This document shows positions 1 to 64,000 of a stretch of 64,000 nucleotides of DNA, piece after piece. The notes beneath the pieces are model-generated. The model had not been told where the DNA came from. It saw nothing but the letters and a program-made list of their open reading frames with translations, and made no database searches. Position 1 is the stretch's first letter. Every line of letters begins with the position of its first letter. Location of the stretch: contig NZ_WIXM01000006.1 of assembly GCF_010993965.1 (NCBI RefSeq), positions 128,529 to 192,528 of the forward strand, written 5' to 3'. The position numbers and the translations under genes were made by a program. Origin of the DNA: Gracilibacillus sp. YIM 98692. Lineage in GTDB: Bacteria; Bacillota; Bacilli; Bacillales; Amphibacillaceae.

Positions 1-8
1 TGCATCAC

Positions 9-449
9 CTAATTAATGTAACTTTTGCTTTTTTGAAAATCTTTCATCATCATGACTTTCGTTCCTTGACCAGGATTTGATGTGATTTTTACTTTATCCA
101 TGAAATTTTCCATTATGGTAAAACCCATTCCCGATCTCTCTAGTTCAGGTTTAGAAGTAAATAATGGTTCTTTCGCTAAATCAATATTATCAATACCTAT
201 ACCTCTATCTTCAATAGTTAATGAAAATGTATGATCATTTAATTCACACGTAATATAAACAGACTGTGTAGGGTCTTCATCATAAGCATGAATAATCGCA
301 TTTGTTACCGCTTCTGATACAACGGTTTTGATTTCGGTTAATTCGTCCATCGTTGGATCTACTTGTGAAACAAATGCTGCTACAGATACTCGAGCAAAAG
401 CTTCGTTAGCACTTACACTTTTGAATTCTAATTGCATGGAATTGTTCAT
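9..449 (-). CDS. spoIIAB: Anti-sigma-F factor / serine kinase SpoIIAB
   Basis: SpoIIAB binds and holds sigma-F inactive in the predivisional cell and phosphorylates the anti-anti-sigma factor SpoIIAA. The 146-residue protein has the GHKL ATPase layout: N box with E46 and N50, G1 box D81-R-G-I-G-I, and a G107-M-G-F lid motif. R20, known in B. subtilis as a contact residue for both partners, is present. The start overlaps the spoIIAA stop by 4 bp (ATGA), so the two are translationally coupled. The sigF gene expected next lies beyond the window edge. Length and motifs match the family; identification is secure. Confidence 0.96.
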
Positions 450-799
450 GACGCCACCCCCAAAGATAACAATGCGAAGGATTCATCTGACTCTAATCGA
501 ACAATCTTAAATATACCTGACATATCAAATAATCGCTTAACGGAAGGAGAAACAGAACAAACAATCATTTCCCCTCCTAATTGTTTCACTTCCTTGTAAC
601 GTCCTAAAACGACACCAAGTCCTGAACTATCCATGAAATGTAAGTTTTCAAGATTTAAAATAACATGCTTAATCCTTTCATTTTTCAGATACTCTTGCCA
701 CTCCATTTTCAGCCGAGATGCTGAATGGTGATCTAATTCCCCTTCTAAACGAACAATTAGCACTTCTTCAATTGTTGAAAATTGCATGCTTAGTTGCAA
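446..799 (-). CDS. spoIIAA: Anti-anti-sigma factor SpoIIAA
   Basis: STAS-domain protein that, when dephosphorylated by SpoIIE, releases sigma-F from SpoIIAB in the forespore. The phospho-acceptor serine is S58 in the MDSSGLG motif. The open frame runs back to 862, but I place the start at a TTG at 799. It sits 7 nt after a strong GGAGG and gives 117 residues, the same length as the B. subtilis protein, while the longer frame would cover the likely promoter. It is the first gene of the spoIIAA-spoIIAB-sigF switch operon. Confidence 0.95.
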
Positions 800-829
800 T
801 ATAATCCCTCCCTGCGAATTCTTAAATAT

Positions 830-870
830 ATTTTCTCTATTTATGCAGCTAAATCCTGCCACCCGACAAA
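830..870 (-). promoter_or_regulatory. Candidate sigma-H promoter with 0A-like box for spoIIA
   Basis: Read on the minus strand, an AGGATTT (-35 like, at 851-857) is followed after 13 nt by AGAGAAAAT (-10 like, 830-838), close to the sigma-H consensus. Four bases upstream is TTTGTCGGG (862-870), 7 of 9 with the Spo0A box. The B. subtilis spoIIA promoter has the same plan, with 0A boxes next to a sigma-H core. It lies between dacF and spoIIAA, so the switch genes can be expressed without dacF. Identified by eye; unproven. Confidence 0.5.
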
Positions 871-920
871 ACTAGTACTCATTCGATGCAACTTATGATG
901 ATTCCCTATAATTCAACAGA

Positions 921-2123
921 CTACTTTTTAAAGAAAGTTTGGAATGTTCGTTGAATTAATTGGAATACATTAGCTTTATCTACTTCATCCAATAACACTA
1001 AATCTGTTTCATTAACAATAGTATCTCCTTCTTTTACTTCAAGCATACCTACTGAGGTACCTGCTTCTAATGGAAGTTCAATATTTTTTCGTATACGAAT
1101 AGTTGTCTCAATATCATTAATATTTGTTCCTTTTTCATACACTAATGATATTGAGTCATTGGTCACTACATTAATTTCCTTCTTATCAGCTTTTAACCAA
1201 TCAAGTGTTGTAACAGTTTGATGTTTTTCAAATAGTGGCTTTGTTTCATACTTTGCATAGGCGTAATCTAATAACTGACTAACATCACTATTACGGTTTT
1301 TCGTCGTATCTGCTCCCATTACCACCGCAATCGTACGCATTCCATTTATCTCTGCAGTTGCAGTAAGACAGTATTTCGCTTCGCTAGTATATCCGGTTTT
1401 TAAACCATCTACTCCATCATAGAACTTAACAAGCTTATTTGTATTTACTAACCAAAACTCGTTTTCTTCACCTTTACGTAAATAGTCCTCATATATACTG
1501 GTATAGTCTGTAATAGATTCGTATTTCAACAATTCTTTTGCCATTACAGCCATATCATGAGCAGTAGATATATGATTATCTGCAGGTAGGCCTGTAGCAT
1601 TTTGAAAGTGTGTATCTTCTAACCCTAGTTGTTCTACTCTCTCATTCATCATTTGAACAAAACTTTCTTCGCTGCCTGCAATCCTTTCGGCTAATGCTAC
1701 GCTAGCGTCATTACCGGAAGCCACCGCTACTCCTTTTAATAAATCCTCCACAGTCATTTCTTCTCCTTCTTCAAGGAAAATCTGGGATCCGCCCATAGAA
1801 GCAGCATTTTCACTAATGCGCACCTTCTCGTCTAATGTTAATTGGCCTTTCTCTAATGCTTCCATAATGAGTAACATTGTCATAATTTTCGTCATGCTTG
1901 CAGGGGGTAATTGCTTCCCAGCGCTTTTTTCATATAAAACAGTACCTGTATCCCGTTCCATTAAAATGGCAGACTTCGAATGTGTTGCCAAGTCTACACC
2001 TTGAGCGTTAACTTCTTGAGTATGTTCCTCATGATGATCCGCATAAATGATTTGATTGCCTGTAAACGTCATTATCAACAAGGCAGTTAGAGTTAATAAT
2101 GTTATTTGTTTTATTCCTTTCAC
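921..2123 (-). CDS. dacF: D-alanyl-D-alanine carboxypeptidase DacF
   Basis: Penicillin-binding protein of the low-molecular-weight (S11) class that trims the terminal D-Ala of peptidoglycan stem peptides; DacF acts in the forespore and tunes spore cortex cross-linking. The 400-residue protein has an N-terminal signal segment (about 7-28) and all three active-site motifs: S76-M-T-K79, S136-G-N138 and K242-T-G244. The C-terminal beta domain ends in an amphipathic tail typical of membrane-attached S11 enzymes. The start is a GTG at 2123 behind a GGAGGTGAT ribosome site. It sits directly upstream of spoIIAA as in B. subtilis, where it can be read with that operon late in sporulation. Confidence 0.93.
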   Translation of the reverse strand: MKGIKQITLLTLTALLIMTFTGNQIIYADHHEEHTQEVNAQGVDLATHSKSAILMERDTGTVLYEKSAGKQLPPASMTKIMTMLLIMEALEKGQLTLDEKVRISENAASMGGSQIFLEEGEEMTVEDLLKGVAVASGNDASVALAERIAGSEESFVQMMNERVEQLGLEDTHFQNATGLPADNHISTAHDMAVMAKELLKYESITDYTSIYEDYLRKGEENEFWLVNTNKLVKFYDGVDGLKTGYTSEAKYCLTATAEINGMRTIAVVMGADTTKNRNSDVSQLLDYAYAKYETKPLFEKHQTVTTLDWLKADKKEINVVTNDSISLVYEKGTNINDIETTIRIRKNIELPLEAGTSVGMLEVKEGDTIVNETDLVLLDEVDKANVFQLIQRTFQTFFKK

Positions 2124-2280
2124 TCTCCATCACCTCCAAATATTCACAATTATATTTTTTCCAATTTAAACTAATTATATAACTAAGCTGATAAAAAACT
2201 TCTCACATTTTCAAGAAATAAAGATGCAAGCTAATGTATTTTCATATTGTTAATTGCCTAATGACACGCTTGAATAAAAC

Positions 2281-2576
2281 TGCGACATAAGCCTTAAAAA
2301 AGCTCTGAATACCGCTCCAGAAATATACTTCGCTTTCCGGGGGCACGGCTTCAGCTTCCTCGGCAGCAAACTGCCTGCGGGACCTTCAGCTCGCGCTGTC
2401 CCCAAGGAGTCTACGTATTTTTCTTCCGCTGGTGAGTAGTAAGAATATGTTTTTTTCTCACTTAAAACGAACACTAATCCAAGCTGCGAAAAAATGCGAG
2501 ACTCCTGTGGGAAAGGAACAGTCTGAAGACCCCGCAGCGTCGATTAAGCACTCACCATGAGACGAGTAGGGAAAAT
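2281..2576 (+). repeat. Dispersed palindromic intergenic repeat, copy A
   Basis: This accounts for most of the 560-base gene-free gap between dacF and pdp. The sequence matches, on the opposite strand, the element at 16011-16376. It contains blocks such as GACTCCTGTGGGAAAGGAAC and TCTACGTATTTTTCTTCCGC. Relative to the longer copy it lacks 64 bp between two CCGCAGCG direct repeats. A 74-codon frame inside it is a by-product of the repeat and not a gene. Function unknown. Confidence 0.85.
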
Positions 2577-2640
2577 TATTAAAAAGTTATGTTCGTAGTT
2601 TATAACTATTGTGCATAAAGTTGATTTTAAGAAAAAGGCC

Positions 2641-2676
2641 TAAAAAAAGTGATAACGAACCTTCGTTATCACTTTT
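2641..2676 (-). terminator. Intrinsic terminator of the deoB-punA-pdp operon
   Basis: A 15-bp perfect stem (2645-2659 with 2662-2676) and a 2-nt loop are followed on the minus strand by a run of T. It begins just after the pdp stop codon. Confidence 0.9.
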
Positions 2677-2684
2677 CGCTTTAT

Positions 2685-3986
2685 TTATTTGATGACGTTG
2701 TAAATCATTTTTCTTCTTTCTGATTGTTTTGGTTTAATAGTAAAGGCTGATTTTACTAACTCTGCTACTTCATCTACTTTCTCCTGATTGCTGTGGAGGG
2801 TGACTAGAGTATCGCCAGCTTTAACTTGATCACCTATTTTTTTATGAAGAGATACTCCTACCCCATGATCGATTGTATCTTCTTTCGTTGCGCGTCCAGC
2901 TCCTAAATGCATAGCTGCTATACCTATCGTGTCTGCTTCCATGCCGTGAATAAACCCGGTGTTTTCTGCTTTAACATCAATATGATATTGTGAGGAAGAT
3001 AATTGATGAGGATCATCAATCACAGAAGTATCCCCGCCTTGTGCTTTCACAAACTCCTTTAAAGCATGGTATGCATTACCGTTGTCCATAAGCTTTTCTA
3101 ATTCAGAAGCTGCATGTTCATATGTCTGATAAACTCCTGCTAACAACGTCATTTGAGCGGATAGTTCGATTGCTAGTTCACGCAAGTCACTTACATTCTT
3201 TCCTTGTAAAACCTCAATGGCTTCTTTTATTTCATTCGCATTACCTACTTCATATCCTAGAGGCTGATTCATATCACTAATGACTGCAATGGTAGCCTTA
3301 TCCAATTGATTACCAATCTTCACCATCTCTTTAGCTAATTGTTTGGATTCTTCATATGTTTTCATAAATGCTCCTGAACCAGTTTTAACGTCCAATACAA
3401 TGCTATCAGCGCCAGAAGCAATTTTTTTGCTCATAATAGAACTTGCAATCAACGGGATCGATTCAACCGTTGCTGTTACGTCTCTTAAGGCATATAGTTT
3501 TTTATCAGCCGGAGCTAAATTACCCGTTTGCCCCACTACGGCTAGTTTATGGCGGTTTACATTATCCACAAATTCTTGGTTAGAAATCTCTACCTTAAAG
3601 CCAGGAATAGATTCAAGTTTATCAATAGTTCCTCCAGTATGGCCTAGTCCTCTTCCGGACATTTTGGCAACAGGAACTCCTGCTGCAGCAACTAATGGAC
3701 CAACGATTAAGGTGATTTTATCCCCGACCCCACCTGTAGAATGCTTATCAACTTTGTGACCATTAATCGCAGATAAGTCAATAAGATCACCAGAATCCAC
3801 CATGCTTTGCGTTAAAACAGCGGTTTCTTGTTGATTCATCCCCTGATAATAAATAGCCATTAGTAAAGCAGAGACTTGATAATCCGGTATGTCGTCATTC
3901 ATATAATGCTGAATAAAAAAACGAATTTCCTTTTCTGTTAAAGCATCTCCATTTCTTTTCTTTGCAATAATATCAACCATTCTCAA
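2685..3986 (-). CDS. pdp: Pyrimidine-nucleoside phosphorylase
   Basis: Cleaves uridine, deoxyuridine and thymidine with phosphate to give the base plus (deoxy)ribose-1-phosphate, in nucleoside salvage. The protein shows the glycosyltransferase family 3 phosphate loop KHSTGGVGD and the [15 protein letters not shown] block of the thymidine phosphorylase family. I choose TTG at 3986, 7 nt after GGGTG. This gives LRMVDII at the N-terminus and 433 residues, as in B. subtilis Pdp; an ATG two codons upstream would sit almost on the ribosome site. It is the last gene of deoB-punA-pdp, whose products funnel pentose-1-phosphates to deoB. Confidence 0.93.
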
Positions 3987-4009
3987 TGGCATTCACCCTT
4001 TTTGATTTA

Positions 4010-4837
4010 TTATGCTTCATTTGGAAAAGACTTGATCAGAAGCTTCACTAGTGTAATAAAATCATCTCTTACTCTATTTGTTGTATCTATTACTTCTTGA
4101 TGACTTAATGGTTGATCTAAAATACCTGCAGCCATATTAGAAATACAGGAAAGTCCTAAAACATCCATCTTGGCATGATTGGCAACAATAACTTCTGGAA
4201 CCGTAGACATTCCTACTGCGTCCCCACCTAAAATACGGAGCATTCTAATTTCTGCCGGCGTTTCATAAGAAGGTCCAGTATTAGCAACATAAACTCCCTT
4301 TTGTAACCCTATATTTAATTGATTGGCACAATTTTCTGCATGTTGAATTAAATAAGGAGCATAAGCCTGAGACATATCAGGAAAGCGTTCACCTAGTTCT
4401 GGATCATTCTCACCAATTAATGGGTGATCTCCCATGTTATTAATATGATCTGTAATTAACATCAGGTCACCTGCAGAAAAATTTTCATTGACTCCTCCTG
4501 CTGCATTTGTAACCACTAACTGTTTTATGCCTAACATTTGCATCACACGAACAGGAAATGTCACCTGTTCTAATGGATACCCTTCATAATAATGAAACCT
4601 TCCCTGCATCGCAATGACAGATTTCCCTTCTAATTTCCCAAAAACTAACCGTCCTTTATGTCCTTCCACTGTAGATCTAGGGAAGTGTGGGATTTCATGA
4701 TAATCTATCACTTCTGCCTCTTCTAATTCATCTGCTAGTACACCAAGGCCTGAGCCTAAAATCAGACCTATTGTTGCAGTTGAATGGACTCTTTGATTTA
4801 TAAATTGTGTCGCCTCTTGCAGATATGTCTTATTCAT
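4010..4837 (-). CDS. punA: Purine-nucleoside phosphorylase (guanosine/inosine type)
   Basis: Phosphorolysis of guanosine, inosine and their deoxy forms to base and pentose-1-phosphate. At 275 residues it is a trimeric-type PNP (PunA/PupG), not the hexameric DeoD type. Visible family blocks are GLILGSGLG near the N-terminus (phosphate binding), GHKGRLVFG, the TNAAGGVN block, and VGMSTVPEVIVANH, with S/T residues that bind phosphate. It lies 12 bp downstream of deoB and 23 bp upstream of pdp, in one operon for nucleoside catabolism. Confidence 0.94.
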   Translation of the reverse strand: MNKTYLQEATQFINQRVHSTATIGLILGSGLGVLADELEEAEVIDYHEIPHFPRSTVEGHKGRLVFGKLEGKSVIAMQGRFHYYEGYPLEQVTFPVRVMQMLGIKQLVVTNAAGGVNENFSAGDLMLITDHINNMGDHPLIGENDPELGERFPDMSQAYAPYLIQHAENCANQLNIGLQKGVYVANTGPSYETPAEIRMLRILGGDAVGMSTVPEVIVANHAKMDVLGLSCISNMAAGILDQPLSHQEVIDTTNRVRDDFITLVKLLIKSFPNEA

Positions 4838-4849
4838 ATAATTCTCCCT

Positions 4850-6028
4850 CTATTCTTTAATCTCATGTAAAAAACTTTTTCCATATTGTGGTTCTTCCAC
4901 TCCAAAATTCTCTGCAATAGTAGCACCAATGTCAGCAAATGTTCTCCGTAATGGTAATTCTTTTCCTAATGATATACTTTTGTGATAGACCAACAAAGGG
5001 ACATACTCACGTGTATGGTCTGTTCCATGATGAGTAGGATCATTTCCATGATCTGCTGTAATAATAAATAAATCCGTATCAGATAATTTATTAAGCATTT
5101 CAGGGAGCCTTTTGTCAAAACTTTCTAACGCATCTGCGTATCCAGCTGGATCTCTTCTATGACCATATTTTGCATCAAAATCAACTAAATTTAAAAAATT
5201 CAAACCATGGAAAGGTTTATCCATGGATTTAATGAACTTCTCCATTCCATCATCATTATCTTTTGTACGGATGGTTTCTGTTACCCCTTCTCCATCATAA
5301 ATATCAGAGATTTTTCCAATTGCTACTACGTCATGATCCTTATCTTTCAAGGAATTCATCACCGTTCGGCCAAATGGTTTAAGTGCATAATCATGGCGAT
5401 TAGCGGTTCTTTCAAAACTTCCAGGTTTGCCAATGAAAGGCCTAGCAATTACTCTTCCAATCATATACTTCTCGTCTAATGTTAATTCCCTAGCCATTTC
5501 GCAAATTTGATAAAGTTCCTCTATTGGGACAATATCCTCATGTGCAGCGATTTGTAAAACGGAATCTGCAGATGTATAAACAATTAAGCTACCTGTTTCC
5601 ATATGTTCGGGTCCTAGCTTTTTGATGATTTCCGTTCCAGATGCTGGATAATTTCCAATCACCTTTCGTCCGCTACGTTTTTCTATTTCTTGTATTAATT
5701 CATCAGGGAAAGCTTCAAAAGTTCGAAAAGGTGTGTCGATATATAGACCCATAATTTCCCAATGACCTGTCATAGTATCTTTTCCGTTCGATTTCTCTTG
5801 CATCTTTGCGAAATGAGCCATAGGAGTGTCCGCTTTTTTAATACCTTGGATTTCTCGTATATTACTTAATCCGAGTTTTGACATATTAGGCATATTCAAT
5901 CCATTTTTAAACTCTGCAATATGCCCTAAAGTATCTGCTCCTTTATCATCAAATTGTTCTGCGTCAGGTGCTTCACCTATCCCTACAGAATCAAGAACTA
6001 TTAAAAAAACGCGATCAAAATGACTCAT
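4850..6028 (-). CDS. deoB: Phosphopentomutase
   Basis: Interconverts (deoxy)ribose-1-phosphate and 5-phosphate using a phosphothreonine and two Mn ions, linking nucleoside breakdown to central metabolism. The 392-residue protein has the alkaline-phosphatase superfamily metal motifs: an N-terminal [22 protein letters not shown], and C-terminal [18 protein letters not shown], plus the KDTMTGHWE segment carrying the phosphorylated threonine. It is the first gene of deoB-punA-pdp. The 165-base gap upstream contains the xerD terminator, so the operon probably has its own promoter. B. subtilis calls it drm. Confidence 0.95.
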
Positions 6029-6135
6029 GATTCATCCCTCCTAACAACCGATACCCTAAAACGAATATAGTTATGCTTCGATTTCATTACTTATCCTTAT
6101 CTTTTTCTATAAATTCATTCTCATACTTTGCCACG

Positions 6136-6168
6136 AAAACAAATTGCCACGACATAACATCGTGACAA
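6136..6168 (-). terminator. Intrinsic terminator after xerD
   Basis: A 9-bp stem (6144-6152 with 6160-6168, one G-U pair) is followed on the minus strand by TTTGTTTT. It separates the yqzK/xerD unit from deoB. Confidence 0.75.
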
Positions 6169-6192
6169 AACTATCCACCACCTATCTGCTTA

Positions 6193-7089
6193 CTATGCTC
6201 TTGGGTGATGTGATTTATAGATATCTTTTAACCTTGATTTAGACACTTGGGTATAAATTTGTGTAGTAGAAATATCAGCATGTCCTAACATTTCTTGGAC
6301 AGCCCGCAAATCAGCACCATTTTCTAATAAATGGGTTGCGAAGGAATGACGTAATGTGTGAGGCGATATTTCTTTTTCAATTCCTGCCTCTTTCGCAACT
6401 TGTTTGATTATTTTCCAGAAGCCCTGTCTAGATAGTGGTTTGCCATGATGATTAACAAACACTTGCTCTGTTTGTTTACGCTTAACCAATTTTGGTCTAC
6501 TATCATGTAAATACAGCTCAATAGCTTCTTTTGCGATGTCTCCCATTGGTACAATCCGTTCCTTAGACCCTTTGCCAAAACATCTAATAAAGCCCATTGT
6601 AAGATGAAGATCATTTAAAGTTAAATCTATTAATTCCGTCACTCTCAAACCTGTGGCATATAACACTTCCAGCATAGCCTTATTTCTCAATGAAAACTTA
6701 TCATCATATTGTATATGTAATAATTTCTCGACGTCATTAGTCGATAAAACCTTTGGTAAATGACGTTTAGATTTGGGTGTTTCTATATGTAAACTTGGAT
6801 CTTCTTTCATATCAAATTCTCTAATTAAAAAAGAATGGAATAACCTTAGTGTGGATAAAGTACGTGCAATAGTAGCAGAAGACTTTCCGCTATCATTTAA
6901 AAAATACAGAAACTGCATTACATCTTGCCTCGTAACACGATGCCAGTTTTTTATTTTTCGAAACTCTTTTAAATATTCATAATACTTGATTAAATCCCGT
7001 TTATACGCTTGTAATGTATTTTCAGACAATCCTCGTTCTATTTTTAAATAACGGAAAAATTCTTCTACAGGATCTAATAACTCCTCCAT
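6193..7089 (-). CDS. xerD: Tyrosine recombinase XerD
   Basis: Site-specific recombinase that resolves chromosome dimers at dif together with XerC (CodV in Bacillus). The 298-residue protein has an N-terminal SAM-like core-binding domain (about 5-90) and the catalytic domain with the full set R149, K173, H244-x-x-R247, H270 and nucleophile Y279. Its place between the deo genes and yqzK/fur matches B. subtilis ripX/xerD, which separates it from codV. The gap to yqzK is 2 bp, so they are co-transcribed. Confidence 0.95.
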
Positions 7090-7091
7090 AA

Positions 7092-7310
7092 CTACTCACC
7101 CAATCGAAAAAATATACTTAATCGTTCCCATGCGCCATTATTTTCTTGTTTAAACACTTTAACAGCATTCCCTTGTGGTGTCTCGTAACGGTCCATTTTT
7201 TCATATTCTTGATGCAATGCATTAATTACATAATAAAATAGCAAAGTACAAATAACAAAAATAAAGAAAACTTTCATCATTTCTATACAAACTCGATAAA
7301 AGGTTGTCAT
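7092..7310 (-). CDS. yqzK: YqzK family small membrane protein (DUF4227)
   Basis: A 72-residue protein with one transmembrane segment (about 11-31) and a short basic/acidic tail with the conserved pattern YExxxRYxxPxGxAVKV. It sits between fur and xerD exactly as B. subtilis yqzK. No function is known. The single N-terminal anchor suggests a membrane-tethered protein facing the cell exterior. It is almost contiguous with xerD and probably in its transcript. Confidence 0.85.
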
Positions 7311-7387
7311 TTCTCATTCTCCTAATAGAAAATTTATATTCTATTAGAATTTATGCCAAATACAACTAAAAATATACCTTATTCGTT

Positions 7388-7843
7388 CTATTCTTCTGTT
7401 TTATCTTTACTTTGACATTGTCTGCATATACCATGAAATGTTAGCCTGTGATCTTTGACAAGAAACCCCCATTGGCTTTGAACGATGTGTTCTACATCTT
7501 CTAATAAGTCATCCATAATTTCTTCTACTGACCCGCATTCTGTACATACCAAATGATGATGGAAATGTTTCGCACCTTCTTTTCGCAGGTCGTATCTAGA
7601 AACTCCATCACCAAAGTTTATTTTATCTACTACTTTTAATTCTGTTAACAGCTCCAGTGTTCGATAGACAGTAGCTAAACCTATCTCAGGTGCTTTATCC
7701 TTAACTAATAAATATACATCTTCAGCACTTAAGTGATCTTCTTCACGCTCTAGTAATACTCTTACTGTTGCTTCACGTTGTGGAGTTAACTTATAGCTTT
7801 GCGCATGCAACTCTTTTTTAATACGGTCTAATCTATGTTCCAT
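7388..7843 (-). CDS. fur: Ferric uptake regulator Fur
   Basis: Iron-sensing repressor of siderophore and iron-uptake genes. The 151-residue protein has an N-terminal winged helix (to about residue 82) with the recognition helix in GLATVYRTLELL, a His-rich metal site at H93/H95-H97, and two structural zinc CxxC pairs at C100/C103 and C140/C143. An in-frame extension reaches 7897, but the ATG at 7843 has the ribosome site GGAGG 8 nt upstream and gives the usual length. It could be the paralogue PerR or Zur by family alone, but synteny with yqzK/xerD and spoIIM identifies Fur. Confidence 0.93.
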   Translation of the reverse strand: MEHRLDRIKKELHAQSYKLTPQREATVRVLLEREEDHLSAEDVYLLVKDKAPEIGLATVYRTLELLTELKVVDKINFGDGVSRYDLRKEGAKHFHHHLVCTECGSVEEIMDDLLEDVEHIVQSQWGFLVKDHRLTFHGICRQCQSKDKTEE

Positions 7844-7950
7844 AACTCCGACCTCCCTCACAGACTCAATTATAAATATACGGTAAGGAGGTGTCAATTA
7901 AAATAATTATTAATTACGAAATAATATTATTTATCAAATAATAATTTTTA

Positions 7951-8589
7951 TTATTTAATAAGGGACTGAGAAATCATCTTCATAGATTCTAACGATATAA
8001 CAGACTCTAGCATTGCTGCAATACTTACAACAGCTATTAATAAAACGAATACCCCAATATAACGGTAAAAAATTTGAATGATCGGAACCTTATACCTTTT
8101 TGATAGAATGCTTTGAAGCAATGTTAAGGAAAATATCATGGCAAAGGTACAGGCTATGATATATATAGGGATAATAATAAGATTTTGCGGGGCAATAGCT
8201 GAAAAAGCAAAAAACAACCCTTTCCATCCTAATTGATTAACAAAGAAACCTACAGTAAAGCCAATCGCTACACCCTTTACAAAGAGTAAAACCCATATTA
8301 TAGGTAGACTGATCACTGCCAGACCTAAGAAAAATAGAAGTGCTAAAAATTGTATGTGGTATAAAAGTGAACTTTTAAATAATGCTCCTTTTGATATTTC
8401 TTCTTCATGAAGATAACTCTGGAAAAATCTTTCTAGATAAAAAAATAGATCTTGTTTTTGAACAAACGACATACTATTTACAATTATAGCACCAAAAATA
8501 ATACCAGTTAAGAAAAGTATAATAGTGAAGATGTATAACGTGTGATATTGTACCAAATGTGAGATAAATATGTTTTGTTGTTTTGGCAT
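7951..8589 (-). CDS. spoIIM: Stage II sporulation protein M
   Basis: Membrane component of the SpoIIDMP machine that thins septal peptidoglycan and drives engulfment in the mother cell; it recruits SpoIIP and SpoIID. The 212-residue protein has about five hydrophobic segments (roughly 18-40, 78-110, 118-155 and 172-195), the DUF95 fold, and a short cytoplasmic N-terminus. Its location next to fur is the same as in B. subtilis. A sigma-E promoter is expected upstream, but I could not define one with confidence. Confidence 0.92.
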   Translation of the reverse strand: MPKQQNIFISHLVQYHTLYIFTIILFLTGIIFGAIIVNSMSFVQKQDLFFYLERFFQSYLHEEEISKGALFKSSLLYHIQFLALLFFLGLAVISLPIIWVLLFVKGVAIGFTVGFFVNQLGWKGLFFAFSAIAPQNLIIIPIYIIACTFAMIFSLTLLQSILSKRYKVPIIQIFYRYIGVFVLLIAVVSIAAMLESVISLESMKMISQSLIK

Positions 8590-8704
8590 AGAGTCACTTC
8601 CTTGTTTAGTTTCTCGTTTAACTCTATGTTTTCTAATATAGAAATAGAACTATAACTTAGAAGTGAATTCTGCATTTTTGTTAACATAACACTATTATGG
8701 TTAT

Positions 8705-9862
8705 CTAACTTTTTACTTTCCCATACTTACCCCCTCCCCCTTTTTCTATAGAAAGACGTCCATTTCGTAAATCAATAATCCTGTCTGCAATCGGTTGACC
8801 CACAATACTAACTAAATGTTGATGCTTCACGAAATGAATGATGTTCATTTCATTTCCAAAGTGATCCAGAAGTTTTTGGTATGTTTTATGTCCTAATCCA
8901 GGAATATACTCTAAAGGTACTTGATATATATACGGTGGACGTTTTGATTGATTTATACTGCTTGAGGATATTTCTTTTATTCGGTCCGAAACACCTTTAA
9001 TATAAGAAGAAGATTGGCATTCACTGCATACTTCCCCATTATGATAAGAAAAGCACTTTTTACAAACTGTCGCATAATATTTTCCTAACCTAGGATTCAT
9101 CCCATAATTTGCAACAATTTTTCTCTGTCCTTCTTCTTTTAATGCAAGCTTCCATTCATCAAAGCATGGACTATTGAACTGCATGACTTGATACTCCCTT
9201 GCTATTTTAGCAAGAGAGTGAGCGTCCGAATTAGTTAAATATGGAAAAGAGTGTAACTCCTTTATTTGGTCTGCCATATCTGTATCAGAGCTTAATCCTA
9301 ATTCAATCGCATCAATTAACGTTGAATCCAAAACTTCTGTTAAAGATTTGTTTACCCCTTTTCCATATAAACTTTTAAAAGGAGTAAAAACATGAGCCGG
9401 AATAAAAAGACCATTTAACTCTCTTACTTTTTGCTGTAATGAAACTGCAGAACCATAAAACCTTTGTGAACTTAACTCGATGTTCTTCATGTAGCTTTGT
9501 AGCCACTCAGAGAACCTTTCCATATCTGAAAGTGTTCGAAAGTAGCAAAGAACGTGAATAGGGCCTTTGCAATGGTCATCATATATTTCTAATTCACTAC
9601 CTAATATAAGAGTAGTTCGGTCAAAGCGAATCCCCCCTCCTTCAATCTCTCGTGCATTTCCTGTTTGTATAGCCTTTTTAATCTCAGTCTGTACAGCAGG
9701 CGCATGACAATCAATTACCCCTACCATATCCATTCCTTTATTTTCAGATGCTTCCAACATAATATTAGTTAAAGTTAAATTTTTCGAAGCCGTAATTTTT
9801 ACAGGCTTATGATAAATATTTCTTCCAATATGTATGTGCAAGTCGACAAAATAAGATTTCAT
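8705..9862 (-). CDS. Endonuclease Q-like PHP-domain protein
   Basis: The 385-residue protein starts with a PHP phosphoesterase domain (D7-L-H-I-H motif, further metal residues near H53 and H157, and NSDAH at 211-215). A four-cysteine zinc knuckle follows (C267, C270, C279, C282), then helix-hairpin-helix DNA-binding segments around 318-365. This order is that of EndoQ, which nicks DNA 5' to deaminated bases and abasic sites and is known in Thermococcales and some Bacillus (YqxK family). The PHP residues look intact, so activity is plausible. It is 1 bp from nudF and probably co-transcribed. Assignment rests on domain architecture. Confidence 0.8.
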   Translation of the reverse strand: MKSYFVDLHIHIGRNIYHKPVKITASKNLTLTNIMLEASENKGMDMVGVIDCHAPAVQTEIKKAIQTGNAREIEGGGIRFDRTTLILGSELEIYDDHCKGPIHVLCYFRTLSDMERFSEWLQSYMKNIELSSQRFYGSAVSLQQKVRELNGLFIPAHVFTPFKSLYGKGVNKSLTEVLDSTLIDAIELGLSSDTDMADQIKELHSFPYLTNSDAHSLAKIAREYQVMQFNSPCFDEWKLALKEEGQRKIVANYGMNPRLGKYYATVCKKCFSYHNGEVCSECQSSSYIKGVSDRIKEISSSSINQSKRPPYIYQVPLEYIPGLGHKTYQKLLDHFGNEMNIIHFVKHQHLVSIVGQPIADRIIDLRNGRLSIEKGGGGKYGKVKS

Positions 9863-9863
9863 G

Positions 9864-10412
9864 TTATTCCTTCATACCTTTATTCCTTAAATATAATATC
9901 GCATAAGCTGTTTTAGCATCATGAATTTCCTGTGTTAATACTTTTTCTTCCGCTTCTTCTAAAGTTAACTCTACCAATTCTACAAATTCATCTTCATCTA
10001 ATGATTGAGCCTCTACCAGTTCCTTCAGATCACTTGTTTCATACAAATAAATTATTTCATCAGCAAAACCTGGTGATGTATAAAACGATGTAATGTATGT
10101 TAATTGTTTTGTCGTATACCCTGTTTCTTCTTCTAGTTCTCTTAGAGCAGTCACTTTAGGTGATTCTCCATCCTCTAATTTTCCTGCCGGAATTTCTATT
10201 AAAGTTTTTTCTAGTGGTTTACGATATTGTTTCACAAAAACGATTTTATTATCCTTTGTTTTTGGAATAATCGCAACCGCTCCTGGATGTTTTACAATTT
10301 CACGTTTCGATTGATTTCCATCTGGTAATGTCACATCATCTACTTGTAATCGGATGACTCTTCCTTCAAAAATATGTTCCGAATGAATGGTTTTTTCCGT
10401 AAAATTTGTCAT
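9864..10412 (-). CDS. nudF: ADP-ribose pyrophosphatase (Nudix hydrolase)
   Basis: Hydrolyses ADP-ribose to AMP and ribose-5-phosphate. The 182-residue protein has a complete Nudix box: G77-x5-E83-x7-R91-E92-x2-E95-E96-x-G98. The N-terminal HSEHIFEGRVIRL and the downstream substrate-specificity region match ADPRase rather than MutT. It is head-to-head with the aldo/keto reductase gene and followed directly by the EndoQ-like gene. Confidence 0.9.
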   Translation of the reverse strand: MTNFTEKTIHSEHIFEGRVIRLQVDDVTLPDGNQSKREIVKHPGAVAIIPKTKDNKIVFVKQYRKPLEKTLIEIPAGKLEDGESPKVTALRELEEETGYTTKQLTYITSFYTSPGFADEIIYLYETSDLKELVEAQSLDEDEFVELVELTLEEAEEKVLTQEIHDAKTAYAILYLRNKGMKE

Positions 10413-10514
10413 CTTTTTATACCTGCCTTTTTTTAGAATAAACTACTATCATTGTATTTCTTAAAATGAATTTGTACAATAAAAATATAATGACTTCAGA
10501 AAGGATGGAATGCA

Positions 10515-11429
10515 ATGCGTATAAATCAATTAGGTCAATCCGATTTACATATTTCTGAATTATCACTAGGTTGTATGTCTTTAGGCACGAATCAAAAACA
10601 TGCTGAAGGAATTATTCACGAAGCTATTGATCTTGGGATTAATTATTTAGATACAGCGGATTTATATAATCAAGGGGTAAATGAAGAAATTATCGGAAAA
10701 GCGATTAAGTCTAAGCGGGACGATGTTATTCTAGCAACCAAAGTCGGCAATCACTTAAAAGATGATGGAAGCTGGTTTTGGGACCCATCAAAAGCATACA
10801 TAAAAGATCAAGTAAAAGCGAGTTTACAGAGGCTTCAAACAGACTATATTGATTTATATCAGTTACATGGCGGTACCATGGAGGATCCAATCGATGAAAC
10901 CATTGGAGCTTTTGAAGATTTAGTGCAAGAAGGGGTGATTCGATATTATGGTATATCTTCTATCCGTCCTAATGTTATTAGAGAATATGTAAAAAAATCA
11001 AATATCATCAGTGTGATGTCTCAATATAGTATCCTGGACAGGCGACCAGAAGAGGAAATTTTACCGTTATTAGAAGAAAATAATATTAGTGTGGTGACTA
11101 GAGGTTCTCTAGCTAAAGGTATGTTAAGTAACAAAGCAAGTCAACTGGTAGAACAGAAAGGCCAAGATGGATTCTTGGATTACAATGAATCAGAATTAAA
11201 GAGCACAGTGAAAGAACTGCAGAACATTTTAGAGCCAAATCAAACTCTTAATGGGCTTGCTCTCCATTACGTATTACAATCAAAAACGGTAGCATCTAGT
11301 GTAACAGGAGCTAGCTCTATTGAGCAGCTAAAAACAAATGTAAAGGCGTTAGAAGAAACATTTTCCGATGACCAATTAGAAAAAGTAAGAAGTATCGCAA
11401 AACAAAATGTATACCAAAACCATCGTTAA
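10515..11429 (+). CDS. yqkF: Aldo/keto reductase (YqkF-like)
   Basis: NADPH-dependent oxidoreductase of unknown physiological substrate. The 304-residue TIM-barrel protein has the catalytic tetrad context: DTADLYNQG (Asp and Tyr), ATKVGN (Lys) and YQLHGG (His). It also has the C-terminal SVTGASSIEQLKTN cofactor-phosphate loop. It sits divergent from nudF, as in B. subtilis yqkF. The ribosome site AAGGATGGA lies just before the ATG. Confidence 0.85.
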   Translation: MRINQLGQSDLHISELSLGCMSLGTNQKHAEGIIHEAIDLGINYLDTADLYNQGVNEEIIGKAIKSKRDDVILATKVGNHLKDDGSWFWDPSKAYIKDQVKASLQRLQTDYIDLYQLHGGTMEDPIDETIGAFEDLVQEGVIRYYGISSIRPNVIREYVKKSNIISVMSQYSILDRRPEEEILPLLEENNISVVTRGSLAKGMLSNKASQLVEQKGQDGFLDYNESELKSTVKELQNILEPNQTLNGLALHYVLQSKTVASSVTGASSIEQLKTNVKALEETFSDDQLEKVRSIAKQNVYQNHR

Positions 11430-11559
11430 CTATAAGTTTTACTATTAGGCTTTTTCCATATTCATTGTTGTTTTTATAAACTGTTGAACAAAAATACGAC
11501 ATAGTGAAAATGTTAAAAGAGTGCCTATAACTTTCTCATTATTGTTTACTGCTTTCATA

Positions 11560-11632
11560 CGCTCCGACAACATACTTTGCTTTCCGCAGCGTCGATTAAG
11601 CACTAATCATAGGACGAGTGGAGTAAAACTAT
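11560..11632 (+). repeat. Dispersed palindromic intergenic repeat, copy B (remnant)
   Basis: The 298-base gap between the reductase and yqkB carries a short remnant of the same family as 2281-2576 and 16011-16376. The left edge (GCTCC..ACTT.GCTTTCCG) is joined straight to the right edge (CAGCGTCGATTAAGCACT, then GACGAGTGGAG), with the middle missing. The rest of the gap is AT-rich, and I see nothing else in it apart from the terminator. Confidence 0.75.
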
Positions 11633-11694
11633 CCAAAGTTACTGCGCTGTTTATAGCTATGGTGAAATATGGTTACAACCTTCTTTTATAAGTA

Positions 11695-11722
11695 GAGCTC
11701 TAGGAAATGTTACCTAGAGCTC
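11695..11722 (-). terminator. Terminator after the HesB-like gene
   Basis: A 10-bp stem (11695-11704 with 11713-11722) lies just downstream of the yqkB stop on the minus strand. The T-run is weak. It also faces the aldo/keto reductase and may act in both directions. Confidence 0.6.
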
Positions 11723-11727
11723 CACTG

Positions 11728-12048
11728 TTATGCTGTTAATTGATTAATGGATATAAAAGGGTTTAAGACTCCTTCATTACTGCTTAATCTAAATGTCTGC
11801 CCGTTAAAGTCTAATCGCATTTTATTTGCAAAAAATACTGATTGATGGTAATGAACAGTGACCGTAAAGACATCATTTTCCACCAGTTTATCCGCTTTAT
11901 CTTGTTCCATTTTAAATTCTATTGTAGGCATTCCATTCACTCCACAGCCACAACCGTCTGTATCATATTTTAATGCTAATATAGAGTGAGAATGAGGTTG
12001 TAACTCTTTTAATTTTGAAATCGCTTCTTTCGTTATTTGTAATTTCAC
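11728..12048 (-). CDS. yqkB: HesB/IscA-like iron-sulfur biosynthesis fold protein YqkB
   Basis: A 106-residue A-type-carrier-like protein. The conserved cysteine cluster is DTDGCGCG near residue 32; the C-terminal Cys-x-Cys of true IscA is absent, so it belongs to the YqkB subfamily and not to classic scaffold proteins. No function is established. It lies close to the SDR gene (17 bp), both on the minus strand, and has its own terminator. Confidence 0.82.
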   Translation of the reverse strand: MKLQITKEAISKLKELQPHSHSILALKYDTDGCGCGVNGMPTIEFKMEQDKADKLVENDVFTVTVHYHQSVFFANKMRLDFNGQTFRLSSNEGVLNPFISINQLTA

Positions 12049-12065
12049 GTTTATCCTCCTAAAAA

Positions 12066-12854
12066 TTACTTCTTATAAAATAATGGACGCAGTAATGTTT
12101 CCATCAAATGTGGACACAATTGGTATAACTTACTGCCTAATTGCATCCAATTCGGTAAATTTATTTCTCGTTTGGAAGTAAATAAGGTTTGAACAATTTT
12201 CTCTGCCACCCTATCAGGATCTAACATATACTTTTTAACATTTTTTATATAAGTACCTTCTGGATCTGCTATTGAAAAAAATGATGTACCGACTGGACCC
12301 AAATTAACGGACGTAACATAAACGTTCTCCATGTTTAATTCCAATCGCAACGAATTGGTAAAAGCTATAACAGCAGACTTCGTAGCGCTATAAACAGCAG
12401 ACTTTGGTGTTTGTATTTTTCCTGCTTGAGAAGCTATATTTATTATATGTGAGACAGATTTTTTCTTTAACAATGGTAAGAAGTATTTGGTTGTGTACAT
12501 AACCCCTAATACATTTAGATCTACCATCCCTTTTATATCATCTGATTCCAGTTGATCAAATCGTTCAAATAACCCGTAACCTGCATTATTGATTAATGCA
12601 TCAATTTCTAAAACATCTGCTTCAATCTGTTTCATCGTAGCAAACCAACTCTCATGATTACTTATATCGGATACGTAGATATAAGCGCTCACATTGTATA
12701 ATTGCTTGAGTTCTCTTTGCAATGCCTTTAACTTTTCTTCCGTTCGCGCAACTAATATAGGTACACCGCCATTTGCTGCAATTGTTTTAGCGACTGCTGC
12801 ACCAATTCCATCAGATGCTCCAGTGATTAATATTTTCTTTTTATTAATTTCCAC
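12066..12854 (-). CDS. yqjQ: Short-chain dehydrogenase/reductase (YqjQ-like)
   Basis: A 262-residue Rossmann-fold oxidoreductase. It has the nucleotide motif TGASDGIG at the N-terminus, NNAG in the middle, and a catalytic Ser followed by Y-x-x-x-K in SAVYSATKSA. The substrate is unknown. The C-terminus carries a hydrophobic extension seen in membrane-associated SDRs that act on lipids (inference). Probably co-transcribed with yqkB, and divergent from the glycerophosphodiesterase gene. Confidence 0.85.
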   Translation of the reverse strand: MEINKKKILITGASDGIGAAVAKTIAANGGVPILVARTEEKLKALQRELKQLYNVSAYIYVSDISNHESWFATMKQIEADVLEIDALINNAGYGLFERFDQLESDDIKGMVDLNVLGVMYTTKYFLPLLKKKSVSHIINIASQAGKIQTPKSAVYSATKSAVIAFTNSLRLELNMENVYVTSVNLGPVGTSFFSIADPEGTYIKNVKKYMLDPDRVAEKIVQTLFTSKREINLPNWMQLGSKLYQLCPHLMETLLRPLFYKK

Positions 12855-12999
12855 TATAACTCCTCCTGCAATTAGTTTAACATGAAAGACAGGTTACAAG
12901 AATATGATTGCTTACTAATGGAATATGATATAGCATTATAATCGTCCAACTAAGAAGCGCTTTCCGTATAAAAACGTGTCTAAGGGGTGATATAAGATA

Positions 13000-13731
13000 A
13001 TGACTACTATTTATGCTCATCGCGGAGCAAGTAAACAAGCACCTGAAAACACAATGCCTGCCTTTGATTTAGCCTACCATTATGGAGCTGATGGAGTAGA
13101 AACGGACGTACAATTAACGAAAGATAATGTGCCGGTATTAATTCATGACGAAAATGTAAGGCGTACGACAAATGGGGTTGGATTTGTTCAAGATTATACA
13201 TATAATGAACTTAAAAAGCTTGATGCTGGCAGTTGGTTCCATCCATCCTTTAAAGGTACACCCATCCCAACGTTAGACGAATTACTTACATGGAATCAAG
13301 AAAAAAAGATGAAATTAAATATTGAATTAAAAAACAATTTAATTGACTACAAAAACTTAGAACAAATCGTTTGTGATAAAATTATAGCTTACGATATGAT
13401 AGATAAAATAGTGATCTCGACATTTAATGACAAATGTTTGCATCGTCTACATCAATTGCCATACGATATTTCTTATGCCTTCTTAACAAGTAAAAAGCGA
13501 AAAGACCTTATTCGTTTTGCAAAGCAACAAGGAGCAAAAGGACTGCATTTACGATATCGATTGTTGAATAAAAGGTTATTAGAAAATACAAACAGAGAGT
13601 CGTTATATGTAGCCGTGTATACTGTTAATCAACCTATATCGTTAGCTAGAGTCTTTAAGATAAATTGCCAAGCAGTGTTTACAGACGTGCCAAACATAGC
13701 GATTCGAATTCGACAGAAAATTCAAGATTGA
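13000..13731 (+). CDS. yqiK: Glycerophosphodiester phosphodiesterase (YqiK-like)
   Basis: Hydrolyses glycerophosphodiesters to glycerol-3-phosphate and an alcohol. The 243-residue GDPD TIM barrel starts with AHRGASKQAPENT, giving the catalytic His-Arg and the metal Glu, followed by GVETDVQLTKDNVPVLIHD with the second His. There is no signal peptide, so it should act in the cytoplasm, unlike secreted GlpQ. It stands alone between yqjQ and rnz. Confidence 0.88.
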   Translation: MTTIYAHRGASKQAPENTMPAFDLAYHYGADGVETDVQLTKDNVPVLIHDENVRRTTNGVGFVQDYTYNELKKLDAGSWFHPSFKGTPIPTLDELLTWNQEKKMKLNIELKNNLIDYKNLEQIVCDKIIAYDMIDKIVISTFNDKCLHRLHQLPYDISYAFLTSKKRKDLIRFAKQQGAKGLHLRYRLLNKRLLENTNRESLYVAVYTVNQPISLARVFKINCQAVFTDVPNIAIRIRQKIQD

Positions 13732-13743
13732 AAATAAAGAAAA

Positions 13744-13878
13744 CTCGTCGATTGACGAGCCTATAGCGAAGTTAGAGACGTAGTTGCACTTGTCTATCTT
13801 TCTTATCGTGGTATCTACGTCGAATACACTTCACCTGTAACACGATATAAATTTTGATATGGTAAAAAGGAGTTTAAC
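13744..13878 (-). ncRNA. Possible small structured RNA between the GDPD gene and rnz
   Basis: On the minus strand the gap ends in a hairpin CTCGTC-AATC-GACGAG followed by TTTTCTTTATTTT (an intrinsic terminator). No minus-strand gene precedes it within 120 bases. Upstream of that hairpin there is a 7-bp stem GACGTAG/CTACGTC enclosed by GAAGT/ACTTC. This fits a small RNA of about 100 nt with its own terminator. I found no clear promoter, and it could instead be the 3' region of the plus-strand gene. Confidence 0.3.
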
Positions 13879-14793
13879 ATGAAAGTTTTATTTTTAGGTA
13901 CTGGGGCTGGATTACCAAGTAAACAAAGAAATGTAACCTCTATCCTCTTAGACATACTTCAAGAAGACCAATCCATTTGGATGTTTGATTGTGGTGAAGC
14001 TACACAGCACCAAATATTGCATACATCTATTCGACCACGTAAGATCAATAAAATATTTATTACTCATTTGCATGGTGATCATATATATGGTTTACCTGGT
14101 TTCTTAAGTAGTCGTTCCTTCCAAGGGGGTACAGATCCTGTTACTGTATATGGACCAAAAGGTATACAAGAATTCATTGAAACAAGCTTAGCTATAAGCG
14201 AAACCAAACTTACTTACCCACTACATTTTCACCATATAACAGAAGGCCTGTTATGCGAAAATGAACATTTTTATGTTTATTCCAAAAAGTTAGATCATGG
14301 CATTCCTTCGTACGGATTTCGTATTGTTGAGAAAAATATGCCCGGCCCTTTGTTGGTAGACAAATTAAAACAAGATGGGATTATGCCAGGACCTGTTTAT
14401 CAACAATTAAAAGAAAAGGAGCAAGTGCAATTAGAAGATGGCAGCATCATACAATCCAGTACATATATAGGGAAAGAAAAGAAAGGTAGAATCATTAGCA
14501 TAATGGGTGATACTAGATATCGAGAAGAGCATATTTCTTTCGTGCAAAACTCAGATGTCTTAATCCATGAAGCTACCTTTTCTAAAGATCAAACTGACTT
14601 AGCTTATCAATACTTTCATTCTACAACGAAACAAGCTGCACAATTGGCTAAAATAGGAAATGTAAAAAAGCTAATGTTGACACATATTTCGGCTCGTTTT
14701 CAACAACAAGATTTAGATCATTTATTGCACGAATCGCAAGAGTATTTTCCTAACACCTTTTTAGTCTATGATTTTTTTGAACAAGAAATTTAA
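13879..14793 (+). CDS. rnz: Ribonuclease Z
   Basis: Endonuclease that trims the 3' trailer of tRNA precursors lacking an encoded CCA. The 304-residue metallo-beta-lactamase protein has the zinc motif H63-x-H65-x-D67-H68, the downstream MGDTRY and HEATF blocks, and the C-terminal HISARF. It also has an exosite arm rich in Gly/Pro around 155-175 (MPGPLLVDK). Length and motif positions match B. subtilis Rnz. The stop is adjacent to the convergent dinB stop. Confidence 0.94.
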   Translation: MKVLFLGTGAGLPSKQRNVTSILLDILQEDQSIWMFDCGEATQHQILHTSIRPRKINKIFITHLHGDHIYGLPGFLSSRSFQGGTDPVTVYGPKGIQEFIETSLAISETKLTYPLHFHHITEGLLCENEHFYVYSKKLDHGIPSYGFRIVEKNMPGPLLVDKLKQDGIMPGPVYQQLKEKEQVQLEDGSIIQSSTYIGKEKKGRIISIMGDTRYREEHISFVQNSDVLIHEATFSKDQTDLAYQYFHSTTKQAAQLAKIGNVKKLMLTHISARFQQQDLDHLLHESQEYFPNTFLVYDFFEQEI

Positions 14794-15921
14794 TCATGAT
14801 TCCGAGCTTCCTTTCTCTAATTCTTTCTTATATTGAAAAAGATCAAGCTGATAAGTAGCCTCTTGCTTCTTTATTGCTTCCAATACGGTTATCCCAAGTA
14901 ACCGTATTGCATCACCATTCCAGTGTTGATCAAAAAGCGTGACAATATGACCATATATAACGGTCTGATCATCTGTATAAGTAGAGAGCTTTAACCTCCT
15001 AGTAATGGTAGTTCGATCATGATACCTAATGACTAATTGCAGAGTATCTCCAACTGCCTTTTTCCTTTGCAAGCGAATGGATACCCCATTAGCTAAATCC
15101 TTTAATTTACTTAACAATTGTTCATAATCAGATATGTCATGTGGAAATGTTTTAGAATTGCCTACACTTTTAAATGTTTGTGCTCTTTCTGGATCAACAG
15201 CCCTAGGATCATTTCCTTTTGCTCTAGCTTGTAATTTTTCACCATTTACGCCTAATAATTTTTTTAAGATAATAGGTTCTGCTTCTACTAAATCATTTAT
15301 TTTGAATATATTACACCGCTTTAATTTTTCAGCTGTTTTCTTTCCAATCCCATACATTTCTTCGATATCAAGAGGCCAGAGCTTTTCAGCAACATCTCGC
15401 TTTCTAAGGATGGTAATACCATTAGGCTTCTTCATATCAGAAGCCATTTTCGCTAAAAATTTATTGGGAGCTACCCCAATACTACATGGAAGATGCAGTT
15501 CTTTTTTCAATTTAGCCTGAATCCATTCCGCTAATTGTATAGGAGTTCCTAACTGATGACATAATGTGATGTCCAAGTAGGCTTCATCTATTGAGACGGG
15601 TTCTACATATGGAGTGAATTCCTCCAACAATTGGAATATTTGAGAAGAAACAGCACGGTAGCGATGGAAATTAGGTCTTTTTACGATTAAATGAGGGCAT
15701 AATTTTTTCGCTTCCCATAAAGTCATCGTTGTTTTTACCCCATACTTTCTTGCTTCATAACTGCTTGTTACTATAATACCTTTCCGTTCATCCGGATTAC
15801 CGGCAATAGCGACAGGCTTTCCCCTTAAATCAGGATTGTCAGCTATTTCTACTGATGCATAAAAGCTGTTCATATCTACATGTAAAATAACTCGACCATT
15901 TTTAGGATACCATTTATTCAT
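14794..15921 (-). CDS. dinB: DNA polymerase IV (Y family)
   Basis: Translesion DNA polymerase. It has the palm motif HVDMNSFYASVE, the catalytic SIDEAYLD, a helix-hairpin-helix in MYGIGKKTAEKL, and a C-terminal little-finger domain. The tail contains QLDLF, a textbook beta-clamp binding motif, so it is sliding-clamp dependent like B. subtilis PolYB/YqjH. I take ATG 15921; a GTG three codons upstream (15930) is an alternative, and neither has a strong ribosome site. It is convergent with rnz. Confidence 0.92.
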   Translation of the reverse strand: MNKWYPKNGRVILHVDMNSFYASVEIADNPDLRGKPVAIAGNPDERKGIIVTSSYEARKYGVKTTMTLWEAKKLCPHLIVKRPNFHRYRAVSSQIFQLLEEFTPYVEPVSIDEAYLDITLCHQLGTPIQLAEWIQAKLKKELHLPCSIGVAPNKFLAKMASDMKKPNGITILRKRDVAEKLWPLDIEEMYGIGKKTAEKLKRCNIFKINDLVEAEPIILKKLLGVNGEKLQARAKGNDPRAVDPERAQTFKSVGNSKTFPHDISDYEQLLSKLKDLANGVSIRLQRKKAVGDTLQLVIRYHDRTTITRRLKLSTYTDDQTVIYGHIVTLFDQHWNGDAIRLLGITVLEAIKKQEATYQLDLFQYKKELEKGSSES

Positions 15922-16010
15922 ACTTCTCACTTCTTTAACCTAGGCTTTTTTCTAAAATATTGTTGATTTCATTGCACAAAATCCATAAACCACGACGTAA
16001 GTTTAGAAAG

Positions 16011-16376
16011 TTTTTCTCCCACTCGTCTCACGATGAGTGCTTAATCATCGCTGCGGAAAAACACTCGCTTTCCGTGGGGAACGCTTCAGCCTCCTCACGA
16101 GCAAAAACCGCTCGCTGCGGGGTCCTCAGACTGTTCCTTTCCCACAGGAGTCTCGCATTTTTCCGCAGCTTAATTAGTTCTCGTTTTAAGTGAGAAAAAA
16201 ACATATTCTTACTACTCACTAGCGGAAGAAATATACGTAGACTCCTGCTTAGAACACGAGCTGAAGATCCCGCAGACAGCGAAGAATGAGCTGTCGAGGA
16301 AGCTGAAGCCGTGCCCGCGGAAAGTGAAGTATATTTCTGGAGCGATATTCAGAGCTTTTTCAAGGTTTATGTCGCA
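16011..16376 (-). repeat. Dispersed palindromic intergenic repeat, copy C (fullest copy)
   Basis: Fills most of the 500-base gap between dinB and the peptidase gene. It is the inverse copy of 2281-2576. It is built from two related ~110-bp units facing each other: each has AGACTCCTG, then CTGA.GA.CCCGCAG, a short hairpin, GAGGA.GCTGAAGC, then CGGAAAG. The whole is therefore a large imperfect palindrome centred near 16190. No transposase or conserved reading frame is seen; the small frames inside are incidental. Confidence 0.85.
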
Positions 16377-16421
16377 GTGTGGTTCTACTGTGTAATAACA
16401 ACAACGAATATAAAAAGGGAA

Positions 16422-17543
16422 TTAATCTATTCTGGTTTGTTTTATTATTTCGACCATTAATTCAGGAATTTTTACTAATTCTTGGATAGGCATTCTCTCA
16501 TTTTTAGTATGGATATTCTCATATCCGATCGCTAGGTTAACCGTCGGGATGCCTTTACCCGATAAATGATTCGCATCACTTCCACCACCGCTGGTTTTTA
16601 ATATCGGCTTCCGTCCTATTCCTGCTATAGCATTTACTACAGTTTCCACTACTTTATCATTTGATTTAAAATGGTAAGATGGATACATAGATTTCACATT
16701 TACTTCTACTTCTCCTCCCATAATAGTTGCAGTATGCTCCAAAGCTTCTATCATATTATGCACTTGTTTTTTTAGCTTATTTTCAGACAATGATCTGGCC
16801 TCAGCAATAAGCAATACTTCGTCACAAACTACATTCGTAGGACCCTTTCCTTCAAAGCTGCCAATATTCGCTGTTGTCTCTTCGTCTACTCTTCCCAGCG
16901 GCATTTTCGTAATAGCCTTAGCCGTTATACTAATGGCTGAAACACCTTTTTCTGGGTTAACCCCTGCATGAGCGGCTTTTCCTTTTATAGAAGCATATAA
17001 TTTTGACTGAGCAGGGGCAGCTGTCATCACCTGTCCAACTTGTCCATTACTATCTAGAGCATAACCGTAATCTGCTGGAAGTAATGATGAATCAAAATAT
17101 CTAGATCCAACAAGCCCGGACTCTTCGCCACTCATGATTACAAAGTATAAATCGCCATGGGAGGTTTCCATTTCTTTTAATACATGAATACATTCAATGA
17201 TAGCAGCGATTCCAGCTTTATCGTCTGCCCCAAGAATCGTTGTTCCATCTGATAAAATCATATTTTCTCGTATAACTGGTTTAATGGATTTTCCTGGTGC
17301 TACGGTATCCATGTGAGCAGTAAAAAATATCGTTTCCGTATCACTAGAATTCCCTTCAAGCTTGCAGATTAGATTTCCGGCTTCATGTCTACTCTTGTCA
17401 TTGGATTTATCTTCGATTACATCTAGGCCAATGGATTCCATCACGTGTATAAGGTAGTCAGCAATCTTTCTTTCCTTTGATGTTTCTGAATCTATTTGAA
17501 CTAATTGTAAAAATTGATCTATTATTCTTTTTTCATTGACCAT
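16422..17543 (-). CDS. yqjE: PepT-like M20 metallopeptidase (YqjE)
   Basis: Dizinc peptidase of the M20 family, close to tripeptidase T. It has the motifs AHMDTV (first metal His/Asp), GADDKAG (bridging Asp), GEESGLVGS (catalytic and metal Glu), and a dimerisation lid domain around 180-290. The open frame begins at a GTG at 17558, but the ATG at 17543 follows AAAGGTGAT at good spacing and gives 373 residues. Substrate unknown; peptide turnover in the cytoplasm is likely. Confidence 0.88.
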   Translation of the reverse strand: MVNEKRIIDQFLQLVQIDSETSKERKIADYLIHVMESIGLDVIEDKSNDKSRHEAGNLICKLEGNSSDTETIFFTAHMDTVAPGKSIKPVIRENMILSDGTTILGADDKAGIAAIIECIHVLKEMETSHGDLYFVIMSGEESGLVGSRYFDSSLLPADYGYALDSNGQVGQVMTAAPAQSKLYASIKGKAAHAGVNPEKGVSAISITAKAITKMPLGRVDEETTANIGSFEGKGPTNVVCDEVLLIAEARSLSENKLKKQVHNMIEALEHTATIMGGEVEVNVKSMYPSYHFKSNDKVVETVVNAIAGIGRKPILKTSGGGSDANHLSGKGIPTVNLAIGYENIHTKNERMPIQELVKIPELMVEIIKQTRID

Positions 17544-17632
17544 TATATCACCTTTCACCTAAAGATTTACTTGTCCATCCGCTTTATTCCATGTAAAATA
17601 TATAATAGCAATGCTGTAAAGGAGGCTTATGT

Positions 17633-17734
17633 ATGGCAACCAAACGAGAAAAAAGAGTAAAAGTTATTGTTTATATTATGATTATCGCTATGATATTATC
17701 TACTTTCACCGCAGGTTTGGCTGCATTTATTTAA
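17633..17734 (+). CDS. prli42: Stressosome-associated protein Prli42
   Basis: A 33-residue protein too short for routine gene calling. It has a basic N-terminus (KREKRVKV) followed by one transmembrane helix (VIVYIMIIAMILSTFTAG). The pattern matches Prli42, a miniprotein that anchors the stressosome to the membrane by binding RsbR in Listeria and is conserved in Bacilli. A strong AAGGAGG (17619-17625) lies 7 nt before the ATG. It is divergent from yqjE and convergent with brxB. Confidence 0.8.
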   Translation: MATKREKRVKVIVYIMIIAMILSTFTAGLAAFI

Positions 17735-17793
17735 GTAAGAGAATGAAATGATTACACTTAAAAGCGCTTCATTTCATTACCATATAATGATGA

Positions 17794-17832
17794 AAAAAAG
17801 AAAGACACCGATAAACGGTAGTCTTTCTTTTT
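17794..17832. terminator. Bidirectional terminator between prli42 and brxB
   Basis: Stem AAAAGAAAGAC/GTCTTTCTTTT with an inner ACCG/CGGT helix. There are A/T runs on both sides, so it can stop both the convergent brxB and prli42 transcripts. Confidence 0.75.
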
Positions 17833-17837
17833 ACGTA

Positions 17838-18269
17838 TTATACTTCTTCACAAAATTCGTCAAATAACCCTTGTAGGTTATTTACAACTTGTACTGGACT
17901 GTGTCCTTCAATTTCATGACGTTCAACCATTTTTAAAATTTCGCCATTTTTTAATAATGCAAACGATGGCGACGAAGGAGCATATCCCTTGAAGTATTGT
18001 CTAGCTAACTCTGTCGCTTCACGATCTTGACCTGCAAAAACTGTAACAAGTTGATCGGGACGTTTGTCATAGTGAATAGCGCTAGCAGCGGCTGGACGCG
18101 CTACTCCACCTGCACAACCACATGTAGAGTTGACCATAACTAGTGTTGTTCCGTCCTTTTCTAAAGCATTCTTTACTTCCTCTGGAGTCGTTAATTCTTC
18201 ATACCCGGCTTGTCGAATTTCATTTCTAGCGGACTCCACGATGTCTCCCATAAATAGATTAAATTCCAT
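17838..18269 (-). CDS. brxB: Bacilliredoxin BrxB (YqiW)
   Basis: Thiol-disulfide protein that removes bacillithiol from oxidised protein cysteines. The 143-residue protein has the DUF1094 fold and the characteristic C50-G-C52 motif in NSTCGCAGG. An upstream in-frame start at 18293 is possible, but the ATG at 18269 gives the family length and the N-terminus [11 protein letters not shown]. It stands alone and is convergent with prli42. Confidence 0.92.
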
Positions 18270-18338
18270 GGTTATACAACCTCTCTTTAACATCCATATT
18301 TTATAATCATAGTATCAACTTCTTTTTCACATTTCAAT

Positions 18339-20153
18339 TCATCTGATTGATTTTGTAGATACTATTGGGAAAGTAATTTGAAAAACAGTTCCTCTTTCAT
18401 CACTTCTATATACTTTAATATCGCCGCCATGATTTGTTATTATCTTTTTTACAACATTTAACCCAAGGCCCGTACCATTAGATTTTGATGTTGAAAAAGG
18501 TTCAAACAATGATTTTTTTATATGTTCAGGGATTCCAGATCCATCATCTTCCACAAATAACTCATAATGTTTTCCTTTTACTTGTGACGAGATGCGAATA
18601 TTCCCCCCCGATTCAATTGCTTCCATACTGTTACGAATTAAGTTAAGTAACACTTGCTTCAATTGTTTGGCATCCGCATAAATACATTCATCTTGCAGCT
18701 GTACGCTTAAATCAATTCCTTTTGCGTGTAATGTGTTAGTTAATAAGGGGACTAATTCTTCTAATACTTGTTTTATTTTAATTTTCTCTTTATTTGGTTC
18801 GTTTTGCTTAGACATAAGTAGCATCTGTTCCACAATAGAGTAAAGGCGATCCATTTCTTTCATCATTAAAGTGTAATTAAATTTCTCTAGGTCTTCTTCC
18901 TGAAGTGTCTCTGCCATCAATGCCAAAAACCCATGAATAACCGTTAATGGATTTCTTATTTCATGTGCAGATGAAGCAGCCATTTCCCCAACTAACGCTA
19001 ACTTCTCAGATTGAATCATGCGTTTCTCTAATTTTGTTGTTTCTGTAATATCTACAAAATAAAAAGTCCGTCCAATTGGTTCTTGATTCTGATCTTTTAA
19101 TGATGTTTGCGATACTAAGAATACATGATTTTCGTCGTTCATCATTAACTCAATTTTTTCATTATAATATCCTTTTTCTGAATAAAACATCTCTAACAGC
19201 CTATTTTGATTATTACTATGAAAAATATCATCATCTTTCAATTGTTTGTTCGAAATATGAAGCAAATCTTGGGCAAAAGAATTAATTAAATATTCATTTT
19301 CCGTATGATCATATGTCATGATACCTACAGGTAATGAATTTAAGACTTGTTCATGTTTTATTTTATCATTCATGATTTTATCAAATGATTGTTGTAAACT
19401 ACTTGACATTTGATTAATGGATTTCGTCAATTGTTGTATTTCTGCTTGATCAGATGGAGTAATTTGTTCTCCATATTTTCCGTTAGCTATCTCATTTACT
19501 TTAGCTACCATTTGTTCAATCGGATTCGTAATAGTTTGACTCATACGGTAAGATAAATAAAATGAAATAGACACCCCAATGATGGTAATTAGAATCAAAT
19601 ACAGTAAAGATTTTTCAATAATAACCGGAAATGAATTAGAGTTTTCTTGGAATGCTGCAAACTCACTATTTCGTCTTTGAATGATTTGCTGCTGCAACCC
19701 ATTTAATTTCGGCAAAAATTCTGATCGAATGACATTTTTCGCAGCTTCCTCATCATCATATTCTAACAAACCACTTACTTTGTTCATCATGATAAAGTCC
19801 AGTAACATAATGTCATTATTTATTTCCTCTAGCTCTTCTGGCAACTTTACGCTATTTACTAGCTGCTCCCTGTCTTCTCCCCAGGTTCCTTGATAATCCG
19901 TGATAATATTGGTTTCGGAATCAGTTTCCAAATAATTGGTTACTACATGTTCCTTAATGGCTAACTGTTTTTCCCAAAAATCTAACCAGGATAATTCTGG
20001 TAGGTTATCCTCTTTTATTTCATATGTGATATTACTAATCTCATCAATAGATTGTATTAGAAAAAGTGAAAAACCCGTAAAAATTATAATAATAACAAGG
20101 AGAATGCTTAATAATTTATTACGGATAGAGAACTGCTGGAACATCTTCTTCAT
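18339..20153 (-). CDS. Membrane sensor histidine kinase (sporulation-kinase type), orphan
   Basis: The 604-residue kinase has, in order, a transmembrane helix (14-34), an extracellular helical sensor (about 35-180), a second helix (182-202), HAMP (203-255), PAS (268-372), a HisKA domain with phospho-acceptor H397 in SSAHEIRNPLTVIHGF, and a HATPase domain with N box NLIRNSMEAI and DDGSGIP. The H-box resembles the B. subtilis phosphorelay kinases KinA-KinE. There is no response regulator beside it, so it may feed Spo0F (inference). It is 29 bp downstream of the Med-like gene and surely co-transcribed with it. Confidence 0.85.
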   Translation of the reverse strand: MKKMFQQFSIRNKLLSILLVIIIIFTGFSLFLIQSIDEISNITYEIKEDNLPELSWLDFWEKQLAIKEHVVTNYLETDSETNIITDYQGTWGEDREQLVNSVKLPEELEEINNDIMLLDFIMMNKVSGLLEYDDEEAAKNVIRSEFLPKLNGLQQQIIQRRNSEFAAFQENSNSFPVIIEKSLLYLILITIIGVSISFYLSYRMSQTITNPIEQMVAKVNEIANGKYGEQITPSDQAEIQQLTKSINQMSSSLQQSFDKIMNDKIKHEQVLNSLPVGIMTYDHTENEYLINSFAQDLLHISNKQLKDDDIFHSNNQNRLLEMFYSEKGYYNEKIELMMNDENHVFLVSQTSLKDQNQEPIGRTFYFVDITETTKLEKRMIQSEKLALVGEMAASSAHEIRNPLTVIHGFLALMAETLQEEDLEKFNYTLMMKEMDRLYSIVEQMLLMSKQNEPNKEKIKIKQVLEELVPLLTNTLHAKGIDLSVQLQDECIYADAKQLKQVLLNLIRNSMEAIESGGNIRISSQVKGKHYELFVEDDGSGIPEHIKKSLFEPFSTSKSNGTGLGLNVVKKIITNHGGDIKVYRSDERGTVFQITFPIVSTKSIR

Positions 20154-20182
20154 ATCGCACTTCTCCTCATTGAAAAATTACT

Positions 20183-21169
20183 TTAATGTTTAGCCAATAT
20201 ATCATCTTTCTTTTGTTGAATAATCTTCTTCTCCTGTTCGGTAAACATGGGGCCCAAAGGGGCAAGTTCATAAACACCATCTGTAGTATCTAAGTAATGC
20301 TTCTCAGAAGTAATGCCACCTTCACTATAATAATCTTTCATAATGGCTAAATAAGCATTTGGTACATTATTTAAAACGCTTGTTAACATTAATTCTTTTG
20401 CCATATAGGATTGATCTTCAAGATACCCGATTAAATAGATATCATGCTTTTTAGCAAAATTAATAACGGCCTTGTTATAACTGTTTCCTTTAGTGAATAT
20501 GATATCTACTTCTTTTTCGACCATATCATTAGCTATCTCAACAGCTTTTGTTTTATTGTCTCTGCTGTACACCACATCATAGACTAGTTGAATCTCAGAA
20601 TCTATCTCTTCTAATCCTGTAGAAAAGCCCCAATCTTTATCAAGATTATCAATCGCATCAATCACACCTACTTTTTTCGTAGATGTTTTTAGTGCTGCGG
20701 CAACTCCCGCAACAAACTCTATTTCTTGTTGATCAAACGTATATATAGCTAAATTAGAGTTTGTATTGTCACCGTGTACCGTGACGAACTCTGTTTCTGG
20801 ATATTGTGGAGAGATGGAATGAAAAAAATCAGAAAATTCTCGTCCGTGACCTATAATGATTGCTGTATCATCCTGCACACTATTATGTATGATTTTTTCC
20901 GTTTGATTATCAAGACCAACCTCTGCATGAATATCCACTACCACATCATATTGTTCTTCTATCAATAATTTTCCTTTATATGCTAAGCTTCCCCAGCTCT
21001 GATCCGTGATTTCATCGGTTGTTAAGATGAGTAGTTTATCAGGATTCGTGGCTTGAGCTGTCAAGTTATTGATAATGTGATTAGATTTAACAAATAAGAC
21101 AACTAAAACAATACTGATTATGATAAATGTGACAGAGAGGATATAAGTTAATTGCTTTTTCGCCTCCAT
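20183..21169 (-). CDS. Membrane-anchored BMP-family (Med-like) protein
   Basis: A 328-residue protein with an uncleaved N-terminal helix (about 7-28) and no lipobox cysteine, followed by a periplasmic-binding-protein fold of the BMP/Med family: LLILTTDEITDQSWGSLAYKG, IIGHG, VGVIDA, FTKGNS. Transporter-linked BMP proteins bind nucleosides. B. subtilis Med instead modulates comK and works opposite the kinase KinD. Direct linkage here to a sensor kinase suggests a ligand-binding partner of that kinase (inference). No ABC transporter genes are nearby. Confidence 0.75.
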   Translation of the reverse strand: MEAKKQLTYILSVTFIIISIVLVVLFVKSNHIINNLTAQATNPDKLLILTTDEITDQSWGSLAYKGKLLIEEQYDVVVDIHAEVGLDNQTEKIIHNSVQDDTAIIIGHGREFSDFFHSISPQYPETEFVTVHGDNTNSNLAIYTFDQQEIEFVAGVAAALKTSTKKVGVIDAIDNLDKDWGFSTGLEEIDSEIQLVYDVVYSRDNKTKAVEIANDMVEKEVDIIFTKGNSYNKAVINFAKKHDIYLIGYLEDQSYMAKELMLTSVLNNVPNAYLAIMKDYYSEGGITSEKHYLDTTDGVYELAPLGPMFTEQEKKIIQQKKDDILAKH

Positions 21170-21364
21170 ATACCTCCTCCTTCCAAAATAATCACAACAC
21201 TATTATACATAACTACAGAAGTTTTGGATACATACTTTAACAATTTTCTTCAATTTTCGACAACTATTTTTATGAATTTTCTAGCATATTTCCTCAACCC
21301 ATATGCATAAAATGGAACAGTTACAATGTACAAGCCCGATTAAGATGGAAAAGAAGGTGATATT

Positions 21365-22063
21365 TTGGATATCTTTACATTATGGGAACAATTGACAGAT
21401 ATTAGCATGGTCAGTTTATTGCACGTTATTTCCATTGACATTGTACTCTCAGGTGATAATGCACTTGTCATTGCAATGGCCACCAAAAATTTAGACAAAA
21501 AATTGCAGAACAAAGCAATTTTGATTGGGGTAGCCGGTGCGATTATATTGAGAGTACTGTTTGCTAGTGGTATTATATTTTTACTAAAGCTCCCTTTTAT
21601 TTACGCAATCGGAGGACTTCTGCTTATTTGGATAGGTTATAAAATTACTATTAAAAAAGAAGAAGAACAGCAACAGGTGACATCACATTCATCATTACAC
21701 CGTGCTGTTCTTACGATAATACTTGCTGATGTTATCATGAGCTTAGATAACGTAGTTGCCATTGCTGGTGCTTCAAAAGGAAGCATTACATTGCTAACCA
21801 TAGGTGTTCTCATTAGTATCCCATTAATGATATATGGCGCAAAGTTTATTGTCATCCTCCTAAAAAAATTCCCATTACTTGTGTATGGTGGTTCAGCTAT
21901 CCTCGTATACACAGGTGCTGACATGCTTATTCACGATTCATTTGTATTTCACCTTTTTCGATTAAATGATGGTTTTATTACTGTGTTGCTTAACTTAATC
22001 ATAACTTTCGCTGTTGTTTTTTCCGGTTACATTACAAACCAGCAGGAAACGAAACTAAATTAA
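21365..22063 (+). CDS. TerC/YjbE family membrane protein
   Basis: A 232-residue integral membrane protein with about seven helices. It carries the two TerC signature repeats, each placing acidic/Asn residues in a helix: LSGDNALVIA near 30 and SLDNVVAIAG near 125. Related Bacillus proteins export manganese or supply it to secreted enzymes. The start is a TTG at 21365 with AAGGTGAT 5 nt upstream. I looked for a yybP-ykoY Mn riboswitch in the 195-base leader and did not find one. It is divergent from the Med-like gene and convergent with the TRIC-like gene. Confidence 0.8.
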   Translation: MDIFTLWEQLTDISMVSLLHVISIDIVLSGDNALVIAMATKNLDKKLQNKAILIGVAGAIILRVLFASGIIFLLKLPFIYAIGGLLLIWIGYKITIKKEEEQQQVTSHSSLHRAVLTIILADVIMSLDNVVAIAGASKGSITLLTIGVLISIPLMIYGAKFIVILLKKFPLLVYGGSAILVYTGADMLIHDSFVFHLFRLNDGFITVLLNLIITFAVVFSGYITNQQETKLN

Positions 22064-22684
22064 TCAGCTTGCTTTTGATTTCCGATGTACAACTGGAACA
22101 TTCCATTTGCATTTCACTGCCAACATTCTTATCGTTAGTGTAACCGTTAAGCATATATACAAGCTTATTGTTGGAGTTAGCCAATCATATGTGGCAATAA
22201 GAGCAATGGAACCAGCAATAGAAGCAATCCCATAAACTTCTTTACGAAATACTAATGGGATCTCTTGTGCGAATACATCACGAAGTACTCCTCCACCGAT
22301 ACCAGTAACTAATCCCATAGCAATGATTAGAAAAGGTTGGGAGTAATCTAAGGAAATCGCTGCGTTTGCACCAACGGCTGTGAATACACCTAAACCTATG
22401 GCATCAAAAAAAGTAATGCTATGCTTAAATTCATGAATTTTTTCATAGAATAGTATAGTTGATAGACTAGATAATAGCGCTACTAGAAAATATTGAGGAT
22501 CTGCTAAATTTGTTGGCGGAATATTGCCTATCATCAAGTCACGAATCACACCGCCAGCAAGAGCAGTTGTAAGGCCTAGAAGCAGTACTCCAAAAATATC
22601 AAGTCTTTTTTGTATGGCTAATAAAGAGCCTGATATAGCAAAAGCAATTGTACCTATATGAACAAATATATGAATAAGTTCCAT
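22064..22684 (-). CDS. Trimeric intracellular cation channel (TRIC) family protein
   Basis: A 206-residue UPF0126 protein made of two repeats of three transmembrane helices, each followed by the glycine kink motif (LAGGVIRD and GIGGGVLRD). This is the fold of prokaryotic TRIC-type cation channels (YvgT/YadS family). Physiological ion and regulation are not known. It is convergent with the TerC gene, whose stop is 1 bp away. Confidence 0.82.
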   Translation of the reverse strand: MELIHIFVHIGTIAFAISGSLLAIQKRLDIFGVLLLGLTTALAGGVIRDLMIGNIPPTNLADPQYFLVALLSSLSTILFYEKIHEFKHSITFFDAIGLGVFTAVGANAAISLDYSQPFLIIAMGLVTGIGGGVLRDVFAQEIPLVFRKEVYGIASIAGSIALIATYDWLTPTISLYICLTVTLTIRMLAVKCKWNVPVVHRKSKAS

Positions 22685-22750
22685 GATGTCCTCCTACACA
22701 TTAAAGTTGTACCTTAATATGCAAAGTATAGTAAACATACGTCAAAATGT

Positions 22751-23364
22751 CTAGGTCTTTATTAGTTTATTTCTCTTTTTCATTAAATGTTCCACTTTGT
22801 TAAAAATCAATTGTAATGCCATCCCCTGTATAGCCACACCTATAACGGAAGTGATCGTTAATAACATAATGGTTGGGAAATGTTCAATCGTCTGTATACT
22901 ATTAGCAAAGACAAAAAGGTGTTGAAACACAATAACCAAAGCTTCGTGCCATTCTATTAAAATATTTTCCATACGCCATATAATCACAGTTGAAACAATT
23001 AAATAACCAAGGATGGTACACAGTATAAACAGCTTCCACATATCTGACATTTTATTTACATACGGTGTAATATAGTATTTTGTGATCGTTTTAATTCTAA
23101 ATAAATAGATGATCCGTACAATTCGTGCTATTTGAAAAAACTGATCAAAGGGAATTACAGCAAGTAATAAAAAAGGGTTTTTTTTACAAATTCCCATTTG
23201 TTCTTAGAAACAAATATTCTGACTAAATAATCTATTAAGAATATCAACCACACAACCGTATTAATTGTTGAGTTCACAGAATGATCGATCCATAACGTTA
23301 ATATGGTAAGGACAACTAGTAACACCATGATTAAATCATAAATCGTTTTAACTTTTTCACGCAT
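22751..23364 (-). pseudogene. Ion-channel-like membrane protein split by a frameshift
   Basis: Two overlapping frames together give one protein of about 205 residues: helices 1-2 in the first frame (up to FVSKNKWEFVKK) and helices 3-6 in the second (from NPFLLLAVIPFDQFF). The join is a run of eight A on the coding strand (around 23177-23184); nine A, or a -1 slip on A AAA AAA, restores VKKNPFLL. The C-terminal part ends in two helices but lacks the TxGYG selectivity filter of potassium channels. It could be a real pseudogene, a slippage-expressed gene, or a homopolymer sequencing error. Start ATG 23364 is a guess. Confidence 0.6.
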
Positions 23365-23391
23365 TGTTAACACACCCAAAACCAAACGTAT

Positions 23392-23416
23392 AGGGAAACC
23401 CAAAATGAGTTTCCCT
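23392..23416 (-). terminator. Possible terminator after bkdB
   Basis: An 8-bp stem AGGGAAAC/GTTTCCCT with a 9-nt loop lies 54 bases past the bkdB stop. The T-run on the minus strand is poor, so this is tentative. Confidence 0.4.
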
Positions 23417-23469
23417 TTCCCTGCTATATTATATCGTTTTGTTAATTCTGCGAAACATGTTTTGCAAAA

Positions 23470-24729
23470 TTAATAGATAGGAGTAGTGTCACTTGAAATA
23501 CTCTCTAAAATCGCTTTAACATGTGACAAAAATGCTCCACATATTACCCCGTCCAACACACGATGATCTAGGGATAAACATAGATTTACCATATCACGAG
23601 CGGCAAACATGTCATCAATGATTACTGGGCGTTTTACTATAGATTCCACTTGAAGTATAGCAGATTGAGGATAATTGATGACACCCATAGACTCCACCGA
23701 ACCGAAAGAACCAGTATTATTGACGGTAAACGTTCCATCCTCCATATCTTCTTTTGACAATGTTCCTGTTCTTGCTTTTCTTGAAAGCTGGTGAATTTCT
23801 TTTGCAATTCCTTTGATACTTTTTTCATCTACATTTTTAATAACCGGAACATATAATTCATGTTCATGAGCGACCGCTATCGATAAATTGATATCATTAC
23901 GTTGAATGATTTTATCTCCAGCCCAACAACTATTCAGCTCAGGGAATTTTTTCAATGCTTTTGCTACCGCATTTAAGAAAAAGGCAAAATACGATAAATT
24001 ATACCCTTCATTTTCTTTAAATTTATCTTTTTCAGCATTACGGTATGCTACTAAATTGGTAACGTCTACTTCAATCATCATCCAAGCATGAGGAATTTCC
24101 GTCTTGGAACGCACCATATTTTGTGCAATCGTTCTTCGTAATCCTGTCACAGGAATTTCACGGTCACCAGGTCTTGCTTCTACTGATTTTCTTCGAATAA
24201 TAGGAGGCGTAAATTCCTCCAAAGCTTCATTGTTTTGACTTGTTTCTTCCACTTGTGCTTTGTCTGAACGGGAAACTTGTTTTCCTTCTTTTACGATCTT
24301 CTCCACATCTTTTCTTGTGATTCGACCGTTTTTACCTGATCCTTCTACAGTAGTTAAGTCAATATCGTTTTCCTGAGCTATTCGCATAACTGCTGGTGAA
24401 TAGCGATTTTTCATGGAGCGGTCAGACTGTTGAGTTGAAGTCTTTTCTACTGGCTGCTTTTGCTGTGTTTGCTCTGGTGCATTGCTTTCTGTCGTTTCTA
24501 TGTAACACATTAGCTGTCCGACTTCTATTACTTCTCCCTCTATTGCAATAATTTCTTTTATTACACCGGAAAAAGAAGACGGAACTTCAGCGTTCACTTT
24601 GTCAGTCATAACTTCAGCAATCGGATCATATTTGTCCACTTGATCCCCTTCTTTAATCAGCCAGTTACTTATGGTTCCTTCTGTTACACTTTCTCCTAGT
24701 TGAGGCATATTGATTCGTTGTGTGGCCAA
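23470..24729 (-). CDS. bkdB: Branched-chain 2-oxoacid dehydrogenase E2 (lipoyl acyltransferase)
   Basis: E2 core of the branched-chain keto-acid dehydrogenase complex, which makes isobutyryl-, isovaleryl- and 2-methylbutyryl-CoA, the primers for branched fatty acids. The 419-residue protein has one N-terminal lipoyl domain (lipoylated K44 in MTDKVNAE), a linker, an E1/E3-binding domain (about 108-148), and the catalytic domain ending with the HRVLDG active-site motif. Start is TTG at 24729 behind AGGAGTG. It is the last gene of the bkd operon. Confidence 0.93.
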   Translation of the reverse strand: MATQRINMPQLGESVTEGTISNWLIKEGDQVDKYDPIAEVMTDKVNAEVPSSFSGVIKEIIAIEGEVIEVGQLMCYIETTESNAPEQTQQKQPVEKTSTQQSDRSMKNRYSPAVMRIAQENDIDLTTVEGSGKNGRITRKDVEKIVKEGKQVSRSDKAQVEETSQNNEALEEFTPPIIRRKSVEARPGDREIPVTGLRRTIAQNMVRSKTEIPHAWMMIEVDVTNLVAYRNAEKDKFKENEGYNLSYFAFFLNAVAKALKKFPELNSCWAGDKIIQRNDINLSIAVAHEHELYVPVIKNVDEKSIKGIAKEIHQLSRKARTGTLSKEDMEDGTFTVNNTGSFGSVESMGVINYPQSAILQVESIVKRPVIIDDMFAARDMVNLCLSLDHRVLDGVICGAFLSHVKAILESISSDTTPIY

Positions 24730-24747
24730 GGATCGTTACACTCCTTT

Positions 24748-25731
24748 CTAAAATTCTGCTAAATCTTTAATGGCTGCTTCAATTTTGTCTGGATTCATCA
24801 TAAATTCCTTTTCTAGAGTTGGTGCATATGGCATTGCTGGTACCTCTGGTCCAGCTAGACGTTGAATAGGTGCATCCAAATCAAACAAGCAATGTTCACT
24901 AATAATGGCTGCTACTTCCCCGATAATGCTTCCTTCTTTATTATCTTCCGTTACTAATAAAACTTTTCCTGTTTTAGATGCCGAGTGTATGATTGCTTCC
25001 TTGTCAAGTGGGTAAACGGTACGTAAATCTAATATTTCCGTGCTAATACCTTGTTGTTCTAATTTTTCGGCAGCTTCTTTAGCAAAATGTACACATAATC
25101 CATAAGTGATAACTGTTACATCACTGCCTGTTCTCTTCACATCAGCTTTGCCAATCGGTAAAGTATATTCACCTTCAGGTACTTCTTCTTTTAATAAACG
25201 ATAGGCCCGTTTATGCTCCAAGAATAAGACCGGATCGTCATCTCGTATTGCTGCCTTTAATAATCCTTTAACATCATAAGGGGAGGAAGGCATGACAATC
25301 TTTAATCCAGGTTGATTTGCGAATACTGCTTCAATCGATTGTGAATGGTATAATGCCCCATGAACACCTCCACCATATGGTGCACGAATCGTTATAGGAC
25401 AATGCCAATCATTATTAGATCGATAACGAATTTTAGCCGCTTCTGAGATGATTTGGTTCACAGCTGGCATAATAAAATCAGCAAATTGCATTTCTGCAAC
25501 TGGCCTCATCCCATACATAGCTGATCCTATACCAACACCTGCAATAGCAGATTCTGCTAATGGGGTATCTAATACACGCAGTTCACCAAATTGCTCGTAC
25601 AATCCTTCAGTTGCACGAAAAACCCCGCCTCGTACACCTACATCTTCTCCCAAAACATATACTTTTTCGTCACGTTCCATTTCCTCTTTCAATGCTTCTT
25701 TAACAGCTTGAATATAATTTAAAACAGGCAT
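24748..25731 (-). CDS. bkdAB: Branched-chain 2-oxoacid dehydrogenase E1 beta
   Basis: Beta subunit of the thiamine-diphosphate E1 decarboxylase. The 327-residue protein has the transketolase pyrimidine-binding domain (GEDVGVRGGVFRAT, AESAIAGVGIGSAM, MQFADFIMPA) and the C-terminal transketolase domain with VLLVTEDNKEGS. It pairs with bkdAA, whose stop is 3 bp upstream of its start. The length equals that of the B. subtilis subunit. Confidence 0.93.
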   Translation of the reverse strand: MPVLNYIQAVKEALKEEMERDEKVYVLGEDVGVRGGVFRATEGLYEQFGELRVLDTPLAESAIAGVGIGSAMYGMRPVAEMQFADFIMPAVNQIISEAAKIRYRSNNDWHCPITIRAPYGGGVHGALYHSQSIEAVFANQPGLKIVMPSSPYDVKGLLKAAIRDDDPVLFLEHKRAYRLLKEEVPEGEYTLPIGKADVKRTGSDVTVITYGLCVHFAKEAAEKLEQQGISTEILDLRTVYPLDKEAIIHSASKTGKVLLVTEDNKEGSIIGEVAAIISEHCLFDLDAPIQRLAGPEVPAMPYAPTLEKEFMMNPDKIEAAIKDLAEF

Positions 25732-25734
25732 CGT

Positions 25735-26730
25735 TTACCTCCTAACCCCATATACATGCTCAGTAATCGTTGAAGCGTCTGCATATGCTGCATTCTCTGC
25801 ATACTCTGTTGCTTCATTTATCTCTTTTTTAATCATCTCTTCTATTTCACTTTCGATTTCAGCAGTCAAAATATTTTTCTCTTTTAACTGATTGTAGAAT
25901 GTGTATAGCCCGTCTTTTTCTTTTGCTGCGTCTACCTCTTCTTTTGTACGGTAACCAGAGTCATCATCATCACTTGAATGTGGTGTTAAGCGATAAGAAA
26001 CAGCTTCAATTAAAGTTGGCCCCTCACCTTTTAAAGCTCTTTCACGCGCTTCTTTAACAGCTTCATAAACAGCGAACGGATCGTTACCATCAACGGTTAT
26101 ACCTGGCATCCCATATCCGTTAGCACGATCTGACAATTTTTCACATGCCACCTGTTTGGATAAAGGAACAGAGATCGCATACTGATTGTTCTCTACCATA
26201 AAAATAACCGGCAGCTTATGTACAGCTGCAAAATTTAATCCTTCATGGAAATCTCCCTGGTTGGCAGAACCTTCTCCCATTGTGACAAATGTTGCAAATG
26301 ACTTTTGTTCCATTTTAGCAGATAACGCAAATCCTACTGCATGTGGCACTTGAGTCGTAACAGGAGAAGAACCAGTTACAATGCGACTAGCTTTTTTACC
26401 AAAGTGACTAGGCATCTGTCTTCCACCGGAGTTCGGATCTTCTGCCTTAGCAAATGCCTGAAGAAATAATTCCCTTGTCGTCATACCAAAGTGAAGCACT
26501 ACTCCAATGTCTCGATAATATGGCAATACATAATCTTCCTCCTTATTTAGTGCAAAGGAGGCTGCGACTTGCTGCACTTCTTGTCCTTGACAGGACACAA
26601 CAAATGGGATAGTTCCTGCACGATTTAATAACCACATTCTCTCATCAATTCTTCTAGCTAATAAAATTTCTTTATACATACTTAATAATGTTTCTTGATC
26701 CTTGTCAAAATTTAAGGTTGACTTAACCAT
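25735..26730 (-). CDS. bkdAA: Branched-chain 2-oxoacid dehydrogenase E1 alpha
   Basis: Alpha subunit of E1, binding the diphosphate of ThDP through the GEGSANQGDFHEGLNFA...ENN motif. It carries the serine-containing loop HSSDDDDSGYR characteristic of branched-chain and related E1 alpha subunits. The 331-residue frame overlaps the lpdV stop by 8 bp, so translation is coupled. Together with bkdAB, bkdB and lpdV it makes a full complex. Confidence 0.93.
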   Translation of the reverse strand: MVKSTLNFDKDQETLLSMYKEILLARRIDERMWLLNRAGTIPFVVSCQGQEVQQVAASFALNKEEDYVLPYYRDIGVVLHFGMTTRELFLQAFAKAEDPNSGGRQMPSHFGKKASRIVTGSSPVTTQVPHAVGFALSAKMEQKSFATFVTMGEGSANQGDFHEGLNFAAVHKLPVIFMVENNQYAISVPLSKQVACEKLSDRANGYGMPGITVDGNDPFAVYEAVKEARERALKGEGPTLIEAVSYRLTPHSSDDDDSGYRTKEEVDAAKEKDGLYTFYNQLKEKNILTAEIESEIEEMIKKEINEATEYAENAAYADASTITEHVYGVRR

Positions 26731-28150
26731 GAATTTTCCTCCCTTCTGCCGCTAAGGCAACTTCCCCTAATATTTCACTTAATGTCGGATGAGGATATAT
26801 CACTTCTGAAATCTCAAGTCCAGAACCATCAAAGTATTTGGCCATACTTGCTTGTCCAATTAATTCTGTGACATGCTCTCCTACCATATGAATTCCTAGT
26901 AAATCATCCGACTCCTTGTCTAAGATAATCTTAGCAAATCCATTTACCTCTCCATTTACATGAGCTTTTCCAATCGATTGAAAAGATGTTTTATTTACTT
27001 GCACTTCATAGCCTAGTTCTGATGCTTCTTCTTCAGTCAAACCAATCGCAGCAATCTGTGGACTTCCATAAATGCATGTTGGAATATCTTTATGAGATAA
27101 AGTCACGGGTTGTTTTCCGTGAAGATGCTCAACGGCGACACTACCTTCGTATGTAGCAGCATGGGCTAACTGTTTTCCACCATTCACATCTCCAATAGCA
27201 TATATATGAGACTCTTTTGTTTGGTAGAAACCATTTACCTCAATAAAGCCATGGTCATTTGTCTTTATATCTGTATTTTCTAAACCAATATTTTTCGTAT
27301 TAGCATTTCGACCAACCGCAACTAAGATTTTTTCGGCAGTTAAAGTAATCGAACCTTCTTGTTGTTGAACCGTTAAGTTGACTTCATCCTTGTTTTTCAC
27401 AACTTGAGATGGATCTACTGTGGCATTGTTATAAATATGAATACCCTTTCTCTTCAACAACCGCTTCATTTCCTCTGCTACTTCCTTATCAACAGAAGGA
27501 AGGATTTGGCTTCCAGCCTCTATAAGAGTAACTTGCACGCCTACATCATGAAAAAATGTTGCCCACTCAATCCCAATTACTCCTGCACCAACTATAACAA
27601 TAGAAGAAGGCAATGTTTCTAATTGCAAAGCATGATCCGAAGTTATAATTTGATCCCCATCAGCTTCGAAACCTGGGATAGCACGAGGAGAAGACCCTGT
27701 TGCAATGATCACATTTTTAGGAACCAATATATCATTCTCTGCCTCTCCCTTATATTCTACAGAAATGGAACCAGACATTGGTGAAAAAATAGAAGGTCCT
27801 AAAATCCTTCCATAGCCATTATAAACATCAATTTTTTCTCTTTTTATTAAAGAAGATACTCCATTATGTAATGAATCAATAATATTATTTTTTCGTTCCA
27901 TAGCTTTCGTTATATCAAAGCCAGTTTTTTCAACGTTTACGCCGTATTGATGGGCGTTTTTCACTTCCTGATAAACGGAGGCACTTTTTAAAAGAGCTTT
28001 TGTCGGAATACATCCCTTGTGAAGGCATGTCCCACCGAGGCTGTCTTTTTCTACAATAGCTGTTTTCAACCCTAATTGTGCCGCTCGAACAGCAGTTACA
28101 TAACCTCCTGTTCCACCTCCTAATATAACTACATCATATTCTACTGCCAT
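26723..28150 (-). CDS. lpdV: Dihydrolipoamide dehydrogenase (E3) of the bkd complex
   Basis: FAD flavoprotein that reoxidises the E2 lipoyl group with NAD. The 475-residue protein has the FAD-binding GGGTGGYV near the N-terminus, the redox disulfide in GGTCLHKGCIPTK, the NAD-binding GAGVIGIEWA, and a C-terminal His-Glu pair in HPHPTLSE. Its position between buk and bkdAA identifies it as the bkd-specific paralogue. Confidence 0.93.
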   Translation of the reverse strand: MAVEYDVVILGGGTGGYVTAVRAAQLGLKTAIVEKDSLGGTCLHKGCIPTKALLKSASVYQEVKNAHQYGVNVEKTGFDITKAMERKNNIIDSLHNGVSSLIKREKIDVYNGYGRILGPSIFSPMSGSISVEYKGEAENDILVPKNVIIATGSSPRAIPGFEADGDQIITSDHALQLETLPSSIVIVGAGVIGIEWATFFHDVGVQVTLIEAGSQILPSVDKEVAEEMKRLLKRKGIHIYNNATVDPSQVVKNKDEVNLTVQQQEGSITLTAEKILVAVGRNANTKNIGLENTDIKTNDHGFIEVNGFYQTKESHIYAIGDVNGGKQLAHAATYEGSVAVEHLHGKQPVTLSHKDIPTCIYGSPQIAAIGLTEEEASELGYEVQVNKTSFQSIGKAHVNGEVNGFAKIILDKESDDLLGIHMVGEHVTELIGQASMAKYFDGSGLEISEVIYPHPTLSEILGEVALAAEGRKIHG

Positions 28151-28177
28151 AATGACACCTCATTTATTTAAAATCTT

Positions 28178-29209
28178 TTAATAATTTTTGATCTGCTCTT
28201 TTCCTTTCATGGCACGTAATGTACCTTTGGCAAGTGCGAGCATTACATTTTCACCTGGAATTACATATACATCTGCAATCCAATGAATTCGCTCCATTAT
28301 CTTTTCATTTAACAATGGAATTTTAGCAAGATCTCCTGTTAATACAACAGCATCCACTTTCCCCATTAAAACCGTACCCATGGCACCTATTTCTTTCGCT
28401 ATTTGATAAGCAAGTGCGTTTATAATAGGAGCAACTTCTTCTTTGTTACGATCTAGCAATTCAAGTACATCATCCACTTTATTTGCTTCGGTATATGCTT
28501 TTAGCCCTCCAAAAAAGGTGATTTTATTTTGTATTTCTTCTTTCGTAAAAGAGTTCATAAAGCACAATTCAATTAATTCATTATTGGGAATAGTTCCAGC
28601 CCTTTCTAATGAAAACGGACCATCTCCATCAAATCCATTATTTACATCAATCACTTTTCCGAGATAATGAGCACCTACTGTTACTCCTCCGCCCATGTGG
28701 GCTACGACCATGCTCGTATTCTCATAAGATTTATTTAACTGCTTTGCAATCTCTCGTGCAACTGATTTTTGATTTAACGCATGAAAGATACTTTTTCTTT
28801 GAATATTAGGTAATCCAGTCATCTTAGCCACCGGCTGCATCTCATCCACTACAACAGGATCCACTATAAAAGACGGAATATTTAGATTGGAAGCAATTCT
28901 AAAGGCAATTATTGCACCTAAATTGGATACATGCATGCCATTCTCACCTTTATATAAATCATGCAGCATCGCTTTTGTTATTTTATAAGTACCACCACTA
29001 ATTGGTTTTAACAAGCCGCCTCTTCCACAAACTGCGTCTAGAGAAGTTAAGTTCAATCCGATTAATTGTATTTGATTTAGGATAGCTTTTACTCGAACTG
29101 TTTCTTGTTCCATTAGATCGAGATAATTTTCATCTTCAGCCAAAGGCAATTCCATTTCAAATAGGTTTTGCTCTCCTTGAAAGATTGCCATTTTAGTGGC
29201 ATGAACCAA
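28178..29209 (-). CDS. buk: Butyrate kinase homologue, probably inactive
   Basis: Resembles butyrate kinase over its whole length (AVCGRGGLLKPISGGTYK, VDPVVVDEM, HALNQKSVAR, MGGGVTVG, GDGPFS.ERAGT). Three active-site signatures are altered: the phosphate loop NPGSTSTK reads NPLVHATK, the usual GYLGT segment reads AYTEA, and the adenosine motif TGGLA reads TGDLA. The canonical start at 29209 (TTG) falls inside the first motif and has no ribosome site. A good one (GGGGGAG) instead precedes an ATA codon at 29243-29245 that overlaps the bkdR stop. No internal stop codons are present. ptb, which should supply its substrate, is missing. Confidence 0.75.
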   Translation of the reverse strand: MVHATKMAIFQGEQNLFEMELPLAEDENYLDLMEQETVRVKAILNQIQLIGLNLTSLDAVCGRGGLLKPISGGTYKITKAMLHDLYKGENGMHVSNLGAIIAFRIASNLNIPSFIVDPVVVDEMQPVAKMTGLPNIQRKSIFHALNQKSVAREIAKQLNKSYENTSMVVAHMGGGVTVGAHYLGKVIDVNNGFDGDGPFSLERAGTIPNNELIELCFMNSFTKEEIQNKITFFGGLKAYTEANKVDDVLELLDRNKEEVAPIINALAYQIAKEIGAMGTVLMGKVDAVVLTGDLAKIPLLNEKIMERIHWIADVYVIPGENVMLALAKGTLRAMKGKEQIKNY

Positions 29210-29241
29210 AGGATTTACAACTAAGATACGGTAGTCCTTGT

Positions 29242-30879
29242 CTATGACTTACTCCCCCTATCTATGTGAAACTTATCCATTTTATAATAAAGGTTCCTTA
29301 TTGATATTCCTAACTCTTTAGCTGATTTTGTTTTATGATAATTATTTTTTTTCAAAATCTCTAACAAATAATTTCTTTCAAAATAATCCATTGCTTGTTG
29401 TAATGTTTTTGGTTTAAAGATGGTCTGAGTATGTTTATTGACTTGTTGAAAATGCGGGAAATGATCCAATGTTAATATTCTAACATTCATCCCAATGCCT
29501 TTCACAGCTTGTTCTAATATCCATTCTAACTCTGCTATATTTTTAGGCCAATCATAATCAGTAAATCTTCTCATAACCTCTTCATCTATATTCTCTATAG
29601 CTAAATGATACCTTATATTTAAACATTTCAGTTTATGAAAGGCAATCATTTTTAAATCTGATTTCCTTTCCCTCAATGGTGGAATTTTTAATTTGTAACG
29701 ATTGATAAGATCTTGAAACTTATCTGTTAAATGCTTGTTCGTAACAGGAGTTGCAGAACTAAAAATAAATTGTATATTAAAAGATTTTTCATTCTCACCT
29801 TGTATAAAATCGAATAATTTTTCTTGTGTTTCTTTAGAAAGAAAATTGATTTCCTCCACATATAATGTTCCATTCTTAACCTTATGTAATAAACCAGAAT
29901 CTGTTTTATGACCGAATAATACACTTTCAAGAGAGTTTAAAGGAACCTCTTTTACATTTAAATGGTAAAAAGGATAAATCCTTCGCACCCCTTCTGAATG
30001 CATTGCTTTTGCTAACATAAACTTGCCTGTCCCTATCTCCCCTTCGATAAATATAGGCTCCGTTAAATTTTTATACAACTTAGCTTGTTCTTTTACAACG
30101 TTTAATTCAAGAGATTGCCCAATCATGTCGTCCAATTGATAATTTTTTTCAAGGTGACGTATTACTTGCCTAGCTATCTCCAACTCATTATTCTGAGTGT
30201 TTTCAAGTTTTTGTTCCATTGTTTGAACAAAACCTATTAACCGGCCTTTAATAAATACAGGCTTTGCATTTATTATATATATGGCCTTTTTGCCATGTCG
30301 TTTTACGGTAAAATAGGATTTCTTTTCGCGTCTATACTGCATGGATTGATCGATATTCTTCACAATTGTTGCACATAACTCGTCTGAAGCTTTTTGCATA
30401 TGAATGAAATGATGCCATTGATCATTAACGAACCATTCTTCTTGATTGGGAAAGAGAAACCGAATCGCCTGTTGCGAATGAGTTGCCAACACTTTCAACA
30501 CTTCTTGATATAACGAGTAATCTGTGTGAGTTATCACCTTGTGATAAAATTGATCGTAAGGTTGCATCATTAAAAGTACACCAATCAGTTTTTTTTGCTC
30601 GTCTAAGAACGGTATATAATGTACCAACATTTTTTTATTTGTTTTATTTAAATATGTGACTTTAGTTAAAGATTGTCTAGATTGTAAAACAGTGGTCACA
30701 TATGATGTGTCTAAAAAACGATGTATAGGTTGTCCGGTGATACTTGGATGCAGTTCAGAAAGCAAATGGTCTCCTAGCTGATTTACATTGATGATACATT
30801 CATTTGTATCAATCAAAATGATTGCAAACGGAAGATGATTTATAATATCTATATGATTAAAGTTTGTATTTGTTCTCAT
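29242..30879 (-). CDS. bkdR: BkdR-like enhancer-binding regulator lacking the sigma-54 loop
   Basis: Regulator of the bkd operon by position. The 545-residue protein has PAS-like sensor regions (about 5-230), an AAA+ domain and an intact C-terminal Fis-type helix-turn-helix (SAKELGISIRNLYYKMDKF). The AAA+ part is eroded: Walker A reads GEIGTGKFM, Walker B reads LYVEEI, and the GAFTGA loop that contacts sigma-54 is deleted. After LFGH only about a dozen residues remain before GTLYVEEI, against about 22 in normal activators. Like TyrR it may act without sigma-54 (inference). Start ATG 30879 chosen for its AGGGTG site. Confidence 0.82.
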   Translation of the reverse strand: MRTNTNFNHIDIINHLPFAIILIDTNECIINVNQLGDHLLSELHPSITGQPIHRFLDTSYVTTVLQSRQSLTKVTYLNKTNKKMLVHYIPFLDEQKKLIGVLLMMQPYDQFYHKVITHTDYSLYQEVLKVLATHSQQAIRFLFPNQEEWFVNDQWHHFIHMQKASDELCATIVKNIDQSMQYRREKKSYFTVKRHGKKAIYIINAKPVFIKGRLIGFVQTMEQKLENTQNNELEIARQVIRHLEKNYQLDDMIGQSLELNVVKEQAKLYKNLTEPIFIEGEIGTGKFMLAKAMHSEGVRRIYPFYHLNVKEVPLNSLESVLFGHKTDSGLLHKVKNGTLYVEEINFLSKETQEKLFDFIQGENEKSFNIQFIFSSATPVTNKHLTDKFQDLINRYKLKIPPLRERKSDLKMIAFHKLKCLNIRYHLAIENIDEEVMRRFTDYDWPKNIAELEWILEQAVKGIGMNVRILTLDHFPHFQQVNKHTQTIFKPKTLQQAMDYFERNYLLEILKKNNYHKTKSAKELGISIRNLYYKMDKFHIDRGSKS

Positions 30880-31016
30880 ACACACCACACCCTGCATCTT
30901 TTTGCATACTACTATCATACGCTTTTCTGCAATCCTTAGCAAGTTTCTTGTGTTTTGCTCTTAAAGAAAAGATTATGCTATACTGTGACAAAATAAAACA
31001 GAGTGGAGGAACCAAT

Positions 31017-31259
31017 ATGCGAATTATCGCATTCATTATACTAGTATTACCAGCAATCTTTGCTACTTATGGAATCAAATTAATGCGAGATGCTTTTTTT
31101 GGGGAACTTACTTTTATATTTTTCCATGTCATCATCCAGTTTATTGTTGGACTGATTCTATTTATTGGCGGACTATGCTTTATTGGAGGATTTATTCTAC
31201 ACAGAGACCGAAAAAGAAAACTGGTTAAAGGAGAAGAACATAACAGATATGAATCATAG
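31017..31259 (+). CDS. yqzF: YqzF family membrane protein (DUF2627)
   Basis: An 80-residue protein with two transmembrane helices (about 2-22 and 34-65), a GIKLMRDAFFG loop and a basic tail RDRKRK. It sits divergent from bkdR, as in B. subtilis. An upstream extension of the frame is ignored because GTGGAGG lies directly before this ATG. Function unknown. Confidence 0.85.
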   Translation: MRIIAFIILVLPAIFATYGIKLMRDAFFGELTFIFFHVIIQFIVGLILFIGGLCFIGGFILHRDRKRKLVKGEEHNRYES

Positions 31260-31263
31260 GAAA

Positions 31264-31290
31264 GGCTGTTGAGAAAATTTCTCAACAGCC
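31264..31290. terminator. Bidirectional terminator between yqzF and aspartokinase
   Basis: A near-perfect hairpin GGCTGTTGAGAAA/TTTCTCAACAGCC lies between two convergent stop codons. Confidence 0.8.
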
Positions 31291-31316
31291 TAAATTAATA
31301 CTTTCCAAAGAATCTT

Positions 31317-32663
31317 CTATTCAAAAAATGTTTCGTATAATGCTCGAACCGATTCATCTACTTTAGAAGCCTTAATACCAAACATCATCGAAACTTCTGA
31401 AGAACCTTGATTCATCATTTCGATATTAACATCTGCCTTTGTAAAAGCATGGGTGGCTTTATCCGCTAAACCAACTGTACTATCCATACCTTCACCAACC
31501 ACCATAATTAAGGCTAAATCGCGCTCTACATCAACTGTATCTGGATCTAATTCTTCCTTAATTCGTGCAATAATTCGTTCTTCTTTCTCTGTTGTTAATT
31601 GTGAGTCGCGAATAATGATAGAGATATCATCAATACCAGATGGTGTATGTTCAAATGAGATATCCTCATCCTCTAATATGGTTAATAACTTTCGACCGAA
31701 ACCTAACTCGCGGTTCATTAAGTACTTGCTCACATAGATACTAATAAAGCCTGTATCACTCGCAATTCCTACCACTGGGTTTGGTTGTGGTTCTTTTTTC
31801 GATACGATAATGGTTCCAATTCCCGTAGGATTATTGGTATTTTTAATACAAACTGGAATATCTGCTTTAAAAGCTGGAATCAATGCTTCGTCATGAAAGA
31901 CAGAAAATCCTGCATAAGATAATTCTCGCATTTCTTTATAAGTTAATGCTGTAATTTCTTTTGGATTATCTACAATGGTTGGATTAACACAATATACCGA
32001 GTCAACGTCTGTAAAGTTTTCATAAAGATCTGCTTTCACACCTGCTGCTACAATGGAACCAGTAATATCTGAACCGCCACGCGAGAAAGTAATTAGCTTC
32101 CCATCCTTAGAATATCCGAAAAAACCTGGAATAACGACAATTTCTTCACGATCTCTTAACTTATATAAGATGTCATAGCTTTGATCTAAAATTTGTGCAC
32201 TTCCAGGAGTATCGCTCACTAAAATTCCTGCTTCTTTAGGATTTAAATAGCTTGCTTTCACTCCAATTGATTGTAGGTAGGCACTAAGTACTTTTGCTAA
32301 AGAATCTTCCCCTGTTGCCTTGATAGCATCAAGCTTTAGTTCATCACTATCAGAAGAACCAAGGATAGATTCAATACCATCTTTAATTTCTGCAATAATA
32401 TGGTCTGATATGTTTAATTCTTTCGTAATCTCATGGAAACGATCCAGTACTAATTGTAACTTCTCGTCATGAGGTTGATTATTTAAGTAAGCTTCTGCAA
32501 CACCAATTAATAAATCCGTTACCTTTGTATCTTCCGAGAAACGCTTGCCTGGTGCAGATACAATAACAACTTTTCGATCGCTGTCATCTTGAATAATATT
32601 TGATACTTTTCGTAATTGTTCAGCATTCGCTACTGAACTTCCTCCAAATTTAGCTACTTTCAT
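31317..32663 (-). CDS. thrD: Aspartate kinase (YclM/ThrD type)
   Basis: Phosphorylates aspartate at the start of the lysine/threonine/methionine pathway. The 448-residue monofunctional enzyme has the N-terminal VAKFGGSSVA motif, FSRGGSDITGS, and two C-terminal ACT domains for amino-acid feedback. Many segments (ENFTDVD, SYAGFSVFHDEALIPAF, NQGSSEVSMMFG) match the B. subtilis YclM isozyme rather than LysC or DapG. ATG 32663 has GGAGAG 7 nt upstream. No lysine riboswitch is seen upstream. It is monocistronic. Confidence 0.9.
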   Translation of the reverse strand: MKVAKFGGSSVANAEQLRKVSNIIQDDSDRKVVIVSAPGKRFSEDTKVTDLLIGVAEAYLNNQPHDEKLQLVLDRFHEITKELNISDHIIAEIKDGIESILGSSDSDELKLDAIKATGEDSLAKVLSAYLQSIGVKASYLNPKEAGILVSDTPGSAQILDQSYDILYKLRDREEIVVIPGFFGYSKDGKLITFSRGGSDITGSIVAAGVKADLYENFTDVDSVYCVNPTIVDNPKEITALTYKEMRELSYAGFSVFHDEALIPAFKADIPVCIKNTNNPTGIGTIIVSKKEPQPNPVVGIASDTGFISIYVSKYLMNRELGFGRKLLTILEDEDISFEHTPSGIDDISIIIRDSQLTTEKEERIIARIKEELDPDTVDVERDLALIMVVGEGMDSTVGLADKATHAFTKADVNIEMMNQGSSEVSMMFGIKASKVDESVRALYETFFE

Positions 32664-32848
32664 GATTAATCTCTCCAATAATTATTTTTATACCAATAAA
32701 AATATTATCACACTTCCACAGATTTTGTTAAATAAAAGTAGCCTTTATTTTCAACAATACGGAAGAATTTAAAAGTGTATTTCTATGAGAGTTGTGAATT
32801 GTTAAAATATTGTGTCAAATGCCTATATACTGTACGAGAGCACTATTT

Positions 32849-33448
32849 TTATTTTGATATAAACATTTGTGTCCAATAATTTCCGTCTTTTACATACCCT
32901 ACTCCAATATGGGTATATTGTTCGTTTAAAATATTTTGTCTATGACCGCTTGAATTCATCCATGCATTCACGACTTTATTTGGGGTAGATTGACCTCTTG
33001 CAATATTCTCAGCAGCTGCCCTGTAAGATATACCAAAATCTTGCATCATATTAAACGGAGAACCATAAGTCGGACTTTGATGACTGAAATACTGCTTAGT
33101 TCTCATATCTTCTGATTTATATCTCGCTACTCTTGATAATTCCCAATCAGGACGTAAAGGCTTTAACCCATATCTTTCTCGTTGCTGATTCGTTAAATCG
33201 ATCACTTTATGCTCTATACGTTTGATCTCATCAATGGAAGGAATTGTTACTTTTTGACCAGGATAAATCAAATCAGGGTTTTCAATATGATTATTTGCCT
33301 CGATAATTTCTGATAAACCTATACGATATTTTACAGATATTTTCCACAAGCTATCACCAGGTTGTACGGTGTAGGTTTCCACAGCAAGCGCATTATTCGG
33401 TAATAGAAATAGTGACGCTAATGCAAAGAGAAAAATAATTTTTTTCAT
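32849..33448 (-). CDS. Secreted LysM-CAP domain protein (YkwD/SafA-like)
   Basis: A 199-residue secreted protein: signal peptide (about 1-22, cleavage after ALA), one LysM domain (YTVQPGDSLWKISVKYRIGL...PGQKVTIP), then a CAP/SCP domain with HRQNILNEQYTHIGVGYV and an AENIARG block. LysM targets peptidoglycan or cortex. CAP proteins in Bacillus (YkwD, YlbC) have no settled activity. The neighbouring spo0A suggests a spore-envelope role, but that is only context. ATG 33448 follows GGAGG. Confidence 0.85.
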   Translation of the reverse strand: MKKIIFLFALASLFLLPNNALAVETYTVQPGDSLWKISVKYRIGLSEIIEANNHIENPDLIYPGQKVTIPSIDEIKRIEHKVIDLTNQQRERYGLKPLRPDWELSRVARYKSEDMRTKQYFSHQSPTYGSPFNMMQDFGISYRAAAENIARGQSTPNKVVNAWMNSSGHRQNILNEQYTHIGVGYVKDGNYWTQMFISK

Positions 33449-33512
33449 TTTTAAAACCTCCAAATCAATTATTTTCCTCTTTATCCTTCCATTTTTTTTA
33501 TTTAATATACAA

Positions 33513-33548
33513 AAAGCACTTAAACTCCTGTTGGAATTTAAGTGCTTT
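33513..33548 (-). terminator. Terminator after spo0A
   Basis: Stem AAAGCACTTAAA/TTTAAGTGCTTT with T-rich sequence following on the minus strand, 10 bases past the spo0A stop. Confidence 0.85.
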
Positions 33549-33557
33549 ACTATCTGA

Positions 33558-34343
33558 TTAGCTTGCCCGATGTTCTAACCTTAAACGGTCTGCCACCATT
33601 GCAATGAATTCTGAATTCGTTGGCTTTGCTTTTGATACGCTGACCGTATAACCAAACAGTGAAGAAATGGAGTCCATATTTCCTCTACTCCAAGCCACTT
33701 CGATAGCGTGTCTGATCGCTCTCTCTACACGAGAAGCTGTCGTATTATATTTTGTAGCAATATCTGGGTAAAGTAGTACTTTAGTAATGGAACCCAATAA
33801 TTCAATGTCATTGTATACCATTGTAATGGCTTCACGTAAATACATATACCCTTTAATATGTGCTGGAACACCGATTTCATGAATAATGTGTGTAATATTC
33901 GCTTCCAAATCAAACTTTTTATTTGGACTTACTTGTGCAGCAGAAGAATTTTGCTGTAAGCTTATTTGAGCCCCTTGAACTTGACGAACCTGTTCAGCGA
34001 GATGCTCTAAATCAAATGGCTTCAAAATGAAGTAGGAAGCTCCAAGGTTAACAGCTTTTTTCGTCACTTCTTCTTGTCCAAATGCCGTTAACATAATGAC
34101 ATTAATATGTTTGGTACTGCTCTGTTTCTTAATTTTAGACAAAACGGCCAACCCATCTATATGTGGCATAATGATATCCAAAACCACAACATCGGGGTTG
34201 ACATCTTCGATCAAATCTAAACATTCTTTACCATTATAAGCTTTACCTACTACTTCAATATCATCTAAATCCATTAAATATTCATCCATTAATTGAACTA
34301 ATTCACGGTTGTCATCAACAAGTAACACCTTCGATTTCTCCAC
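33558..34343 (-). CDS. spo0A: Sporulation master regulator Spo0A
   Basis: Response regulator that receives phosphate from the Spo0F-Spo0B relay and switches on sporulation. The 261-residue protein has a receiver domain with acidic D10-D11, acceptor D56 and K108-region LKPFD, a hinge, and the Spo0A-specific DNA-binding domain with recognition helix [20 protein letters not shown]. Start is GTG at 34343 after AGGAGG. Two perfect 0A boxes lie upstream, indicating autoregulation as in B. subtilis. It follows spoIVB and has its own terminator. Confidence 0.97.
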
Positions 34344-34399
34344 AATACTTCCTCCTTCAAGTAAATAAACATTTTTCTATAATTTTCTATAACTATATG

Positions 34400-34528
34400 T
34401 TCGACAAAAGTTAAATATATCCTGCTTTTCCCCTAAAAAACATTGATTTTTTTTGAATATCTCAAGTTTCCTTTAAATATCTACTTTTTTCGATAAATTT
34501 ATGTACAGACTTAGTTTTGTTTGTCGAA
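34400..34528 (-). promoter_or_regulatory. spo0A control region with two perfect 0A boxes
   Basis: TTTGTCGAA occurs on the minus strand at 34400-34408 and on the plus strand at 34520-34528, both exact matches to the Spo0A box. They lie 57 and 177 bases upstream of the spo0A start, within the 287-base gap after spoIVB. In B. subtilis similar boxes switch spo0A from its vegetative to its sporulation promoter. I could not place the -35/-10 elements with certainty. Confidence 0.65.
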
Positions 34529-34589
34529 AAATCTTTGTATTAATACTAACAATTTTTTCTATTTAATACAAGTACATTGGAATATTTTT

Positions 34590-34626
34590 AAAAAAAATAA
34601 AGACTACCGCCTAGCGATAGCCTTTG
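34590..34626 (-). terminator. Terminator after spoIVB
   Basis: Hairpin AAAGGCTATCGC/GCGGTAGTCTTT (with G-U pairs) followed on the minus strand by a long T-run. Confidence 0.8.
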
Positions 34627-34630
34627 TTTA

Positions 34631-35917
34631 TTAGCTTGCTTTATTCTCTTCTTGTTTATAAATATCGATCCCAGCTTCATTTAACATCCATTCAATATGA
34701 ACACCATAACCAGATGTTGGGTCATTGACAAAAACATGAGTCACTGCTCCGATAATTTTATCATCTTGTATGATTGGACTGCCACTCATTCCTTGTACTA
34801 TGCCCCCAGTTGCTTCTAACAATCGCTCATCAGTTATTTCAATAATCAATCCTTTAGTTGCAGGCGCGTCTTGTTCAATGCTATTGACAATCTTTACATC
34901 AAAAGCTTCGACTTTTTCATCATCAATGACTGTTAATATTTGCGCCTTTCCTTCTTTTACTTGATGAGGTAATGCAATTGGCATCGGCTTGTTCCATTTA
35001 TTATCATTAAATGGCTTACTTAAAGTCCCAAAAATACCAAAAGGAGAGTTTTTTGTGATATTGCCTAATTTTACATCGTTAAATAAAAATTCCGCTTTTT
35101 TCTCTCCTGGTATACCATGTTCTCCTTTTTTTATTTCTTTAATTTGAGAGCGGACAATAGACCCGTCTTTTATGTCAACAGGTTTTCTAGTGTCCATATC
35201 TGAAATAATATGTCCTAATGCACCATATTTTTTACTCTTTGGATCATAAAAAGTCATCGTACCAATGCCTGCTGCAGAATCACGTATATATAAACCAATA
35301 CGATAATCTTTTTGTTCTACATCATATACTGGCTTTAAGTTAGTTTGAAAAGTTTCTTTTCCTCGTTTTACTTCTACATCTAATGATTCTTCCTTTTCAC
35401 CAGCTTCTTCCACTAAAGGTGCTACTTGCTCCATTTTTTTAACAGGTTGACCATTGATACTTAATATACTATCTCCAACATTAATTTCAGCTTGTTCACC
35501 AGGTGATACTTCTCCATCATTTGTTTGAACTAAATGATGTCCTACAACTAGTACACCATTCGTTTGTAAATTAATACCAATGGATTGACCGCCAGGGATA
35601 ACTCGAAAATCCTCATATACAGATACATCTACTTTTTTTACAGGGAAATTTGCCACTGAGTAAGTTAACTCATGGTTCCCGCTTTGATTTAGCGGAATTT
35701 TGACAAGATCTGTAGCATGAGCTGCTTTTTCCTCTTCATTAGAATAAACCGAAACAGAATCACCAAATACAGGAATGTCTATTTCATCTGCTTCCGAAAA
35801 GGTTTGAATATGGTTGGGTATGGAAAGATATATTTGAAATGGTGAATACCATGGTAATGCGATAAAAGAGACAAGGAGTATTAATCCTACAATTTTTCTT
35901 AACCAATCTTTTGTCAT
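34631..35917 (-). CDS. spoIVB: SpoIVB signalling serine peptidase
   Basis: Forespore-made protease secreted into the intermembrane space, where it cleaves SpoIVFA so that pro-sigma-K is processed in the mother cell. The 428-residue protein has a membrane anchor (about 8-28), a PDZ domain (about 105-195) and an S55 protease domain. The catalytic triad is intact, at the same numbers as in B. subtilis: H236 in GALGH, D363 and S378 in GMSGSP. It lies upstream of spo0A and downstream of recN, the conserved order. Confidence 0.95.
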
Positions 35918-36048
35918 TACATCACCCTCCTTGTTATTACAGAATTTTAATCTGTATGATTAATTTGACCCTTACAAGAAGTTTTTAAACCCGTTAAACA
36001 TAACAAATTAGGGTGATGATTTCCACTTATAAAATAAAGAATTTAATA

Positions 36049-37776
36049 CTAACCTTGCTTAAAGGTTTCATTCATTTTAATTAATTCTTTTGCATGTGTT
36101 TTGGAAGCATTAGTTAAGGAAGTTCCTGTCATCATTTTTCCAATTTCAGCCACTCTTTCGTCCATTGTTAATTCATTTACAACCGTATGCGTTCTATTTT
36201 TTTGGACAGTTTTTTCAATTTTTAGATGATGATCTGCAATCGAAGCCACCTGTGGCAAGTGCGATATACATAACACTTGGGAACCGATAGAAATATTGTA
36301 CATTTTTTCCGCCATAGCTTGTGCTACTCTCCCGCTAACTCCTGTATCTACTTCATCGAAAATCACACTTGTAATACCTTGATGTTTGGAAAAGATATTT
36401 TTTAATGCCAGCATAATTCGAGACATTTCTCCACCTGATACTACTTTATGCAGTTCTTTCAAAGGCTCTCCGGGATTGGTTGAAATGTAAAATCGAACCT
36501 GATCTATACCGTTCCTGTTTGGTTTTACTTGTAATCCATTAAGTTCTAACCCTTCTCTTCCTGTTTTGTGATAATCTACACCAACTTTGAAATTCGATTT
36601 TTCTAGGTATAATTCTTTTAATTCTTTCATAACAGCCATTTCTAACTCATATGCTACTTTATTTCGTTGCTGATGTATTTCTTTCGCCTCTAATATGAGA
36701 TCTTTGGATACTTCGTCCATTGTTTCAGCTAATTGCATCAAATGTTGATCCCGATTTTTTATCTCATCCAGTTCTTCCTCAATTTTAGCACTATATTCAA
36801 TGATTTCTTCTACAGATGTCCCATATTTTCTTTTTAGCTGATCAATTTCATTTAATCTGGATTCAATAATTTGCAATCGCTTAGGTTCATATTCCATTCC
36901 TTCTAAATACTGCCTTATTTGGTAAGACAATTCTTCAATTATAAAATAGTGATTAATATATTCCTCATGAACTTTCTTCATTTCCTCACTATGCTCTCCA
37001 GCTTCTTCAAGATGAATCGCAGTATGTGACAGCCAATCAATCGCTTTTTGCTCGCCATGTAATGCATTGTATGCATCATTTAAATTTTGAAATATTTGTT
37101 CAAAATGTTGTAATTCGTTGCGTTCGTTCTCCAGTTCTTCATCCTCATTTGGTTGCAAATCTGCTTGTTGAATTTCATTTAGTTGAAATGATAATAAATC
37201 TAATCGTTGAGCCATTTCTTGTTCATTTTTATTTTTTTCTTCATATTTACTTTTCAGCTCTTGATACTGAGTATACAACCTAACATAATCTGATTTAAAT
37301 TTTGGTTTTTTTGTTTCGTAATAGAAATCTAAAAGATCTATGTGTTTTTCTTGATTTAATAAAGCCTGTGTTTCATGTTGGCTATGTATATCTAGCAACG
37401 TTTGTCCAATTTCTTTTAAGATGGCTAATGTTGTTAATTTTCCATTTACTCGACAGATACTTTTGCCTGTATGTGAAATAGTTCGATGCAACACAAGCAT
37501 TTGATCCTCTTTTATATCAATACCTAACTCTTTTGTGATTTCATAAATAGGATGACTATTATCTTCTATAATAAACAGACCTTCAAGTTCAGCTTTTTTT
37601 TCACCATGTCGCACAAATTCTGCAGAACCGCGTCCACCAACTAATAGACCAAGTGCATCAATGATAATCGATTTACCTGCACCGGTTTCACCAGTTAAAA
37701 CTGTCAAGCCTTTTTGAAAAGTTATCGAAACTTCTTCAATAATTGCAAAATTCTTAATCGATAGTTCTGTCAGCAT
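36049..37776 (-). CDS. recN: DNA repair protein RecN
   Basis: SMC-like ATPase that gathers at double-strand breaks and tethers DNA ends for recombination. The 575-residue protein has the N-terminal Walker A GETGAGKSIIIDALG, a long coiled-coil middle (about 160-360) broken by a short hinge, and the C-terminal signature VVSGGEMSRIMLALK plus Walker B SVIFDEVDTGVSG. It is 19 bp downstream of argR and probably co-transcribed. Confidence 0.95.
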   Translation of the reverse strand: MLTELSIKNFAIIEEVSITFQKGLTVLTGETGAGKSIIIDALGLLVGGRGSAEFVRHGEKKAELEGLFIIEDNSHPIYEITKELGIDIKEDQMLVLHRTISHTGKSICRVNGKLTTLAILKEIGQTLLDIHSQHETQALLNQEKHIDLLDFYYETKKPKFKSDYVRLYTQYQELKSKYEEKNKNEQEMAQRLDLLSFQLNEIQQADLQPNEDEELENERNELQHFEQIFQNLNDAYNALHGEQKAIDWLSHTAIHLEEAGEHSEEMKKVHEEYINHYFIIEELSYQIRQYLEGMEYEPKRLQIIESRLNEIDQLKRKYGTSVEEIIEYSAKIEEELDEIKNRDQHLMQLAETMDEVSKDLILEAKEIHQQRNKVAYELEMAVMKELKELYLEKSNFKVGVDYHKTGREGLELNGLQVKPNRNGIDQVRFYISTNPGEPLKELHKVVSGGEMSRIMLALKNIFSKHQGITSVIFDEVDTGVSGRVAQAMAEKMYNISIGSQVLCISHLPQVASIADHHLKIEKTVQKNRTHTVVNELTMDERVAEIGKMMTGTSLTNASKTHAKELIKMNETFKQG

Positions 37777-37795
37777 TTTTATAATCCCCTTCTTT

Positions 37796-38245
37796 TTAGA
37801 GCATATCCAGAAACTTGTCCTTCAATTGTTCAGCTTCTGCGGTTGTTTTACAAATAATTAAAATTGTATCGTCACCGCAAATAGTGCCAATGATTTCATC
37901 CCATCCTAAGTTATCAATTAATGCTCCTATTGCATTGGCATTGCCGGGTAAGGTTTTCATCACAATAAAATGAGTAGCAGTATCTATGCTAATAAAAGCA
38001 TCCATAATAGAACGCTTCAATTTATTTAATGGGTTAAACTTTTGGTCCGCAGGTAAACTGTACTTATATCTACCATCTGTAGTAGGCACTTTCACCAAAT
38101 GTAATTCCTTAATATCTCTAGAAATTGTCGCTTGGGTAATCGCATAACCTTGATTACGTAATGTTTCGACTAATTCATCTTGAGTTTCAATCTCTTGGTC
38201 TGTAATTAACTCCCTTATTTTTATATGTCGTTGTGCTTTATTCAT
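37796..38245 (-). CDS. argR: Arginine repressor ArgR/AhrC
   Basis: Arginine-sensing regulator that represses biosynthesis and activates catabolism of arginine. The 149-residue protein has an N-terminal winged helix ([19 protein letters not shown]) and a C-terminal hexamerisation/arginine-binding domain with the GDDTILIIC motif. It lies between tlyA and recN, as in B. subtilis ahrC. Confidence 0.95.
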
Positions 38246-38284
38246 GAAACTTCCTCCACCATCATATTATTGTAAACATAGGAA

Positions 38285-38309
38285 ATTGGACTACACAGGG
38301 TAGTCCAAT
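38285..38309 (-). terminator. Terminator-like hairpin after tlyA
   Basis: A 9-bp stem ATTGGACTA/TAGTCCAAT lies just downstream of the tlyA stop. The T-run is short, so it may be only partial. Confidence 0.55.
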
Positions 38310-38316
38310 CATGCTT

Positions 38317-39135
38317 CTAATTCAACTCTTGATGTGCTTGTTCTGTCACATCTTCTACAAGGTTCATAATAAATCCATCGTTATCTGCATGAGTTTCCGT
38401 CTTTCTTAACCACGCTAAAAATTCAATATTTCCATCTCCTCCAGTAATAGGTGAATAGGTCAAAGCCTGTACGGAAAAGCCTGTTTCTTTTGCATAGAAT
38501 AAAATTTCTGTTAATACTTGACGATGAATGGATTTATTCCGAACAATCCCTTTCTTACCTACTTGTTCTCTTCCTGCTTCAAATTGCGGCTTTATTAATG
38601 CCACCACATCGCTTTCCATAGCAAGCACTGTATACAAAGGTGGTAAGATTAATTTTAAAGATATAAAGGAAACATCAACAGTTGCAAAGTTTGGAGTGTC
38701 ATATATCAACATGTCTGGTGTTACATGTCGAAAATTAGTACGTTCCATAACCACCACTCTTGAATCGTTTCTTAATTTCCAATCAAGCTGGTTATAGCCA
38801 ACGTCAACCGCATAGCTTAATTTGATACCATTCTGTAAACCGCAGTCGGTAAATCCACCCGTAGAAGATCCGACGTCAATCATGACACGATTCTTTACAT
38901 CGATTGAGAAAAACTGTAAAGCTTTTTCTAACTTTAAACCGCCTCGGCCGACATAAGGAATATCTTTACCTTTAATATCAATTTCAATATCTTCTTCAAC
39001 TTTGGTACCAGGTTTATCCAGTCGTTGTCCTTGTGAAAAGACCAAACCAGCCATTATTGTCCTCTTTGCTTTCTCTCTAGATGAGATTAAGCCCTTGTCC
39101 ACTATTAATTGATCCAATCGAACTTTTTTCACCAT
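38317..39135 (-). CDS. yqxC: TlyA family rRNA 2'-O-methyltransferase (YqxC)
   Basis: A 272-residue protein with an N-terminal S4 RNA-binding domain (about 4-65, VRLDQLIVDKGLISSREKAKR split over the start) and an FtsJ-like methyltransferase domain with SAM motif MIDVGSSTGGFTD. Mycobacterial TlyA methylates 16S and 23S rRNA and has also been called a haemolysin; the Bacillus homologue is less studied. It is 7 bp downstream of dxs and co-transcribed with it. Confidence 0.88.
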   Translation of the reverse strand: MVKKVRLDQLIVDKGLISSREKAKRTIMAGLVFSQGQRLDKPGTKVEEDIEIDIKGKDIPYVGRGGLKLEKALQFFSIDVKNRVMIDVGSSTGGFTDCGLQNGIKLSYAVDVGYNQLDWKLRNDSRVVVMERTNFRHVTPDMLIYDTPNFATVDVSFISLKLILPPLYTVLAMESDVVALIKPQFEAGREQVGKKGIVRNKSIHRQVLTEILFYAKETGFSVQALTYSPITGGDGNIEFLAWLRKTETHADNDGFIMNLVEDVTEQAHQELN

Positions 39136-39142
39136 AATTATA

Positions 39143-41044
39143 TCAAGCCCTTTTTTGCTTTGTCTCGGTTTCGCTTAATAAACGTTTCATCTCTATAATA
39201 ATGTTTTCCTCATTTAACCCAATCTCATCTAACAGTTTACCGACATCTCCATGCTCAATGTATTGATCTGGTATTCCCATCCGTTTAATTTGAGGATGTG
39301 CTTGGTGATTTTCAGCAAACTCTAACACGGCACTTCCAAAGCCACCCTGTAAGATAGCTTCTTCAATGGTCAAAATAGGTATATTTCTCTCAAAGATTTG
39401 CAACAACATTTTTTCATCTAATGGCTTCATAAATCGTGCATTTACTACCTCTATATTAAAACCGTTTTTATGAAAATATTCACTTGCTGCTAATGCCATA
39501 CCAATTGAGGTTCCAAAGGTTAAAATAACTGCATCTTTTCCTTCCTTCAACACTTCCCAAGTTCCAATAGGAATAGATGATAAATCGGAGTCCATTTCCA
39601 CTCCTAAACCATTTCCTCTAGGAAAACGTACAGCTATTGGTCCATTATTATATTCTAATGCAGTATGCACCATATGTTGACATTCATTTTCATCTTTTGG
39701 CATCATTAAAACCATGTTTGGCAGATGTCTTAAATATGCTATGTCAAATACTCCTTGATGAGTTTCACCATCGGCACCTACTAAACCTGCTCGGTCAATT
39801 CCAAATGCAACATTTAGATTTTGACGACATACATCGTGTACAAGCTGATCATAAGCCCTCTGTAAAAAAGTAGAATAAATAGCTAAAAATGGTTTCATCT
39901 TTTGAGTTGCAAGTCCTGCTGCCATTGTTGTAGCATGTTGTTCAGCAATACCTACATCAAATAATTTATCAGGATATTTCTTCTGAAATTTATCCAGCTT
40001 TGATCCTAAAATCATCGCTGGAGTGATCACTGCTAACCGATCATCATTTGCTGCTATTTTTTCCAATGTGTCGCTCACTACTTGACTCCAAGCTGGCGGA
40101 GCATCGACAGGTTTTATTTTCTCCCCTGATTCAATTTTATAAGGACCAACACCATGCCATTTATCTTTTTGATCCGTTTCTGCAGGAATGTAGCCTTTTC
40201 CTTTTTTCGTAATGACATGTACAATTACGGGACCTTCCGTTTTAGATGCGTATTCCAAATTTTCTTCTAAATCTTTAAAATCATGACCATCAACAGGTCC
40301 AAAATAAGTAAAGCCAAACTCTTCAAACAGCATGCCTGGGACCATAAAATATTTCATGCTGTCTTTCATACGCTCAGCAGTTTGTGCAATTTTACCACCA
40401 ACAGCTGGAATGCGTTTCATTAACACCTCTAATTCGTCTTTTACCTTATTATATTTCCCTGCACTTCTCATTCTACCTAATGCCTTATGCAATGCACCTA
40501 CGTTACCTGCAATAGACATTTCGTTATCATTTAATATAACGGTCATATTCTTTTTCTCATGTCCAATATGATTTAACGCTTCTAATGCCATTCCACCAGT
40601 TAAAGCTCCATCACCTATAATTGGCACTACAGCATGATTATCTCCCTTTAAATCTCTGGAAACAGCCATTCCCATTGCTGCTGACAAGGATGTTGAACTA
40701 TGACCTGTTTCCCAAACATCATGTTTACTTTCTCGCATTTTCGGAAAACCACAGAGCCCCTTATACTGTCTCAATGTATCAAACTGGTTTGTTCTTCCTG
40801 TCAAAATTTTGTGAATGTAAGACTGATGACCAACATCAAAAATTAGCTTATCAGTTGGACTATTAAAATGTTTATGTAAAGCTAAAGTTAACTCTACAAC
40901 TCCTAAATTAGCCCCTAAATGTCCGCCAGTCACCGATAATTTTTCAATTAAAAACTGGCGTATGCTTTCTGCTAACACTTCCATTTCTTCTGTTGTTAAT
41001 TTTTTTAAAAAATGAGGATGGTTAATTTTGGTTAGATCCATCAT
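39143..41044 (-). CDS. dxs: 1-deoxy-D-xylulose-5-phosphate synthase
   Basis: First enzyme of the MEP isoprenoid pathway: joins pyruvate and glyceraldehyde-3-phosphate using ThDP. The 633-residue protein has the GHQSYIHK His, the ThDP motif [32 protein letters not shown], and [15 protein letters not shown]. Two adjacent ATG codons lie behind GGAGG; the second (41041) has the better spacing and corresponds to MDL in B. subtilis. It lies 34 bp downstream of oapA and next but two to ispA, so isoprenoid synthesis genes flank the OLE locus. Confidence 0.95.
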
Positions 41045-41078
41045 GGAATCCTCCCTATTCTAATTCAATATTTTGTAC

Positions 41079-41657
41079 TTAATTATTTGACAATACTTTT
41101 ATTTTAAATTTTTCTTCAATAAATGCAATTATTTTCCCAACAAGAAATATAATATTTGTTGATGCATTTATGGCAAAAAATTTCCCTAACGCTTTACCGC
41201 CCACTGTTAATGCAGCAACTAAGCTTGTTAACACAACAGATATAGTAAGATGAAAGGAAGTGCCATCTGCATAACCAAAATTGTTGGATATTTGTAACAC
41301 GACTATAGCAGATGCTGTACCACTTATTATACCAGAAATATCTCCAATTACGTCATTACAAAAAGTTGCAAATCGATCTGCATTCCGTACAATTAAAATC
41401 GCTTGCTTGGAACCGCTTACCTTCTCTGCTGCCATTGCATGAAATGGTACTTCATCTGCTGCAGCCGCAGCAATTCCCAGCATATCAAAAAAAACTCCGG
41501 TAAATACAATAACAAAAACAATCAACAAGCCAATAATCGACATAATACCGCTTAAGACAGAAGAAGATACAACTGAAAAAATAGCCGCTAACACAAATGT
41601 GATAACGGCAATACTTATACTGAATTTTATAGACCTTTTTAATTGTGATTTATTCAT
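41079..41657 (-). CDS. oapA: OLE-associated membrane protein OapA
   Basis: A 192-residue membrane protein with about four to five hydrophobic helices (roughly 11-33, 37-60, 105-125, 137-158 and 165-185). It carries the motif D102-V-I-G-D106. OapA binds OLE RNA and holds it at the membrane in Bacillus halodurans, where a DxxxD motif at nearly the same place is essential for function. The assignment rests on this motif, on length, and on location directly between a long structured noncoding stretch and dxs. Expression is expected together with OLE RNA and dxs. The OLE complex is linked to cold, ethanol and magnesium stress. Confidence 0.85.
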   Translation of the reverse strand: MNKSQLKRSIKFSISIAVITFVLAAIFSVVSSSVLSGIMSIIGLLIVFVIVFTGVFFDMLGIAAAAADEVPFHAMAAEKVSGSKQAILIVRNADRFATFCNDVIGDISGIISGTASAIVVLQISNNFGYADGTSFHLTISVVLTSLVAALTVGGKALGKFFAINASTNIIFLVGKIIAFIEEKFKIKVLSNN

Positions 41658-41694
41658 ATGCTTACCTCATCATTTAATTAATAAAATTATGTAC

Positions 41695-42299
41695 ATGGAA
41701 TGGTCATTCAAAAGGTAAAAACTGCGGCTTAGGTCCAGTAGGTTTTCCCAAGTAGGTACCGAGTGTTGCCACTCTGGCGGTTCCCCTTTAAACCTACCTT
41801 AGCGTTGTCACCAACAGCTAGACTGGATTGCCACTTAGTCCGCACTATAATCCCTTTTAAATGTCCATTTGGAACAGTCTAGGAGATTTCCTCAACAATC
41901 TTTGACCATTTCCTAGCCTCTTTTGCAGTACGAATTTCATACAGAAAAACTTGTACTTAATAGTGGCCATCTATTAAGTAAAGCTAAGAGCTGTAATCCC
42001 CTTCGTACCACTCAAGGCAGGCTACGCTACGCATAAGAATTTCATATCCTATTACGTAGGTTCATACCCCATTCCATTCTTTTTCCTTGGCTAAGGAAAA
42101 AAAACAGATATGGGCCTCCGCGGAAGAAGGGTCTTCGCCCACATGCCTTTGTGGATCGCCCTCCAACCTTAACTCCCAGCATCGACCCAAGGCTGGGCGC
42201 CTCAAGCCAACACAAGGAACTTCATCGATATGCCCTTTGGCGGATTTTTAGGCCCGCCTTCAGAAATGGAGGATTGACTAGAATACTGCACCATCCCAT
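41695..42299 (-). ncRNA. ole: OLE RNA (ornate, large, extremophilic)
   Basis: The 685 bases between ispA and oapA hold no gene but a clearly structured, GC-richer RNA. The 5' end AUGGGAUGGU (42290-42299) pairs over 10 bp with the 3' end ACCAUUCCAU (41695-41704), enclosing 605 nt, the size known for OLE RNA (about 610 nt). Internal hairpins include GGCGG/CCGCC, CCCAGC/GCTGGG and UUCCUU/AAGGAA, and a purine-rich core reads GGAGGGCGATCCACAAAGGC. The order ispA-RNA-oapA-dxs is the known OLE synteny. I identify it from context, size and structure, not from a covariance model. Exact ends are inferred from the closing stem. Confidence 0.88.
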
Positions 42300-42342
42300 C
42301 TCGTTACTTTAAATATAACATATGTTTTAATTTTTCTCAATA

Positions 42343-43227
42343 TTACAAGTCTCTATCACTTAAATAATCAGTCAGACACTCCAGCTTTGAGCCAATAAGT
42401 CCTACTTCATGTAAATATTGCTTTGCCTTTTGCACATAATAGTTTTTACGAGATATAGCTCCTTCTAGTCCTAACAATGACGTGTATGTATTTTTATCAT
42501 TTGTTACATCACTTCCAGCTGGCTTCCCCATTATCGTTTCATCACCAATCACGTCTAATATATCGTCTTGAATTTGAAATATTAGTCCAATGCAGTCGCC
42601 AAACTCTTTGATCTTTTCAATCACCTCTTCCGATTCTCCCGCTAAATAACTACCTATTTCAACTGCATAAGATAACAATCTACCTGTTTTCAAATGATGA
42701 ATATGTTCCATTTCTGATATACTTATATTTTTCGTTTCTGATTCGATATCCAAAAACTGACCAGCTACCATACCTTCCATCCCACTAGCTTTAGACAGTT
42801 TTTGAACTAGATGAACTTTTTCTTCTGCTGTATAAAAAGGGTTGGAAGAAATAACGTGAAAGCTATTTGTTAATAAAGCATCTCCTGCCAAAATGGCAGT
42901 TGCTTCATCAAATTGTTTATGATTTGTTAATCGTCCTCTACGGTAGTCGTCATCATCCATTGCAGGTAAATCATCATGTATGAGCGAATATGTGTGAATC
43001 ATTTCCAAAGCTATAGCAGCGGGATATATTTTTTCTGCATTGCCATGAAACCCTTCACAGGTTAACTTCATTAGGATAGGGCGTAATCGTTTACCACCTG
43101 CATCAACAGAGTATAAGACAGATTCTTTTAGGCGTTTCGGAATATGTAAATCTGACAAATAAGAATGTATACAATCATTTACCAATGTTTGCTCTTCTTT
43201 TATATAGCTTTTTAACCAATCATTCAC
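42343..43227 (-). CDS. ispA: Farnesyl diphosphate synthase
   Basis: Chain-length 15 prenyltransferase supplying precursors for undecaprenyl phosphate, menaquinone and haem O. The 294-residue protein has the first Asp-rich motif at D85-D86-x4-D91 and the second (QIQDDILD) near residue 220. It also has KRLRP near the N-terminus. It is 5 bp after xseB and ends 43 bases before the OLE RNA, so it may be the promoter-proximal coding gene of the OLE transcript. Confidence 0.94.
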   Translation of the reverse strand: MNDWLKSYIKEEQTLVNDCIHSYLSDLHIPKRLKESVLYSVDAGGKRLRPILMKLTCEGFHGNAEKIYPAAIALEMIHTYSLIHDDLPAMDDDDYRRGRLTNHKQFDEATAILAGDALLTNSFHVISSNPFYTAEEKVHLVQKLSKASGMEGMVAGQFLDIESETKNISISEMEHIHHLKTGRLLSYAVEIGSYLAGESEEVIEKIKEFGDCIGLIFQIQDDILDVIGDETIMGKPAGSDVTNDKNTYTSLLGLEGAISRKNYYVQKAKQYLHEVGLIGSKLECLTDYLSDRDL

Positions 43228-43232
43228 TATTA

Positions 43233-43466
43233 TTAATCCTCCTGCACTTCGAAGGTACTTAATTCCCCTTTTTCATTCACAATTTCTTGTAATTGCTTGT
43301 CCGCTTCTTTTAGCTTTTCATGGCAAATTTTTGAAAGCTTAGAACCTTCTGCATAATATTCCATAGCTTTTTCTAAGGGAACATCTCCTTCTTCCATTTT
43401 GGTTACGATTTCTTCTAATTGCTTTAAGGCTGCTTCAAAAGATAAACCTTTTTCCTTTTCACTCAT
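43233..43466 (-). CDS. xseB: Exodeoxyribonuclease VII small subunit
   Basis: Small subunit of ExoVII, several copies of which coat the XseA helices. The 77-residue coiled-coil protein has the family pattern FEAALKQLEEIVTKMEEGDVPLE interrupted normally. I take ATG 43466, 6 nt after AGGAGTG; a GTG three codons upstream is less likely. It overlaps the xseA stop by 8 bp. Confidence 0.93.
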   Translation of the reverse strand: MSEKEKGLSFEAALKQLEEIVTKMEEGDVPLEKAMEYYAEGSKLSKICHEKLKEADKQLQEIVNEKGELSTFEVQED

Positions 43467-44811
43467 TTGATTCACTCCTGTTCATTTCTTTCACTTCACA
43501 CCGCAATTCACCATTTGTTAATTGTATTGAGATTTCATCACTTTTTTTTACTTGTTCCATTTGCTTTATTATTTCACCATGTTGAGAATAGACAATCGAG
43601 TACCCTCGTTTCATGATTCTAATAGGGTTTAACAGGTCTAATTGTGTAAGCATATTTTCGAATTGTTGATGCTTATCATGACTAATTTGTTTGATGCTTC
43701 TATCAAGTCTTTCGGCCATCAATTTAACTTCAGAATGAAGCTGATCAATCTTGTGATGCGGAGTAACTTGCTTTAAACGTTTCTCTAGATAAGAAAATTG
43801 ATTCAGCTTTTCTTTTTGGATCCTCCGGATCTGTTTATCTGACTGATCTAACAAGCGGTCCAATAGCTGCTCTTTTTCTTCTACTAAACGTAGAGGAAAT
43901 CGAAAAACATATGAGTCTTGAATAGCTTTCAATTTTTGACTTTTTGATTTTTTGTTTTGATCATAGGAATAAGTTAGTCTCTGCTTCAAATGACTAATAT
44001 GCTCTAGTAAATCTTTTTGTGATGGTACCGCTATTTCTGCTGCACCGGTTGGCGTAGGTGCTCTTAGATCAGCTACGAAATCACTTATTGTAAAATCTGT
44101 TTCATGGCCTATTGCTGATATGATAGGAATATCCGATTTGGCAATGGCTCGAGCCACTATCTCTTCATTAAAACTCCACAGCTCTTCTATCGATCCACCA
44201 CCACGACCTAAAATCATGACATCCATATGTTCCAATTGATTCACATACTGGATGGCGTCAACAATAGATCGTGCAGATTGATCCCCTTGAACTAAAATAG
44301 GTACAATTAACACATCAACAATCGGATATCGTCTTTGCAAGGTGATTAAAATATCTTTAATGGCAGCTCCTGTGGGAGATGTTAGGACCGCTAACCTTTT
44401 GGGATAGGTTGGTAATGTTTTTTTTCGAGAGTCTTCAAACAATCCCTCATGATTTAATTTATTTTTTAACTGTTCATAAGCTAGATGCAGAGCTCCTACA
44501 CCATCAGGCTGCATGTCTTGAATGTACAGCTGATACTGTCCTTGAGATTCGAACACACTCACATAGCCCTGCAGTAATACTTTCATTCCGTTTTCTGGAG
44601 TGAATTTAATCCTTCTATTTTGACTATGAAACATTACGGCACGAATGCTAGCACGATCATCTTTTATCGTCATATACATATGACCTCTGCTATGGTGTTT
44701 GAAGTTAGACAATTCCCCTTTTAACCAAATATTGCTCAAATGCTTGTCTACATCAAACTTTTTTTTAATATATTTGGTTAGCGCTGTCACTGTCAAAAAC
44801 TTTGGATCCAA
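43459..44811 (-). CDS. xseA: Exodeoxyribonuclease VII large subunit
   Basis: Catalytic subunit of ExoVII, which degrades single-stranded DNA to oligonucleotides. The protein has an N-terminal OB fold (LTVTALTKYIKKKFDVD, IWLKGELSNFKHHSRGH), the catalytic domain with RGGGSIEELWSFN and SAIGHETDFT, and a C-terminal coiled coil. I place the start at TTG 44811, 5 nt after AAGGTGG. This gives 450 residues, close to the B. subtilis 448. A repeat-borne hairpin lies just upstream. Confidence 0.92.
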   Translation of the reverse strand: MDPKFLTVTALTKYIKKKFDVDKHLSNIWLKGELSNFKHHSRGHMYMTIKDDRASIRAVMFHSQNRRIKFTPENGMKVLLQGYVSVFESQGQYQLYIQDMQPDGVGALHLAYEQLKNKLNHEGLFEDSRKKTLPTYPKRLAVLTSPTGAAIKDILITLQRRYPIVDVLIVPILVQGDQSARSIVDAIQYVNQLEHMDVMILGRGGGSIEELWSFNEEIVARAIAKSDIPIISAIGHETDFTISDFVADLRAPTPTGAAEIAVPSQKDLLEHISHLKQRLTYSYDQNKKSKSQKLKAIQDSYVFRFPLRLVEEKEQLLDRLLDQSDKQIRRIQKEKLNQFSYLEKRLKQVTPHHKIDQLHSEVKLMAERLDRSIKQISHDKHQQFENMLTQLDLLNPIRIMKRGYSIVYSQHGEIIKQMEQVKKSDEISIQLTNGELRCEVKEMNRSESNE

Positions 44812-44849
44812 TGTAACCACCTTCTTTTTATTTACACTTAGCAAAAAGG

Positions 44850-44922
44850 AGCTGTACTAAAAGCCAGCTCACTGTACACATAACCGGAATATACTCACTT
44901 AAGTCAAGCATATTCCAGTGTC
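44850..44922 (-). repeat. Short terminator-bearing repeat, copy 1
   Basis: Lies in the 224-base gap between folD and xseA and shares about 45 bases with 62230-62335: AGCTG....AAAAGCCAGCTC, then ...TGTACAC....GGAATATA...ATATTCCAGT. On the minus strand AGCTG/CAGCT followed by CCTTTTTG looks like an intrinsic terminator or attenuator just ahead of xseA. Confidence 0.65.
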
Positions 44923-45035
44923 TAAAATATCTAACTCATCTGCAAACTTGCTTTTCAAGACAACTCCTTTTTTACACAATAATGTTTTATCACGTTGAAC
45001 TATCGTACTTATGCCCCACTGATGGAAGTTTTTCT

Positions 45036-45899
45036 TTATACATTCTGAATATCATTGGCTTTTTTAGCAGACTTGATCGTATTGTGTAATAACATCGTAA
45101 TTGTCATGGGGCCTACACCTTTTGGAACTGGAGTTATATAGCTTGCTTTTTGCTTAGCTGATTCAAAATCCACATCGCCCGTTAAGGAACCATCCTCTAC
45201 TCGGTTCACACCTACATCAATGACAACAGCTCCTTCTTTAATATGGTCGCCATTAACAAAATGTGTTTTCCCGACAGCAACGATTAAAATATCCGCTTCT
45301 TGAATAAATTTCTCCATATCCTTCGTTCTTGAATGACAATATGTAACCGTAGCATTTTCATTTAAAAGAAGTTGACCTACAGGCTTACCTACAATATTAC
45401 TTCTACCAATTATAACAGCATGTTTTCCTTCTAAGGAAATCTCCTTCGATTTCATCATTTGAATAATTCCATAAGGGGTACAAGGGAAGAACGTATCTTT
45501 CCCTGTCATCATCCGACCAATATTAATTGGATGAAAACCATCGACATCTTTTTCTGCTGATATAGCCTCAATTACTTTTTGTTCGTCAATATGATCTGGA
45601 AGAGGTAATTGAACAAGAATACCATGTACAGATTCTTTTTGGTTCAACTGATCAATAAGATCTAATAATTCTTTCTCCGGTGTCGATTCAGGCAATGAGA
45701 TTAAATCAGAATCTACTCCCACATAATTAGATGCCTTTTGTTTTCCTAATACGTAAGATTTCGATGCAGGGTCCTCTCCAATCAAAATAACCGTAAGGCC
45801 AGGAACTACTCCTTTTTCTCTTAATTTGCTAACTTCATCCTTCATTTGATCTCGCATAGACTGCGCTAATTCACTACCATAGATAACTTCGGCTGTCAT
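45036..45899 (-). CDS. folD: Bifunctional methylenetetrahydrofolate dehydrogenase/cyclohydrolase
   Basis: Converts 5,10-methylene-THF to 10-formyl-THF via methenyl-THF with NADP. The 287-residue protein has the YVLGKQKAS catalytic Tyr/Lys motif, VQLPLPDHID, the Rossmann GRSNIVGKPVGQLL, and the C-terminal TPVPKGVGPMT. It lies 14 bp downstream of nusB and is probably co-transcribed. Confidence 0.95.
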   Translation of the reverse strand: MTAEVIYGSELAQSMRDQMKDEVSKLREKGVVPGLTVILIGEDPASKSYVLGKQKASNYVGVDSDLISLPESTPEKELLDLIDQLNQKESVHGILVQLPLPDHIDEQKVIEAISAEKDVDGFHPINIGRMMTGKDTFFPCTPYGIIQMMKSKEISLEGKHAVIIGRSNIVGKPVGQLLLNENATVTYCHSRTKDMEKFIQEADILIVAVGKTHFVNGDHIKEGAVVIDVGVNRVEDGSLTGDVDFESAKQKASYITPVPKGVGPMTITMLLHNTIKSAKKANDIQNV

Positions 45900-45913
45900 T
45901 ATTTCTTCCTCCC

Positions 45914-46294
45914 CTATTTAATCATTTTAGACAAAACGCCATTTATAAATTTGCCAGATTTATCATCACCATATTTATGCGCAATTTCAATCGCTTCATT
46001 TATAACAACACTTTCTGGTGTGTCTACTCCATAATACAATTCATATGTTGCCATTCTTAGAAGTGTTCTTTCTACAGTTGCTAATCGAGAAAGAGACCAT
46101 TTTTCCAAGTGTTTGGATATTTTGCCATCAATTTCATCCTTATTCTCTACGACACCACTAACCAAATTTAAGAGGAATTCATTTTTCTCCTTATTTTCTA
46201 TAATATATTCCATCGATGTTTCTAAGTCAAAATCACTTCCATCTAAAGGGAATAATATTTGTAGTGCTTTTTCGCGTGCTGTTCTTCTTTTCAT
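45914..46294 (-). CDS. nusB: Transcription antitermination factor NusB
   Basis: All-helical RNA-binding protein that joins NusE (S10) on boxA RNA in rRNA antitermination. The 126-residue protein starts [16 protein letters not shown] and ends with [23 protein letters not shown], both hallmark blocks. It lies after yqhY and before folD, as in B. subtilis. The yqhY terminator just upstream implies a separate promoter. Confidence 0.95.
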
Positions 46295-46395
46295 TATCCT
46301 TTTATAACTCCTTATCTAAGTTATGTTCGCTTTATTCTCCTACAAATCATAACACTTTAAAAGCAGCATTACCAATAAATGATGAAGAAATAGTG

Positions 46396-46432
46396 TAAAA
46401 AGGTCCACACAGATATAAATCTGCTGGACCAT
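46396..46432 (-). terminator. Terminator after yqhY
   Basis: Stem GGTCCA.CAGAT/ATCTG.TGGACC with a short loop, followed on the minus strand by TTTTT. It ends the accB-accC-yqhY unit. Confidence 0.85.
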
Positions 46433-46437
46433 AACTT

Positions 46438-46836
46438 TTAATCGTGTGATTTATTCTCTTCAACATTTTGTTCTAAATGAACACCCACAACATGAATGTT
46501 AATCTCTTTTATATCAATGGCAGTCATATTAGTAATCGCATGACGAATATTATGTTGAATCTTTTCAGCTATTTTCGGAATGGAATAGCCATAATCGATG
46601 ACTATAAAAACATCTATCAACACACTATCTTCCGTTAGTTCTACTTTGATTCCTTTCCCATGTGCCTTTTTTCCTAACCGTTCTACAACCCCGGAAGCAA
46701 TATTACCTCTCATACTGGAAACACCTGGAATTTCAGTAGCAGCAATACCTGCGATAACTTCCAAAACATCCGGAGAAATTTCTACTTTCCCTAAATGAGA
46801 TGGATCACTAACCCTTAACAAGTGATTTTCAGCCAT
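46438..46836 (-). CDS. yqhY: Asp23/DUF322 family protein YqhY
   Basis: A 132-residue Asp23-domain protein: ISPDVLEVIAGIAATEIPGV, a GVSSMRG loop, and a C-terminal INIHVVGV strand. In B. subtilis YqhY is linked to control of acetyl-CoA carboxylase, and mutants acquire acc suppressors. Its position 32 bp downstream of accC and upstream of a terminator supports the same accB-accC-yqhY operon here. Confidence 0.9.
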   Translation of the reverse strand: MAENHLLRVSDPSHLGKVEISPDVLEVIAGIAATEIPGVSSMRGNIASGVVERLGKKAHGKGIKVELTEDSVLIDVFIVIDYGYSIPKIAEKIQHNIRHAITNMTAIDIKEINIHVVGVHLEQNVEENKSHD

Positions 46837-46868
46837 CTTCTTCCTCCTTCATTCAACATAAATTCTTA

Positions 46869-48224
46869 TTACTCATCATCCATTATACTGTATTTTTCTA
46901 AGAATCTTGTATTAAAATCTCCATCTACAAATACCGGATGAACCATCATACGTCTATGAAATGGTATCGTTGTATGGACACCTTCAACAACAAATTCATC
47001 TAACGCACGTTTCATTCGATTGACTGCTTCTTCTCTAGTATTTCCATATGTAATCAATTTAGCAATCATGGAGTCATAATATGGAGGTATTCGATAGCCA
47101 GGATACGCTGCGGAATCCACTCTTACTCCTAAACCACCAGGCGGTAAATAAAAATTTATTAGACCTGCTGATGGCATAAAGTCTTGCTTAGGATTTTCAG
47201 CATTGATACGGCATTCCATCGCCCAACCTTCAAACTGGATATCTTCTTGCTTATAAGATAGTGTCTCACTATTAGCAATTTTAATTTGTTCTTTTATAAG
47301 ATCAACACCTGTGACCATTTCTGTGACAGGATGTTCTACTTGAATTCGAGTATTCATTTCCATGAAATAAAATTTATTTTCCTTCTTATCAAAAATAAAT
47401 TCAATCGTTCCTGCTCCAGAGTAATTTACTGCTTTTGCTGCTCTAACTGCAGCATTACCCATTTCTTGTCTTATTTTATCATCAATAGCAGGTGAAGGAG
47501 TTTCCTCGATCAACTTCTGTAAGCGCCTCTGAACTGTACAATCACGTTCACCTAAATGAATCGCATTGCCATGATTGTCGGCAAGAACTTGTATTTCAAC
47601 ATGACGGAAATCCTCTATAAACTTCTCTAAGTAAACACCTGGATTACCAAATGCTTTTTCAGCTTCATTCTGTGTTACACGAATACCTTTTTGTAAATCT
47701 GCTTCATCACGTGCCACACGGATCCCTTTACCGCCACCTCCAGCTGTGGCCTTAATGATGACTGGAAATCCAATTTCTCGTGCTACCTTTAATCCTTCTT
47801 CCTCATCTTCAATGATTCCGTTAGATCCGGGTACTACTGGTACACCTGCCTCTTTCATTGTTTCTCTTGCAACGTCTTTTGTTCCCATCTTTTGGATAGC
47901 GTATGCACTCGGTCCAACAAAAGTAACATTACACGCTTGGCAAATCTCTGCAAAGTCTGCATTTTCTGATAAAAAACCGTAACCAGGATGTATAGCATCT
48001 GAATCTGTTAAAGTGGCAACACTCATAATATTCGTGAAATCTAAATAACTATCCTTACTTAGCTTCGGTCCGATACAATATGCTTCATCTGCTAACTGTA
48101 CATGTAAAGCTTCCGAATCGGCTTCAGAATATACAGCCACTGTTTCTATACCCATCTCTTTACATGTTCGAATGATTCTTACTGCTATTTCTCCGCGATT
48201 CGCAATTAAGAGCTTCTTAATCAC
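46869..48224 (-). CDS. accC: Acetyl-CoA carboxylase, biotin carboxylase subunit
   Basis: ATP-grasp enzyme that carboxylates biotin on AccB, the first step of fatty-acid synthesis. The 451-residue protein begins with [17 protein letters not shown], and has the glycine loop [26 protein letters not shown], and a C-terminal biotin carboxylase domain. It is 12 bp downstream of accB. It is longer by a few residues than E. coli AccC, which is normal for Bacilli. Confidence 0.96.
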
Positions 48225-48236
48225 ATTTTCAACCCC

Positions 48237-48737
48237 TTATGCCGTCTTTATTCGAAATAACGGTTGCCCGTATTCTACTAGTTCTCCATTTTCAACTAAT
48301 ATTTCCGTAATCGTTCCATTTGTTTCTGCTTCAATTTCGTTAAATAGTTTCATTGCTTCTACAATACAAACAGTGCTATCTTCCTGCACTTTATCTCCTA
48401 CTTGAACATAAACAGGTTTATCAGGAGATGGCGAACTATAGAATGTACCTACCATTGGTGATACAATCTCATGGTCATAATCAGCTTTTTCTTCCTTGTC
48501 CGCTTCCATTGTATCAGCTTTTTCATTTGAATCTTTAGATGGTTGTGCTGTTGATTCAGCTGCTTGCTTTTCAACTACCTGAACAGGAGCTTGGTTAGCA
48601 GCAGGGACAACTTCCTGAACATTTGCTTTATTTTTTCTCAATTCAATTTTTGCTCCATTTGCTTCATAAGAAAACTCATCAATAGATGATTGGTCTAATT
48701 TTTCAATTAAAGAATGAATATCTTCTATAGATAACAT
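48237..48737 (-). CDS. accB: Acetyl-CoA carboxylase, biotin carboxyl carrier protein
   Basis: Carries biotin between AccC and the carboxyltransferase. The 166-residue protein has an N-terminal interaction helix ([14 protein letters not shown]), an Ala/Pro/Glu-rich linker, and the biotinyl domain with the modified lysine in EAMKLFNE. The frame extends to 48776, but ATG 48737 aligns with the B. subtilis start (MLNIKEI) and follows AAAGGGTG. Confidence 0.94.
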
Positions 48738-48901
48738 ATATTGCTTGCACCCTTTCATCTTTTTTACATTTAACAACAGGTACTAATAACTCCTTATAAC
48801 ATTTTACGCAATCCAAAAGGAAACTGCAACCTTAAAATTATTCTTGATTAAATGTTTTCATTTATTCCTTTCTTAAATCAAGTGTTCTTTCTAACACAAA
48901 A

Positions 48902-48930
48902 ATTGACAGTTGCTTTAAGCAAACTGTCAA
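48902..48930 (-). terminator. Terminator of the spoIIIA operon
   Basis: Stem TTGACAGTT.GC/GC.AACTGTCAA, then TTTTTG on the minus strand, about 20 bases past the spoIIIAH stop. Confidence 0.88.
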
Positions 48931-48951
48931 TGCTTTCATCATTATTCTATT

Positions 48952-49557
48952 CTAGCTTGGTTGATAAACTACTTCAATATTTACTTCCCCAAATTCATCT
49001 TTTGTATGTTGAATAATTTCATTCGCTTCTTTTTTAGTTAAGGAGTCTGCCTGTACGGTGACAACAATATTATCTTCAGAAACATTTCGAACTAATACTT
49101 GATCATAGTCACTCATACTCTTTATGGTACTTTCTAAAATATTCTCTTTATGCTCAACTTCTTCGATTGCTTTCATCGCTTCATAAGCCTCTGTCTTTTC
49201 ATCTGATGAAGCATCGCTTGACCCAACAATCGATTCCAGTCTTTCCTTTTCTAAACTTCTCTGATTAGTAATTTCCATTCTAACTGCAGCAAAATATTCA
49301 TCAGAATTGATAGAAGATGTATCCATTTGATCACTTTGCTCAGAATCTTCGCCAGAAATAACTTCACCTTCTTCTAGTTCTTCTGATAACTCACCTGACA
49401 TTTCATCAACAGACTGTGAAGTCATTTGATCTTGTCCATTTGGATCTGAATCAATATACGCTAAATCCCCTTCACTTGGTGCGTTCAAATAATAGACACT
49501 TAATACAATCATCAAGCTTAGCATAGTTAGAAGCCATACAGTTTGCTTTTTAAACAT
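48952..49557 (-). CDS. spoIIIAH: Stage III sporulation protein AH
   Basis: Mother-cell half of the SpoIIQ-SpoIIIAH channel spanning the two membranes around the forespore. The roughly 200-residue protein has one N-terminal transmembrane helix (about 7-25), a long acidic Ser/Glu-rich linker, and a C-terminal ring-building-motif domain (about 95-200) of the YscJ/FliF type. Of two adjacent ATGs I prefer the second for spacing to GGAGGG. It is the last gene of the operon. Confidence 0.93.
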   Translation of the reverse strand: MFKKQTVWLLTMLSLMIVLSVYYLNAPSEGDLAYIDSDPNGQDQMTSQSVDEMSGELSEELEEGEVISGEDSEQSDQMDTSSINSDEYFAAVRMEITNQRSLEKERLESIVGSSDASSDEKTEAYEAMKAIEEVEHKENILESTIKSMSDYDQVLVRNVSEDNIVVTVQADSLTKKEANEIIQHTKDEFGEVNIEVVYQPS

Positions 49558-49586
49558 CATTCATCCCTCCGTTAATAATATATTTA

Positions 49587-50225
49587 TTAATTTTTTGGCA
49601 TAACAGAAATTCGATGTGCACCTACATCTAATACTTTTGAAACAGAGTCCATTATCCATTTTTTCACTTCTAGGTTATCTGCACCTTCCGCAACAACTAA
49701 GACCCCTCTAACATCAGGTTTCTTTGTTTGTACTAATAGAGGTACTTCTTGTTCACCTTGACGAATAATAACAACGCTTTGTTCTCTCGTTTCATCATCA
49801 ATTTTCCTAGTGCCTCCATTTTGGTCTGTTTCATTTGTAATCTGAGAACCTATAACTAAATCTTTCTGATACACTTGTTCCGTTGTCGCTTCCAAATTTA
49901 TCATAATTTCAACATTGGAAACTCCTACAATATTTTCAAGCAACGGGATTAAATCCTTTTCATAAGAATCCTCTATTTCCTTTATTTTATCTGTTACATT
50001 CTTCGTTTCATTCTGTTTCCATGCCTCCTCCTCTTCTTCTCTATCATCTTCTACTGATAAGGACGAATCAGGTAAGGTACTCTCTGTTTGATTTACACCA
50101 AATAAATTACTTACTAAAAGAATGAAGACCCCCACCAAACCAATTAAAGCCATATACTGAAACTTTGTTAGTTTCTTATTCGAATTAGTTACATTAGCTT
50201 TTATTTTTGACAGCCATTCAAACAC
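49587..50225 (-). CDS. spoIIIAG: Stage III sporulation protein AG
   Basis: Ring-forming component of the feeding-tube complex. The 212-residue protein has a transmembrane helix (about 25-45), an acidic linker and a C-terminal ring-building domain with VSNVEIMINLEA and VRGVLVVAEGADN. It overlaps the spoIIIAF stop by 8 bp. Confidence 0.93.
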   Translation of the reverse strand: MFEWLSKIKANVTNSNKKLTKFQYMALIGLVGVFILLVSNLFGVNQTESTLPDSSLSVEDDREEEEEAWKQNETKNVTDKIKEIEDSYEKDLIPLLENIVGVSNVEIMINLEATTEQVYQKDLVIGSQITNETDQNGGTRKIDDETREQSVVIIRQGEQEVPLLVQTKKPDVRGVLVVAEGADNLEVKKWIMDSVSKVLDVGAHRISVMPKN

Positions 50226-50811
50226 CCTCTTCCTCCTTCCATTCCATCACTATTACATCTTGATCTACTTGCCATTTTTCAGCTAAAAAATGGACTATTT
50301 CTTGTTTTTCTTCTTCATGCTCATTTGTTTTTGGTTCTGGTTCTCCAATTTGTATATGAACAGGTGTTACTGTTCGATCATTCTTGTTAGCTTCTGTTAA
50401 CTGGACATAAATTCGTTCGATCCCTTCCACATCCGTTGTTTCTTGATCTTCCCAATATACCTCCAGCTTTTCTACTTCCATTTCATAGTCTTCTAGCAAT
50501 TCCTCCTTCACTAAGTTTTCCATCTGGACAACCATCTCTTCTAATACATATGCACGACTAACCGATTCTATTTCACTTTTCTTCTCATTCATTTCATTTT
50601 CTATATTTTCTTCTGTCATAGTCCGAGATGTAGAATCAAATAATTGTTGAAAAAATTGCTCGACATCCACTTTAAAAACAGACAATAATGGTTGCAAAAT
50701 GATTAAAATTAATAACAATCCTATGACTAACTTAACGTATTGTTTCATTTTAGAGCTAGGCAGGATCAAATCAACCAACAGAGCCAAAATCATATAAATG
50801 ATAATTTGCAA
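50218..50811 (-). CDS. spoIIIAF: Stage III sporulation protein AF
   Basis: A 197-residue protein with two N-terminal transmembrane helices (about 3-18 and 28-48) and a soluble C-terminal domain that resembles ring-building motifs. It is required for sigma-G activity after engulfment. The sequence LILPSSKMKQYVKLVIGLLL is typical of the family. Partner of AE and AG in the SpoIIIA complex. Confidence 0.92.
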   Translation of the reverse strand: MQIIIYMILALLVDLILPSSKMKQYVKLVIGLLLILIILQPLLSVFKVDVEQFFQQLFDSTSRTMTEENIENEMNEKKSEIESVSRAYVLEEMVVQMENLVKEELLEDYEMEVEKLEVYWEDQETTDVEGIERIYVQLTEANKNDRTVTPVHIQIGEPEPKTNEHEEEKQEIVHFLAEKWQVDQDVIVMEWKEEEGV

Positions 50812-50848
50812 AATCCAGCTAGATAAAAATTCGATTTCAGCTCACCTC

Positions 50849-52024
50849 CTATCTCACCATCATAGTTAAGTTGCTGGACACAATTAAAATTACTATCGTA
50901 AAAAAGAACATAAAAGACACTAAGAGTAAAGCTGCAAATAGATATAAAATATGTTTCCCAATAATATCTAGACATTCGATAACAGGACCATCTCCAATTG
51001 GTTGTAAGACAGCAGTTGTTATCTTATACATTAAACAAATCGCGAATATTTTAATGGCTGGAAACATGACAATAGCTATTAAAATCACCACTCCTACCAT
51101 TCCAATACCGTTTTTGATTAATATAGTAGCACTAAGAACTGTATCCGTTGCGTCTGTAAATATCCTTCCAATAACGGGGATGAAATTACCTGTTACAAAT
51201 TTAGCAGTTTTCATGGTAATTCCATCCTGTATAGCACTGGCTGCACCTTGAACAGAAATAACTCCTAAAAATACCGTTAATAATATCCCCATTAAACTAA
51301 TGCCGACATTTTTGATTAAATTGGCTAATTTATTGGCTTTATACTGTGGACTAATTGTACTAACAATCTGGAGAATGGCTGAAATTAGAAATAATGGAAT
51401 GACGATTTTTGATATAATTAACACGCTTGTATTAATAAGAAAAATAATAATCGGATGAAAAAAAGATATGGTTAACAGGTGTCCCAATGAAGCTAATATA
51501 CCTAATAAGAGGGGTAGTAATGCTATAAGAAAGCTTTTTGCCATATCAATGGTTTCTATTACATAACGAGTGGCTAACTGGAAACTTTGTAAAGCAATCA
51601 TAATTAACATGATGTAAACAATAGCATAAGCTACTTTACTTACTACTTGTCGTTCAAATGCATTCTGAATGGTTTGTAATAGTAAACAAAAAAGGGTTAA
51701 AAGCATTAAAGTAGCTAACAACTTTCCATTTTCCAAAATTTCATAAAAAAAATAACGAAGAAAGCCTTTTATCCAAGTTTCTAACGTTACTTCACTTTGA
51801 TTCCGTACCATATCCCATAATGATCTTTTTTCTATTTCTGGCAATACATCTTGATATTGATTCCCAAGCTCGTCCCAATAAGCTTCTAATTGACTTCCTT
51901 CGATTAAAGATTGGTAACCATCAAAATTGGAGCCACTATTTTCAACGGAAGCTGCATAAATGTTTGTTGGCATTAGATTGAATAAAATAATTAGCCCAAT
52001 CACTACATGAACGAGATGCTTCAT
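50849..52024 (-). CDS. spoIIIAE: Stage III sporulation protein AE
   Basis: The large polytopic protein of the SpoIIIA complex, with a signal-like N-terminus (KHLVHVVIGLIILFNL), a soluble loop and about seven to eight hydrophobic helices from residue 90 on. The frame runs upstream to 52105, but ATG 52024 with GGAAGGA upstream gives 391 residues, close to the B. subtilis length, and avoids overlap with spoIIIAD. It is thought to form the membrane core of the channel. Confidence 0.93.
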   Translation of the reverse strand: MKHLVHVVIGLIILFNLMPTNIYAASVENSGSNFDGYQSLIEGSQLEAYWDELGNQYQDVLPEIEKRSLWDMVRNQSEVTLETWIKGFLRYFFYEILENGKLLATLMLLTLFCLLLQTIQNAFERQVVSKVAYAIVYIMLIMIALQSFQLATRYVIETIDMAKSFLIALLPLLLGILASLGHLLTISFFHPIIIFLINTSVLIISKIVIPLFLISAILQIVSTISPQYKANKLANLIKNVGISLMGILLTVFLGVISVQGAASAIQDGITMKTAKFVTGNFIPVIGRIFTDATDTVLSATILIKNGIGMVGVVILIAIVMFPAIKIFAICLMYKITTAVLQPIGDGPVIECLDIIGKHILYLFAALLLVSFMFFFTIVILIVSSNLTMMVR

Positions 52025-52043
52025 AGTAAAATCCTTCCCACTA

Positions 52044-52442
52044 TTACGTAATTGGAAAAATGTTAATAATCGTTTCAATAAGAGACTTGAATATTGGTAT
52101 AGCAAGTATCAAGATAAATACTTTACCAATTAATTCTATCTTTACAGCAATGGAATCTAAACCAGCATCTTTCACTATATTAGCACCAATTTCAGCTACA
52201 TAAGATATTCCGATAATTTGCAGAATGGTTTGGATATAGGCTGAGTGAATATTGGCTTTTTCTCCTAGAAAGACAACTAACTGTAATACTTCTTTCACGT
52301 ATTGAATAACGAAAAGGAAAAAATATAATACAGTTAATACAATAAGAAGATAAGCAATAGCTGGTTGTTTGTCTTTTAACAATAAAACAAGTACAGAAGC
52401 AATAACACCGATACTTACTACTTCAAATATTTCCATACTCAT
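52044..52442 (-). CDS. spoIIIAD: Stage III sporulation protein AD
   Basis: A 132-residue membrane protein with four helices. The conserved GISYVAEIGANIVKDAG segment is seen in the middle. Start and the spoIIIAC stop share a base, so translation is coupled. It belongs with AC to the same family. Confidence 0.93.
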   Translation of the reverse strand: MSMEIFEVVSIGVIASVLVLLLKDKQPAIAYLLIVLTVLYFFLFVIQYVKEVLQLVVFLGEKANIHSAYIQTILQIIGISYVAEIGANIVKDAGLDSIAVKIELIGKVFILILAIPIFKSLIETIINIFPIT

Positions 52443-52648
52443 TACCCTTTATAAAAAAACACTGATCTGATCTCTTGGAATAAGTCAGATATGCTATTAA
52501 GCACAAACAATAGTACAATGATAAAACCGACTAAACTTACAAATTGAGCATATTCCTCTTTGCCCATCTGCTTTAAAATAGTATGAATCATAGCTACTAT
52601 GATTCCGATACCTGCTATCTGGAACAATATACTCGTATCCCCTATCAT
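52442..52648 (-). CDS. spoIIIAC: Stage III sporulation protein AC
   Basis: A 68-residue protein with two transmembrane helices and the family block ILKQMGKEEYAQFVSLVGF. Similar in fold to the C-terminal part of AD. Tightly packed between AB and AD. Confidence 0.94.
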   Translation of the reverse strand: MIGDTSILFQIAGIGIIVAMIHTILKQMGKEEYAQFVSLVGFIIVLLFVLNSISDLFQEIRSVFFYKG

Positions 52649-52662
52649 GTGATTACTCCTCT

Positions 52663-53175
52663 CTAAAGCAAGAGTATGGCTAGAAATAATCCTGCTAATA
52701 AACCAAGACTCTTCACCATTTTCCCATAGCGATAATTCATATCTTCTGCCTCTTTTAACTTTCGATCTAAGTGGGTTAGAGCAAGCTGAATATATTTTTG
52801 TTGCTGAACAATATCATGTTGACCTAAAGTTCTGCCAAATTGCTTCATAATTTCTTTTTCCTCTGAAGATAAAAACACAGAATGGCAAAAACGATCGGTT
52901 TCTTTATCCCAAATATCATAGAGACTGATAGGCTCATGTTTTAATTGCTGTGCGACTTGTCTAAAAAAACCAGAAACAGGAGAAGGAATTTGCTGAGAAA
53001 TATTATGACAAGCCTCCATTATAGAAGCCTGACTATAGACAATTTCAGCCTCTAAAATTTGCAATGAACTTTTTAACACTCTAATAAGCTGTGGCCGCTG
53101 CTCTAATTTTTTGGACCATTCATATCCTAACCAGGTTAAAGTAAATACGATAAGTAAAGCTCCAAACCATTTCAT
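52663..53175 (-). CDS. spoIIIAB: Stage III sporulation protein AB
   Basis: A 170-residue protein with an N-terminal helix (about 3-15), a cytoplasmic helical domain similar to type II secretion GspF proteins, and a C-terminal helix. The segment EAEIVYSQASIMEACHNIS is family-typical. The start overlaps the spoIIIAA stop by 4 bp. Confidence 0.93.
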   Translation of the reverse strand: MKWFGALLIVFTLTWLGYEWSKKLEQRPQLIRVLKSSLQILEAEIVYSQASIMEACHNISQQIPSPVSGFFRQVAQQLKHEPISLYDIWDKETDRFCHSVFLSSEEKEIMKQFGRTLGQHDIVQQQKYIQLALTHLDRKLKEAEDMNYRYGKMVKSLGLLAGLFLAILLL

Positions 53176-54095
53176 AGACTATTCACTCTCTGTTTTAAAA
53201 TAGTGCGACCATGTTGGTCTAATATATCAGTTACATCACCAGCTTTTTTTTGATTGGATAGAACAAAAAATCGATCAAACACATTAGCTCGAAACAGTGG
53301 TAATAAAGCCGGTCTTTGCTTTACCTCTTCTAGATCTCTTCCGTGAACGGTGCATATGATACAAACTCCTGCATGGATCGTTTCCATTAAAGCTTGTACA
53401 TCTTTTTCACTTCCAATCTCATCAACTATAATCACCTCTGGTGACATAGAACGCACTAACATCATCATTCCTTCTGACTTTGGACATTTATCCATTACGT
53501 CAACCCTTGAATGAAAGTGATGCTGTGGTACCCCATTTACAGAAGCACATATCTCCGAGCGTTCATCTACGATAGCCGTTTTAAACGTTCTTTTGAATAC
53601 TCCACCACCAGATAAATAACGAGCAATATCTCGAAGAAATGTAGTTTTACCCGATTGCGGGGGACCAATGATTAAACTATTTTTTAACGATGAATCATAG
53701 ATATAAGAAAGATAAGGTTTTGTAAAACCTACCATATCTGTTGCAAGTCGAATATTAAATGATGATACATGTTTAATGGCTTTGACAGAACCATTTTCCA
53801 CAATCACTTCACCAGATATACCAATTCTGTGGCCTCCTGAAATCGTAATATAACCTTGTCTCAATTCCTCTTCTAAACGATACATAGAGTATTCGCTTAT
53901 TCTATTTAAAAATAGGAGGGCTTCTGATTGTGTTAATCTTGTTTTAAAAAGCCAAATGATGTTTGTCCCGTCATTCAACTCAACTGGTTGATTCATTCTT
54001 AGCCTTATTTCTTGAGGCTGAAATCGTTTGTTTTTCATAGCTTGTCTAATCTCACTGGATATTGTTTCTGGAAGTAAATTTAAAATATTTTCCAT
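53172..54095 (-). CDS. spoIIIAA: Stage III sporulation protein AA (ATPase)
   Basis: Motor ATPase of the feeding channel, related to secretion ATPases. The 307-residue protein has an N-terminal R3H-like part, Walker A GPPQSGKT at 144-151, a Walker B in EVIIVDEIGSE, and a sensor His region HAGVCIICTVHG. It heads the eight-gene spoIIIAA-AH operon expressed in the mother cell. Confidence 0.94.
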   Translation of the reverse strand: MENILNLLPETISSEIRQAMKNKRFQPQEIRLRMNQPVELNDGTNIIWLFKTRLTQSEALLFLNRISEYSMYRLEEELRQGYITISGGHRIGISGEVIVENGSVKAIKHVSSFNIRLATDMVGFTKPYLSYIYDSSLKNSLIIGPPQSGKTTFLRDIARYLSGGGVFKRTFKTAIVDERSEICASVNGVPQHHFHSRVDVMDKCPKSEGMMMLVRSMSPEVIIVDEIGSEKDVQALMETIHAGVCIICTVHGRDLEEVKQRPALLPLFRANVFDRFFVLSNQKKAGDVTDILDQHGRTILKQRVNSL

Positions 54096-54131
54096 GAGCT
54101 AGCCCCGCTTTTACTTTTATTATCTAAAACC

Positions 54132-54159
54132 ATTCTATGCATCCTAATATGGGATATTA
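54132..54159 (-). promoter_or_regulatory. Candidate sigma-E promoter of spoIIIA
   Basis: On the minus strand TAATAT (-35 like, 54154-54159) is followed by 14 nt and CATAGAAT (-10 like, 54132-54139), close to the sigma-E consensus ATA-N-CATACAnT. It lies 37 bases upstream of the spoIIIAA start, which fits the known sigma-E control of this operon. Confidence 0.55.
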
Positions 54160-54186
54160 CTATAAGACGCAAAAGTATGAGAATAA

Positions 54187-54213
54187 AAAAAGAGCCGCCA
54201 TATAAGACAGCTC
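54187..54213 (-). terminator. Terminator after efp
   Basis: Stem GAGCUGUC/GGCGGCUC (two G-U pairs) followed on the minus strand by seven T. It insulates efp from the spoIIIA promoter. Confidence 0.8.
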
Positions 54214-54227
54214 CTTCTAAAACTTTA

Positions 54228-54785
54228 TTAAGCTCTTGATACATATTTCCCATCATTGGTACTTATCACTAAGACTTCTCCTTCATTTACGAAAAATGGA
54301 ACTTGAACGGTCAAACCAGTTTCTAAAGTCGCAGGTTTTGTACCCCCACTTGCTGTGTCACCTTTTATTCCAGGCTCTGTTTCCGTTACAGTTAATTCTA
54401 CATTATTTGGCAGGTCAACACCGATCGTTTCCCCTTCGTATGTAAGAATGTTTACTTCCATATTCTCTTTAATGAATTGTAATTCCCTCTCAATTTGATC
54501 TTCTTGTAACTCTATTTGATCAAATGTATTTGTATCCATGAAAGTGTGAACATTACCAGATCCATACAAATACTGCATTTTTCTATTTTCAATATGAGCG
54601 CGGTTTACTTTTTCTCCGCCTCGAAAAGTTTTTTCTTGAATATTGCCATTTCGCAAGTTACGTAATTTAGAGCGAACAAATGCAGCTCCTTTGCCTGGCT
54701 TCACATGTTGAAAATCGATTACTTGCCAAATTTCATTATCTACTTCAATAGTTAGCCCTGTTTTAAAATCGTTTACTGAAATCAT
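54228..54785 (-). CDS. efp: Elongation factor P
   Basis: Relieves ribosome stalling at polyproline stretches. The 185-residue protein has the three beta-barrel domains. The loop-tip lysine K32 in [10 protein letters not shown] is present, the residue that B. subtilis modifies with 5-aminopentanol. The C-terminus ends GKYVSRA. It is 28 bp downstream of papA, the conserved order. Confidence 0.96.
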
Positions 54786-54813
54786 TCAGCTGCCTCCTCT
54801 GATCTAATCTTTA

Positions 54814-55887
54814 TTAACTAGGTAGTTTTGTAAATTCCTTAGGTGCATGTGTTAATCGTTGACTGCCTTCTTCTGTAATTAATAGATCATCCTCTATACG
54901 ACAGCCACCAATATTAGGAACATAAATTCCTGGCTCCACAGTTACGACCATGCCAGCTTGTAACGTTTCTTTTGAACGATATGATAATCCTGGCATTTCA
55001 TGTACATCAAGACCTAATCCATGACCTGTAGAGTGCCCAAAATACTGTCCATATCCTTTTTCTGTTATATAATCTCTGGTAAGTAAATCAGCTTCTTTTG
55101 CTGTGATGCCTGCTTTTAACCCCTCAACTCCTAATTTTTGTGCTTCTAACACCGTCTGATAAATGGTATGTAATTCTTCGCTGATATCCCCAACAGCAAC
55201 AGTCCTTGTAATATCCGAGCTATAACCGTTATATAAAGCACCAAAATCTAATGTAACTAATTCACCAGACGCTATTTCCTTAGTAGAAGCTACCCCATGG
55301 GGCAAAGCAGACCGATAACCGGAAGCTACTATAATATCAAAGCTTGAAGATTGCGCTCCCTTTTTTCTCATATAAAATTCTAATTCTGTTGCAATATCAA
55401 GTTCCTTAACACCTGGCTTAATAAAATTAAGAATATGACTATAGGCATCATCCGCAATTTTACATGCATCCTTTATTATCTTAATCTCATCTTCTGTTTT
55501 AATCAAGCGGATTTTTTCAATAATTCCTTGTGTTGGAATAAACTCACACGATAATTGTTTTTTATATTGCTCAAACGAAGCATATGTTATATCATTTTTC
55601 TCAAATCCCAGTGTTTCAATGTTCAATTCATCTGCTACATTTTTGACTTCCTCATGAATAGGTACTTTATGTTCTCTTATAGTAAACCCTTTCACTTGCT
55701 CTTTTGCTTGTTCCGTATATCGAAAATCAGTAATAAAATAGGCTTGATTTTTCGTAATAACTGCAACCCCAGATGTTCCGGTAAAGCCGGTGATATATCT
55801 ACGGTTTATAGCACTTGTCACTAACAGTGCATCCACCTTTTCTTTTTGAAGCAAATCTCGCAATTTTTGTAAACGTTCCTCCATCAA
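54814..55887 (-). CDS. papA: Xaa-Pro dipeptidase/aminopeptidase (YqhT/PapA)
   Basis: M24 metallopeptidase that releases N-terminal residues before proline. The 357-residue protein has an N-terminal creatinase domain and a pita-bread catalytic domain. The metal ligands are visible in LDFGALYNGYSSDITRT (two Asp), GHSTGHGLGLDVHE (His), VEPGIY (Glu) and the final DDLLITEEG. It is followed directly by efp, an association that fits proline-rich protein metabolism. Confidence 0.9.
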   Translation of the reverse strand: MMEERLQKLRDLLQKEKVDALLVTSAINRRYITGFTGTSGVAVITKNQAYFITDFRYTEQAKEQVKGFTIREHKVPIHEEVKNVADELNIETLGFEKNDITYASFEQYKKQLSCEFIPTQGIIEKIRLIKTEDEIKIIKDACKIADDAYSHILNFIKPGVKELDIATELEFYMRKKGAQSSSFDIIVASGYRSALPHGVASTKEIASGELVTLDFGALYNGYSSDITRTVAVGDISEELHTIYQTVLEAQKLGVEGLKAGITAKEADLLTRDYITEKGYGQYFGHSTGHGLGLDVHEMPGLSYRSKETLQAGMVVTVEPGIYVPNIGGCRIEDDLLITEEGSQRLTHAPKEFTKLPS

Positions 55888-55911
55888 TCTCCCTCCCGTT
55901 GATATGTTATA

Positions 55912-56343
55912 TTACTTTTCACCTATGAAGTACATAGCAGCTAGTTGATAACCTTTCGTTCCTAACCCGACAATTTGTCCTTCACAAACTGGTGCTAACA
56001 TAGAATGGTGTCTAAAGGATTCCCTTTTATGCACATTTGAAATATGTACTTCTATTACAGGTGCGGATATAGAGCTAATCGCATCTCTTAATGCAATACT
56101 TGTATGTGTGTATGCACCCGGATTAAAAATAATACCATCAAATTGGCTTTCTGCTTCATGAAGAATGTCAATAAGCTCCCCTTCATGATTAGATTGTTTT
56201 GCTTCTATTTGATATGAGTGCGATGATAGCAGTGATTGAAGATCGGCTTCAATATCTGCTAATGTCTCTTTTCCATAAACATCTGGTTCTCTCTGACCTA
56301 ACCGATTTAAGTTAGGACCATTTAACATGAGAAGCTTCCCCAT
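55912..56343 (-). CDS. aroQ: Type II 3-dehydroquinate dehydratase
   Basis: Dehydrates 3-dehydroquinate in the shikimate pathway. The 143-residue protein has the NGPNLNRLGQREPDVYG active-site lid with catalytic Arg and Tyr, FNPGAYTHTS, and the catalytic His in EVHISN. It lies 24 bp upstream of papA. Confidence 0.95.
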   Translation of the reverse strand: MGKLLMLNGPNLNRLGQREPDVYGKETLADIEADLQSLLSSHSYQIEAKQSNHEGELIDILHEAESQFDGIIFNPGAYTHTSIALRDAISSISAPVIEVHISNVHKRESFRHHSMLAPVCEGQIVGLGTKGYQLAAMYFIGEK

Positions 56344-56391
56344 TTTTACACCTTCCTCCTACACTGATCCCCTTCATCATAACATATAAAC

Positions 56392-56889
56392 CTAACTATT
56401 TTCAGTTTTTTGTAAGTGATAAGTGAAGGAAATAGAGTATCCAACAAAAACACCGTATAAAATAAATATACAAATAGTCGTAACAATGGTATTGCTATCT
56501 AAATCATAGAAAGCCGGTATATTAGGAAATATGGGTTCTAATAGCCAGAATAATAAAAACCATAAGGCAATCCCATACACAAGTCCTGGCCAAATACTTT
56601 CAAACTTCTTACATAGCACATAATAGATAAAAGCAACTATTATGGATAAGATGCTTATAATCAAAACTGAAATCATTTGCCCTAACCATTGATCGGTCCA
56701 TGCTGTTTGCAGCCATGATCGCAACACAAAACTTTTCGGTGTAATCTTTGTAAAGTTGAAAAAGCCGGCAATGGAATGAATAACACTCCAAATCAGCCCC
56801 CCAAAAAAACCAATACTTATTATCTTTGAAACCATTGTTTGCGTTGATTGATTTACTGATTGTCTTTGATTTCTTCTTTGATATCGCAT
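56392..56889 (-). CDS. yqhR: Membrane protein YqhR
   Basis: A 165-residue protein with a basic N-terminal tail (RYQRRNQRQS) and four predicted transmembrane helices (about 20-43, 70-92, 97-118, 133-155). The family is conserved in Bacilli with no known role. Its place between yqhP and aroQ matches B. subtilis, except that yqhQ is missing. The 291-base gap between this gene and yqhP is AT-rich; I see no gene in it, only presumed divergent promoters. Confidence 0.85.
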   Translation of the reverse strand: MRYQRRNQRQSVNQSTQTMVSKIISIGFFGGLIWSVIHSIAGFFNFTKITPKSFVLRSWLQTAWTDQWLGQMISVLIISILSIIVAFIYYVLCKKFESIWPGLVYGIALWFLLFWLLEPIFPNIPAFYDLDSNTIVTTICIFILYGVFVGYSISFTYHLQKTENS

Positions 56890-57180
56890 ATATGATCACC
56901 TCATTTTATAGGGTATCCCATTGTTAATCATTTCATCCAATTGAAGTGTTCCCCTAGTTATTTTTTTCATAATTTTATACAATAGAGATATAAATAAAAT
57001 ACATCCGCTAATTTAAACTTTTTATAAAACATTTTAAATAAAGGGCTTACATTGCTATGATATAAGCATACACTTTAAATAAGCGTATAAAATTTTTTAA
57101 AATTTTTGTATATAATGGTAAAGAAATGGGGTATATATATTAATAAAGATGCGTTTCTTTACCGAAAGGAGGCTATATAT

Positions 57181-57567
57181 TTGAGAAAATATATATCTTG
57201 GCTTATTTATATTTTAATTGGTTTAGCTGTCGTAGGGTTTGTGGGTAACTTATTAACAGATACTTTAGGATTATTAATGAATTTATTTATAACTGCATGT
57301 ATTGGTGCGGTTATCTTTGGTCTATTCTATTTCTTTTTGATGCGACCAAGATCAACAAATGAACTGAAGAAATACCGCAAAGCAGTGAAACAATCAAAAC
57401 AGAAATACAAACATCTCTCGCATAAACAAAATGGAAAACAGACCTTTAAACCAAACATGTATAAAAAATCAAGTGCTTTAAAATCATCACGGAGAAATGT
57501 TCCTCACTTACGAGTAATAGAAGGAAACAAAGAAAAAGAAAAGAAAAAGAACAGAGCTTCGTTATAA
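57181..57567 (+). CDS. yqhP: SA1362/YqhP family membrane protein
   Basis: A 128-residue protein with two hydrophobic helices (about 5-25 and 33-55), then a long, very basic soluble tail rich in Lys/Ser. I start at TTG 57181 because AAAGGAGG lies just upstream; the longer frame to 57106 lacks this. The basic tail suggests contact with nucleic acid or lipid head groups, which is inference only. Function unknown. Confidence 0.82.
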   Translation: MRKYISWLIYILIGLAVVGFVGNLLTDTLGLLMNLFITACIGAVIFGLFYFFLMRPRSTNELKKYRKAVKQSKQKYKHLSHKQNGKQTFKPNMYKKSSALKSSRRNVPHLRVIEGNKEKEKKKNRASL

Positions 57568-57579
57568 CGAGGCTCTGTT
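57550..57579. terminator. Bidirectional terminator between yqhP and yqhO
   Basis: Stem AACAGAGC.TCGTT/AACGA.GCTCTGTT with T-runs, containing the yqhP stop codon and lying before the convergent yqhO stop. Confidence 0.85.
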
Positions 57580-57586
57580 CTTTTTT

Positions 57587-58483
57587 CTAAATATATTTCC
57601 ATTCTCCCAGAAAATGTTTCGTACGCTGATATCCATATATAATAAGAGATTCCTTTTCTTTTCGATTAATACTAAAATCCGTTGAGCTAATTTCCTCAAC
57701 TGGGAAAAATAATATTTGCTCAGCAGTCTGTTTAGAAATATACCGCGTATCATGTGCTTTTCTCATAGTACCAATAGTTGCTTTAAGCAAATCAATGGCA
57801 TTTTTAATTTTTTTATTATAATAATATTGATTAGGATCTGTTAACTGCATACCTAATACTGGGCGATAATCAGCGTCTGATCTTTCTTCGAATAACCACA
57901 ACGGAAAACTGCTTAGAATCATTCCATCCACTATTAAGCTTTTTTGACCGGAAAATGGGTTAGTGATTTGGCATGGCCGAAAAAAATAAGGGATAGAAAT
58001 ACTGCTTCGAACAGCTTTTGCTATAGGGAAATAGGAAGCATCAATATGGTAAAACCGCATTAAATCATCTGGAAATACTACAACTCTATTAAATGTTATG
58101 TCTGCAGCAACAATTTTCAGTTGATCAGCGTTCATGTCAGAGAAATACTTCACACCTTTTTTTTCTAAGCATGATTGCAGCCAGTTCTCAAAGTATTTCC
58201 CTCGATATAAGCCCATTGTTTTATATAAAGTTAACCACTTTAGAAACGGGATAGCTGAACTAATTTGGGATTGATCTAAAAATTGATCGATGTTTACATT
58301 TAAAAATATTTCCTTTAATTCTTTTGATTGATAACCAGCAGCAACAAGTGTTGCAAATAAAGCACCTGCTGAGGTACCAGCTACCTTACCAATAGTAATA
58401 TTCTTTTCCTCCAGTGCTTGTAGTGCGCCAATAAAGACAAAGGCCTTCACTCCACCACCTGAAAACACTCCATCAATTTTCAT
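57587..58483 (-). CDS. yqhO: Patatin-like phospholipase family protein YqhO
   Basis: A 298-residue putative esterase. It has the oxyanion motif FSGGGVKAF, the nucleophile S38 in GTSAG, and the catalytic Asp in LIVDGMILSSFPL. The patatin family hydrolyses acyl ester bonds; substrate here is unknown. No signal peptide, so cytoplasmic. The dyad is intact, so activity is likely. Confidence 0.88.
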   Translation of the reverse strand: MKIDGVFSGGGVKAFVFIGALQALEEKNITIGKVAGTSAGALFATLVAAGYQSKELKEIFLNVNIDQFLDQSQISSAIPFLKWLTLYKTMGLYRGKYFENWLQSCLEKKGVKYFSDMNADQLKIVAADITFNRVVVFPDDLMRFYHIDASYFPIAKAVRSSISIPYFFRPCQITNPFSGQKSLIVDGMILSSFPLWLFEERSDADYRPVLGMQLTDPNQYYYNKKIKNAIDLLKATIGTMRKAHDTRYISKQTAEQILFFPVEEISSTDFSINRKEKESLIIYGYQRTKHFLGEWKYI

Positions 58484-58560
58484 CCCATCACCCTATCGAT
58501 TTTAACACTTGTATATATATATTCTTCGTGTTAAACCAATAGAACGAAATAACATGAACA

Positions 58561-58989
58561 TTAATCGTCTTTTAATTCTGACTGTTTATGTATCTTTTTC
58601 AAACTCTCTACTCGCGTTGGGTCTTCCTCGAGGTATTGTACAAGGTCTCCAATACGATCAATGGAATTCCAGCTCAAATGGTGCTCTATCCCTTCCACAT
58701 CTGTATAAATATTTTCCTCATCTACACCAATTAACCGTAAAAATTGCTCCAATAATTCGTGTCGGTACACCAACCTTTTTCCGATTTTTTTTCCTTTTGG
58801 AGTTAAGATAAGACCTTGATATTTTTCATAATTCAAATAATCATCACGATCTAATTTCTGTACCATTTTGGTTACCGATGATGGCTGTACTTGCAATGCT
58901 TCGGCAATCGCAGAAACACGAGCATATCCTTTCGTTTCAATCAATAAATAGATTTGTTCTATATAATCTTCCATAGTTGGGGTTGGCAT
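58561..58989 (-). CDS. mntR: Manganese transport regulator MntR
   Basis: DtxR-family repressor of Mn uptake genes, active when Mn is bound. The 142-residue protein begins [14 protein letters not shown] with ligands D8 and E11. It has the recognition helix [12 protein letters not shown] and the downstream metal residues in [12 protein letters not shown] and [10 protein letters not shown]. The frame extends to 59013, but ATG 58989 follows GGAGGAG and gives exactly the B. subtilis length. Confidence 0.95.
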
Positions 58990-59228
58990 TTTTCTCCTCC
59001 ATTCGTTCATCAATCATTCATGTAAATAAAAGCATACAATAGAATAAACAATCAGACAAGAATTCCAAACAAGCTATTATTTTAACATATTCCTTATCCT
59101 ATTTGTTATCTTAATGATTGAATTCCACAAAAATCGAACAATGTTTGCAAATTATTCTTTATTTCAGTAAAAGAAATGATATAATCTTTTTTAGGAGAAT
59201 TTTTAACAAAATATTGGGGGATAAAAAC

Positions 59229-59624
59229 ATGACAGAATTATATATCTTGCTTGCCATTTTAGTAGCATTTATATTATTTTCCGTATACAAATACTTTAAG
59301 CAAAAAAAAGTTTTAACAACATTAACGGAAGAAGAGTTTAGACAGGGTTACAGAAAAGCCCAATTAATTGACGTACGTGAACCTAAAGAGTTTGATGGTG
59401 GGCACATTCTAGGTGCTCGTAATATACCTCTTACTCAGCTAAAACAACGCTTAACGGAACTGCGTAAAGATCAGCCTGTTTATTTGTATTGCCAAAGTGG
59501 TGCCCGTTCCGGAAGAGCAGGATTAGTGCTTCATAAAAAAGGATATCACAAATTATACCACTTGCAAGGTGGTTATAAGAAGTGGACAGGCAAGATAAAG
59601 ATAACAAAAAAATTAGATTATTAA
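59229..59624 (+). CDS. yqhL: Membrane-anchored rhodanese-like protein YqhL
   Basis: A 131-residue protein with an N-terminal transmembrane helix (about 3-21) and a cytoplasmic rhodanese domain with DVREPKEFDGGHI and the active-site loop C88-Q-S-G-A-R-S. The cysteine is present, so sulfur transfer is possible. In B. subtilis YqhL affects sigma-W activation under stress. The long upstream frame is ignored; ATG 59229 follows GGGGGA. A terminator follows immediately. Confidence 0.88.
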   Translation: MTELYILLAILVAFILFSVYKYFKQKKVLTTLTEEEFRQGYRKAQLIDVREPKEFDGGHILGARNIPLTQLKQRLTELRKDQPVYLYCQSGARSGRAGLVLHKKGYHKLYHLQGGYKKWTGKIKITKKLDY

Positions 59625-59627
59625 TTT

Positions 59628-59660
59628 AAGAACTAGGGTGCTTCCCCTAGTTCTTTTCTA
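59628..59660 (+). terminator. Terminator after yqhL
   Basis: Stem AAGAACTAGGG/CCCTAGTTCTT followed by TTTC on the plus strand, just past the stop codon. Confidence 0.85.
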
Positions 59661-59758
59661 TTCTTTTATTTGATTTCATCCCTTTTGTATAAACAACTTG
59701 GTATCCGTGCAAAATAGAAAAAAACACCCTTATATCGTTAGATATACGAATAGGATGG

Positions 59759-61411
59759 ATGTCAATGCAAATACCAAAAACAATGGATAAAGAATATATT
59801 TCAAGTTTCACAGAAGTTACAGAAAGCCCTGCTAAACTTTGTAGCTGGGAACTTTTTCAGAAATCTTATCAAATCGCTGAAACAATGAAAGTTTCGGATT
59901 TTAATCAACTTGTGAGTCCTTCGTTTTTACCAAAAATGGATTTTTTACCACATCAAATAGAATGTGCGGAAAGAGTCATACAAGAAATGAATGGAAGAGC
60001 CTTGTTAGCTGATGAAGTCGGACTGGGTAAAACGATTGAAGCAGGACTTATATTAAAAGAGTATTTGATGAGAGGGATGGCAAAAAAAGTTCTAATCCTT
60101 GTTCCCGCGTCTCTTGTTAATCAATGGGCATTGGAATTAAGCCAGAAATTTTATATTCCTGCAGTTACAGCTCGAAAACGAGTTAACTGGAAAGAAGCCA
60201 ATATCATCATCACAACACTAGATACAGCAAAAAAAGGAAAGCATCAAGAAGAAATACTGAATCAAAGCTATGACTTTGTAATCGTAGACGAGGCTCATAA
60301 ATTAAAAAACCACCAAACTAAGAACTTTGCATTTGTTCAAGCTTTGAAAAAAAAATATTTGTTATTATTAACTGCTACCCCCGTTCAGAATAAATTAACG
60401 GATATTTTTAATTTAATTAGCTTAATCAAACCAGGCTACTTAGGAACATATGAAGAATTTGTGAAAACATATCGCCATCAACAAAAGAAAATAGACGATG
60501 ACCCTTATTTAAAACAACTCGTTAATAAGGTGATGATTCGTAACCGTAGAAAAGATACTGGTGTGCAATGGACAAACCGGCACATTGATACAATATGGGT
60601 AGACTTTTCAGAAGAGGAACAACAATTTTACAACACTTTGGAACAATTTTTTCAATCTAGCAGTCATGTTTCTGGTGTTACATATAAAAGAGAATTTTGC
60701 TCCTCTCGTGAAGCTTGTTATCTATCCCTAAAAAAATGGATAAATCTCAATGAGAAAGCGGAGAACACTCCATTGTTAGAAATGGTAAAACAAATAGAAC
60801 ATTTACCACATCATGCTAAAGCAAAAAAACTAGTCGATTTAGTTAAGCAATCGAATGAAAAGTTTATTATTTTTACTGAATATCGAGCTACACAAATATA
60901 TTTACAATGGATGCTGCAGCAAGAAAATATCAAGTCCGTTCTGTATCGAGGTGGATTCAAAAAAGGGAAAAAGGACTGGATGAGACATTTATTCCAAAAT
61001 TATGCTCAAGTAATGATTGCAACTGAAGCTGCCGGAGAAGGTATTAACTTACAATTTTGTCATCACTTAATTAATTACGACTTACCATGGAATCCAATGC
61101 GCCTTGAACAAAGAATTGGCCGGATTCACCGATTTGGTCAAGAGAATGATGTACAAATTTATAATTTTGCTATTAGAAACACCATTGATGAACATGTAAT
61201 AGAATTATTGCATCATAAGATTAATTTATTTGAAAACGTCATTGGTCAATTAGACCAAATTCTGACTAAATTGGAATTAAATGATCTTGACGATGAGGTT
61301 GAAAAAATATTTACTGAATCGAAATCCATTGGAGAAACCAAAATTAAATTAGATAATTTAGCTTCTGTTATTCACTCTATAAATGATGAAGAAAAAGTAG
61401 GTGAAGCATGA
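59759..61411 (+). CDS. yqhH: SNF2-family DEAH helicase YqhH
   Basis: A compact 550-residue SNF2/Rad54-like translocase: Walker A DEVGLGKTIEAG with K91, DEAH at 177-180, motif III LTATPVQN, and the C-terminal helicase lobe with TEAAGEGINLQ and QRIGRIHRFGQ. It has no added DNA-reading or nuclease domain. The family (RapA/HepA-like) may remodel protein-nucleic-acid complexes such as RNA polymerase, but no role is proven for YqhH. It overlaps yqhG, so the two act together. In B. subtilis the pair lies next to gcvT, which is not here. A second ATG at 59765 is an alternative start. Confidence 0.88.
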   Translation: MSMQIPKTMDKEYISSFTEVTESPAKLCSWELFQKSYQIAETMKVSDFNQLVSPSFLPKMDFLPHQIECAERVIQEMNGRALLADEVGLGKTIEAGLILKEYLMRGMAKKVLILVPASLVNQWALELSQKFYIPAVTARKRVNWKEANIIITTLDTAKKGKHQEEILNQSYDFVIVDEAHKLKNHQTKNFAFVQALKKKYLLLLTATPVQNKLTDIFNLISLIKPGYLGTYEEFVKTYRHQQKKIDDDPYLKQLVNKVMIRNRRKDTGVQWTNRHIDTIWVDFSEEEQQFYNTLEQFFQSSSHVSGVTYKREFCSSREACYLSLKKWINLNEKAENTPLLEMVKQIEHLPHHAKAKKLVDLVKQSNEKFIIFTEYRATQIYLQWMLQQENIKSVLYRGGFKKGKKDWMRHLFQNYAQVMIATEAAGEGINLQFCHHLINYDLPWNPMRLEQRIGRIHRFGQENDVQIYNFAIRNTIDEHVIELLHHKINLFENVIGQLDQILTKLELNDLDDEVEKIFTESKSIGETKIKLDNLASVIHSINDEEKVGEA

Positions 61412-62217
61412 TGGAATTAGAAAATATAAATCATTTTCTCGAAAGCTTTTTTTCTCTATACGACTGTCCAATAGACCGGCCCGAAAAAAATCTTTTTAGC
61501 ATTCAATTAAATAGAGAACTAGACGAGGCCTTAATGAACCGCCCTTTTTATTGGCACTACATGGATAAACTGGGGCAGCAAGGGGCTCCTATGACTCTAA
61601 AACTTAATACAGACCCTGAATCGGAAGAAAAGGGTTTTGAATGGATACATTTTGGCAGTCCACGCTTACAACAAATATTTTCTTATATCCAACAACAAGC
61701 CATGTACACATTACTTTATGAAAAATCAGATGGCGTTACTAAAACCGCTTTATATCCATGGCTTGTTGGTAACATAAAAGTCAGTTACCTTGGCAAACAA
61801 AAAAAAGAAGAGATCTTTTCTATTGGATTACATTTAATTAATGGAATAATGTTGAATAATATGATGAAAAAGCTTGAAAACATACCTTTCCAGAGAGTTA
61901 TGAGTGATTATAGTTACACATTATCTCCTATTATAAAACCACCAAGCGGATTTTATAGAATTTTTCAATATATTGAGAATGAAATATCAACCCACGACAA
62001 TAGCTGGGCAATAGCCTCATTAAAAACATTACAGGAAGAAAAGGAGTTATTAGATTATTTCTTTCAACATAATAAGGATGTACAAGAGTTTTATGAAAAT
62101 GAAGAGAGACATTTAACAGAACGATTAGAACCTAAAATCGAAATCTCCATTATCAATGCTGGTCTCTTTTATCTTTCTGCACAAACGGTACAAAAACTTA
62201 TCCAAACTCTTCAGTAA
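61408..62217 (+). CDS. yqhG: YqhG family protein of unknown function
   Basis: A 269-residue soluble protein with no recognised domain. The N-terminus (INHFLESFFSLYDCPI) and central PRLQQIFSYI match the YqhG family, which always accompanies the YqhH helicase in Bacilli. The start ATG overlaps the yqhH stop (ATGATGG), a sign of translational coupling and perhaps a physical complex. A role as helicase adaptor is inference. Confidence 0.85.
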   Translation: MMELENINHFLESFFSLYDCPIDRPEKNLFSIQLNRELDEALMNRPFYWHYMDKLGQQGAPMTLKLNTDPESEEKGFEWIHFGSPRLQQIFSYIQQQAMYTLLYEKSDGVTKTALYPWLVGNIKVSYLGKQKKEEIFSIGLHLINGIMLNNMMKKLENIPFQRVMSDYSYTLSPIIKPPSGFYRIFQYIENEISTHDNSWAIASLKTLQEEKELLDYFFQHNKDVQEFYENEERHLTERLEPKIEISIINAGLFYLSAQTVQKLIQTLQ

Positions 62218-62229
62218 ACAAAAAAAGAA

Positions 62230-62335
62230 GCTGACTCAAAAGCCAGCTCCATTGTACACGCAACTGGAATATAGTTCCTTTTACTACATGGCCTCAGTAT
62301 AGGTATCTAGCAATATTCCAGTTGCCAAACTGTAA
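62230..62335 (-). repeat. Short terminator-bearing repeat, copy 2
   Basis: Related to 44850-44922. It contains AGCTG....CAGCT, read on the minus strand as a hairpin followed by TTTTTTT, which can end the aroK-yqzE transcript. It also has a 13-bp inverted repeat GCAACTGGAATAT / ATATTCCAGTTGC at its ends, spaced by about 40 bases. Confidence 0.7.
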
Positions 62336-62363
62336 ACTGAACTAATGAGACAGCGCCATTTAA

Positions 62364-62549
62364 TCATTTCTTTTTCTGTAGCAATAAACGAAATGCAAAT
62401 GGCAGTACTCCAAACCATTTGTTTGAATACGCGATCGGTTCTTCTTTTTCATCCTTCTTCAACTTTTTGCGTTCATCTTTTGGTGTATCCATATATTTAA
62501 CAATTTTCTGTGTCATATACTTGACATATTCCTCACTTGGCAAGTTCAT
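62364..62549 (-). CDS. yqzE: YqzE family small protein
   Basis: A 61-residue protein beginning MNLPSEEYVKYMTQKIVKYMD, with a charged linker (KDERKKLKKDEKEE) and a C-terminal WFGVLPFAFRLLL hydrophobic stretch. It matches the B. subtilis YqzE family, which lies beside the comG operon. An upstream in-frame extension to 62582 lacks a ribosome site. Function unknown; in B. subtilis it is read with late competence genes, but here it is on the opposite strand to comGA. Confidence 0.82.
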   Translation of the reverse strand: MNLPSEEYVKYMTQKIVKYMDTPKDERKKLKKDEKEEPIAYSNKWFGVLPFAFRLLLQKKK

Positions 62550-62617
62550 CACACCTTTGTTTTTGCTACTAGTTTTGTACAATAGCTGCAGTAATATACA
62601 TGTTCTTCATAAAGTCA

Positions 62618-63109
62618 TTATAAATATCCAATGATCTCGTTTTTTAATTGTTCCACAGTTTTGCCATCAGTATCAATGGTCACATCTGCCACTTCTAAAT
62701 ATTTTGGGGTTCTCTGAATTAAAAGTTCTTTTTTATCACGGTCTTGATTATTCCAAATCGGCCTTGATCCATCATTTATCAAACGTCTTTTTATTTCTTC
62801 CCAAGAAGTTTGCAAAAAAATAACGGTCCCGTGTTGCTCTAACCATTTACGATTTTCTTCTTTTTCTATAATGCCTCCACCTGTCGCTATGATGGCATTT
62901 GTTTTATTCGTCGATTTTAGCACTTCAGTTTCATATTCCCTAAAGGTTTTCTCCCCTTTTTTTGCAAATATTTCTGGTATAGTTTGTTTATATGTTTTTT
63001 CGACCAAATCATCCGTATCTTGCACTTCCATATGTAATGATTCCTTTAATGCAGAAGCTATACTAGTTTTTCCACTGCCCATAAATCCAACTAAATAAAT
63101 ACTTTTCAT
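62618..63109 (-). CDS. aroK: Shikimate kinase
   Basis: Phosphorylates shikimate in aromatic amino-acid synthesis. The 163-residue protein has Walker A G8-F-M-G-S-G-K-T, shikimate-binding D33 and R57, the G77-G-G loop, and the lid R116 in GSRP. The frame continues to 63235, but the ATG at 63109 follows GGAGG by 5 nt, and the extension would run into the comGA promoter. It is divergent from comGA and upstream of yqzE. Confidence 0.94.
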   Translation of the reverse strand: MKSIYLVGFMGSGKTSIASALKESLHMEVQDTDDLVEKTYKQTIPEIFAKKGEKTFREYETEVLKSTNKTNAIIATGGGIIEKEENRKWLEQHGTVIFLQTSWEEIKRRLINDGSRPIWNNQDRDKKELLIQRTPKYLEVADVTIDTDGKTVEQLKNEIIGYL

Positions 63110-63216
63110 AACTACCTCCGATTTGTTTCCATATTTTTTCTTTTTCATGCAGGAATTTCTCAATGGCTGACGAATATTAATATTGTACCATGATAAAATA
63201 GGAGGTGAAATAGAAA

Positions 63217-64000
63217 TTGAACAAAGCTTCTGCACTCTCGAACCGAATTATTCAAGAGGCCATTAAAGCAGGAGCATCAGATATTCATTTTAGCCCCCAA
63301 GAAACTAAAGTAGACATTTATTTTAGAATTAACGGAAGGAGATGTTTTCATTATTCTATCACTTATGAGCAGTACTCCTTCATTCTCACCTATTACAAAT
63401 TTACTGCTAAAATGGATATTGGTGAAATGCGGAAACCTCAGCAAGGAACCATTTCAACTAACTTTCAAAGTCAGGCCTTTTCTTTAAGATTGTCTACCCT
63501 TCCAGCAAATGCTTCTGAAAGCCTCGCCATTAGAATTTTACCTCAAGATGAGATTCATACACTCGATCAAATTTCCCTTTTTCCAAATCAATATAAAACG
63601 ATACTGCAATGGCTAAATCATCGATCAGGTATTATTTTATTCACCGGACCCACCGGATCTGGGAAAACAACTACATTATATGCTATCCTTCAAGCCTTCA
63701 TGGATCAAACTCCTTTTCAAACGGTAACGTTAGAAGATCCAGTTGAAAAGAGAATCGATCATATTTTACAAGTCCAAGTAAATGAACATGCAGGGATGAC
63801 TTATGATGCTGGGCTGAAAGCAGCTTTACGACATGATCCAGATATTATTATGGTAGGAGAAATTCGAGACCAACAAACCGCGAAGTTTGCTTTTAGAGCA
63901 TCTAACACTGGTCACTTAGTGTTATCAACATTACATGCTAATAATGGACCAAGTACGATTAACCGATTATTAGATATGGGGATCAAATCGATTGATTTAC
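63217..64000 (+). CDS. comGA: Competence pilus assembly ATPase ComGA (partial)
   Basis: Cytoplasmic GspE/PilB-type ATPase that powers assembly of the competence pseudopilus for DNA uptake. The window holds 261 codons from a TTG start (63217, after AGGAGGTG) to the edge, with no stop. Visible are SDIHFSPQE near the N-terminus, Walker A GPTGSGKTTT with K150, the Asp box LEDPVEKR, Walker B IIMVGEIRD, and the His box GHLVLSTLHAN. The gene continues beyond the window, presumably into comGB. I found no convincing ComK box in the 107 bases upstream. Confidence 0.93.
   Translation, partial: MNKASALSNRIIQEAIKAGASDIHFSPQETKVDIYFRINGRRCFHYSITYEQYSFILTYYKFTAKMDIGEMRKPQQGTISTNFQSQAFSLRLSTLPANASESLAIRILPQDEIHTLDQISLFPNQYKTILQWLNHRSGIILFTGPTGSGKTTTLYAILQAFMDQTPFQTVTLEDPVEKRIDHILQVQVNEHAGMTYDAGLKAALRHDPDIIMVGEIRDQQTAKFAFRASNTGHLVLSTLHANNGPSTINRLLDMGIKSIDL

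Follow-up and report, generated by a model that had tools for sequence, protein, structure and literature searches.

A conserved UACAUA hexamer after the OLE RNA is a candidate EndoA (MazF) processing site

Few bacterial RNAs that still lack an assigned biochemical function are as large as OLE, and in the OLE literature examined (passages of PMC9723947 and PMC11332333) no enzyme is established for its 3′ end. The RNA is described as 'presumably posttranscriptionally processed' to ~630 nt, as plentiful in B. halodurans grown under standard conditions and as rising 5-fold with ethanol (PMC9723947, in part); RNase P scission is mentioned in the available text of PMC11332333, where RNase PH is a matter of speculation. 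What, then, makes the 3′ end of OLE? Passages of PMC12054373 and PMC10898510, in which processing and MazF were looked for, name no nuclease for OLE processing. A literature search combining 'OLE RNA' with 'MazF' found only a Staphylococcus phage study, and 'endoribonuclease' is absent from the OLE and H. halodurans genetics papers listed; earlier end mapping may exist (Puerta-Fernandez 2006; Ko and Altman 2007), and the review PMC8058203 contains both 'OLE RNA' (two occurrences) and 'endoribonuclease' (three). Here we describe a conserved hexamer, UACAUA, that follows OLE in many genomes and of which we found no earlier account in the literature searched, and we consider whether the toxin endoribonuclease EndoA (MazF) may cut there.

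The locus lies within the window, by which we mean the whole stretch of DNA analysed, 64,000 nucleotides in length (Table 1). The original prediction had identified the gap between ispA and the 192-residue membrane gene as OLE RNA, and a scan with the Rfam OLE covariance model confirmed this: cmscan with gathering scores covered model positions 1–616 whole and untruncated, at 539.4 bits against a threshold of 50 bits, and RF01071 was the sole Rfam match at gathering score across the 64-kb window. One OLE copy was found in the 4.37-Mb genome, and a 671-nt stretch folds with a z-score of −8.0 relative to 20 shuffles. The proposed order of ispA, RNA, 192-residue protein and dxs is borne out by the genes of the locus, and homologues of both OapB and OapC, which the prediction had suggested seeking elsewhere in the genome, are present. 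OapA, OapB and OapC, called essential in the literature, are all encoded, and the locus falls within the class already described; it is practically certain to be a complete OLE ribonucleoprotein locus, and its OLE RNA and OapA are a fresh example of an already known class. As in the Halalkalibacterium halodurans OLE/OapA locus (RF01071), OLE is full-length and followed directly by oapA, isoprenoid genes flank the locus, and the genome encodes homologues of OapB and OapC; oapA is also near OLE in 56 of the 58 loci L087–L144. In the comparison with H. halodurans, nearby open reading frames (ORFs) resemble argR, yqhY, accBC, folD and nusB (names by inspection). Those at window positions 37796–38245 and 46438–46836 resemble ArgR and YqhY/Asp23, respectively, also by inspection; passages of PMC12265935 present ArgR as a candidate partner and yqhY as a frequent neighbour.

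Table 1 Features of the OLE locus in window coordinates
Feature	Position	Strand	Basis or remark
ispA (farnesyl diphosphate synthase), upstream neighbour of OLE	42343–43227	minus	
Candidate sigma-A promoter of ole	42340–42312	minus	By eye; TTGAGA 42340–42335, 17 nt, TATATT 42317–42312, TG extension
OLE RNA	42310–41684	minus	Full-length RF01071 match, 539.4 bits, E 2.1e-155
5′ strand of end helix, AUGGGAUGGU	42299–42290	minus	Read from sequence, covariation
3′ strand of end helix, ACCAUUCCAU	41704–41695	minus	Read from sequence, covariation
UACAUA, predicted EndoA (MazF) site	41693–41688	minus	Predicted cut between 41693 (U) and 41692 (A)
oapA, 192 aa	41079–41657	minus	Position, D102/D106, fold
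dxs, downstream neighbour of oapA	39143–41044	minus	

The 192-residue membrane protein had been proposed to be OapA, and its position, DxxxD motif and CNNM-like fold bear this out. The motif, a distinctive feature of OapA according to the accessible part of PMC11332333, falls at D102 and D106 as predicted, both within an FCNDVIGD stretch that does not vary among the 26 proteins aligned. The protein is 63% identical to each of two Halalkalibacter OapA proteins (L083, L085), and its closest named relatives among the matches listed are from Gracilibacillus species (86%). Neither Pfam nor NCBIfam gives a family name for it, and a PDB sequence search returned only a chance match (E 0.88). The best of five AlphaFold2 models (pLDDT 80; the other four, 49–62) is all-helical with four helices of at least 27 residues, and its top four Foldseek matches in the PDB were all MtCorB (7m1t/7m1u; probability 0.99–1.00), at E values of 0.02–0.2, with no match at E ≤ 0.001. 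The model suggests that OapA has a CNNM-like fold, consistent with what passages of PMC11332333 give for H. halodurans OapA. Unlike the CNNM/CorB Mg transporters, OapA has 192 residues, lacks the CBS and CorC domains and carries DxxxD, and the Pfam CNNM score in the OapA region is only 14.5 bits. The genome also encodes two CNNM (MpfA-type) matches above the Pfam cut-off (G000:C1:119462-120040 and G000:C17:2759-3292; L002, L003), the second of which sits in a 314-residue ORF that looks short for a CNNM–CBS–CorC layout. OapB is a 111-residue KOW protein between adk and infA, with 7k9b ('OLE-associated protein B', E 2e-31) as its best solved match, and OapC is a YbxF-type L7Ae protein between rpoC and rpsL that matches 3v7e and 4lck at E values of about 2e-20 (3v7e, 1.6e-20); these neighbouring genes are named by inspection.

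We compared OLE loci in three sets, comprising 219 loci in all; PMC11332333 reports OLE from about 2,800 genomes. Set A (near relatives; n = 81) contains the window and the best 80 of 531 OapA-confirmed stretches, and is biased to near relatives because only the best 80 were taken. Set B (class level) contains 62 of the 64 class genomes with an OLE match, the genome studied here and a 74-nt fragment (G109) being excluded, and sets A and B probably share at least one genome (L024, L147). Set C (phylum level) contains 76 of the 283 other genomes of the phylum with a match, namely the 29 best-scoring loci and 47 picked from 150 listed, mostly one per family. The excluded fragment (G109:C1:9598-9671; 22.9 bits) is perhaps a decayed OLE copy. 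Anagram, spacing and helix counts refer to the 203 of 219 loci that could be parsed (16 unparsed).

The sequence at the 5′ side of OLE contains a promoter-like element, and an extended −10 element occurs upstream of OLE in 77 of 81, 57 of 62 and 56 of 74 loci of sets A, B and C, respectively, compared with 3.5, 1.5 and 2.5 in composition shuffles; passages of PMC9723947 likewise give ole its own promoter. The two ends of the RNA had been predicted to pair over 10 bp, and this pairing is exact: AUGGGAUGGU and ACCAUUCCAU form ten pairs, one of them G–U, spanning 605 nt. In sets A, B and C (56, 54 and 64 distinct rows, respectively), 97%, 90% and 94% of the cells of nine pairs are paired, compared with 24–66% when the partner is slid by 1–3 nt. 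As the 3′ strand was placed by best pairing among 18 positions, pairing as such is favoured, and more weight can be given to the double changes and the shuffles. In every set, pairs 5 to 10 each show double changes, and for none of these pairs did more than 20 of 500 letter shuffles reach the observed pairing. Pairs 2–4 are almost invariant in set A and hence uninformative there, and pair 11 is without support in sets A and B in the same covariation test. Judged from this covariation in three sets of relatives, the end helix is real. The Rfam structure line for RF01071 leaves the OLE ends unpaired, and P1, named within OLE domain 2 in passages of PMC12265935, may possibly be the same helix.

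An alignment of the 81 set-A loci revealed that TACATA recurs just past the end helix in a spacer that is otherwise poorly alignable. We counted the hexamer at all 219 loci in a 70-nt window beginning 16 nt before the model end (Rfam coordinates). It is present in 76 of 81, 43 of 62 and 22 of 76 loci of sets A, B and C, which are not phylogenetically independent, whereas equal flank windows contain it in 142 of 6,623, 18 of 1,307 and 34 of 1,355 cases (1.4–2.5%), and spacer shuffles that keep composition only predict 4.6, 1.4 and 2.5 loci. The 70 nt upstream of OLE contain TACATA at 1 of 81, 1 of 62 and 0 of 74 loci. TACATA is the commonest hexamer of the post-OLE region in every set, narrowly so in set C (22 versus 20 for AAAAAT). 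Its 59 anagrams average 4.5, 1.6 and 2.4 loci, compared with 66 of 70, 40 of 59 and 20 of 74 parsed loci for TACATA itself. Furthermore, the hexamer lies within about 16 nt of the end helix in 64 of 66, 27 of 40 and 17 of 20 parsed site-bearing loci. It is absent from five set-A loci (L057, L058, L064, L066 and L073), 19 of 62 set-B loci and 54 of 76 set-C loci. We also considered, and dropped, the idea that OLE avoids TACATA within its own sequence: the hexamer ranks low among its anagrams in sets A and C but not in B, and this reading is confounded because OLE itself is conserved.

The hexamer coincides with the reported specificity of EndoA. RNA-end mapping in B. subtilis exonuclease mutants found cuts at U/ACAUA, with A only as the sixth base, that disappeared when ndoA was deleted (PMC11780869, in part); UACAUA is also the preference of Symbiobacterium MazF (PMC10893535, in part), and UACAU is the older five-letter motif in passages of both papers. 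An EndoA gene is present in the host, in the order alr–ndoAI–ndoA–rsbR (names by inspection). Its product matches five solved EndoA-type chains at E values of 6e-64 to 2e-62, and is identical to the best of these, 7bxy, at 105 of 116 residues (about 90%, by our count). The gene stands directly ahead of an RsbR-like gene (L225:1207-3044; name by inspection), and a second, diverged MazF/PemK-type protein is encoded elsewhere (G000:C4:26342-26635, L226; 55.7 bits). The OLE site and the B. subtilis EndoA sites share the identical hexamer and closely similar enzymes, whereas the published sites concern mRNA targets and decay in the accessible text of PMC11780869; among the literature matches listed, none described a stable noncoding RNA with a conserved EndoA site at its end. 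The 64-kb window contains 25 copies of TACATA on its minus strand and 29 on its plus strand; some minus-strand copies lie within ispA and dxs, so cuts would be possible outside the spacer too.

Taking the specificity of EndoA and the presumed processing and stress response of OLE from the literature, we infer that the OLE transcript starts at its own promoter and, as oapA usually follows OLE at once, that an endonuclease generates its 3′ end. This enzyme would most likely be EndoA, cutting the OLE–oapA transcript at U/ACAUA. The cut would yield an OLE of about 620 nt with a short single-stranded tail past the end helix and would put a 5′-OH end on the oapA message, and stress, by freeing EndoA from its antitoxin, would uncouple OLE RNA from new OapA synthesis. 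In 24 of 27 sampled set-A loci, those bearing the site, the hexamer has a mean unpaired probability of 0.59, higher than that of the OLE body (0.33) and much the same as that of the downstream message (0.57); in the minimum-free-energy fold of the window sequence a weak hairpin takes up part of it, and by eye we saw no conserved partner of UACAUA in the OLE body. From the sequence evidence, we lean, by a little, towards the conclusion that EndoA cuts the OLE–oapA transcript at UACAUA, freeing OLE and uncoupling OapA synthesis. A broader proposal, which we offer tentatively and at somewhat less than even confidence, is that OLE is a dedicated EndoA client, in which a toxin–antitoxin RNase would make the 3′ end and uncouple oapA under stress, with EndoA activation as one input of the OLE ribonucleoprotein switch across much of the Bacilli. 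A stress-linked nuclease with a candidate site here would connect OLE directly to stress; the site also suggests that a toxin RNase may act as an RNA-maturation enzyme.

Alternatively, the conserved UACAUA between OLE and oapA could serve as an RNA signal for a reader other than EndoA (a different endonuclease, a protein that binds RNA or a site where the RNA chain pauses), with OLE and OapA as published; we consider this possible, although rather doubtful. We know of no reader of UACAUA other than EndoA. The enrichment of the hexamer is strong whatever the reader, and the presence of EndoA fails to predict the site. An EndoA relative is present in 62 of 63 (own genome included) and 68 of 72 OLE genomes tested. 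The genomes of all five site-less set-A loci have EndoA, and three class families (f37, f38 and f43; 11 loci) have no site and an EndoA at 84–87%. In set C, the site accompanies OLE in 21 of 64 genomes with EndoA at 60% or more and in 1 of 8 without a close EndoA, with no clear link, indicating that EndoA absence does not explain the missing sites; as a test, EndoA presence against site presence was dropped because it varies too little. In one genome, the EndoA match is in two pieces with an internal stop (G086:C101:92532-92878), and the OLE of that genome keeps TACATA. A reader other than EndoA would also fit the observation, in passages of PMC11780869, that wild-type B. subtilis shows no UACAUA cutting, whereas OLE is plentiful in B. 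halodurans during standard growth, and constant processing by EndoA would therefore need a basal activity that was not seen there. What argues for EndoA is that the conserved hexamer equals its six-letter specificity exactly, including the last A (PMC11780869, in part).

It is improbable, in our view, that the hexamer serves oapA as a DNA or translation element, such as a −10 box or a portion of the ribosome-binding region. Within one family, at least five class-level loci (L092, L095, L098, L105 and L107) have the hexamer directly before an ATG at the start of oapA (TACATAATG), 12 nt before the approximate oapA start given by tblastn, and 'CATAAT' after TA looks −10-like in some loci. However, the distance of TACATA to OLE and to oapA varies widely, the positions beside it carry at most 0.6 bits, TACATA and TATAAT agree at three of six positions, and no −35 element was seen by eye at a fixed distance. 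Moreover, L115 retains TACATA with no oapA found within 1,500 nt, which favours a role for OLE itself. If EndoA is the reader, a cut at the five loci with the hexamer before ATG would also strip the ribosome site from the message. A G-rich, Shine-Dalgarno-like stretch lies ahead of the hexamer in these loci.

Chance or shared spacer ancestry is very improbable: set A consists of near relatives and the statistics ignore kinship among non-independent samples, yet the 22 positions flanking TACATA are only 34%, 27% and 28% identical among the bearing loci of sets A, B and C, and 14 of 19 class families (B) and 19 of 46 phylum families (C) have at least one locus with the hexamer, against about 2% of flank windows.

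Terminators were considered as an alternative, mutually exclusive solution for the 3′ end and dropped, as the loci do not split cleanly. A terminator finder, too lax in A+T-rich loci, was positive at 74 of 76 site-bearing loci of set A; in set B it was positive at 5 of 19 site-less versus 7 of 43 site-bearing loci. Two loci with OLE and no oapA within 1,500 nt (L094 and L115) have, by eye, a terminator-like hairpin after OLE, and in L115 TACATA lies ahead of this hairpin.

A conserved, sequence-exact candidate site specifies an enzyme, a nucleotide and a mutant, and could be tested in the tractable H. halodurans. In that species, the model organism for OLE, the primer KH014, CGTTCCGACTGCGTATGTATGA, corresponds, by our reading of a table in the available part of PMC12054373, to the reverse complement of a TACATA-containing stretch, and the hexamer by our counting from KH014 lies near nucleotides 619–624 of OLE1-637.
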